NCBI GenBank assembly: GCA_024277725.1
Contig: JAJRUP010000251.1
Location: forward strand, 1 to 35,720
DNA length: 35,720 nucleotides
Direction: 5' to 3'
Origin: a bacterium
GTDB taxonomy: Bacteria; CG2-30-53-67
Shown here: one piece after another, positions 1 through 35,720 of the stretch
Layout of the letters: each line of letters starts with the position of its first letter
How positions within the stretch are numbered: the first letter of the stretch is position 1
Notes under the pieces: generated by a model
Database searches by the model: none
Told to the model about the DNA's origin: nothing
Seen by the model: only the letters and a program-made list of their open reading frames with translations
Program-made: the position numbers and the translations under genes

Positions 1-432
1 AAGTCATCAACAGGCCGAGGGCGGGTAAGCCCCGGCCTGGGGTGGGGGTGGAACCATTTGAATTTACTTCAAATGGCGGGGGAGGATTCCCCTCCCCCGC
101 CTCGTAAAAAGGCGTTCTTCGACTTTTTACGAGGTCATCAGGTTAATGAAGATGAAGTTTGTATCGCCTTCCGGGATATCCATCCCCAGGCGCCGGAACA
201 TATCCTGGTGATTCCGAGGGAGCATGTGGCGTCGTTGAATGACATAGATTCGATGCCCGAGGGGATGCCGGGCACACTGCTCAAGGCCGTCCGCCGGATC
301 GCAAGACAGTTGTCTCTCGACCGGAGGGGGTACCGGGTGGTGGTCAATACCGGACCCGATGGGGGACAGACGGTATTTCATCTCCATTTCCACCTATTGG
401 GAGGGCGCCCCATGCACTGGCCGCCGGGTTGA
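1..432 (+). pseudogene. HIT-family (histidine triad) nucleotide-binding protein, 5' part disrupted
   Basis: From position 134 onward the frame encodes a typical HIT domain. It contains a region like 'NEDEVCIAFRDIHPQAPEH', then the IPREH segment, and the histidine triad HLHFHLLGG near the C-terminus (about 390-410). HIT proteins are small purine nucleotide hydrolases or transferases. The usual N-terminal segment with a CxFC motif is absent. In its place the sequence is a run of perfect hairpins (11-134) flanked by GTCATCA at 3-9 and 134-140. Removing one repeat plus the insert (131 bp) restores a frame reading S-H-Q-V-N-E-D-E, as expected after the 'GEIPS' region of the family. As it stands, the upstream frame runs into TAA at 26-28. 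A TTG at 58 could open the 124-residue downstream frame but would give a hairpin-encoded N-terminus. The true start lies left of the window. I see no ATG in the HIT frame between the insert and the conserved domain, so I regard it as a probable pseudogene. Confidence 0.7.
10..133. repeat. Hairpin-array insertion (MITE-like) within the HIT gene
   Basis: Four consecutive perfect or near-perfect inverted repeats are visible. They are 11-22/29-39 (CAGGCCG with GGGC inside), 54-62/68-76 (CCATTTGAA), 77-85/91-99 (CGGGGGAGG) and 100-111/123-134 (CCTCGTAAAAAG). The last three abut with no spacer. A G-rich spacer occupies about 39-51. The block is flanked by the direct repeat GTCATCA (3-9, 134-140), which looks like a 7-bp target duplication. 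It has no obvious terminal inverted repeats and no transposase. It could be a MITE or REP-like element, or a structured RNA element. Confidence 0.6.
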
Positions 433-937
433 TGCGGTCTGTTTTAGAACGATGTTATATTCCTGAATTATCAGATGCGGACATAATAATATATCCTAAT
501 ACCTTTATTAGAATAACAAATGTTCTGGTTATTCGATTTTCCTTGATTCCGCAGCATGATCGTTTTACTATACAGCACTCTTAGCAGCAATCCCGCTACG
601 GGTAAGCGGGAATTTCCAAGTCTATAACATTTTATTAAGTCGGTATAAGAACTATTAACTTTACTTATACGTCCCATGCAAACATAATCATATTCTAATT
701 TGTTTGTATCCCTATTCGGGTCTGAATTTATGGTCACCAGACTCTCCTCAAAGAAGGTTTCCACGCAACATTCCTTTTCAGGAATTGCATATATACATCC
801 TGTCGTTCTTGTTGTTGACTTAGATATCCACTATGTGAAGGGAGGTGAATAGGGGTTGGTAAGGTGGGTCTGTCTGTGCGGGGCGTTCCCCGTAAAGAGG
901 CCCGCAGGATTTAACTCTTTAATTGGAGGAATGAAAG
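433..937. other. AT-rich gene-free leader upstream of aprB
   Basis: This 505-base stretch is visibly richer in A+T than the rest of the window and has no convincing gene. It holds several small inverted repeats: CTAATA/TATTAG near 494-509, TCCCGCT/AGCGGGA at 591-597/605-611, GTATAAG/CTTATAC near 640-670, ATTCC/GGAAT near 770-785, and CGGGG/CCCCG near 879-892. A strong Shine-Dalgarno-like run (AAGGGAGGTGA, about 838-848) lies almost 90 bases ahead of aprB, with no good start codon at normal distance. The apr promoter is presumably here, but I could not find a clear -35/-10 pair; TTGACT at 815-820 lacks a well-spaced -10. Confidence 0.45.
591..611. terminator. Small stem-loop downstream of the HIT gene
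   Basis: A perfect 7-bp stem (TCCCGCT/AGCGGGA) with a 7-base loop lies about 160 bases after the HIT stop. There is no proper T-tract on either strand, so a terminator role is only a guess. Confidence 0.25.
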
Positions 938-1357
938 ATGCCAAGTTTTGTGATCGCTGAAAAATGCGACGGCTGTAAAGGGCAGGATAAAACGGCCTGC
1001 CAGTACATCTGTCCGAACGATCTGATGGTCCTCGACAGAGAAAAGATGAAGGCATTCAACCAGGAAGCGGAACAATGCTGGGAATGCTACAACTGCGTCA
1101 AGATCTGCCCCCAGCAGGCGATCGAGGTGCGCGGGTATGCCGACTATGTTCCTTTGGGCGGCAACGTGATCCCCATGCGTGGGACCGATTCCATCATGTG
1201 GACGGTTAAATTCCGGAACGGGAATCTGAAGCGTTTTAAATTCCCCATTCGGACCACGGCCGAGGGTTCCATTGATCCTTACGGCGGAATGCCGGAAGCG
1301 GATTACTCCAAGATCAAGGAGCCGGGTTTTTTCAATTACGATGCACGTAAGGAATAG
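938..1357 (+). CDS. aprB: Adenylylsulfate (APS) reductase, beta subunit
   Basis: AprB is the iron-sulfur subunit of dissimilatory APS reductase, a cytoplasmic AprAB enzyme that interconverts APS and sulfite plus AMP. The 139-residue protein has two [4Fe-4S] binding sets: Cys10, 13, 21, 25 (with the long gap typical of AprB) and Cys47, 50, 53, 57 in CWECYNCVKICP. Trp48 sits where the conserved tryptophan between cluster and FAD is expected in this family. The C-terminal tail, which wraps around AprA in known structures, is present (about residues 70-139). The ATG at 938 was chosen over the one at 931 because it is in frame with the ferredoxin and has GGAGG at 925-929. It ends in TAG 20 bases before aprA and is first in the apr-qmo-sat cluster. 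The length is slightly short but within the family range. Confidence 0.97.
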   Translation: MPSFVIAEKCDGCKGQDKTACQYICPNDLMVLDREKMKAFNQEAEQCWECYNCVKICPQQAIEVRGYADYVPLGGNVIPMRGTDSIMWTVKFRNGNLKRFKFPIRTTAEGSIDPYGGMPEADYSKIKEPGFFNYDARKE

Positions 1358-1377
1358 GACATAGGAGGAGAGTAAAC

Positions 1378-3384
1378 ATGGAAAAAGAGACCAACACTTT
1401 TGCACACTGCGAGAAGCCGGAAGTCGTTGAAGTGGAGACCGATCTCCTCTTCATCGGCGGAGGAATGGCGGCCTGCGGTGCGGCTTATGAATCCAGCCGT
1501 TGGGGAACCCCGAAAGGTCTGAAGATCACCATGATCGACAAGGCGGCCGCAGAGCGGAGTGGTTCCGTGGCGATGGGGCTTTCCGCCATCAACACCTACA
1601 TGGGTGAGAACCAGGTGGCGGATTATGTCCGGTATGTCCGGGCCGACCTGATGGGGATCATCCGGGAAGACCTTGTCTTCGACCTCGGACGGCATGTGGA
1701 TGACTCCGTCATGCTCTTTGAGGAATGGGGTCTCCCGATCTGGAAGAAGGGAGATGACGGTTTCTCTCTCGACGGACATCAGTCCAGGGCCGCCGGAAAG
1801 GCAACGCTCCGGGATGGCGGGACGCCGGTCCGTTCCGGAAAGTGGCAGATCATGATCAACGGCGAATCTTACAAGCCGATTGTTGCCGAGGCCGCCAAGA
1901 TGGCCCTGGAGATCAACCGTGAGGCCACCGGGGTAGAGCAGAACCTCTATGAGCGTGTGTTCATCACCCGGATGCTTCTGGATGCAAACAAGCCGAACAC
2001 CATTGCCGGTGCCGTCGGTTTCAGTGTCCGGGAGAACAAGGCCTACATCTTTAAGGCGAAAGCCATTCTCTGTGTTCCCGGCGGTGCTGTGAACGTCTAT
2101 CGTCCGCGGTCCATCGGTGAGGGGATGGGGCGGACCTGGTTCTCCGTCTGGAATGCCGGTTCGGGTTATGCCATGGGCGCCCAGGTCGGTGCGGAAATGA
2201 CGCTGATGGAAAACCGCTTCGTCCCGGCCCGCTTCAAGGATGGCTATGGGCCGGTCGGCGCCTGGTTCCTCTTCTTCAAGGCCAAGGCGACCAATTCCCT
2301 CGGTGAAGACTACTGTGCCAACGAAGAAAATATTGCCGCAGCGAAAAAGAAATATGGCAAGTATGTCGACGTGATGGGAACCACCATCCGGAACCACCTG
2401 ATGATGGAAGACATGAAGCAGGGCAAGGGTCCCATGATTATGCGGACCCATGAGGCCATGGCCGCCATGGCCCAGGGCTTCAACGAGAAACTCGGCGAGA
2501 AGGAAGGGAAGAAGAAGATGAAGCACCTTGAGGCCGAGGCTTGGGAAGATTTCCTCGATATGACCATTGGTCAGGTCGGGATGTGGGCTGCCTGTAACAT
2601 CGAGCCCGACAAGGTTCCCTCCGAAATCATTCCCTCCGAGCCTTATCTCCTCGGTTCTCATGCCGGTTGTGCCGGTTTCTGGACCAGCGGCCCCGGAGAC
2701 ATTGACGGCGCTCCTGCCGAGTGGTCCTGGGGATACAACCGGATGAGCACGGTGAACGGGCTTTTCATGGCCGGCGACACCTGTGGTGCTTCCGGGCATA
2801 AATTCTCCTCCGGTTCCCATGCGGAAGGCCGAATTGCCGGGAAGGCCATGGTCGCCTACATTCTCGACAATGCGGATTTCCAGCCCTCCTTCAAGGAGAA
2901 CGTGGACGATCTCGTTGCAGAGATCTATCTGCCGCGGGAGATCTACGAAAAGTACAAAGACTACTCTACGAGCGGCGACGTCAATCCGAATTTCATCAAA
3001 CCGGATATGTACCAGAAGCGTCTGATGAAGATCATGGATGAGTACGTGGCCGGTGTAGGCACCATGTTCACCACCAGCAAGACCCTCATTGAAGAAGGCC
3101 TGAAGAAACTTGACCTTCTCCGGGAAGATGCGAGCCGTCTGGCCGCCTCCGACCTTCATGAGCTCCTTCGCTGCTGGGAAAACTACCATCGGCTGATGAC
3201 GGCCGAGGCCCATGCACGGCACATCCTCTTCCGTGAGGAAACGCGGTATCCGGGCTATTACTACCGGGCCGACCATGACTACATCGATGATGAGAACTGG
3301 AAGTGTTTCACCAACTCCCGTCGGGATCCTGAAACGGGTGAATGGGAACACAAGAAGGTTCCCTACGTCCAGCTTTTCGATTAG
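1378..3384 (+). CDS. aprA: Adenylylsulfate (APS) reductase, alpha subunit
   Basis: AprA is the FAD-containing catalytic subunit, in which sulfite attacks FAD N5 or APS is cleaved. The 668-residue protein matches the family length (about 640-690). It begins with a dinucleotide-binding fold, FIGGGMAACGAA at residues 25-36. AprA signatures follow: RSGSVAMGLSAINTYMG, RPRSIGEGMGRTWFS, a long MENRFVPARFKDGYGPVGAW stretch and HAGCAGFWTSGPGDIDG near residue 430. The C-terminus ends KKVPYVQLFD, as in sulfate reducers. The start is supported by TAGGAGGAGA about 7 bases upstream. It is 20 bases downstream of aprB and surely co-transcribed with it. A 200-base gap containing a strong stem-loop separates it from qmoA, which may set different expression levels for aprBA and qmo. 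Confidence 0.98.
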   Translation: MEKETNTFAHCEKPEVVEVETDLLFIGGGMAACGAAYESSRWGTPKGLKITMIDKAAAERSGSVAMGLSAINTYMGENQVADYVRYVRADLMGIIREDLVFDLGRHVDDSVMLFEEWGLPIWKKGDDGFSLDGHQSRAAGKATLRDGGTPVRSGKWQIMINGESYKPIVAEAAKMALEINREATGVEQNLYERVFITRMLLDANKPNTIAGAVGFSVRENKAYIFKAKAILCVPGGAVNVYRPRSIGEGMGRTWFSVWNAGSGYAMGAQVGAEMTLMENRFVPARFKDGYGPVGAWFLFFKAKATNSLGEDYCANEENIAAAKKKYGKYVDVMGTTIRNHLMMEDMKQGKGPMIMRTHEAMAAMAQGFNEKLGEKEGKKKMKHLEAEAWEDFLDMTIGQVGMWAACNIEPDKVPSEIIPSEPYLLGSHAGCAGFWTSGPGDIDGAPAEWSWGYNRMSTVNGLFMAGDTCGASGHKFSSGSHAEGRIAGKAMVAYILDNADFQPSFKENVDDLVAEIYLPREIYEKYKDYSTSGDVNPNFIKPDMYQKRLMKIMDEYVAGVGTMFTTSKTLIEEGLKKLDLLREDASRLAASDLHELLRCWENYHRLMTAEAHARHILFREETRYPGYYYRADHDYIDDENWKCFTNSRRDPETGEWEHKKVPYVQLFD

Positions 3385-3393
3385 TCCCCAATT

Positions 3394-3420
3394 CTCCGGG
3401 CGCAGTTTCTGCGCCCGGAG
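3394..3420 (+). terminator. Perfect 12-bp stem-loop after aprA (attenuator or mRNA-processing hairpin)
   Basis: CTCCGGGCGCAG at 3394-3405 pairs with CTGCGCCCGGAG at 3409-3420 across a TTT loop, nine bases after the aprA stop. No T-tract follows, so it is more likely a 3'-end stabiliser or partial terminator between aprBA and qmoABC than a full terminator. Confidence 0.6.
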
Positions 3421-3421
3421 G

Positions 3422-3482
3422 GTTATGAAAATCATTCGTTCTACTCCCATCGGAACCTCATCAAAGGGATGGTTTTCATAAC
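3422..3482. repeat. Long-range inverted repeat in the aprA-qmoA gap
   Basis: GTTATGAAAA at 3422-3431 is exactly complementary to TTTTCATAAC at 3473-3482, enclosing 41 bases. It directly follows the aprA stem-loop. It may form an alternative RNA structure or mark a small repeat; its function is unknown. Confidence 0.4.
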
Positions 3483-3583
3483 TCGTTCGATGCTCCTGAT
3501 TTACCTCCGGGTTCATGATTGCAGTAGCGGTTTTCCGCCCGGATGTGTCGAGGGGCTTGTGACGTTTATACGGAGGCAATGAC

Positions 3584-4840
3584 ATGTCAGAGCAAGGAAA
3601 AACCATTCTGGTTGTGGGGGGCGGTATCAGCGTAATGACAACGGCCATTGAGGCGGCGGAAGCCGGGTACAAGGCCGTGATCATCGAGCGGAACAGTTAC
3701 CTGGGCGGGCGCGTAGCCCAGATGAACAAATATTTCCCGAAACTCTGCCCACCTTACTGCGGTATGGAGATCAATTTTAGCAGGATGCGCTCCAATCCCA
3801 ACGTTCGAAGCTATACCCTGGCCCGGTTGGAGAGCTTAAACAAGGAGGACGGCACCTACAAGGCAGCGGTCAAGGTCGAGCCGAGATTCGTCAATTCCAA
3901 GTGTACGGCTTGCGGGGAGTGCGAAAAGGTCTGCCCCGTGGATCGCCCCAACGACTTCAATTACGGCATGGATACGACCAAGGCCATCTATCTGCCCCAC
4001 GAGATGGCCTTCCCGGTGCGCTACGCCGTCGACGGCGCGGCCTGCAAGGGGGCGAGCTGCGGTAAATGCGTCGAAGCCTGCAAATACGATGCCATTGAGC
4101 TGGAGATGCAGGCGGAGACCGTGGAGATTGAAGCTGATGCTGTTGTCATGGCGACCGGCTGGAACCCTTATGACCCCAACAAAATCGACAACCTCGCTTT
4201 CGGGAAGTCACCGAACATCATCAACAATGTCATGATGGAACGTCTGGCTGCCGTGAACGGACCGACGGGCGGAAAGATTCAACGCCCTTCCGATGGGAAA
4301 GAACCGGCCTCGGTGGCTTTTGTCCAGTGTGCCGGATCGCGGGACGAGAACCACATGCAGCACTGTTCCGCCATCTGCTGTCTGGCGACCTTCAAACAGA
4401 TTGCCTACCTCCACGAACAGAACCCGGAGATTCAGGCCTACATGTTTTACATCGATCTTCGTGCCCAGGGGAAATACGAGGCCTTTGTGCAGGATGTCTC
4501 CGCCCAGGAAAACACGACCCTGATCAAGGGAAAGGTGGCGGAGATTGCGGAAGACGGAGCGACGGGTGGGTTCATCGTGACCGCGGAGAATGCCGTAACA
4601 GGCGAAAAGGTTCACCAGGCGGTCGATATGGTGGTCCTGGCGACGGGGATGGATCCGGCCTCCAATGAAATGCGGGCTCCCGTGTCCCTCGATTATGAAA
4701 TGAGCGGTTTCATGGTTCCGTCGTCCGATCCGGGAATCATTGCGACCGGTGTCGCAAAAAAGCCGAGCGATGTGGCTTCCTGTACTCAGGATGCTACTGC
4801 CGCTACCCTGAAAGCGATTCAAAGCATTGTAAGGAGGTAA
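3584..4840 (+). CDS. qmoA: Quinone-interacting membrane-bound oxidoreductase, subunit QmoA
   Basis: QmoA is a soluble HdrA-like flavoprotein of the Qmo complex, which links the menaquinone pool to APS reductase. The 418-residue protein starts with an FAD-binding fold (VVGGGISV at residues 10-17, then YLGGRVAQMNKYFPKLCPPYC). Two Cys sets follow, Cys107/110/113/117 (CTACGECEKVCP) and Cys154/159/162/166, suitable for [4Fe-4S] clusters. An FAD-family motif (FVQCAGSRDENH) lies near residue 247 and a final ATG motif (VVLATGMDP) near residue 350. The ATG at 3584 follows CGGAGGCA. Its last codons (GTA AGG AGG TAA) carry the Shine-Dalgarno of qmoB, so the two genes are translationally coupled. The adjacent aprBA genes fit the known physical and functional link between Qmo and AprAB. 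Confidence 0.95.
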   Translation: MSEQGKTILVVGGGISVMTTAIEAAEAGYKAVIIERNSYLGGRVAQMNKYFPKLCPPYCGMEINFSRMRSNPNVRSYTLARLESLNKEDGTYKAAVKVEPRFVNSKCTACGECEKVCPVDRPNDFNYGMDTTKAIYLPHEMAFPVRYAVDGAACKGASCGKCVEACKYDAIELEMQAETVEIEADAVVMATGWNPYDPNKIDNLAFGKSPNIINNVMMERLAAVNGPTGGKIQRPSDGKEPASVAFVQCAGSRDENHMQHCSAICCLATFKQIAYLHEQNPEIQAYMFYIDLRAQGKYEAFVQDVSAQENTTLIKGKVAEIAEDGATGGFIVTAENAVTGEKVHQAVDMVVLATGMDPASNEMRAPVSLDYEMSGFMVPSSDPGIIATGVAKKPSDVASCTQDATAATLKAIQSIVRR

Positions 4841-4844
4841 GTCG

Positions 4845-7097
4845 ATGGAGAAAAAGTTAGGGGTTTACATCTGTACCGGCTGTTCGATCGGCGATTCCCT
4901 GGACGTGGAAGCGTTGAACAAGGTGGCCGGCAATGAATACAGCGCGCCGGTTTGCAAGAACCACGGGGCCTTCTGCAGCGACGAAGGGGTGCAGATGATT
5001 AAGGACGATATCGCCGACGGTGGGATCAATACCATCGTTGTTGCGGCCTGTTCCCCCCGCGTGATGTACGACACCTTCGATTTCGGCGAAGAGAGGATTA
5101 CGGAACGGGTGAATCTCCGGGAACATGTGGTTTGGTGCCAGCCTCCCAACGACGAGGATACCCAGATGATGGCCGAAGACTACCTCCGGATGGGGATCGT
5201 CAAGGCCCAGAAGCGGGAACTTCCGGAAGCCCATATCGAAGAGATCGACCGGACGATTCTTGTTGTCGGCGGCGGGATCACCGGCATGAAAGCGGCCCTG
5301 GATGCCTCCTGGGCAAACCACAAGGTGGTCCTCGTGGAGAAGTCCGGACAGCTTGGCGGTTTCGCCCGGAAGATGTACAAGCAGTATCCCAAGTCAGCCT
5401 CCTTTGATACCCTTCAGGATCCGGAATATGCCTCCCTCGTCCAGCAGGTCGAGGCCGATGACAATATCGAAGTGATCCTCTCTGCGACGATGGAGAGTAT
5501 CACCGGTCAGCCGGGGCTCTACACGGCGAAGATCGCGAAAGAGGGCGGTACGACGGAGGAACGGAAGATCGGGACGATCATCCAGGCGGCCGGGTGGCAA
5601 CCCTACGAGGCGGAGAAGCTGGGGCATCTCGGATACGGCACCAGTCCCAATGTGATTACCAATGTCAAGATGGAAGAGATTGCCTCCTCCAACAATGGAA
5701 CGATCAAACGTCCTTCCGACGGCAAGGTTGCGAAGAACGTCGTCTTCATCCAGTGTGCCGGATCCCGTGACCCGGAACACCTTCCCTACTGCTCATCGGT
5801 CTGCTGCATGGTTTCACTGAAGCAGGCGGAGTATGTGCGAAAAAGTGATCCCGATGCCACAGCGACCATCCTCTACAAGGATATGCGGACGCCGGGGCAG
5901 TACGAGCATTATTACAAAAAGGCCCAGGCCGATGAAGGGATCTTCCTGACCAAGGGAGAGATTCTTTCCGTAACCGGCGGCACCGACGGCAATGTGATCG
6001 TCGAGGTCGACAATACCCTTCTGGGTGAGAAGGTGAAGATCGAGGCCGATCTTCTGGTTCTGGCGACGGGGATGAAACCGGCCACTGCCCTGACCATGGA
6101 TGAAGATGAACTGGAAAAGGCCATCGAAGAGGGGAAGGCCGCCCAGGAGGCGGGGACACTCGACAAACCCTTCCGCGAAGAGGATGTGGGCAAGCCCCCG
6201 ATCCTGAGCCTCGATTATCGGCGGGGCGGAGAACTTCCGCACCTGAAATACGGTTTTCCCGATTCTCACTATATCTGCTTTCCCTATGAGACCCAACGAA
6301 CCGGCATCTATGCTGCCGGCGCGGTCCGGGCACCGCTGGATACCGCAATGAGCCGGACCGATGCCGCCGGTGCCGTCCTGAAAGCGATTCAATGTCTGGA
6401 ATTGACCTCCCAGGGAAAAGCCGTTCACCCGAGGGCCGGTGACCAGACCTTCCCGGAATTCTTCCTCAACCGATGCACACAGTGCAAGCGGTGTACCGAA
6501 GAGTGCCCCTTCGGCACTCTCGATGAGGATGAAAAGGGGACACCCAAGCCGAACCCCTACCGTTGCCGGCGGTGCGGAGTCTGTATGGGGGCCTGTCCGG
6601 AACGGATCATCTCCTTCAAGGACTACAGTGTGGACCTGATTGCATCGGTGCTCAGGGCGATCGAGGTCCCGGAAGAAGAGGATGAAAAACCGAGAGTCCT
6701 CTGTTTTGTCTGCGAGAACGATGCCTATCCGGCCATCGACATGGCGGGACTCAAGCGGCTGCAGTACAATCCGGCCGTTCGTTTCATCCCCTTGCGTTGT
6801 CTCGGCAGTACGAACCTCGTCTGGATTGCCGATTCCCTTTCCAGCGGAATGGACGGCATCATCCTGATCGGATGTAAGCACGGCGACGATTATCAGTGCC
6901 ACTTCATCAAGGGGAGTGAGCTGGCCAACTATCGGCTGGGCAAGGTCCAGGAGACTCTGGAACGTTTGCAGCTCGAATCAGATCGGATCCAGATTCACCA
7001 GCTCTCCATCAATGAATACGAGAAAGTGCCGGAGATTGTGGACCAAATGATGGAGATCATCGACGATGTTGGCCAGAATCCGTTCAAGGGATTCTAA
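4845..7097 (+). CDS. qmoB: Quinone-interacting membrane-bound oxidoreductase, subunit QmoB (HdrA-MvhD-like)
   Basis: QmoB is the large HdrA-like flavoprotein of the Qmo complex. The 750-residue protein has the HdrA N-terminal cysteine region (Cys10, 13, 37, 44, 69), an FAD fold (VVGGGITGM at 140-148), and the FIQCAGSRDPEH motif near residue 303. Two [4Fe-4S] ferredoxin motifs lie at about residues 543-585 (CTQCKRCTEECP and CRRCGVCMGACP). A C-terminal MvhD/FlpD-like domain spans about 610-750, starting VLCFVCENDAYPA and including LRCLGS and GCKHGDDYQCHF. That C-terminal fusion is the diagnostic difference from QmoA. In other systems MvhD passes electrons to HdrA, which suggests extra electron input or confurcation. 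It starts four bases after the qmoA stop and ends 33 bases before qmoC. Confidence 0.95.
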   Translation: MEKKLGVYICTGCSIGDSLDVEALNKVAGNEYSAPVCKNHGAFCSDEGVQMIKDDIADGGINTIVVAACSPRVMYDTFDFGEERITERVNLREHVVWCQPPNDEDTQMMAEDYLRMGIVKAQKRELPEAHIEEIDRTILVVGGGITGMKAALDASWANHKVVLVEKSGQLGGFARKMYKQYPKSASFDTLQDPEYASLVQQVEADDNIEVILSATMESITGQPGLYTAKIAKEGGTTEERKIGTIIQAAGWQPYEAEKLGHLGYGTSPNVITNVKMEEIASSNNGTIKRPSDGKVAKNVVFIQCAGSRDPEHLPYCSSVCCMVSLKQAEYVRKSDPDATATILYKDMRTPGQYEHYYKKAQADEGIFLTKGEILSVTGGTDGNVIVEVDNTLLGEKVKIEADLLVLATGMKPATALTMDEDELEKAIEEGKAAQEAGTLDKPFREEDVGKPPILSLDYRRGGELPHLKYGFPDSHYICFPYETQRTGIYAAGAVRAPLDTAMSRTDAAGAVLKAIQCLELTSQGKAVHPRAGDQTFPEFFLNRCTQCKRCTEECPFGTLDEDEKGTPKPNPYRCRRCGVCMGACPERIISFKDYSVDLIASVLRAIEVPEEEDEKPRVLCFVCENDAYPAIDMAGLKRLQYNPAVRFIPLRCLGSTNLVWIADSLSSGMDGIILIGCKHGDDYQCHFIKGSELANYRLGKVQETLERLQLESDRIQIHQLSINEYEKVPEIVDQMMEIIDDVGQNPFKGF

Positions 7098-7130
7098 GGG
7101 ACGAACCCACTTGCAGGAGGAAGAAAGAGA

Positions 7131-8276
7131 ATGGCCGATACAGTTATGGTAAAGCCGGACCTGAGTTTTATCCGGGAGTTGAAAGAAACCGGTGGCGATA
7201 CCTTGAAGCAGTGTTACCAGTGTGCAACCTGCTCGGTGATCTGTCCGCAATCACCGGACGACAAGCCCTTTCCCAGAAAAGAGATGATCTGGGCCGGGTG
7301 GGGACTGAAAGAGAAACTCGTCTCCGATCCGGATATCTGGCTCTGCCATCATTGCGGGGATTGCACCAGTTACTGTCCCCGCGGAGCCAAACCGGGCGAA
7401 GTGCTGGGAGCGGTGCGCAAGCAGGCCATCCAGCATTATGCGCCGGTGAAATTTTTTGCCAAGGCGGTGAACGACAAAAGCCAGCTCCTGAAAATTCTTG
7501 CCATTCCGGCAGTTATTCTCTTTCTTGCCGCGCTGGCAACACCCGGTTTGAACAAAGCCCTTCCGCCGTCGCTGATGCACGAAGGGGCCTTCGGGAATTT
7601 TATTAATACCTGGTTGGTCGATGCGATCTTTACCTCGGCGGCCCTCTTCGCACTCTGGTCCGCTTTCAAAGGAATCACCAACATGTGGGCCGACATGAAA
7701 GCACATTCCCCGCAACAGCCTGCGGGCAGTCTGATGCAAGGCCTGACGGCGGTGGTTAAAGAGGTCCTGGGGCATTCCAAGTTCAAAGAGTGTGATGTCA
7801 ACAAAGAGCGTGCTACGGCGCATCAGCTGACCCTTTATGCCTTCATCGGTCTGGCCGTGACGACGACCCTCGGGTTCATCATCATGTACTTTTCCGGAGA
7901 GGAGAGTATCTTCGGGAAGATGCTTTTTCTGGCGATGAAATTCATTGGAAATGCCAGTGCCGTTGCTCTCATCGTGGGTGCCGGTTTGCTCTATCTGAAC
8001 CGGAAGGCCAAGGATGAAAAATCCGGTTTGGGGACCTATTTTGACTGGGGGTTTCTGACGGTCGTCCTTCTCGTGGGGGTCAGCGGTTTTCTGGCACAGA
8101 TCTTCCGGTATATGGGTGCCGATAACCATGATCCGAATTTCCTGGCGAAACTGATCTATTTTATCCATCTGGTCTGTGTTTTTTATCTCTTTGCCTATGC
8201 GCCCTATTCGAAGTTTGCTCACCTTTTCTATCGGACTACGGCGCTGGTCTATGCGCGCATGAGCAACCGACAATAA
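7131..8276 (+). CDS. qmoC: Quinone-interacting membrane-bound oxidoreductase, subunit QmoC (HdrC-HdrE-like)
   Basis: QmoC is the membrane anchor of Qmo: an HdrC-like iron-sulfur domain fused to a cytochrome b of the HdrE/NarI type that exchanges electrons with menaquinone. In the 381-residue protein, Cys28/31/34/38 (CYQCATCSVICP) and Cys72/75/78/82 (CHHCGDCTSYCP) form two [4Fe-4S] sites. About five or six hydrophobic segments follow (roughly 118-137, 163-180, 232-254, 264-288, 305-325, 341-360). His231, His346 and His364 near membrane segments are candidate haem b ligands. The ATG at 7131 is preceded by GCAGGAGGAAG. It stands between qmoB and sat, and sat begins 46 bases downstream. Confidence 0.95.
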   Translation: MADTVMVKPDLSFIRELKETGGDTLKQCYQCATCSVICPQSPDDKPFPRKEMIWAGWGLKEKLVSDPDIWLCHHCGDCTSYCPRGAKPGEVLGAVRKQAIQHYAPVKFFAKAVNDKSQLLKILAIPAVILFLAALATPGLNKALPPSLMHEGAFGNFINTWLVDAIFTSAALFALWSAFKGITNMWADMKAHSPQQPAGSLMQGLTAVVKEVLGHSKFKECDVNKERATAHQLTLYAFIGLAVTTTLGFIIMYFSGEESIFGKMLFLAMKFIGNASAVALIVGAGLLYLNRKAKDEKSGLGTYFDWGFLTVVLLVGVSGFLAQIFRYMGADNHDPNFLAKLIYFIHLVCVFYLFAYAPYSKFAHLFYRTTALVYARMSNRQ

Positions 8277-8321
8277 GAAAATCTATTCTTGCAGATCAAC
8301 ATTTATTACAAGGAGGAAAAG

Positions 8322-9431
8322 ATGTCGAAATTAGTGAAACCGCACGGAGGAAAAGGCCTGAAGCCTTTGATGCTTCAAGGCGATGAACTTGCCAAGGCGA
8401 AGGAAAGTGCAAAATCCCTGACCCAGGTTCGAATGAGTTCCCGCGAAACGGGAGACCTGATCATGTTGGGTATCGGCGGATTTACCCCGCTGGAGGGGTT
8501 CATGGGGAAGGCCGACTGGAAAGGGGTTTGCGAGAATTATACCATGGCCGACGGTCTCTTCTGGCCGATTCCGATTACCCTCTCCACCAACAAGGATCAG
8601 GCTGATTCGATCAAAGAAGGTGAAGAAGTGGCCTTAGTCGATGAGGAAAGCGGCGAGTTGATGGGGACGATGGTTGTCAACGAAAAGTATGAGATGACCA
8701 AGGCCGACAAGGAATTCGAGTGCCGGCATGTCTTCAAAACGACGGAGATGGAGCATCCCGGTGTGGCAAAGGTGATGGAACAGGCTGATGTCAACCTGGC
8801 GGGGCCGGTGAAGGTCTTCAGCGAAGGAGACTTCCCGACGAAGTACAAAGGGATCTACATGACACCGGAAGAGACCCGCAGGATCTTCGATGAGAAAGGA
8901 TGGAGTACCGTTGCCGCCTTCCAGACCCGGAACCCGATGCACCGATCTCACGAGTACCTGGCCAAGATCGCGATCGAGATCTGTGACGGCGTACTCATCC
9001 ATCAGCTTCTTGGCAAACTGAAACCGGGGGACATTCCCGCCGATGTCCGGAGCGAGGCGATCGGAACCCTGATCGACAAGTACTTCGTGAATGATACCGT
9101 TATTCAGGCAGGCTATCCCCTGGATATGCGCTATGCCGGCCCGCGGGAGGCCCTGCTCCATGCGCTCTTCCGTCAGAACTACGGTTGCAGCCATCTGATC
9201 GTCGGCCGGGATCATGCAGGCGTCGGAGACTACTACGGCCCCTTTGATGCCCACCATATCTTTGATGAGATTCCCAAGGGGTCTCTGGAAACCCAGCCGC
9301 TCAAGATCGACTGGACCTTCTACTGTACCAAGTGTGACGGCATGGCCTCCATGCGGACCTGCTGCCACGGCAAGGAGGACCGGATGCTCCTCTCCGGGAC
9401 CAAGCTGCGGAAGATGCTCTCCGAAGGCTAA
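8322..9431 (+). CDS. sat: Sulfate adenylyltransferase (ATP sulfurylase), truncated by an in-frame TAA
   Basis: Sat makes APS and pyrophosphate from sulfate and ATP (or the reverse), feeding AprBA. The ATG at 8322 follows AAGGAGG at 8310-8316; the in-frame TTG at 8289 has no ribosome site. The frame shows the PUA-like N-terminal domain ([20 protein letters not shown]), the catalytic [11 protein letters not shown] motif near residue 200, the [13 protein letters not shown] segment, a cysteine-rich [15 protein letters not shown] stretch and [14 protein letters not shown]. It then stops at TAA 9429-9431 after 369 residues. The same frame continues for 37 more sense codons with the expected family C-terminus. 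The stop therefore looks like a substitution of a Lys or Glu codon rather than the natural end. Sat lying last, after qmoC, is a less common order than sat ahead of apr. Confidence 0.93.
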
Positions 9432-9545
9432 GAGGTTCCCGATCACTTCAGCCGTCCCGAAGTGTTGAAGATTCTTCGTGCCTACTATGCCACGCTGACG
9501 GAGAAGGTGGAGATCAAACTGCACAAGGCAGCGACCGGTGAATAA
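9432..9545 (+). pseudogene. sat: In-frame C-terminal continuation of sat beyond the internal TAA
   Basis: Directly after TAA 9429-9431, and in the same frame, the sequence reads [19 protein letters not shown] and on to [11 protein letters not shown], ending at TAA 9543-9545. This is the ordinary C-terminal helix region of bacterial Sat (P-x-F-S-R-P-E-V-hxxL). The real gene end is therefore 9545, followed 29 bases later by the terminator stem. No frame slip is needed; only the one codon is wrong. It may be expressed as part of Sat by readthrough, or be lost. Confidence 0.85.
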
Positions 9546-9574
9546 GCGCCGCCCTGCATGAAGATCAAACCGGG

Positions 9575-9609
9575 GAATGCGGCCATGGAGTGGCCGCATT
9601 CCTTTTTTT
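9575..9609 (+). terminator. Rho-independent terminator of the apr-qmo-sat cluster
   Basis: GAATGCGGCCA (9575-9585) and TGGCCGCATTC (9591-9601) form a perfect 11-bp stem with loop TGGAG, followed by seven T residues (9603-9609). It lies 30 bases after the natural end of sat at 9545. Confidence 0.93.
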
Positions 9610-9613
9610 GAGT

Positions 9614-9961
9614 ATGATGCCTTCCTATCAAAAGAATTCCTATATCGAGAATCATATTTCCCGACTCATTGCAAAGAAAGGGAAGAACGAAGGGTTGGAC
9701 GAGGAGCAGATGCGTCTCCTCATGGACAGCCTCTACACCCGTTTTGAATCCATGTTGGGAAGAAATCTCGTGGAATTCCTCCCTGAAAAGGATCGGGAGG
9801 GTGTCAGGAAGAAACTTGCAGGGATTGCGCTGAACAAGGATGGCCGGTCGCTTGAGAGTGTTTCCGCCATCCTGGACCGGGTGAATATGGATGAGATTGA
9901 TTTCCCCGGCCTTCTCAAGATTACGCTTCAGGAACTCTCGGATGAGTTTCTGAATTCCTGA
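9614..9961 (+). CDS. Small conserved-looking protein of unknown function
   Basis: A 115-residue soluble, charged, mainly helical protein follows the sat terminator by a few bases. I do not recognise the family. Features visible: an N-terminal segment NSYIENHISRLIAKKG, a central FESMLGRNLVEFLPEKDRE and a C-terminal helix LLKITLQELSDEFLNS; no cysteines, membrane segments or signal peptide. Either ATG (9614 or 9617) could be the start; a longer frame from GTG 9590 would begin inside the terminator stem and is unlikely. No clear ribosome site precedes it and it sits just past the T-tract, so it needs readthrough or its own weak promoter. Codon usage resembles the neighbours, which favours a real gene. 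Confidence 0.6.
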   Translation: MMPSYQKNSYIENHISRLIAKKGKNEGLDEEQMRLLMDSLYTRFESMLGRNLVEFLPEKDREGVRKKLAGIALNKDGRSLESVSAILDRVNMDEIDFPGLLKITLQELSDEFLNS

Positions 9962-10165
9962 TTTTCTGCCCGGTTTCGTGGTCCTGTTCATAGATACTTC
10001 TGACGCAGCGGGAGGGTCTGCCTGTGCGTTGCATGCAGACAGGCCGCTGGGCGGTTTCATCAAGGCGCTGGAGGTATACGTACGGCGCAGGGAGCGGAGT
10101 GTCGAACCGGCCGCTCTGCGGCAGCACTCAAATGCCGCCGTATTTATGTTTATGAACAGGGGCAC
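9962..10165. other. Intergenic region between converging genes
   Basis: About 200 bases separate the small plus-strand gene from the 3' end of lapB. There is an imperfect hairpin, GCCTGT 10020-10025 with ACAGGC 10039-10044, and a short CCGC/GCGG stem near 10110-10125, but no T-tract. Short open frames exist on both strands but show no recognisable protein. Confidence 0.4.
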
Positions 10166-11059
10166 TTAGTGAAGGAAGGTGTCCCACGCTCTGCATTGCG
10201 GGCAGTGCCACAGAATATGCTTCGATTCGAAGCCGCACTCCCCGCAGTGATAGAAAAGATATTTCGTCGAAAAAATCTCTACCAGGATTTTCATCTCCTG
10301 CTTCACGGCCTCCAGATTTTGCTCCTTCAGGAGAGCCTCGCCAAGTTTTTGATGGGCTTCAATACAGTCCGGGCGGATCTTGATTGCCTCCTGGAATTCT
10401 TCAATGGCGGCAGTCAGATCCCCTTTGCGGGAATAATGGTCGCCCAGGACCAGATGGGTCTGGAGATCCCCCGGATTGCGTTCCGCATTGCGCTGGTAGA
10501 TTCGCTCCATCTCCTCATAACGTCCCAACTCGTAATAGGCGTTTTCCAGCCGCTTGTAGGTCAGGAAGGCATACTCCGGTGTCCGTTCGGCTACTCCCTC
10601 CCAGATCTCGATGGCCTTTGAGAACTTCTTCCGTTCATGGTAATAGTCTCCGAGGTGGAGATAGGCATCGACGCACTTCGGGTCGATCTGGAGTGCTTTG
10701 CGGTATGTGCGGATCGCTTCTTCGGATCGTCCTTCCTCTTGGAGGGCCTTGGCCCTTTCCGTTTGCAGGTGGGCCAGAATGATGGTATCTTTTGATTTGG
10801 TCAGTTTCTGAATCTGCTTTTGAATCTCAAAGGCTTTCTCCCAGCTCTTTTCCTCCTCAAAGATCTTTTCCAGGTGCCGGTAGGCCTGCAGATGACGGGG
10901 GTCCAGTTTGATGACTGTCTGGAACGTCTCGATGGCGCTGTCGAAAAGTCCGGCCTTCTGATAATCGAGGGCCAGATCGAAATAGGCCTGAATCTTGATT
11001 TTCTTGTCCAGTGCGGGGCGGACGATAATACTCTGGTGAATCCGGATGGCCCGACCCAA
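10166..11059 (-). CDS. lapB: LapB (YciM)-like TPR protein, C-terminal part after an internal TAA
   Basis: LapB is an inner-membrane-anchored TPR protein that, in enterobacteria, brings LpxC to FtsH and so limits LPS synthesis. This piece (297 codons) holds the bulk of the TPR superhelix and ends in the rubredoxin-like metal site Cys272/Cys275/Cys286/Cys289 (CGECGF...CPQC). Both are hallmarks of LapB. It opens with LGRAIRIHQ, the conserved helix normally joined to 'LFRxxGE'. The codon before it is TAA (11060-11062), in the same frame as the upstream N-terminal piece, so the two are one gene split by a nonsense codon. A TTG at 11059 would be the nominal start but has no ribosome site. It ends in TAA at 10166-10168. 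Confidence 0.88.
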   Translation of the reverse strand: MGRAIRIHQSIIVRPALDKKIKIQAYFDLALDYQKAGLFDSAIETFQTVIKLDPRHLQAYRHLEKIFEEEKSWEKAFEIQKQIQKLTKSKDTIILAHLQTERAKALQEEGRSEEAIRTYRKALQIDPKCVDAYLHLGDYYHERKKFSKAIEIWEGVAERTPEYAFLTYKRLENAYYELGRYEEMERIYQRNAERNPGDLQTHLVLGDHYSRKGDLTAAIEEFQEAIKIRPDCIEAHQKLGEALLKEQNLEAVKQEMKILVEIFSTKYLFYHCGECGFESKHILWHCPQCRAWDTFLH

Positions 11060-11323
11060 TTACCCTTTGGAGCGGAAGAGGCTTCCCAGACCGAGATAGA
11101 CCTCGACGGTTTCGGAGTCTACTTCCACCATGCGGGTGAACTCCTCAATGGCCTTGTCATGCTCGTTGGAAAGGATGTAGTTCAGACTTTTGTAAAAGCC
11201 GGTCCTGCCGGGGCTTTTGTGTTTTTCGGCGCGAAGCTTCCGGGGAAGCAGGCGTCCGACAACGATCCCTCCCGCCAGGGCGAGACCGCAGAGCAGGAGT
11301 GTATCCGTGGGGGGCTGGATCAT
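11060..11323 (-). CDS. lapB: LapB (YciM)-like protein, N-terminal part ending at an in-frame TAA
   Basis: These 87 codons encode the membrane anchor (LLLCGLALAGGIVVGRLL, about residues 9-26) and the first TPR helices (FYKSLNYILSNEHDKAIEEF; LGLGSLFRSKG), the usual LapB N-terminus. The frame stops at TAA directly after Gly87, then resumes without a shift as LGRAIRIHQSII. In the family a Glu (or similar) fills this position; GAA to TAA is one base change. The ATG at 11323 overlaps the lapA stop (ATGA), so lapA and lapB are translationally coupled. The intact gene would encode 385 residues, the normal length for LapB. Confidence 0.88.
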   Translation of the reverse strand: MIQPPTDTLLLCGLALAGGIVVGRLLPRKLRAEKHKSPGRTGFYKSLNYILSNEHDKAIEEFTRMVEVDSETVEVYLGLGSLFRSKG

Positions 11324-11664
11324 GTACGCTCTTTCGCCGTATCCGGTTCCGGGGGAACGGGAACTTTGCTTTCTGTTTTTTCCATGATGGGGATTTTCCG
11401 CAGGGAAGCCAGTTCCCCTTCCATGCGCCTCTTGGCTTTCTTCAAGGTTCGTATCTGCCCTTCGAGTTTCAATTTTTCATAGACACTGATCAGGAGTGCC
11501 ACCACCATGCCGATGAGCAGTGCAATCAGGAGCAGGAGAAAGAGTGGAACTTCGACAAAATTTTGTTGTGTATAATAAAGGCGGACATTTTCCATGTTGA
11601 TATTGGAAAAGAAAAGGAGAATGAGGAAAATCAACAGGCCCAGGATCATCTTGATGATGAGCAT
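11320..11664 (-). CDS. lapA: LapA-domain (DUF1049) inner-membrane protein
   Basis: This 114-residue protein has two membrane helices (about 3-20 and 39-61) separated by an NINMENVRLYY-type periplasmic stretch, then a cytoplasmic coiled coil (about 62-95) and a proline-rich tail. This is the LapA layout; LapA works with LapB in LPS assembly and control. The ATG at 11664 was preferred to GTG 11670 because AAGGAG lies six bases before it. The stop overlaps the lapB start by four bases. It lies downstream of pilR on the same strand with a 146-base gap, so it may have its own promoter. Confidence 0.88.
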   Translation of the reverse strand: MLIIKMILGLLIFLILLFFSNINMENVRLYYTQQNFVEVPLFLLLLIALLIGMVVALLISVYEKLKLEGQIRTLKKAKRRMEGELASLRKIPIMEKTESKVPVPPEPDTAKERT

Positions 11665-11810
11665 AGTCACTCCTTGCGTATTGTATTGTTACGTGAGAAC
11701 GGGGAGAAGGAAACCCGATGATGAAAATCAAGTTACCACATGTCCGGCCAAAAGACAAGGGGGGCAACGTGCCCAAATCCGCCGACAGGAGGGCTCCCTC
11801 TGGGAAGGAC

Positions 11811-13205
11811 CTAAAAGGAAACTTTTTCCTTGTTATTGTCCTCTCGTTGGCCGATTTCGTACTTGCTTAACTTGTACCGGAAGGACCGGAAACTCATGTT
11901 CAGAATGCGGGCGGCCTCCTTTTTAATCCCGCCGGCCTTTGCCAGGGCCTGCGTCAGCAGGTCCCGTTCCATGTCACTGATGATCCGGTCAAAATCGATA
12001 CCGTCATCGGGGATGTCCATCTTCGGCGGAAGGGCAAAGAGTTGTCCTTCCAATATGTGGTGGGGAAGGTGTTCCGTGGTAATCCGGTCTCCCTCGGAGA
12101 GGACGATCGCCCGTTCGATGGTGTTTTCCAGTTCCCGGACATTCCCCTTCCATTCGTATCGGCATAACCGTTCCATACAGTCTTCCGTGACGGTGAGGGA
12201 CCTTTCGGGGGCGACCTTTTTCAAAAAGTGGTTGACCAGCAGGGGAATGTCCTCCTTCCGTTTCCTGAGCGGCGGGATTTCGATAGGGATCACATTCAGA
12301 CGATAATAGAGGTCTTCGCGAAAACGTTTTTCCTCTACGATTCTGTCAAAGTCCTGATTGGATGCGGCAATAACCCGGACATCGACCTGGATATCGTCGG
12401 TCCCCCCGATCCGCCGGAATTCCTGATTCTGCAGGACCCGGAGGAGTTTCACCTGCATCGCCGGATTCAACTCCCCAATCTCATCAAGGAAAATGCTCCC
12501 GCCGTCGGCGACTTCGAACAGTCCCTTTTTGTTTTCCATGGCGCCGGTAAAAGCCCCCCGTTGGTAGCCGAAAAGCTCGCTTTCCAGCAGGTTCTCCGGA
12601 AGGGCCCCGCAGTTTACGGCAACAAATGGATGATCCTTCCGGCGGCTCAAACGATGGATGGCCTGAGCCACCAGGTCCTTGCCCGTTCCGCTCTCTCCGG
12701 TGATCAATACGTTGCTCTTGCTGTCGGCGGTTTTTTGGATGATCTCAAAAACCGATTTCATTACAGGACTTTTTCCGATGATTCGGTCCAACCCGTCCCG
12801 GGCAAAGAGTTCCCGCCGGAGGAGAGCGTTTTCCTGTTCCAGTTCGATTTTCTTCAGGGCATTCCGGATGATAATCTTGATCTTGTCAACCTTGAAGGGT
12901 TTGATGACATAGTCGAGAGCGCCTTTTTTCATGGCTTCGATGGCTGTATCGGTTGATCCGAAGGCTGTGATCATGAGGACCAGAGTGTCGGGCGAAATCT
13001 TCCGAACTTCTTCTAAAAGTTGCAATCCGTCCATCCCCGGCATCTTGATATCCGAAATGATCACGCTGAAGATTTGTTGCCCAATGAGTTGAAGGGCCTC
13101 CCGGGCATTGGAGGCCGTACGAACGGCATACCCCTCCTTCTCCAGAAGAATGGAGAGAAATTCCCGCATGCTTTGTTCATCGTCGACGATCAGAATCGAA
13201 TGCAT
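11811..13205 (-). CDS. pilR: Sigma-54-dependent response regulator, PilR-like (NtrC family)
   Basis: A 464-residue activator: receiver domain (residues 1-120, phospho-acceptor Asp52, Lys102), AAA+ sigma-54 domain with Walker A GESGTGKD (170-177) and the sigma-54 loop GAFTGA (217-222), and a C-terminal Fis-type helix-turn-helix (about 420-450, KKEAARILNMSFRSFRYKL). The order pilB-pilT-pilC-pilS-pilR and pairing with a membrane kinase identify it as PilR, which in other bacteria turns on pilA from a sigma-54 promoter; no pilA is in the window. The ATG directly follows the pilS stop, and its ribosome site CAGGAGGT lies inside the last pilS codons. It ends in TAG. Confidence 0.92.
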   Translation of the reverse strand: MHSILIVDDEQSMREFLSILLEKEGYAVRTASNAREALQLIGQQIFSVIISDIKMPGMDGLQLLEEVRKISPDTLVLMITAFGSTDTAIEAMKKGALDYVIKPFKVDKIKIIIRNALKKIELEQENALLRRELFARDGLDRIIGKSPVMKSVFEIIQKTADSKSNVLITGESGTGKDLVAQAIHRLSRRKDHPFVAVNCGALPENLLESELFGYQRGAFTGAMENKKGLFEVADGGSIFLDEIGELNPAMQVKLLRVLQNQEFRRIGGTDDIQVDVRVIAASNQDFDRIVEEKRFREDLYYRLNVIPIEIPPLRKRKEDIPLLVNHFLKKVAPERSLTVTEDCMERLCRYEWKGNVRELENTIERAIVLSEGDRITTEHLPHHILEGQLFALPPKMDIPDDGIDFDRIISDMERDLLTQALAKAGGIKKEAARILNMSFRSFRYKLSKYEIGQREDNNKEKVSF

Positions 13206-14918
13206 CTAAACCTCCTGGAGTACGACTGCCGGAACTTTCTCGGGCAGATAGAGGTGAAAGGTTGCTCCTTGCCCGGGGAGACTGACCACATCGATCCACC
13301 CTTCATGCTGTTGCATGATCTGATGTACAATGGCCAGGCCGAGGCCGGTACCGCCTTGTTTCGTTGTGTGGAAGGGAAAGAAAATTCGTTTCTGAATCCG
13401 GGGATCGATTCCGTTCCCGGTATCGGAAAAGGTAATCCGGACCATGGAGGTTCCCTCTTTCCCTTTGGCCAGGGGTCGGTCGCCTGTGATCTTCCGGCAG
13501 GAAATCGTCAGCCTTCCGCCGTCGGGCATTGCGTCAACGGCATTGACGGCCAGGTTCCACAAGACCTGCCGCATGGCGGTGGAATCGACATCCAGTTCCA
13601 GCTCTTCCTGCAGGTCGACGTCGATCGTGTGGGTTTTCAGGATCCTCCGGTTGAATTGCAGCAGGGTCAGTGTTTCGTCAATGAGCTCCTTCAGCCGGAC
13701 CCTTTCCCGTTCGATCGGTTTCGGTCGAGCGTACATCAGGAAATTGCCGATCAGGTTGTTCAGTCGATCCGTTTCTTTCAGGATGATCTCCATCAATCGC
13801 TGGTTGGCGTCATCCAGGTCGAGTTCCTCTTTGAGCATCTGGATCGATCCGCTCATGGAAGCCAGTGGATTCCGGATCTCATGAGCGATCCCGGCGGAAA
13901 GCTCGCCGATCATGGCCAGTTGTTCGTTCCGTTTCATCTTATCTTCCAGGGCCTTGATCCGGGTGAGGTCCTGAAAAGTGCAGAGGTAACCTTGCAGTTC
14001 CTTCCGATTGTTGCGAAGGAGTGACAGCGTCATCCCCAGGATCATCTCTTCCTTGTCATGATTCGTATAGGTGACTTCGAATCGCCGGAAGTCTTCCTGA
14101 GCTCCTTGTAAGACGTCACGATGCAGATAATGGGTGACTTTCTCGAATGAAAAAAGTTCTTCCAGATTCATCTGCAGCAAGGACGATTGCGGCAGTTTGA
14201 GGATCTTTTCGGCTGAACGGTTCACCGACGTGATCCGGCCGGAAAGATCGGTGGTGATCAGGCCGCTGCTGACACTTTGAATGATGTTTTCATTGAATGC
14301 CTGCAGATCTTCGATGTTGCTCTCTTTCGCCTGGATTTCTTCTCCGGCTTTTTTCAGACGGTGGGCAAGCTGGTTGCTCAGAAAGGCAATGACAAAGAAG
14401 GAAAAAAGATTCAGGAAGGTCCGATAGTACATCTGGAGCGGATCGAAGGTGGTACGGGTGACATGAAAGAAGGCATGGCCCCAGGTGTTGATATAGAGAA
14501 GGACCAGGTAGGAGAAGGAGCTGAGCAGGGCCGCCGTAACTCCCCCCTTCTGGTAGCACAAAAGACTTCCGCTGATGATGGAAAGAAAATAGAGAAAGAC
14601 GAAGGGGCTTTCAATCCCGCCGGTGATGTGGAGCAGTCCCGTGATGAGAATGATGTCTCCTGCAATCTGGAGATAGGCGAAGCGTACCGGCCGCCGGATG
14701 TGTTGGAAAAAGAATGCCGACAAGCCCGTCAAAAGGTACGCGTAACCGATCAGGAAATAGAGTGAGGTAAAAGAGGAGATTACTTCATTACGGGGACTGC
14801 GCAGGCTGACGAGAATGGTGACCCCGAAAAGAAAGGTAACCAGCGCAACACGCATGAACATCAGCCATTTCAACTTGCTGTAAAGGTCTTCCTGCGGCGG
14901 TGTCAATCTTGCAGACAT
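13206..14918 (-). CDS. pilS: Membrane sensor histidine kinase, PilS-like
   Basis: From the ATG at 14918 this is 570 residues. About six hydrophobic segments in the first 195 residues form the PilS-type sensor, followed by a PAS domain (about 210-320, SSGLITTDLSGRITSVNRSA), a HisKA domain with phospho-accepting His346 in GIAHEIRNPL, and a HATPase domain with N-box NLAVNAVDAMPDGG and G-boxes DTGNGID and GGTGLGLAIV. PilS phosphorylates PilR and can sense pilin in the membrane. A TTG at 14981 would add 21 residues, but that stretch contains a hairpin and no conserved sequence. Neither start has a good ribosome site, so the N-terminus is uncertain. Its stop abuts pilR. Confidence 0.9.
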   Translation of the reverse strand: MSARLTPPQEDLYSKLKWLMFMRVALVTFLFGVTILVSLRSPRNEVISSFTSLYFLIGYAYLLTGLSAFFFQHIRRPVRFAYLQIAGDIILITGLLHITGGIESPFVFLYFLSIISGSLLCYQKGGVTAALLSSFSYLVLLYINTWGHAFFHVTRTTFDPLQMYYRTFLNLFSFFVIAFLSNQLAHRLKKAGEEIQAKESNIEDLQAFNENIIQSVSSGLITTDLSGRITSVNRSAEKILKLPQSSLLQMNLEELFSFEKVTHYLHRDVLQGAQEDFRRFEVTYTNHDKEEMILGMTLSLLRNNRKELQGYLCTFQDLTRIKALEDKMKRNEQLAMIGELSAGIAHEIRNPLASMSGSIQMLKEELDLDDANQRLMEIILKETDRLNNLIGNFLMYARPKPIERERVRLKELIDETLTLLQFNRRILKTHTIDVDLQEELELDVDSTAMRQVLWNLAVNAVDAMPDGGRLTISCRKITGDRPLAKGKEGTSMVRITFSDTGNGIDPRIQKRIFFPFHTTKQGGTGLGLAIVHQIMQQHEGWIDVVSLPGQGATFHLYLPEKVPAVVLQEV

Positions 14919-14947
14919 GGGGATGTGATTGTGTCCTGGCTGTTTGT

Positions 14948-14976
14948 CGCAAGGGGAGGGTCTTCCTCCCCTTGCG
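14948..14976 (-). terminator. Perfect stem-loop between pilC and pilS
   Basis: CGCAAGGGGAGG (14948-14959) pairs with CCTCCCCTTGCG (14965-14976) with a five-base loop. It follows the pilC stop by about 21 bases in transcription order. No T-run follows on either strand, so it may be a processing or attenuation hairpin within the pil operon. Confidence 0.5.
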
Positions 14977-14997
14977 ATCAAGAACCGTTGGGGTGCA

Positions 14998-16209
14998 TTA
15001 GTGAATCATGTCCGCCATTCGGAAAACCGGCAGGTACATGGACACGACGAGAAAACCTACGGTCCCACCCAGAAAGACCATCATGAGCGGTTCCAGCATG
15101 GAGGTCAGGGCCGCTACGGCATTGTCCACTTCATCATCATAGAAGTCGGCAATCTTTCCCAGCATGGAGTCGAGGGCCCCCGTCTGTTCTCCCACGCCGA
15201 TCATCTGGACGACCATCGGCGGGAAGACATTGGTCTCCGCCAGCGGTTCGGAAATGGTCTTTCCTTCCTGGATGCTGGTCCGGGTTTTCATGATGGCCTC
15301 TTCCACTACCTTGTTGTTTGCCGTCCGGGCAACGATTTCCATCCCGTCGAGGATCGGAACGCCGCTGCTGATCAGGGTGCCCAGCGTTCGTGTGAACTTG
15401 GCCACGGCGACCTTTCGGATCAGGGCGCCGATCACGGGAAACCTCAGCAGTACAATGTGGACCCCTTTCTTGAACTTTTCATTGCGTCGGTACGTCTGGG
15501 AAAAGGCGACGACAAAGGCCACCAGACCCATGATGATATAAAGGATATTCGCTTTCAGAAATTCGCTCATGGCGATGACCAGACGGGTCGGGGCGGGGAG
15601 TGTTCCTCCGAAACCGGAGAACATTTTCTGGAATACCGGAATGACGTAGATCATGATAATGGCCACAACGATGATAGCGACGCTGACAACCGTTGCCGGA
15701 TAGACCATGGCACCCTTCACTTTTTTCTTCAGTTTCATGGCCTTTTCAATGTAACCCGCGAGCCGGTTCAGGATGGTGTCCAGGATTCCGCCCACCTCGC
15801 CGGCTTCCACCATATTCACATACAGGTCGCTGAAGATGTTCGGGTGTTTGCGCAAAGCATCGGCATAGGTGGAACCGCCTTCCACATCCTGCTTCACCGC
15901 GGCAATGACCTTGGCGAAGATCTTGTTTTCCGTCTGGGAAGAAAGGATGTCGAGGCATTGCACCAGCGGCAGACCGGCATCGATCATGGTGGCGAACTGA
16001 CGGGTGAAGATAACGATTTCCTGTTCCTTGACACCGCCGCCCAGTCCGGGGATTTTGATTTCGATGTCTTTCGGTTTGGATTTTACCGAGGTCGGGCGGA
16101 CCCCCTGCTGGCGTAAGATGGCAACCGCCTCCTCGCGGGAGGCTGCTTCGATGACCCCTTTTTTGATCCCTCCGGAACTGGTCTTTCCTGCATACTTGAA
16201 AGCTTCCAT
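14998..16209 (-). CDS. pilC: Type IV pilus inner-membrane platform protein PilC
   Basis: A 403-residue T2SF-family protein. The N-terminal part (residues 1-60: FKYAGKTSSGGIKKGVIEA, AILRQQGVRPTSV) is the cytoplasmic ARM domain. Two T2SF domains follow (about 70-195 and 275-395), each with a FTRxxATMIDAGLPLVQCLD or FTRTLGTLISSGVPILDGM type signature. Three membrane segments lie near 172-196, 222-244 and 375-396. PilC links the PilB/PilT motors to the growing pilus. The ATG at 16209 has AGGAGAAG upstream. It sits 50 bases after pilT and about 80 before pilS. Confidence 0.95.
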   Translation of the reverse strand: MEAFKYAGKTSSGGIKKGVIEAASREEAVAILRQQGVRPTSVKSKPKDIEIKIPGLGGGVKEQEIVIFTRQFATMIDAGLPLVQCLDILSSQTENKIFAKVIAAVKQDVEGGSTYADALRKHPNIFSDLYVNMVEAGEVGGILDTILNRLAGYIEKAMKLKKKVKGAMVYPATVVSVAIIVVAIIMIYVIPVFQKMFSGFGGTLPAPTRLVIAMSEFLKANILYIIMGLVAFVVAFSQTYRRNEKFKKGVHIVLLRFPVIGALIRKVAVAKFTRTLGTLISSGVPILDGMEIVARTANNKVVEEAIMKTRTSIQEGKTISEPLAETNVFPPMVVQMIGVGEQTGALDSMLGKIADFYDDEVDNAVAALTSMLEPLMMVFLGGTVGFLVVSMYLPVFRMADMIH

Positions 16210-16259
16210 GATTCTTCTCCTGGGCTGTTGCGATTAAAAAGGCGCCGCGGGCCTGCAGG

Positions 16260-17384
16260 TTAGTAGCGGACCTTTGTCGGCCGGGCCCCTGCATGTTCTC
16301 TGGAATCGACTGCGGGGGTTCCCCGTTGCAGCATTGCCTGCATCTCCTCCGGGACCGTGGATCGTCCGAGGGCGTCGTCGTAACCGATGATCCGTCGCTG
16401 ATAGAGATCGAATAATGACTGGTTCATTGTCTGCATGCCGAACTGCCCCTGACCGGTCTGCATCGTGGAGTAGATCTGGTGCACCTTGTCTTCCCGAATC
16501 AGGTTCCGGATTGCGGCATTGGGGACCATGACCTCCAGGGCAAGGGCACGTCCTTCTCCGCTGGCCTTGGCGATCAACTGTTGTGACAAAACCCCTTCCA
16601 GAACAAAGGAGAGTTGTGCCCGCACCTGAGACTGCTGGTGGGAAGGGAAGACGTCGATAATCCGGTTGATCGTCTGGACACAGGAATTCGTATGGAGTGT
16701 GGCAAAGGCCAGATGGCCTGTTTCCGAGACGGTCAGGGCGGCTTCGATGGTTTCCAGGTCCCGCATTTCACCGATGAGCACCACGTCCGGGTCCTGGCGG
16801 AGGACGTATTTCAAGGCTTCCCTGAAGGATTTGGTGTCGGCATTGACTTCACGCTGATTGACGACGCATTTCTTGTGATGGTGGAGGAACTCGATCGGAT
16901 CTTCAATGGTAATGATGTGCTCATGGCGTTCACTGTTGATCTTGTCGATCATGGAAGCCAGGGTCGTTGATTTGCCGCTCCCCGTCGGTCCCGTGACCAG
17001 GATCAACCCCCGCGGTTTTTCGCAGAGTTTTTCAACAATCGGCGGAAGTCCCAGTTCCTGGAAGGAGAGGATCTTGTAGGGGATGGTTCGAAATGCGGCG
17101 GCCATGGCGCCCCGCTGGACAAAGAAATTGGCCCGGAACCGGCTGAGTCCCTTGACGCCGAAAGAGACATCCAGTTCGTTTTGATCCTCGAAGCGATGTT
17201 TCTGCGCGTCCGTTAAAACGCTGTAGCAGAGCTGTTTTGTCTCTGCAGGAGTCAGGGGAGGGAGGTTCATCGGCATCAATTTTCCGTCGATACGGATCTG
17301 TGGAGACGAACCGGTCGTAATATGCAGATCCGAGGCGCCTTTTTCGATCATGGTTTTGAGTAACTGGTGTAAACTCAGTGCCAT
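16260..17384 (-). CDS. pilT: Type IV pilus retraction ATPase PilT
   Basis: A 374-residue hexameric ATPase that powers pilus disassembly and twitching. Walker A GPTGSGKST (132-140), an Asp box ITIEDPIEF, Walker B VVLIGEMRD and a His box TGHLAFATLHTN are all intact. The PilT-specific C-terminal motif AIRNLIRE, needed for retraction, is present near residue 296. The N-terminus (LLKTMIEKGASDLHIT) is typical. A 30-residue proline- and charge-rich tail is somewhat variable. The ATG has AAGGAG upstream. It lies between pilB (56-base gap) and pilC. Confidence 0.96.
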   Translation of the reverse strand: MALSLHQLLKTMIEKGASDLHITTGSSPQIRIDGKLMPMNLPPLTPAETKQLCYSVLTDAQKHRFEDQNELDVSFGVKGLSRFRANFFVQRGAMAAAFRTIPYKILSFQELGLPPIVEKLCEKPRGLILVTGPTGSGKSTTLASMIDKINSERHEHIITIEDPIEFLHHHKKCVVNQREVNADTKSFREALKYVLRQDPDVVLIGEMRDLETIEAALTVSETGHLAFATLHTNSCVQTINRIIDVFPSHQQSQVRAQLSFVLEGVLSQQLIAKASGEGRALALEVMVPNAAIRNLIREDKVHQIYSTMQTGQGQFGMQTMNQSLFDLYQRRIIGYDDALGRSTVPEEMQAMLQRGTPAVDSREHAGARPTKVRY

Positions 17385-17440
17385 CCCTGTCTCCTTGGAA
17401 AAAGTTGGACGGATCGGTGCCGTGCGATCCGTATGTTGCG

Positions 17441-19141
17441 TCAGTCGCCGAAGGTCACCCGGAGGACTTCATCCAGGGTGGTTTCGCCGTCCATGAGTTT
17501 CTGCAGTGCCGACATGCGGAGGGATTGCATGCCGTTACGGATCGCGATCTGCTTGATCTCCGCCGCCGAGGCGCCTTCGAGAATCAGTTCCCGGATCTGT
17601 TCATCAATCGGCATGACTTCATAGAGACCGACACGTCCCTTGTATCCGGTATCGCTGCAGTTGCTGCAGCCGGTCCCCTGGTAACAGGTGATACTGGAGG
17701 CCTGCTTCGGTGTCAGCCCGATATCAATGAGGGTTTTTTCGGGGATCTCCACCTGCTGCTTGCATTCGTGACAGATCCGCCGCGCGAGGCGCTGGGCCAT
17801 GATCAGGATCACCGACGAAGCCACGAGGAAAGGCTCGATCCCCATGTTCAGCAGCCGGTTGATGGTGCTGGGTGCATCATTGGTATGGAGCGTACTCAAG
17901 ACCAGGTGCCCCGTGAGGGCCGCTTTGACGGCGATCTCGGCCGTTTCGTAATCCCGGATTTCACCGACCATGACCACGTCCGGGTCCTGGCGCAGAAAAG
18001 AGCGGAGGGCCGCGGCAAAATTCAGCCCGATCTCCTCTTTCATCTGCACCTGGTTGATGCCGAAGAGGTTATACTCCACCGGATCTTCTGCGGTCATGAT
18101 GTTGATCTCGGGATTGTTGATCTGTCCCATGGCGGAATAGAGCGTGGTCGATTTTCCGCTTCCCGTCGGTCCCGTGACGAGTACCATGCCGTAGGGTGAG
18201 AAGATGGCGTCCTGCAACTTCTTGAGTGCTTCGGGCTCGAAACCGAGTTTGGTCATGTCGAGCATGAGGTTGCTTTTGTCGAGAATCCGCATCACAACCT
18301 TTTCCCCAAAAAGGGTCGGCAGGGTGGAAACACGCAGATCCACCTCCTTGCCTTTCATCTTCAACTTGATCCGGCCGTCCTGGGGAAGACGCCGTTCGGC
18401 AATGTCAAGCTCGGCCATGATCTTCAACCGGGAGGTGAGGGCGTCCTTCAGTCGTTTCGGAGGAGCCATGGTTTCATAGAGGACTCCGTCGATCCGGTAG
18501 CGGACCCGGAAATCCTTCTCGTACGGTTCGATATGGATGTCGCTTGCGCCTTTCTTGATCGCTTCCGAAAGAATCAGATTGACGAGTTTGACGACGGGAG
18601 CATCTTCCACGGCCTGCTTGATTTCGCCCAGGTCGATGTTGTCTTCAATATCGTCTTCGATAATATCGATGTTGATCTCATCCTGGATGTCCTGCATGAC
18701 CGTCTGCAACATGTCGGCCGAGTCGTAGTATCTGTCGATGGCGGACTTGATGGAGCCTTCCGAAGCAACGACCGGTTCCACGTTATAGCCGGTCATGAAT
18801 TTTACGTCATCAATGGCGAAGACATTTGAGGGGTCGACCATGGCGATGGTCAACGTCGAGCCGGTCCGGTTGATGGGAATGATCATATATTTCTGGGCAA
18901 CTTCGGAAGGGATGAGTTTTACTACTTCCGGGTCGATTTCAAAATTCGTCACGTCCACGGAGGGAATCCCGTACTGCTGGCTGAGAAAGGAGATCAGCCT
19001 CTCCTCCTGGACAAATCCCATCTGGACGAGATTGCTTCCCAGCCGTCCGCCTTCTTTCTTCTGTTTCGCCAATGCCTGTTGTAACTGGTCTTCACTGATC
19101 AGGTGGGCATTCATCAGGAGAGCGCCAAGTCTTCCTGCCAT
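17441..19141 (-). CDS. pilB: Type IV pilus assembly ATPase PilB with MshEN c-di-GMP-binding motifs
   Basis: A 566-residue extension motor. The N-terminal MshEN domain has two tandem RLGxxL...LxxxLxxQ motifs (residues 4-27 and 33-56), the known c-di-GMP binding signature, so direct control by c-di-GMP is likely (inference). The ATPase core has Walker A GPTGSGKST (about 321-329), TAEDPVEY, VVMVGEIRD and TGHLVLSTLHTND. A zinc-type tetracysteine region (CHEC near 456 and CYQGTGCSNC near 485) is complete. It is the first gene of the pil operon; a promoter lies about 70-100 bases upstream. GAGGAG stands about 10 bases before the ATG. Confidence 0.95.
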   Translation of the reverse strand: MAGRLGALLMNAHLISEDQLQQALAKQKKEGGRLGSNLVQMGFVQEERLISFLSQQYGIPSVDVTNFEIDPEVVKLIPSEVAQKYMIIPINRTGSTLTIAMVDPSNVFAIDDVKFMTGYNVEPVVASEGSIKSAIDRYYDSADMLQTVMQDIQDEINIDIIEDDIEDNIDLGEIKQAVEDAPVVKLVNLILSEAIKKGASDIHIEPYEKDFRVRYRIDGVLYETMAPPKRLKDALTSRLKIMAELDIAERRLPQDGRIKLKMKGKEVDLRVSTLPTLFGEKVVMRILDKSNLMLDMTKLGFEPEALKKLQDAIFSPYGMVLVTGPTGSGKSTTLYSAMGQINNPEINIMTAEDPVEYNLFGINQVQMKEEIGLNFAAALRSFLRQDPDVVMVGEIRDYETAEIAVKAALTGHLVLSTLHTNDAPSTINRLLNMGIEPFLVASSVILIMAQRLARRICHECKQQVEIPEKTLIDIGLTPKQASSITCYQGTGCSNCSDTGYKGRVGLYEVMPIDEQIRELILEGASAAEIKQIAIRNGMQSLRMSALQKLMDGETTLDEVLRVTFGD

Positions 19142-19208
19142 CCGGAGTCATCTCCTCTGGGTAAGTGTTTCGGCAATGGTGGAGGATGTGTTTCCACTCT
19201 ATACTAAA

Positions 19209-19238
19209 ATTCTATGTTAGGGTGCCCAAAATTGTCAA
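19209..19238 (-). promoter_or_regulatory. Sigma-70-like promoter of the pilB-pilR operon
   Basis: On the minus strand TTGACA (19238-19233) and TAGAAT (19214-19209) are separated by 18 bases. The -35 matches the consensus fully and the -10 in five of six bases. It lies about 68 bases ahead of the pilB start, in the gap between pilB and the DUF512 gene. Confidence 0.7.
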
Positions 19239-19287
19239 GGTGAATTGAAAGGAGACAAAAGGATATTCCCTTGAAAAAACGAATCCT

Positions 19288-20604
19288 TCAAGTTTCCCGG
19301 AAAGGGGTCAGTAGCCCTTCCGCGGAGGCTGCGACGAATCGGAGCCGGCAATGCAGTGCTTTTTCCACTTCTTTCACGCACAGGCCGTCCAGGAAGTGAT
19401 TTTCGTCATGTTCCAGCATATTGGATGGGAGAAAAATTGTCTCCGTGATGTTCCGCCCCGAAAAGCTTTTCAGCAGATCACTGCCGGTGAGCAGACCGGA
19501 AACGGTGACGGTGCGGCCGAAGAAGTGATTCGGAATGGCCACGAGGTCGAAAGAAGCGCCGGTCTGCTTTGCCGCTTCCGTGAGGAGCCGTTCCAGAACG
19601 GGGTAGGCCAGGGTTCCGGTACCGATCGTGATTTTTTCATCGGTGCGGCAGGGTGGAAGATCTCCGATCATTCCGGTTACCTCCTGTTGCAACAGGGGAA
19701 CCATACCGACGCCGTTTTCGAGTTGCGGCAGGGCATCATACGTATCCAGCGGGGGGAAGGGGAGACCGGCCGTCAAATAGAATTCGTCGGCAGGGAAAAT
19801 CCAGGTTTCTCGAAAAACATTCCGACACCTTTCCTGCTGATTGTGGAGGAAGCGCAGCAGACGCAGAGCACCGGAAGCGTCCATGGGATGCAGGAGGGGG
19901 AGTGCTTTTCGGAAGCGGGTCAAACCGACCGGTACGACGGCGACGGACTGCACGTTTGGATAAAGATTCATCAGGTCTTGTACGGTACGTTCCAGGATCT
20001 TCCCGTCGTTAATCCCCCGGCAGAGTACGATCTGCACATGCATCCGGATACCCGCCGCAGAGAGGCGCTGCATTGCCGGCAGGATGGGCGGGGCATCGGG
20101 ATTGCCGAGAATCTTTCTGCGGACCGTATCGTCCGTGGCATGCACGGAGAGGTACAGCGGCGAAAGCCGCTGCCGGAAGATCCGTTCATAATCCGCCTCC
20201 CGGCAATTGGTGAGGGTGATGTAGTTTCCGTGGAGAAAGGAGAGGCGGTAGTCATCGTCTTTCACATAAAGCGAGCGTCTGAGCCCGCGCGGCATCTGGT
20301 GAACGAAACAGAAGAGACAATGATTCTTGCAGGTCCGGTAAGGGGGCGACTCAAATTCCAGGCCGAGGTCTTCGTCGATCTCTTTCTCTAAGGATACCCT
20401 ATGCCGTTCTTCATTCCGTTCGATTTCCAGGGTCAGCACGGCTTCGCTTCCATGGAAACGGACGTCGATCGGATCGTGGATCTCATATCCATTGATGCGG
20501 ATCAGCCGGTCTCCCCGGCGCAGGCCGAGGGCCTGTGCGGGAGTTCCCGGCCGTACGTTCCGGATGCGAAATCCGCGATGCGTGGAGGACGTTTTATCGT
20601 TCAT
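19288..20604 (-). CDS. PDZ/radical SAM/DUF512 protein
   Basis: A 438-residue protein of the DUF512 family. The N-terminal PDZ-like domain (about 10-70: RPGTPAQALGLRRGDRLIRI) is followed by a radical-SAM-type cluster site Cys92-x3-Cys96-x2-Cys99 (CKNHCLFCF) and a C-terminal DUF512 domain (about 210-430, including VPVGLTRFR, GTGTLAYPVLE and a 'GLLTGSDLL' segment). The substrate is unknown for the family. The ATG at 20604 was chosen because conservation starts there and it overlaps the pgsA stop by about 11 bases; a longer frame from 20775 would lie within pgsA and is low-complexity. It is the last gene of the RR-pgsA-DUF512 run, ending just before the pilB promoter. Confidence 0.88.
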   Translation of the reverse strand: MNDKTSSTHRGFRIRNVRPGTPAQALGLRRGDRLIRINGYEIHDPIDVRFHGSEAVLTLEIERNEERHRVSLEKEIDEDLGLEFESPPYRTCKNHCLFCFVHQMPRGLRRSLYVKDDDYRLSFLHGNYITLTNCREADYERIFRQRLSPLYLSVHATDDTVRRKILGNPDAPPILPAMQRLSAAGIRMHVQIVLCRGINDGKILERTVQDLMNLYPNVQSVAVVPVGLTRFRKALPLLHPMDASGALRLLRFLHNQQERCRNVFRETWIFPADEFYLTAGLPFPPLDTYDALPQLENGVGMVPLLQQEVTGMIGDLPPCRTDEKITIGTGTLAYPVLERLLTEAAKQTGASFDLVAIPNHFFGRTVTVSGLLTGSDLLKSFSGRNITETIFLPSNMLEHDENHFLDGLCVKEVEKALHCRLRFVAASAEGLLTPFRET

Positions 20605-21169
20605 CTTCAACCGGATCCGGCGTGGGTCTTCCCATCCGGACTCCCAGGATGACGTAATGGATGCAGGAGATGATGGTGATGACGGCAGTGAAGATGAAAA
20701 GGGCCGGTGACAGTGGAACGAGGAGGGGCACGAAGTTACGGAGAAGCGTGAGGAAGACCGTTGCAAGTTGGACAACCGTGGTTGCCTTACCCAGCAGGGA
20801 AGGGGAAAAATCGATGTTGCCGTGAACGATGTAGATACAGGTGATTCCCGTGAGGATGATCAGGTCCCGGATGACCACTACTGCGGACAGCCAGAAGGGG
20901 AGCGCTTTCAGGAAGGCCAGGAGGAGATAAGCGGTCAGGAGGAGAATCTTGTCGGCCAGCGGGTCGAGCAATGCGCCCAGCCGGGTTTTACGGTTGTAGG
21001 CGCGGGCAATATAACCATCGAGGCCGTCGGTGAGACTGGCTCCGGTGAAGACGATCAACCCTTCGAGCACTTCCCCCCGAAGAAGGAAAAAGGCAAAGAA
21101 AGGCACCAGAAAGATGCGCAGAATCGTCAAAAGGTTGGGCAGGTTCATGGTGATGTCGGTCGTCTGCAT
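20594..21169 (-). CDS. pgsA: CDP-diacylglycerol--glycerol-3-phosphate 3-phosphatidyltransferase
   Basis: A 191-residue membrane enzyme making phosphatidylglycerol-phosphate. The CDP-alcohol phosphotransferase signature is complete: Asp48-Gly-x-Asp51-Gly52-x2-Ala55-Arg56-x8-Gly65-x3-Asp69-x3-Asp73. Several membrane helices surround it (about 12-30, 33-46, 75-110, 125-180). The start is ATG 21169 or the in-frame ATG 21148 (MNLPNLLTILRIF, where family similarity begins); neither has a clear ribosome site. It begins three bases after the response-regulator stop, so coupling is likely. It overlaps the DUF512 start at its 3' end. Confidence 0.92.
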   Translation of the reverse strand: MQTTDITMNLPNLLTILRIFLVPFFAFFLLRGEVLEGLIVFTGASLTDGLDGYIARAYNRKTRLGALLDPLADKILLLTAYLLLAFLKALPFWLSAVVVIRDLIILTGITCIYIVHGNIDFSPSLLGKATTVVQLATVFLTLLRNFVPLLVPLSPALFIFTAVITIISCIHYVILGVRMGRPTPDPVEDER

Positions 21170-21172
21170 GGT

Positions 21173-22543
21173 TTAGAGAAGGTCATATTTTTTCATTCGG
21201 TACCGCAGGGTGTCCCGGCTCATCTTGAGCAACCGGGCGGCGTGGACCTGATTCCCGTGCGCCGTTTCCAGGGCCTGCTGGATCAGTTCCTTTTCGACTT
21301 CCGCCAGGGAAATCCCTTCGGCGGGCAGCTTGACGGGGAGCTTCTGGGAGGATGCGGGTTGCGAAGGTATTGTGATCTCCATGGGGAGATGTTCCGAGAG
21401 GATCATCTCGGAACTTTCCAGGATGATGGCTCGTTCGATCACATTCTTCAACTCCCGAACATTACCCGGCCAGTCATAGCGCATCATCAGTTCTTCCGTT
21501 TCACGGGAAATCCCCCTGACCTTCCTTTTGAACTCCCGGTTGAAGAGCTGGATGAAATACTGGGCCAACAGGGGAATGTCGTTTTTCCGTTCCCGTAAGG
21601 GAGGCAGATAAATGGGAAAGACCTTGAGACGGTAGAAGAGATCTTCCCGGAAGGTCCCCTCGCCGGAGGCTTCTTTCAGATCCTTGTTCGTGGCGGCGAT
21701 GATCCGAACGTCGACGACGATATCCTTGATGCCGCCGACCCGTTTGAAAGACTTGTTTTCGATCACCCGGAGCAGTTTGGCCTGGGTGGACATCGGCATA
21801 TCTCCGATTTCATCAAGCAGGATGGTTCCCCCGTCGGTCAGTTCAAAAAGCCCCTTTTTCATTGCCTTGGCGTCGGTGAAGGCGCCTTTTTCATGACCGA
21901 AGAGTTCGCTTTCGATCAGGGTATCCGGTAGAGAGGTACAGTTGATTTCCATATAGGGTTTTTCCGCCCGCCGGCTCTGGTAGTGAATGGCCTTGGCGAT
22001 GACGTCCTTTCCGGTCCCGCTTTCTCCCTGGAGAAGGACCGTCGTGGCATCACTCTTGGAGAGTTTGCCCACCATCTCGAAGACCTTCTGCATAGCCGGT
22101 GTTTCCCCGACGATATTGTCAAGGCCGTACTGTGCCTTCTGTCGGCTTTTGTAAACCTGCACCTCCTGTTTCAGGTTTACCGTCTCCAGCGCCTTGGCGA
22201 TGGTCAGCTTCATCTTTTCAAAGTCAAAAGGTTTTTCCACGAAATCGTAGGCCCCCAATTTCATTGCCTGCACCGACGTATGGACATCTCCGTAGGCGGT
22301 CATCATAATGACCAGTGACTCTTCCCGGATCTTCTTGACATGTTCCAACAGTTCCATGCCGCTGATCCCGGGCAGCTTGTTGTCCTGCAGGATCAGGTCG
22401 GGCTGGGCCCGGTTGATGATCTCCATGGCTTCTTCCCCGGAGCCGGCCGTCAGAACTTCGTAATTCTCTTTTTCGAGGTTTTCTTTCAAGGACCAGCAGA
22501 TCAATTTTTCGTCGTCGACGACCAGTATTGTAGCTTTAGACAT
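21173..22543 (-). CDS. Sigma-54-dependent response regulator (NtrC family) with GAFTDA loop
   Basis: A 456-residue activator: receiver domain (acceptor Asp54 in LILQDNKLPG, Lys104), AAA+ domain with Walker A GESGTGKD (173-180), and a C-terminal Fis-type HTH (NQVHAARLLKMSRDTLRYRMKKY). The loop that contacts sigma-54 reads GAFTDA (220-225) instead of GAFTGA; this variant occurs in some members, so activity is possible but not certain. The ATG has AAAGGAG upstream. The gene follows a haem-type kinase, PilZ protein and binding lipoprotein on the same strand with a 145-base gap. The kinase is the most likely partner (inference). Its targets are unknown. Confidence 0.9.
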   Translation of the reverse strand: MSKATILVVDDEKLICWSLKENLEKENYEVLTAGSGEEAMEIINRAQPDLILQDNKLPGISGMELLEHVKKIREESLVIMMTAYGDVHTSVQAMKLGAYDFVEKPFDFEKMKLTIAKALETVNLKQEVQVYKSRQKAQYGLDNIVGETPAMQKVFEMVGKLSKSDATTVLLQGESGTGKDVIAKAIHYQSRRAEKPYMEINCTSLPDTLIESELFGHEKGAFTDAKAMKKGLFELTDGGTILLDEIGDMPMSTQAKLLRVIENKSFKRVGGIKDIVVDVRIIAATNKDLKEASGEGTFREDLFYRLKVFPIYLPPLRERKNDIPLLAQYFIQLFNREFKRKVRGISRETEELMMRYDWPGNVRELKNVIERAIILESSEMILSEHLPMEITIPSQPASSQKLPVKLPAEGISLAEVEKELIQQALETAHGNQVHAARLLKMSRDTLRYRMKKYDLL

Positions 22544-22688
22544 TCGAACAAACTCCTTTAAAAATCGTTAAAGATGTGAGTATGATTACAGAGCGAACTC
22601 CATACTGAAATCGGAAATCCCAAAGGGTCTCGCCGGATCGATCAGGAATAATGTCATCCATGGGGCCGCACCTGTCTGTAAAATCTCT

Positions 22689-24356
22689 TCAGGGATTCTC
22701 ATAGTCGAAGGTTGCCGGGTCGATCTTCAGTTCGTCTAAAAGAGTGTAAAGATTCTCGTAGTCTTGATCGGTTGTCGGCAGAAAACGGTCCGCCCCGAAA
22801 CGTTTCAGGACGTTTCGTCCTTCAGGGTCTTCCTCCATTTGCAACAGGACCTCTTTCAGGTCCTTTTTCAGGTCCCAGTCGAGGCCGCGGCGGACGCAGA
22901 GACCGTTGGTCGGGACGGGCACGGAGGTGGCCATCATCAGCAGGTCGAGGGCGATGCGGGTGTCTTTCTCCCCCGCTTTCATCAGTACCAGGTCTTTCGC
23001 CACACCGGCGTCGGCCTTGCCGTTCAGGACGTTCAAGATGGAGGCATCGTGACTTCCGGCAAAGAGGGTCTTGCCGAAGAAGTTCTCATAATCAACGATC
23101 CCCGCTTCCCGGAAATAGTGCAGGGGGAAGAGGTAACCTGCCGTGGAGGCCCGGTCCACGAAACAGAAGGTCTTGCCCCGCAGATCTTCCAGTTTCCGGA
23201 TTCCGCTGTCCTGCCGTACGAAGAGGATCCCCGTATAGTAGGCTTGACCGCCGATTTCCGGTCGGGCGAGGATTTCCAGGGGGATCTTTCTTTTTACAAG
23301 GGTATAGGTAAAACTGCCCAGAAAGGCCCCGTCGATTTCCCCCTGCAGAAAATCCCGTACCGCCTCTCCATAGCTGGCGGTATACCGGACTTCAATGGGA
23401 ATACGGCTCTTCCGGGAAAGATAGTCGATGAGGGGGAGATAGCCCGTCTCCGTGTCCATGATGTTGACCACCGGCATCAGGGCAAGGGTGAGCTTGCGAT
23501 GTTCCGGCAACAGTCCGTTTTTGCGGAGGAGCTCCTGTCCCGAGGGGCTGTAGATGGCGTTGATGAAACGCTTGACCAGTCCCAGGGGACGTCCCAGGAC
23601 GACAAAGGAATATTGCCGGAGCCGGTCCGCTCCCTGCGCCCCTTGATTCTCCGGAGAGGGGAGGATCCCGTCGATCTGTAAAGGGGGCACCTCGAAATCG
23701 AGGGCGAAGAGATTGCTGTAAGAGGTATACCCGATGCTTCCCGGGATATTCCGAAGGGAATGATCCATCTGTCCGGAATGTTCCAGGATCCTGGCTGCCG
23801 GAGTGATGGAAAAGTTCTTGCCGAACACGCTGTTGCGTATCTTTTTCTTGGCCGAAGTATACTCCGGACGGTCCAGCACTACGATCATCTGATCGGTGCC
23901 GCCCAGTTCTTTCCAATTCGTGATCCTTCCGGCGTAAATGGCCAGCAGATCTTTCGTTGAAAGTTTCCGGACCGGGACTTCGGGATGTGCGGCAAAGACC
24001 AGCAGGTCACGGGCGAAAGGATAACGACAAAGGAGATTCCTTTCTTCCTCCGGCGTGAGTTCCCGGGAAATAATCCCCATGTTGGCTGTTCCGTCGATGA
24101 CTCCCGCGATGGCTGCAGCGGAATGAACGCTCGGGAGAAAGTGAATCCGATCTCCCGGATGGGCTTTCATGTAAGCCTCGGCGAGAAGCCGCACCGCCGG
24201 ATAAGTGGAATCCGGGCCGATGAGTGTGATCGATTCCGTGGCCGTCATATCCTGCTCCTGGATAGGATTGCAGGCGCAGAAGAGAACCGACAGCAGGAGA
24301 ATGCCGAAATAAATAATTTTACGCTGTGTCCGGTGGCGGAGTGAAAAGTTCTGCAT
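22689..24356 (-). CDS. Lipoprotein with two tandem solute-binding domains (PstS-like + PhnD-like)
   Basis: A 555-residue envelope protein. A hydrophobic leader (about 13-26) ends in FCAC, with Cys29 as likely lipidation site (Cys27 is an alternative). Domain 1 (about 40-270) resembles phosphate-binding PstS-type proteins: ITLIGPDSTYPAVRLLAEAY, GIISRELTPEE, LLAIYAGRITNWKELGG, NIPGSIGYTS. Domain 2 (about 283-545) resembles PhnD-type phosphonate/phosphite-binding proteins: RKLTLALMPVVN, LIDYLSRKSRIPIEVR, EIDGAFLGSFTYTLV, LEDLRGKTFCFVDRASTAGYLFP. No permease or ATPase gene is nearby, so a sensory role with the adjacent kinase is plausible (inference). Its ATG follows the PilZ stop with no gap, so it is translationally coupled. 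Confidence 0.87.
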   Translation of the reverse strand: MQNFSLRHRTQRKIIYFGILLLSVLFCACNPIQEQDMTATESITLIGPDSTYPAVRLLAEAYMKAHPGDRIHFLPSVHSAAAIAGVIDGTANMGIISRELTPEEERNLLCRYPFARDLLVFAAHPEVPVRKLSTKDLLAIYAGRITNWKELGGTDQMIVVLDRPEYTSAKKKIRNSVFGKNFSITPAARILEHSGQMDHSLRNIPGSIGYTSYSNLFALDFEVPPLQIDGILPSPENQGAQGADRLRQYSFVVLGRPLGLVKRFINAIYSPSGQELLRKNGLLPEHRKLTLALMPVVNIMDTETGYLPLIDYLSRKSRIPIEVRYTASYGEAVRDFLQGEIDGAFLGSFTYTLVKRKIPLEILARPEIGGQAYYTGILFVRQDSGIRKLEDLRGKTFCFVDRASTAGYLFPLHYFREAGIVDYENFFGKTLFAGSHDASILNVLNGKADAGVAKDLVLMKAGEKDTRIALDLLMMATSVPVPTNGLCVRRGLDWDLKKDLKEVLLQMEEDPEGRNVLKRFGADRFLPTTDQDYENLYTLLDELKIDPATFDYENP

Positions 24357-24710
24357 CTATTCCGTTCCGTAAGCCTCAATGTAGTCCAGCAGTTGTTTCC
24401 GGCTTTGGTCATCGCAAGCCATGAACTCGATTCCTTTTCCGAGGACTCTCCTTTCGCCCGTTGTCGTGGTCCCGCCGGACCATGCGACTTTGCCCGTCAC
24501 CCGGATGGGGTCAGCGCCGCCGGGAAGAGTGAATTCCAGGTGGACTTCGGTGCCGATCCCGAGGGGGAGATCCGTCTGGATGAAGATCCCCCCTTCCCCT
24601 ATATTGACCGATTCCACCTGATAGGCTTCCTTCCGTTCCTGCTGATTGACCCAATAGGCGACATTGACGGAGAGGGGAACACGTAAGGAGGTTCGTTTCT
24701 CTGTCCGCAT
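24357..24710 (-). CDS. PilZ-domain protein
   Basis: A 117-residue single-domain protein. It has the PilZ arginine pair Arg6-x3-Arg10 (KRTSLRVPL) and the second motif as N36-I-G-E-G-G41, where the usual Ser is Gly, a variant common in deltaproteobacterial single-domain PilZ proteins. The beta-rich middle (GGIFIQTDLPLGIGTEVHLEF) and a C-terminal helix fit the fold. PilZ domains bind c-di-GMP; binding here is likely but the Ser-to-Gly change makes it less sure. GGGAGGAA precedes the ATG. It lies 14 bases after the kinase gene and abuts the binding-lipoprotein gene, so the three form one unit. Confidence 0.85.
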   Translation of the reverse strand: MRTEKRTSLRVPLSVNVAYWVNQQERKEAYQVESVNIGEGGIFIQTDLPLGIGTEVHLEFTLPGGADPIRVTGKVAWSGGTTTTGERRVLGKGIEFMACDDQSRKQLLDYIEAYGTE

Positions 24711-24724
24711 CGGTTCCTCCCGGG

Positions 24725-26227
24725 CTACTCCTGTTTGACCGTTTTCGACAGGGGGAGGCGGATGGTGAACCGCGTCCCCTCTTCCGGACTGCTTTGGACT
24801 TCGATCTTTCCCTGGTGCTGGTGAATGATCTTCTGGCTGATCGGAAGCCCCAGGCCGGTGCCGGTATGGCGGGTTGTGAAAAAGGGTGTAAAAATCTTTG
24901 CCATGGTCTGGGAAGGGATCCCCCGGCCCGTGTCGGAAACCTGGATCTCGACGAAACGGTTTCCGTCGTTCCGGGAGATCATGGCCGAAGAAAACTTCAG
25001 GGTCCCGCCGTCAGGCATGGCCTGAATGCCGTTCAGTCCCAGATTGACCAGGACCTGCTGGATCTGTTTCTCGTCGATCTCGATTTCGGGCAGCGATTCA
25101 TCCAGTTCGGTGATGACTTCCACGTTCTGCTGGGCCGCCCGATCCCGGATCAGGAAGATGGCTTGCTGGATGACATGATTGATGTCTTCTTCAGACAATG
25201 TTGGTTTGGCCGTCCGGGCGTAGCTCAGAAGATCTTTGACATCCCGGTCGATCCGGTCGATCTGTTTCAGGATTTCCTCGAAGATCTCCCGCCGGTGATC
25301 GTGGAGGGGGAAATCCTCCATCAGGATCTGGATGGCCCCGCCGATCCCGGCAATGGGATTCTTGATCTCGTGGGCAATGCCGGCGGCCAGTTCGCCGATG
25401 GTCGCGAAGCGGTCGACCCGCTCCATCTGCTGTTCGTGGAGGTGCTGCAGATCGGCCAGTGCTTTTTCCAGGCGGGAGATCATGGAGTTGAAGTTCCATC
25501 CCAGTTCGCCGAATTCGAGGGTGGCTTCCTGTTCCACCCGGACCGTCAAATCCCCCTGTTGCGCTTTCCGCATGGTGGTGATCAGTCGCTGAATGGGCCG
25601 GTTTACCAGATGGGCCACAAGAAAGAGAATGGCGAGGATCAATACGACCAGGGTGATGACGGTGGAGGTAATCATGAAGTTCCGTACGGTTTTCAGGCGG
25701 TCATGGACCTTCTGCATGGAGACCTCAACCTCCAGAACTCCGTTGATCTGGTGCAGGTTGGGACCATGACAGCGGAAGCAGCGGGGTTGATTCACGATCG
25801 GTTTGATGATGGAAAAGACCGGTTGCTGCAGGTTTTTGGCATCGTAGACGGTGGAGAATTTCCGGGTGTGGAAGAGCTTCAGATCGTGTTCTTCGATCAT
25901 GGTTCCCTTTTCGCCGTCAATGCTGGAAATCAGGATCACCCCGCGTTTCGAGAAGATCCGAATCTTGTGGATATCCGGCAGGGTCCCCACGTCTTCAATG
26001 ATCTGCTTCACGTTTTGGCTTTTGCCTTCTTCCATGGAGGTCTTGATGCTCCGTTCTACGGCACCGGCAATGTCCCGCAGTTTCTCCCGGGAAATGTCGA
26101 TCAGCTGATTGTACTGGAGTTGAAGATGAAGGTAGGAGGAAGCGCTGATGGCCAGTGTCAGGATCAGGACGAGAAAGACGACGAAGCGTACTTTCAGACT
26201 CCGGTTCAGATTTTTGAACATGCCCAT
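24725..26227 (-). CDS. Sensor histidine kinase with periplasmic c-type haem motif
   Basis: A 500-residue kinase from the ATG at 26227 (ATG 26221 also possible; the upstream extension to 26314 is not conserved in appearance). It has TM1 (about 14-36), a periplasmic domain (37-190), TM2 (about 190-212), HAMP (213-265), a short coiled coil, HisKA with His286 in GIAHEIKNPI and a HATPase with NLGLNGIQAMPDGG, DTGRGIP and GTGLGLPIS. The periplasmic domain carries CFRCH (residues 150-154), a covalent haem c attachment motif. Haem-c sensor kinases are known in deltaproteobacteria and read redox state or gases; the ligand here is unknown. It is co-directional with a PilZ gene, a double solute-binding lipoprotein and a sigma-54 regulator. 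Confidence 0.9.
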   Translation of the reverse strand: MGMFKNLNRSLKVRFVVFLVLILTLAISASSYLHLQLQYNQLIDISREKLRDIAGAVERSIKTSMEEGKSQNVKQIIEDVGTLPDIHKIRIFSKRGVILISSIDGEKGTMIEEHDLKLFHTRKFSTVYDAKNLQQPVFSIIKPIVNQPRCFRCHGPNLHQINGVLEVEVSMQKVHDRLKTVRNFMITSTVITLVVLILAILFLVAHLVNRPIQRLITTMRKAQQGDLTVRVEQEATLEFGELGWNFNSMISRLEKALADLQHLHEQQMERVDRFATIGELAAGIAHEIKNPIAGIGGAIQILMEDFPLHDHRREIFEEILKQIDRIDRDVKDLLSYARTAKPTLSEEDINHVIQQAIFLIRDRAAQQNVEVITELDESLPEIEIDEKQIQQVLVNLGLNGIQAMPDGGTLKFSSAMISRNDGNRFVEIQVSDTGRGIPSQTMAKIFTPFFTTRHTGTGLGLPISQKIIHQHQGKIEVQSSPEEGTRFTIRLPLSKTVKQE

Positions 26228-26329
26228 GGTTGCGGTTCTGCAAATTGATGGTGCAAGAGGGTCGATCGTTCCAAGAATGTCTTTGAACATATCACGACCC
26301 GGAATGGAAGGCAATAGAAATGTGTCATT

Positions 26330-27169
26330 TCACCCACATGCCATGTCTCTGTACATCTGTTCATAATATTCCCCTTCCTTGATCTTCCCCCGTTTGTAAA
26401 ACCCGTTGGAAAGAATCGTACATTTTTCCCGGAGAACCGACAGTGCGGCTGCCCGCTGGGGTTCCGTCAGCCTCCCTGATTGCAGGAGACGGGCGATACT
26501 TTTTACGCGGTAGCGATCAAACCCCCAGCCGCTTGCCGAGAGTTGTCCCGGATGGCCGTTCCGTTTGGTAATCAGCGGTTCCCGGATCAGATGCACGGGA
26601 TGCCTCTGGGAGATTCTGAGCCAGAGATCGTAATCTTCACAGACCGGATAGGTTTCGTCAAAGGGGGGGATTTGCCGGAAGAGGGATTTCCGGATCATGA
26701 CGGAGGAGGGGCTGATGATGCAAAGGGGGAGACAATGTTCAAAGATCCATCCGGAGTGTTTGACATGCTTCTTGCCCGGATTCACGCGGATGCCGCGGCG
26801 GTACCAGATCTCTTCCGTGTAGGAGATCTGCATCGCCGGGTTCTTTTCCATGACCGACCGTTGGATTTCGAGCTTTCGGGGATGCCAGAGGTCGTCGGAA
26901 TCGAGGAAGCAGACCCACTCCCCCCGGGCATGCCGGATTCCGCGGTTTCGTGCAGCGCTCACGCCGTGATGCTCCTGATAATGGTAATGCAGAACACCGT
27001 GAAAGGTTTCGGACACGCCGGCGGTTTCGTCGGTGGAACCGTCATCGACGATAATCAGTTCAAAATCCGGGTCACTTTGGTTCAGGACCGATGCAATGGC
27101 CTGGCAGAGGAGGGGGTAACGGTTGTATGTGGGGATAATGACGCTGACGGCGGGTTTTCTCGGGATCAT
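26330..27169 (-). CDS. Family 2 glycosyltransferase
   Basis: A 279-residue GT-A fold enzyme. It has the N-terminal VSVIIPTYNRYPLLCQAI, the nucleotide-binding IIVDDGSTDET, the region SAARNRGIRHARGEWVCFLDSDD with the metal-binding DxD (LDSDD, about residues 90-94), and a later acceptor-side signature CEDYDLWLRIS (about 183-193) with the candidate catalytic ED. It transfers a sugar from a nucleotide donor; the acceptor cannot be read, but surface polysaccharide is usual. The start ATG 27169 has AAGAAGG upstream and a good promoter at 27196-27224. It is followed by the kinase gene 102 bases downstream. Confidence 0.9.
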   Translation of the reverse strand: MIPRKPAVSVIIPTYNRYPLLCQAIASVLNQSDPDFELIIVDDGSTDETAGVSETFHGVLHYHYQEHHGVSAARNRGIRHARGEWVCFLDSDDLWHPRKLEIQRSVMEKNPAMQISYTEEIWYRRGIRVNPGKKHVKHSGWIFEHCLPLCIISPSSVMIRKSLFRQIPPFDETYPVCEDYDLWLRISQRHPVHLIREPLITKRNGHPGQLSASGWGFDRYRVKSIARLLQSGRLTEPQRAAALSVLREKCTILSNGFYKRGKIKEGEYYEQMYRDMACG

Positions 27170-27195
27170 AGGTCGTGCCTTCTTTTCTGCGGTGC

Positions 27196-27224
27196 ATCAT
27201 AGCGCAGGTGGAGTGCAAGTTCAA
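27196..27224 (-). promoter_or_regulatory. Sigma-70-like promoter of the glycosyltransferase gene
   Basis: On the minus strand TTGAAC (27224-27219) and TATGAT (27201-27196) are spaced by 17 bases, placing a start site about 20 bases ahead of the gene. It diverges from the cytochrome promoter at 27318-27347. Confidence 0.55.
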
Positions 27225-27317
27225 GCTCCGTCCCCCGAAATGATGTCTGCCGCAGACCGATTTCCGGATGGGGGCCGACGGGGGATGGGCCAGGTTTCCC
27301 GGATTGTGTGAATATAT

Positions 27318-27347
27318 TTGACTCGCTTACGTCTTTGGTGATATAGA
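27318..27347 (+). promoter_or_regulatory. Sigma-70-like promoter of the cytochrome gene
   Basis: TTGACT (27318-27323) and TATAGA (27342-27347) are separated by 18 bases, about 68 bases ahead of the cytochrome ATG at 27415. Confidence 0.65.
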
Positions 27348-27414
27348 CTTTTACGAACCTTATCCGAAAAGATCCATGTACTTCAACATTCCATTTATGA
27401 AGGGAGGTGAGTCA

Positions 27415-27930
27415 ATGATGAAAAGAATCGCTTTGATCATGATGGTGGTGACCTTCTCTTGTGTGGGGGTGAACAACCTGTTCGCAGCGGATTATGTGGG
27501 AGCGAAGCGCTGCAAGATGTGTCACATGAAACAGTTCAAGAGCTGGCGGAATACTGCTATGTCCAAGGCTTTTGAACTCCTGAAACCGGGTGAGCGGACA
27601 GAGGCGAAAACCGCTGCCGGCCTGGATGCCGGTAAGGATTATACGACCGATGCCGTTTGTTTGGGCTGCCACACGGTGAACGGAAAGGCCGATATGCCGG
27701 GGGTACAATGTGAGGCCTGTCACGGTGCGGGTTCCGAGTATATGAAGGTGATGATGACCAACCGGGATTTTAAACTGGCCGACATCGAGGCGAAGGGGTT
27801 TGTCCTCCCCAATGAGGCGACCTGCAAGAAGTGTCACAACGAAAAAAGTCCTTTCTATAAGAGCTTCGACTTTGCCACGGCCAAGGACAAAGGGACCCAT
27901 GAGCATTTCAAGATGCGGAAGGAGCACTGA
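27415..27930 (+). CDS. Tetrahaem cytochrome c, c554-like, periplasmic
   Basis: A 171-residue exported protein. A signal peptide (residues 1-25, KRIALIMMVVTFSCVGVNNLFA) precedes the mature chain. Four CxxCH motifs lie at residues 33-37 (CKMCH), 82-86 (CLGCH), 99-103 (CEACH) and 137-141 (CKKCH). The pattern YVGAKRCKMCH...FKSWRNTAMSKAF and VQCEACHGAGSEY is that of the cytochrome c554/multihaem family, which passes electrons in the periplasm. The ATG at 27415 has GGGAGGTGA six bases upstream; the in-frame ATG at 27376 has none. It has its own promoter and terminator, so it is a single-gene unit. The electron partner is unknown; the haem-type kinase about 1.2 kb away may or may not be related. Confidence 0.93.
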   Translation: MMKRIALIMMVVTFSCVGVNNLFAADYVGAKRCKMCHMKQFKSWRNTAMSKAFELLKPGERTEAKTAAGLDAGKDYTTDAVCLGCHTVNGKADMPGVQCEACHGAGSEYMKVMMTNRDFKLADIEAKGFVLPNEATCKKCHNEKSPFYKSFDFATAKDKGTHEHFKMRKEH

Positions 27931-27953
27931 AACCGACGCCAACCGTTTTCCCG

Positions 27954-27987
27954 CCGCTGCCTTGTGGATCAGGCAGCGGTTTTTTTT
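27954..27987 (+). terminator. Rho-independent terminator of the cytochrome gene
   Basis: CCGCTGCCT (27954-27962) pairs with AGGCAGCGG (27971-27979) with an eight-base loop, followed by eight T residues (27980-27987). Confidence 0.93.
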
Positions 27988-28106
27988 GTGAATGTGCCGG
28001 AAACCTTTCAGATCCTGCGATGAGCAACCGTCCTGCCGGCCTCTTACGCCCCCGGCCTTGAAGAAAAGATGATCTTTGTTGCCGGACATGGGGCCGGAAG
28101 TTCGGT

Positions 28107-28136
28107 TTGTCAGGGGTGTTCCGGATATGATATAAA
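28107..28136 (+). promoter_or_regulatory. Sigma-70-like promoter of the moeA operon
   Basis: TTGTCA (28107-28112) and TATAAA (28131-28136) are spaced by 18 bases. The predicted start site near 28143 leaves about 29 bases of leader ahead of the ATG at 28172, which favours that start for moeA. Confidence 0.55.
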
Positions 28137-28171
28137 CGTTATCGATGAGAAGAGCAGAGAAGACAAAAGAT

Positions 28172-29425
28172 ATGCTCGGACGCGGGGAGGCCTTGTCCCG
28201 GCAGGAGGCCCAACGGACACTGAAGGAGGCATTTTCCTTTCCGGAACCGCCGGTGGAAGAGGTCGAGACTTTTGCATCCCTCGGCCGTGTTCTGGGGCGG
28301 GAAGTGACCTCTCCGGAGGACCTTCCCTCTTTTGCCCGTTCGACGATGGATGGTTATGCCCTGCGCGCCCGGGATACCTACGGTGCTTCGGAGTCGATGG
28401 CAGCCTATCTGACCTTGACCGGTGAAGTCCCGATGGGGAAGGCCGCGGAGGTGTCCGTGGGAGAGATGGCGGCGGTGCGGATTGCCACCGGCGGCATGCT
28501 GCCGGATGGTGCCGATGCCGTGGTGATGCTCGAACATACCGCCCTGATGGATGCCGGAATGATCGAAGTCGTGCGGCCGGTGGCGCCGGGCGAGAATGTG
28601 ATCCAGATCGGCGAGGATGTCCGGCAGGGGCGGCCGGTTCTGCCGCGGGGGCATCGTATCCGTCCGCAGGATGTCGGCCTGCTCTGCGGGTTGGGGATCA
28701 CCCGGGTTCCGGTCTACCGGAGGCCGACGGTTTCCGTGATTCCAACGGGCAACGAGATTGTTGCTCCCGGACAGACCCCACTGCCGGGACAGGTGCGGGA
28801 CATCAACTCCTTTCATCTTGCTGCTCTGGTTGAACAGACCGGGAGCTGTCCGATCCGGTACGGAGTTGTCCCCGATGACGAGGAGCGTCTGAAAGAGGCT
28901 GTCCGTCGTGCCGTGGCCGAGAGTAATCTGGTGATCCTTTCCGGCGGGAGTTCCGTCGGGACCCGGGATCTGACGGAAAAGGTTCTGACCTCCCTCGGGA
29001 GAAGGGGAATCCTGTTTCACGGTGTGGCGGTGAAGCCGGGGAAACCGACCCTTTGCGCCCTCGTGGAAGGCCGGCCGGTCTTCGGATTGCCGGGACATCC
29101 TGCAGCCGTGGTGATCGGGTATGACCTTTTTGTCCGGCCGGTCCTGAAGTCCCTTTCCGGGGAACAATCCCCTCCCTGGATCGAACGGGCGGAGAGGACC
29201 GTGACGGCGGCCCTTACCCGGAGTGTTGCCTCCCGGCCCGGGCGCGAAGACTACCTTCGCGTTGCCCTGGAGATGAAAGGAGAGGAACTGCTTGCCCGTC
29301 CGATTCTGGGAAAATCGGGTCTGATCTCCACCCTTGTCGGTGCCGTGGGAACCGTCGTCATTCCGGAACAGAAACCGGGCCTGGAAAAAGGAGAGCAGGT
29401 GGTGGTACGGCTTTTTTCCCCCTGA
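28172..29425 (+). CDS. moeA: Molybdopterin molybdenumtransferase MoeA
   Basis: MoeA inserts molybdate (or tungstate) into adenylylated molybdopterin in Moco synthesis. The 417-residue protein has the MoeA N-terminal part (LGRVLGREV, DLPSFARSTMDGYAL), the beta-rich insert (VRIATGGMLPDGADAVVMLE), the MPT-binding domain (VSVIPTGNEI, DINSFHLAALV, VILSGGSSVGTRD, HGVAVKPGKPT, FGLPGHPAAVVIGY) and the C-terminal MoeA-C domain. All key motifs are intact. The ATG at 28172 fits the promoter; the ATG at 28145 would be only nine bases from the -10. It ends in TGA 16 bases before a second moeA-type gene, so the two form an operon. Confidence 0.93.
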   Translation: MLGRGEALSRQEAQRTLKEAFSFPEPPVEEVETFASLGRVLGREVTSPEDLPSFARSTMDGYALRARDTYGASESMAAYLTLTGEVPMGKAAEVSVGEMAAVRIATGGMLPDGADAVVMLEHTALMDAGMIEVVRPVAPGENVIQIGEDVRQGRPVLPRGHRIRPQDVGLLCGLGITRVPVYRRPTVSVIPTGNEIVAPGQTPLPGQVRDINSFHLAALVEQTGSCPIRYGVVPDDEERLKEAVRRAVAESNLVILSGGSSVGTRDLTEKVLTSLGRRGILFHGVAVKPGKPTLCALVEGRPVFGLPGHPAAVVIGYDLFVRPVLKSLSGEQSPPWIERAERTVTAALTRSVASRPGREDYLRVALEMKGEELLARPILGKSGLISTLVGAVGTVVIPEQKPGLEKGEQVVVRLFSP

Positions 29426-29441
29426 AAGGAGTTTCGTTGGT

Positions 29442-31370
29442 GTGAAACGTCAGGTCTATCCGGACAGTACCTCCCTGAGCGAGGCGCTCCGGGTGTGGCA
29501 GGAACAGCTTGCTGCGGTCGGTCTCGACCGTCCCCTGAAAGGTGAAACCGTGCCTGTCGATCTTTCCCTGGGGAGGATCACGGCGGAGGCGGTCACGGCT
29601 TCCCGTTCCTCGCCGACCTATCATGGGGCCGCCATGGACGGTGTGGCCGTCCGTTTTACCGATACCCTCGGGGCCTCCGAGACCCGTCCCGTCCGTCTCA
29701 AGGTGGGATCGCAGGCCTGTTTTGTGGATACCGGTGATCCCCTTCCCGGGACGATGGATGCCGTGATCATGATCGAGGAGATCGATCGTTGCGGGGAGGA
29801 TGAGATCGAGATTCTTGCTCCTGCCACCCCCTATCAGCATGTCCGGAGAATCGGTGAGGATATCGTTTCCACGGAACTGATCCTGCCGGAAAATCATCCC
29901 ATCCGTCCCGTGGATCAGGGGGCCATGCTGGCCGGGGGGGTCGAAGAGGTGCGGGTACGCCGTCGGCCCGTGGTGGCCGTACTCCCCACGGGAAATGAAC
30001 TGGTCCAGCCCGGAACGAATCCGAAGGAGGGGGAGATTACCGAGTTCAATTCGCGGATCCTCTGTGGGATGGTACGTGAATGGGGAGGGGTGCCCCTGCG
30101 GCAGGAGATCGTCCGCGACGATCCGGAGGCGATCCGGGCAGCCGTTCTCCGGTGTCTTGAAAAGGCGGACCTGGTTGTGTTGAATGCCGGATCCTCCGCG
30201 GGGCGTGAGGATTATACGGTCCATGTCCTCCGGGAACTGGGAGAGGTCTTTGTCCAGGGGGTCAACATCAAGCCCGGAAAACCGGTGATCCTCGGTCGGG
30301 TCCGGGGCAAGCCCGTCGTCGGCATTCCCGGTTATCCCGTCTCCGCCGTACTGACGATGGAACTTTTCCTGAAGCCGCTGATCCATGGGTGGCAGGGACT
30401 CCCCCTTTCCCCTCCGGAAACCCTGAAGGCTACGCTTTCCCGGCAGGTGGCCTCCACGCTCGGGGCGGAGGAATTCGTCCGCGTCAAGGTGGGCCGGGTC
30501 GGCGAAAAGATGATTGTCACCCCCGTCGGACGGGGGGCGGGGATGCTCATGTCTCTGGTGCGAGCCGACGGGATCGTGCAGATTCCGGCTTTCAGCGAGG
30601 GAATTGCCGCACGTGAGGAAGTTGAAGTCCGTCTGCTGCGGCGTCGGGCGGAGATCGATCGGACCCTCGTCTGTATCGGGAGTCATGACAATTCCCTCGA
30701 TGTCCTCGCGAATCTGCTTAAAAAAGCCCATCCGGAGATGTCTCTCTCCTCGGCCCATGTAGGAAGCATGGGAGGGTTGATGGCGATCCGACGGGGGGAA
30801 GCCCATCTTGCCGGGACACACCTTCTCGATGAGGAGAGCGGTGAATACAATGTCCCCTTTGTCAAACGGTTCCTGTCCGATGTACCGGTGGTCCTGGTGA
30901 ACCTGGTCTACCGGCAGCAGGGGCTGTGTGTGCCGAAGGGCAATCCAAGGAGAATTGTGGGATTCCAGGACCTGACCAGTGAGGACGTTGTCTTTGTCAA
31001 CCGTCAGAAAGGGTCGGGGACACGGCTTTTGACGGACCATCACCTGAAGCGAAACGGTATTGATTCCTTAACCGTCCGGGGATACGATCGGGAGGAGTAT
31101 ACCCATATGGGGGTGGCCTCCGCCGTGGCCGGTGGAACGGCCGATACGGGGGTCTGCATCCTGGCGGCCGCTCGGGCTCTTTCTCTTGATTTTATTCCTC
31201 TTGCCCGGGAGCGGTACGATTTTGTCATCCCGAAAGATTTCCTGGAGATGGAACAGATCGCAGTCCTTCTCCGGATTCTCCGGAGGGATCCGGCCTGCCG
31301 GGAGACGATCCGGAACCTGGGGGGGTACGATGTGGAGGAGATGGGAAAGATTGTCTATGAGGGATCCTGA
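29442..31370 (+). CDS. MoeA fused to a periplasmic-binding-protein-like domain
   Basis: A 642-residue fusion. Residues 1 to about 400 are a second MoeA: LGRITAEAVTASRSSPTYHGAAMDGVAV, IMIEEID, VVAVLPTGNELVQPG, NSRILCGMV, LNAGSSAGREDYT, QGVNIKPGKPVILG, VGIPGYPVSAVLTM. Residues about 415-640 are a PBP-like/LysR-substrate-type domain: VCIGSHDNSLDVLANLL, HVGSMGGLMAIRRGEAHLAG, VVFVNRQKGSGTRLL, GVASAVAGGTADTGVCI. There is no signal peptide, so it acts in the cytoplasm, possibly sensing molybdate or tungstate for metal choice (inference). The start is GTG 29442, with AAAGGAG about 11 bases upstream; a longer frame from 29334 overlaps moeA and is unlikely. It directly follows moeA. Confidence 0.9.
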   Translation: MKRQVYPDSTSLSEALRVWQEQLAAVGLDRPLKGETVPVDLSLGRITAEAVTASRSSPTYHGAAMDGVAVRFTDTLGASETRPVRLKVGSQACFVDTGDPLPGTMDAVIMIEEIDRCGEDEIEILAPATPYQHVRRIGEDIVSTELILPENHPIRPVDQGAMLAGGVEEVRVRRRPVVAVLPTGNELVQPGTNPKEGEITEFNSRILCGMVREWGGVPLRQEIVRDDPEAIRAAVLRCLEKADLVVLNAGSSAGREDYTVHVLRELGEVFVQGVNIKPGKPVILGRVRGKPVVGIPGYPVSAVLTMELFLKPLIHGWQGLPLSPPETLKATLSRQVASTLGAEEFVRVKVGRVGEKMIVTPVGRGAGMLMSLVRADGIVQIPAFSEGIAAREEVEVRLLRRRAEIDRTLVCIGSHDNSLDVLANLLKKAHPEMSLSSAHVGSMGGLMAIRRGEAHLAGTHLLDEESGEYNVPFVKRFLSDVPVVLVNLVYRQQGLCVPKGNPRRIVGFQDLTSEDVVFVNRQKGSGTRLLTDHHLKRNGIDSLTVRGYDREEYTHMGVASAVAGGTADTGVCILAAARALSLDFIPLARERYDFVIPKDFLEMEQIAVLLRILRRDPACRETIRNLGGYDVEEMGKIVYEGS

Positions 31371-31405
31371 GTCCCTTACCGGATAAATTTTTCAGGGAAC
31401 CGCTG

Positions 31406-33013
31406 ATGCAAAACCGAAATCCCGATTTCCTCAAATCACTGTTGTCGCCGGACGGTCCCGATCCGATGGTCCGTAAGGTCTATCTGGAGGTTCCGGCCCC
31501 TGTCCTCGGGGATAACCGGGGCGACGTCGACCGGGTGCTGGATACGCTGGAACAGGCCGGAGGGTTCCAAAGGCCCTCCGTTTCTCTCCCGATGGCAGGG
31601 AAGATTTCCGGGATCCTCCATCAGAAGGGGCACGGCATGACCCTCACCGTGGGGCATCGTCGCACCGATTGGGAGCTCATCGATGTGGAAGGGGGGGACC
31701 GGAGCCGGGAAAATTATGGAGTGGCCATTGACCTGGGGTCGACCAATATCGTCTATTATCTGATCGACCTGGCCGGGGGGCGGGTCCTGGAAGAGCGGGT
31801 GGCCGAAAATCCCCAGATCCGTTTCGGCGAGGATATCTTAAGCCGCATTCATCATTGCCGGCACCCGGAAGGGTTGCAGGAATTGCAGCAGGTGGTGATC
31901 GATTCCATGAACCGGGAGATCGGGGGACTCTTCGACCGACACGGTATCCATGGGCGGCATCTCTATGCCTTTTCTGTTGCCGGCAATACCACCATGATCC
32001 ATCTCATGCTCGGTCTTTCTCCGCAGCGCATCTGCCGGGAGCCCTATGTTCCGGTGGTGAACCGTCCCGATATTTTTCCGGCCCGCGTCGTGGGGCTGGA
32101 AGGGAACGAACGTGCCCTGCTCTATCCCCTGCCCAACGTGGGAAGTTATGTCGGGGGGGACGTGATTGCCGGGGTTCTGGTTTCCGGGATGCATCGGGCG
32201 GATTCGGTTTCTCTCCTCGTTGATGTGGGGACCAATGCCGAAATTGTTCTGGGAAACCGGGACTGGCTGATGGTAGCCGCCGGCGCTGCCGGACCCGCTC
32301 TGGAGGGCGGGGTGGTCCGATGCGGGATGCGTGCCGATCGCGGGGCCATCGAATCCGTCCGGATCGACCGGAAGACTCAGACACCTGTTTGCACAACGAT
32401 CGGTGACGTCCCGCCGGTGGGGATCTGCGGGTCGGGGCTCATCGATCTGATGGCGGAACTCTTTCTCTCCGGCGTCATTGATGAACGGGGAAAGATCGTG
32501 GCGCAAAACCCCTTTATCGTGGAAACGGACGGGGTGAAGGCTTACCGGGTGGTACCGGCGGACTCGACCGGGACCGGTGAGGCGATCCTCCTCTCCGAAC
32601 GGGATATCAACAACCTTCTGCGGACCAAGGGGGCGATGTACACGGCGTTGACCGTGATGACCCGCTATGCCGGGGTCTCCTTTCGGGATCTGGAAAATTT
32701 TTATGTCGCGGGGACCTTCGGGGCCTATATCAACCCGGAGAAGGCCCGGGACATCGGGATGGTTCCCGATATTCCCATTGATCGCTACCGGGCGTTGAAA
32801 AACAGCGCCGGGACCGGGGCTTGTCTGACACTCCTTTCCAATGCAAAACGGGAAGAGATCGATGAGATCTGCCGCCGGATTACCTATGTGGAACTGAACG
32901 TGGAAGGGGGGTTCATGAACCTGTTAAGTGCCGCCATGTTCCTGCCCCACACCGACCTGTCCCAGTTCCCTTCGGTCAGGAAAGAAAAAAACCTTGACGA
33001 ATCCTCGGCGTAG
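31406..33013 (+). CDS. ASKHA-domain (RACo/DUF4445-like) protein lacking the N-terminal [2Fe-2S] domain
   Basis: A 535-residue protein of the family of reductive activators of corrinoid proteins (RACo). The linker region (MVRKVYLEVPAPVLGDNRGD, residues 21-40) and the ASKHA ATPase core are clear: VAIDLGSTNIVYYLIDL near 106, VAGNTTMIHLMLGL near 191, NVGSYVGGDVIAGVL, LLVDVGTNAEIVLG, AAGAAGPALEGG, GICGSGLIDLMAEL, FYVAGTFGAYINPEKA. Full-length RACo proteins begin with about 90-100 residues of a plant-type ferredoxin; here only 20 residues precede the linker and no Cys cluster exists, so electron delivery would have to come from elsewhere. No corrinoid protein or methyltransferase gene is adjacent. 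AGGGAA precedes the ATG and the gene follows the MoeA fusion by 35 bases. Confidence 0.88.
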   Translation: MQNRNPDFLKSLLSPDGPDPMVRKVYLEVPAPVLGDNRGDVDRVLDTLEQAGGFQRPSVSLPMAGKISGILHQKGHGMTLTVGHRRTDWELIDVEGGDRSRENYGVAIDLGSTNIVYYLIDLAGGRVLEERVAENPQIRFGEDILSRIHHCRHPEGLQELQQVVIDSMNREIGGLFDRHGIHGRHLYAFSVAGNTTMIHLMLGLSPQRICREPYVPVVNRPDIFPARVVGLEGNERALLYPLPNVGSYVGGDVIAGVLVSGMHRADSVSLLVDVGTNAEIVLGNRDWLMVAAGAAGPALEGGVVRCGMRADRGAIESVRIDRKTQTPVCTTIGDVPPVGICGSGLIDLMAELFLSGVIDERGKIVAQNPFIVETDGVKAYRVVPADSTGTGEAILLSERDINNLLRTKGAMYTALTVMTRYAGVSFRDLENFYVAGTFGAYINPEKARDIGMVPDIPIDRYRALKNSAGTGACLTLLSNAKREEIDEICRRITYVELNVEGGFMNLLSAAMFLPHTDLSQFPSVRKEKNLDESSA

Positions 33014-33032
33014 CAAGGCGGGTTTGTTTGCA

Positions 33033-34871
33033 ATGCAGCACAAAGGACTTCTTCTTTTTCTGCTCATCCTTCTCAATGTGGTGGTTTATTCGAGGCTTGT
33101 AACCTGTGATTTCGTCACCTATGACGATCCGAGGTATGTGACGGAGAACCCCGTTGTGAAGCGCGGTCTGACGCGGGACGGAATTGCCTGGGCCCTGACG
33201 AGTGGACATGCTTCGAACTGGCATCCTCTCACCTGGCTTTCCCATATGGCCGATGTCACGTTGTTCAAACTGCATGCCGGCGGCCACCATCTGACCAATC
33301 TGGTCCTGCACATCTTCAACACCTGTCTTCTGGCTCTGGCTCTGATTGCAATGACCGGTGCTTTCTGGAAGAGTGCCTTTGTTGCGGGACTTTTTGCGGT
33401 ACATCCTCTCCATGTCGAGTCTGTGGCCTGGATTGCGGAACGGAAGGATGTTTTAAGCGCTTTCTTTTTCATGCTTTCCCTGGGTGCCTATGCTTCCTAT
33501 GCTCGCCGGAAAGGATCAAGCCGCTATGCGGCGGTCCTGCTCTTCTTTGCCTTGGGGTTGACGGCGAAACCGATGATTGTGACCCTTCCCTTTGTCTTTT
33601 TGCTGCTCGACTACTGGCCCCTGGAAAGGCGGGAGAAGGTGTTGACCCTGCTCGTGGAAAAGGTCCCTTTCCTGGTGCTTTCCGCGCTTTCCTGCATCGT
33701 CACCTTCCGGGTGCAGCGACAGGGTGGGGCCATGCTCGCGGATGTGACCCTTCCTCTTGCTGCCCGGCTGCAGAATGCCGTGATCAGTTATTTTCGATAC
33801 CTGGAAAAGACCTTCTGGCCTCACGATCTGGCGGTTTTTTATCCTCACCCCTACCTGGCCGGTACAGGCGGAAAGACTCCCTGGATGGCGTTGGGAGCGG
33901 TGACGGCTCTGTTGTTGATCACCCTTCTTTTTCTCCGGTGGCGCCGCCGTGCCCCTTATCTTCCCGTCGGATGGTTCTGGTTTCTGGGTATGCTGGTTCC
34001 CGTGCTCGGGATCGTACAGGTGGGGCTGCAAGCCTCCGCGGACCGCTATACCTATCTGCCGCTGGTCGGGATTTTTATGGCCTTTACATGGGGGGGCTCT
34101 CTTCTCATGGAACAACGCCCTTTCCTGCAGGCCCTGCGCATTCCCGGGGCGTTGTTGATGCTCGGTTGCTGTGCCTTCCTGAGCCGGCAACAGACGGGGT
34201 ACTGGAAAAACAGCGTGACCCTCTATGAACATGCCCTTGCCGTTACGGAGAACAACTGGGAAATGCACAACAATCTCGGCAATGTATTCAGTCGTCAGGG
34301 GAAGTATGAGGCGGCCCTGAAGCATTTTGACGCAATCCTCCGGGAAGGACGGATCCGGACCGTTCTGCGGCCGCAGGACATAGGGGAGGTCTATTATAAT
34401 GCCGGTTATGCCGAGGCCGTCCGGGGGGATCTTGCGAAAGCGGCCGGCTACTACAGTAAATCGCTGCAATACCTCCCCGCCAATCTCGATGCGATCAATA
34501 ACCTGGGGTATGTCTACTATTCACAGGGACGGCTGGAAGAGGCCATCCGGGCTTACCGGCGGGTGATCGCGATGAATCCCCGTTATGAAAGCGCCTATTT
34601 CAATCTTGGGCTGGCCTATCTGGATGCCGGCCGGCCGGAGAAGGCCGTTGCCGGTTTTCAGACCTTTCTCCGTTTCCGGCCCGACTACAAGGACGCCTAT
34701 TTGCATCTCGGGGCGGCCCATGAATCCATCGGAAAGTACGAAGAAGCGGAGAGAGATTATCGTCGTGCCCTCCGGTTGCAAGGGGACTTTCCCGAGGCGC
34801 TCCGGAGGCTCCGTGCGTTGCAGGATACCGGTCTGCTTCCCTCCGGATCTGAGCGGAGCGAACGGGAGTGA
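33033..34871 (+). CDS. Polytopic membrane protein with C-terminal TPRs (TMTC/O-mannosyltransferase-like)
   Basis: A 612-residue protein with many membrane helices (first about 5-21, then about ten to residue 400) and four or more TPR units in the C-terminal 200 residues (NLGNVFSRQGKYEAALKHF, NLGYVYYSQGRLEEAIRAY, NLGLAYLDAGRPEKAVAGF, HLGAAHESIGKYEEAERDY). The first periplasmic loop has FVTYDDPRYVTENP (Asp31-Asp32), then HPLTWLSHMAD and AVHPLHVESVAWIAERKDVL. This is the GT-C-like layout of bacterial TMTC/DUF1736-type proteins. A glycosyltransferase role is inferred from the fold only. The ATG at 33033 starts the first helix; the longer frame from 32928 overlaps the ASKHA gene. It ends about 28 bases before an SLH lipoprotein. 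Confidence 0.85.
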   Translation: MQHKGLLLFLLILLNVVVYSRLVTCDFVTYDDPRYVTENPVVKRGLTRDGIAWALTSGHASNWHPLTWLSHMADVTLFKLHAGGHHLTNLVLHIFNTCLLALALIAMTGAFWKSAFVAGLFAVHPLHVESVAWIAERKDVLSAFFFMLSLGAYASYARRKGSSRYAAVLLFFALGLTAKPMIVTLPFVFLLLDYWPLERREKVLTLLVEKVPFLVLSALSCIVTFRVQRQGGAMLADVTLPLAARLQNAVISYFRYLEKTFWPHDLAVFYPHPYLAGTGGKTPWMALGAVTALLLITLLFLRWRRRAPYLPVGWFWFLGMLVPVLGIVQVGLQASADRYTYLPLVGIFMAFTWGGSLLMEQRPFLQALRIPGALLMLGCCAFLSRQQTGYWKNSVTLYEHALAVTENNWEMHNNLGNVFSRQGKYEAALKHFDAILREGRIRTVLRPQDIGEVYYNAGYAEAVRGDLAKAAGYYSKSLQYLPANLDAINNLGYVYYSQGRLEEAIRAYRRVIAMNPRYESAYFNLGLAYLDAGRPEKAVAGFQTFLRFRPDYKDAYLHLGAAHESIGKYEEAERDYRRALRLQGDFPEALRRLRALQDTGLLPSGSERSERE

Positions 34872-34899
34872 AACGGTGTTGAGCGAAACAGGAAATTTC

Positions 34900-35607
34900 A
34901 TGACGCCTCTGAAGTCTTCTGAAAATCCCGGGCGAAGATCCTTTCGTTTCCGGATGGTTCCTTGTCTCGGGGGGGCTCTCTTCCTGCTCATGGTCTGCGG
35001 ATGTTATCCCGGGGTGTGGCCGAAAGAGGTGTTGTCGCCCGGAGAGGGGGGGGCACTTGCGGGATCGGAGACGCTTCCCGGGGAACTGACCCCCCTGGAA
35101 AAAGTGGAGGCAATCACCCGGGGGGGGCTGGCCGTCCTGATGGTGATGGAACTTCCGGCAGGGTCCTTCCCCGGAAGGCAAGAGGAAGAGATTGTGATCG
35201 ATGTGTCGGATCACTGGGCGAGAAAGGAGATCGTCCGTGTGGTGGGCCGGGGATGGATGTCTTCTTTTTCCGGTCACCGGTTCCGGCCGGATCTTCCCGT
35301 CACGCGGGGGGAGGCGGCCCGGATCTTTGCCGCGCTCCTTGTGCAAAGGGGGATTCCCGATGCCGGTCCGTTGCCTTCCGGAAAGGCCCCTGTCGATCTT
35401 CCCAGAGGGCATCTTCTTTATCCGGCGGTCAGGCGGCTTCTTGCCCTGGGAATCATGGAACTCGACCCCGCGGGGAATTTCAACCCTTTACGTCCGATCA
35501 GCGGTCTTGGGGCCCGGGCCTGTTTACGCAAAATCAGAAGCCTTTCGACCGCAAATCCGCCGGGAAGGGGTCTGCGGTGCCCTAAACCAGCGATAGGGAA
35601 TCAGTAA
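34900..35607 (+). CDS. SLH-domain lipoprotein
   Basis: A 235-residue protein. Basic N-terminus, hydrophobic leader and LLMVCGC lipobox (Cys about residue 35) indicate lipidation. After a variable Gly/Pro/Glu-rich stretch come two S-layer-homology-like units: VIDVSDHWARKEIVRVVGRG with the RFRPDLPVTRGEAARIFAALL match, and VDLPRGHLLYPAVRRLLALG with FNPLRPISGLGARACLRKI. It probably sits in the outer envelope, perhaps holding surface structures. The ATG at 34900 has AGGA seven bases upstream; earlier in-frame codons (GTG 34876) are possible. The last 20 residues (about 35545-35607) are basic and not SLH-like. The insertion-sequence end begins about 10 bases after the stop, so the original 3' end may have been changed. 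Confidence 0.8.
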   Translation: MTPLKSSENPGRRSFRFRMVPCLGGALFLLMVCGCYPGVWPKEVLSPGEGGALAGSETLPGELTPLEKVEAITRGGLAVLMVMELPAGSFPGRQEEEIVIDVSDHWARKEIVRVVGRGWMSSFSGHRFRPDLPVTRGEAARIFAALLVQRGIPDAGPLPSGKAPVDLPRGHLLYPAVRRLLALGIMELDPAGNFNPLRPISGLGARACLRKIRSLSTANPPGRGLRCPKPAIGNQ

Positions 35608-35639
35608 AAACAAAAAACCCTCTTGGTTTAAAGGTTTAT

Positions 35640-35658
35640 GGTGAGTATACTACTCACC
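35640..35658. repeat. Stem-loop ahead of the putative transposase gene
   Basis: GGTGAGTA/TACTCACC with a TAC loop forms an 8-bp stem inside a wider inverted repeat (35623-35674). It could restrain readthrough transcription into the transposase gene. Confidence 0.6.
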
Positions 35659-35694
35659 TCAAAGGTTAAACCAAAAACCAAAAGGGGTGATGCA

Positions 35695-35720
35695 ATGATA
35701 CAGCAAACCGTATTTCCATT
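35695..35720 (+). CDS. Start of a transposase, IS1380-like (cut by window end)
   Basis: Only eight codons and two bases are visible: MIQQTVFP. The pattern M-x-Q-x-x-hydrophobic-P is like the start of IS1380-family transposases (a recollection, not a search). AAAGGGGTGA stands about five bases upstream of the ATG. Confidence 0.5.

Follow-up and report, generated by a model that had tools for sequence, protein, structure and literature searches.

In Escherichia coli, LapB (YciM) is the FtsH adaptor for LpxC, a protein composed of a membrane anchor, a TPR array and a rubredoxin-type zinc ribbon, with a LapA-domain gene as its neighbour. Cells of E. coli cannot do without LapB, which binds FtsH through its transmembrane helix (PMC9356133), and a true loss would have consequences there. 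Here we describe a LapB-like gene with the same anchor, TPR array, zinc ribbon and LapA-domain neighbour in a stretch of 35,720 nucleotides (the window), which corresponds to contig C219 of G000, a draft genome of 2.92 Mb assembled into 252 contigs. Unlike E. coli LapB, this copy contains an in-frame TAA and scores below the equivalog cut-off, and a role in LpxC control is putative here. Viewed in isolation, such a stop would suggest that a gene indispensable to E. coli has been lost. The locus also invites comparison with a second described class, the consensus errors and strain variants of draft metagenomes, including the G>T/C>A artefacts of oxidised guanine: the stops of this genome are likewise isolated substitutions unaccompanied by frameshifts, cluster by contig, are absent from relatives, and fit G>T/C>A in all directly comparable cases. 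We conclude below that the lapB TAA is probably a wrong or minority consensus base, or an unresolved strain variant, and not a fixed lapB knockout. The features of the locus are as follows.

10166 to 11323, minus strand: LapB-like frame of 386 codons with one internal TAA; transmembrane anchor, TPRs and C-terminal zinc ribbon
11060 to 11062, minus strand: in-frame TAA at codon 88; Glu (GAA/GAG) at this position in five of five family relatives
11063 to 11323, minus strand: N-terminal piece of lapB, 87 aa, with membrane anchor and first TPR; positions 6-83 of 388 in the LapB profile
10166 to 11059, minus strand: C-terminal piece of lapB, 297 aa, starting at a TTG that abuts the stop, with TPRs and rubredoxin-type zinc ribbon; positions 86-379 of 388 in the LapB profile
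11320 to 11664, minus strand: lapA-like gene (LapA_dom, PF06305), directly upstream of lapB, with an ATGA overlap with the lapB start

The initial annotation had described a lapB split by a TAA at 11060-11062, and we confirm the stop at codon 88 of the minus-strand frame. Translation across 10166-11323 (minus strand) begins MIQPPTD, reaches LFRSKG immediately before the stop, resumes in the same frame with LGRAIRIHQ and closes with CPQCRAWDTFLH and the terminal stop. The two pieces match the LapB profile NF008757 back to back (6-83 and 86-379 of 388), an end-to-end match that, on profile comparison, is well beyond chance; with the stop read as X, a single match covers positions 6-379 of 388 (E = 4.6e-91, 305.9 bits). 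The anchor is a hydrophobic stretch near the start, LLLCGLALAGGIVVGRLL, identified by direct reading and aligned in relatives, while TPR families and PF18073 (Zn_ribbon_LapB) pass the Pfam cut-off in the C-terminal piece, which carries two Cys pairs. The equivalog cut-off for LapB (NCBIfam PRK11788 group) is 363 bits, a value reached neither by this gene nor by the intact gene of the sister genome (G001; 307.4 bits), and we therefore call the gene diverged LapB-like and not a strict equivalog. Of the earlier description of a single LapB with anchor, TPRs and rubredoxin-like end, the layout stands, with the gene named LapB-like (306 against 363 bits).

The named relatives of G000 are metagenome assemblies; two carry the label uncultured Nitrospirae, and a third is a groundwater-type bin. 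The lapB gene is uninterrupted in each of the five family relatives (68-80% identity), and the codons aligned to the stop are GAG, GAA, GAA, GAG and GAG. Because the gene is one open frame with a Glu codon in all five, lapB is not naturally split; orthologues divided at the same site, the case that the initial annotation had named as speaking against its reading, were not seen, and its proposed single-base change from GAA to TAA agrees with the relatives' GAA/GAG codons. It could nevertheless be imagined that ribosomes restart at the TTG abutting the TAA, which has AAAGGG just ahead of it, and so produce a working two-piece LapB, a short membrane peptide plus a soluble TPR/rubredoxin piece whose 297-aa open frame is still constrained. 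We consider this very improbable. None of the five relatives has a split gene, and three of them carry TTG or GTG at this site as ordinary coding sequence. Furthermore, the restart product would lack the membrane anchor, and since it is the transmembrane helix of E. coli LapB that binds FtsH (PMC9356133), a soluble piece would not be expected to take over this role; nor would a two-piece LapB explain the 15 other stops described below.

Programmed readthrough or recoding of the lapB stop appears less probable again, to the point where we give it almost no weight. The sequence past the stop is conserved, and the family seems to use selenocysteine at TGA, but the interrupted genes of this genome involve TAA, TAG and TGA alike, and TAA and TAG terminate many of its normal genes. 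No suppressor tRNA is present among the 11 tRNAs found in 896 kb of G000, the RNA fold at the lapB stop is ordinary (z = -0.36), and the stop is not conserved in relatives. An Rfam search of the window returned no match. Two probable selenoproteins were encountered in the course of the comparison: a peroxiredoxin in G000 (L188, 5435, minus strand) and a DsbA-like protein in G001 (L097, 18045, minus strand), each with TGA at the position of the catalytic cysteine (FTFV-stop-ATEM and DYQ-stop-PYC, respectively).

It had also been argued that a true lapB knockout would need compensation, with a second lapB and the status of lpxC and ftsH proposed as checks. Both checks were run. The search for a backup lapB in G000 yielded no second copy, only a diverged LapB-like paralogue that occurs family-wide, and lpxC and ftsH are both intact, which rules out a broken lpxC or ftsH as compensation. 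A knockout specific to lapB is unsupported: in a sample of 31% of the assembly, lone stops of this sort interrupt no fewer than 15 further conserved genes of unrelated function, against none in the 1.08 Mb of the sister apart from probable selenocysteine codons. The paralogue itself (L069, 1826-3253, contig C79 of G000) lies between rlmH and gpmI; its product, another LapB-like protein of the TPR/zinc-ribbon type, starts with a LapA-like membrane segment. It is an apparent LapA-LapB fusion, the LapA part being assigned without Pfam confirmation, and similar genes occur in five of five family relatives.

The broader pattern emerged from a survey of 896 kb of G000 (31% of the genome) and 1.08 Mb of the sister G001, in which the same search counted stops flanked on both sides by in-frame coding sequence, filtered against wrong-strand reading frames. 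At least 16 clean internal stops in conserved, unrelated genes were found in the G000 sample, about one per 56 kb; scaled to the whole genome, this would be about 50. One of them, overlooked in the initial annotation, lies in sat, 1.6 kb from the lapB TAA and of like kind, at a position where relatives carry Glu or Asp codons. The stops other than lapB are located as follows, with positions given within each stretch of G000.

Window, 9429 to 9431, plus strand: in-frame TAA in sat (ATP sulfurylase); the homologous conserved C-terminal end stays in frame to 9542
L054: 1698
L068: 2715 and 3946
L142: 8119
L151: 3469
L169: 8830 and 12867
L179: 9083, 18246 and 19394
L181: 2251 and 6179
L184: 3348
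L190: 11085

Besides lapB and sat, the affected genes are rapZ, a PTS EIIA-like gene, an SthA/Lpd-like oxidoreductase, a nitroreductase, maf, mlaE, an ABC ATPase, an HD-GYP gene, a response regulator, two GT2 and one GT4 glycosyltransferase-class genes, a radical SAM/SPASM gene and a LysM-like lipoprotein. A single Pfam match bridges the stop in Maf, HD-GYP, ABC, response regulator, GT2, oxidoreductase and MlaE. Save for a probable selenocysteine TGA, the same scan found no clean internal stops in the 1.08 Mb of G001, and the G000 stops are absent from the orthologues in G001 and G005 (12 searched, all but one clearly identified in G001); the GT2 gene at L179 18246 has only matches of about 50% in these two genomes, leaving its orthologue uncertain. 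Within the ABC_tran family, one of 35 members is broken in G000, and no stop occurs among the members listed for the five relatives. Since TAA, TAG and TGA are all represented, reassignment of one codon is excluded. No frameshifts accompany the stops in approximately 71,600 aligned residues. The stops also cluster, with seven same-stretch pairs against 2.0 expected (P = 0.011). Together, the lone stops point to a property of the G000 assembly, or of the whole lineage.

Set against at least 15 further isolated stops in conserved, unrelated genes, the lapB stop most probably reflects a wrong base or a stray variant in the assembly, and a special change to LPS control is the less likely reading. 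One assembly-level cause would account for lapB, sat and the other stops alike, namely G-to-T/C-to-A substitutions such as oxidised guanine or shallow read coverage could produce, or a mixture of strains in the assembly. The stop is then probably an artefact or unresolved variant, and the LapB-like protein of the organism is probably intact and working in its ordinary role. The number of stops itself tells against this preferred reading: consensus substitution errors are normally rare at good depth, and 16 stops in 896 kb are many for consensus error.

The main competitor, which we think unlikely yet by some way the strongest of the alternatives, is that the lapB stop is real and recent, one of several tens of young pseudogenes produced by a raised G:C to T:A rate or by relaxed selection. 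The TAA is, after all, the base that the assembly reports. The 16 broken genes include no core gene for the ribosome, the tRNA synthetases or replication, a mild point in favour of real mutations that selection has filtered. On the other hand, nonsense mutation without any frameshift is unusual for genuine gene decay, and clustering by contig likewise speaks against it, as does a G+C content nearly equal to that of the sister (54.5% in G000 versus 54.8% in G001). Downstream of the lapB stop, 13 polarised amino-acid changes fall on the G000 branch and 16 on the G001 branch; as G000 has no more changes than its sister, the sequence past the stop has not decayed and shows no excess change, although a very young lapB mutation would also look like this. 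The wider proposition, that the lineage recently gained tens of real nonsense mutations, mostly G:C to T:A and including those in lapB and sat, we hold to be more doubtful still. Were the stops real, LPS would be controlled without full LapB and ATP sulfurylase would be shortened, and such rapid accumulation of nonsense mutations would make the lineage worth studying. For a draft with scattered in-frame stops such as this one, claims of gene loss (lapB, sat or others) therefore need reads first.

The type of base change bears on both an assembly-level cause and real mutation, as unrepaired 8-oxoguanine leaves the same G:C to T:A signature in living cells. Orthologue codons can be compared directly in four cases (lapB E, sat E/D, rapZ S and EIIA E), and all four are compatible with G>T or C>A, a class that makes up only 39% of possible nonsense changes. 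In sat and rapZ the closest-relative codons differ by more than one base, so that a single step there presupposes an ancestral codon that was synonymous or near. Family comparison suggests G>T/C>A for four other stops as well, on a weaker basis. Among single-step unique missense changes near the window, 3 of 21 in G000 and 1 of 37 in G001 belong to this class, both small counts. MutM was sought in G000 and its relatives and found in none of the six genomes, with which unrepaired 8-oxoguanine would fit; however, as it is missing in all six, its loss is not specific to G000, and the relatives also lack it yet have no such stops. The mutY gene is intact in G000, which rules out its loss as the source of the stops and argues further against real mutation.

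Contig ends are the worst part of assemblies, and here three contig-end overlaps, apparently of the same loci, contain 7 mismatches in 1,045 bp (0.7%). Four of the seven are G/T or C/A, and one, inside dnaB, gives Asp or Tyr; these disagreements favour an assembly-level cause of the stops, although they may reflect strain variation. The window itself begins with a dispersed palindromic repeat of about 140 bp (1-140; predicted fold -79 kcal/mol), which has 35 matches in 29 of 81 stretches of G000, mostly at contig ends, occurs at 88-90% identity in the sister genome, and seems to break the assembly. Contig ends of G000 additionally hold two 90% identical copies of a permease and ATPase pair (LolCD/MacB-like; L144, 10493, minus strand, and L170, 5374, plus strand), as well as a further mlaE copy that is intact (90% identity; contig C62), which would reflect either duplication or mixed strains.
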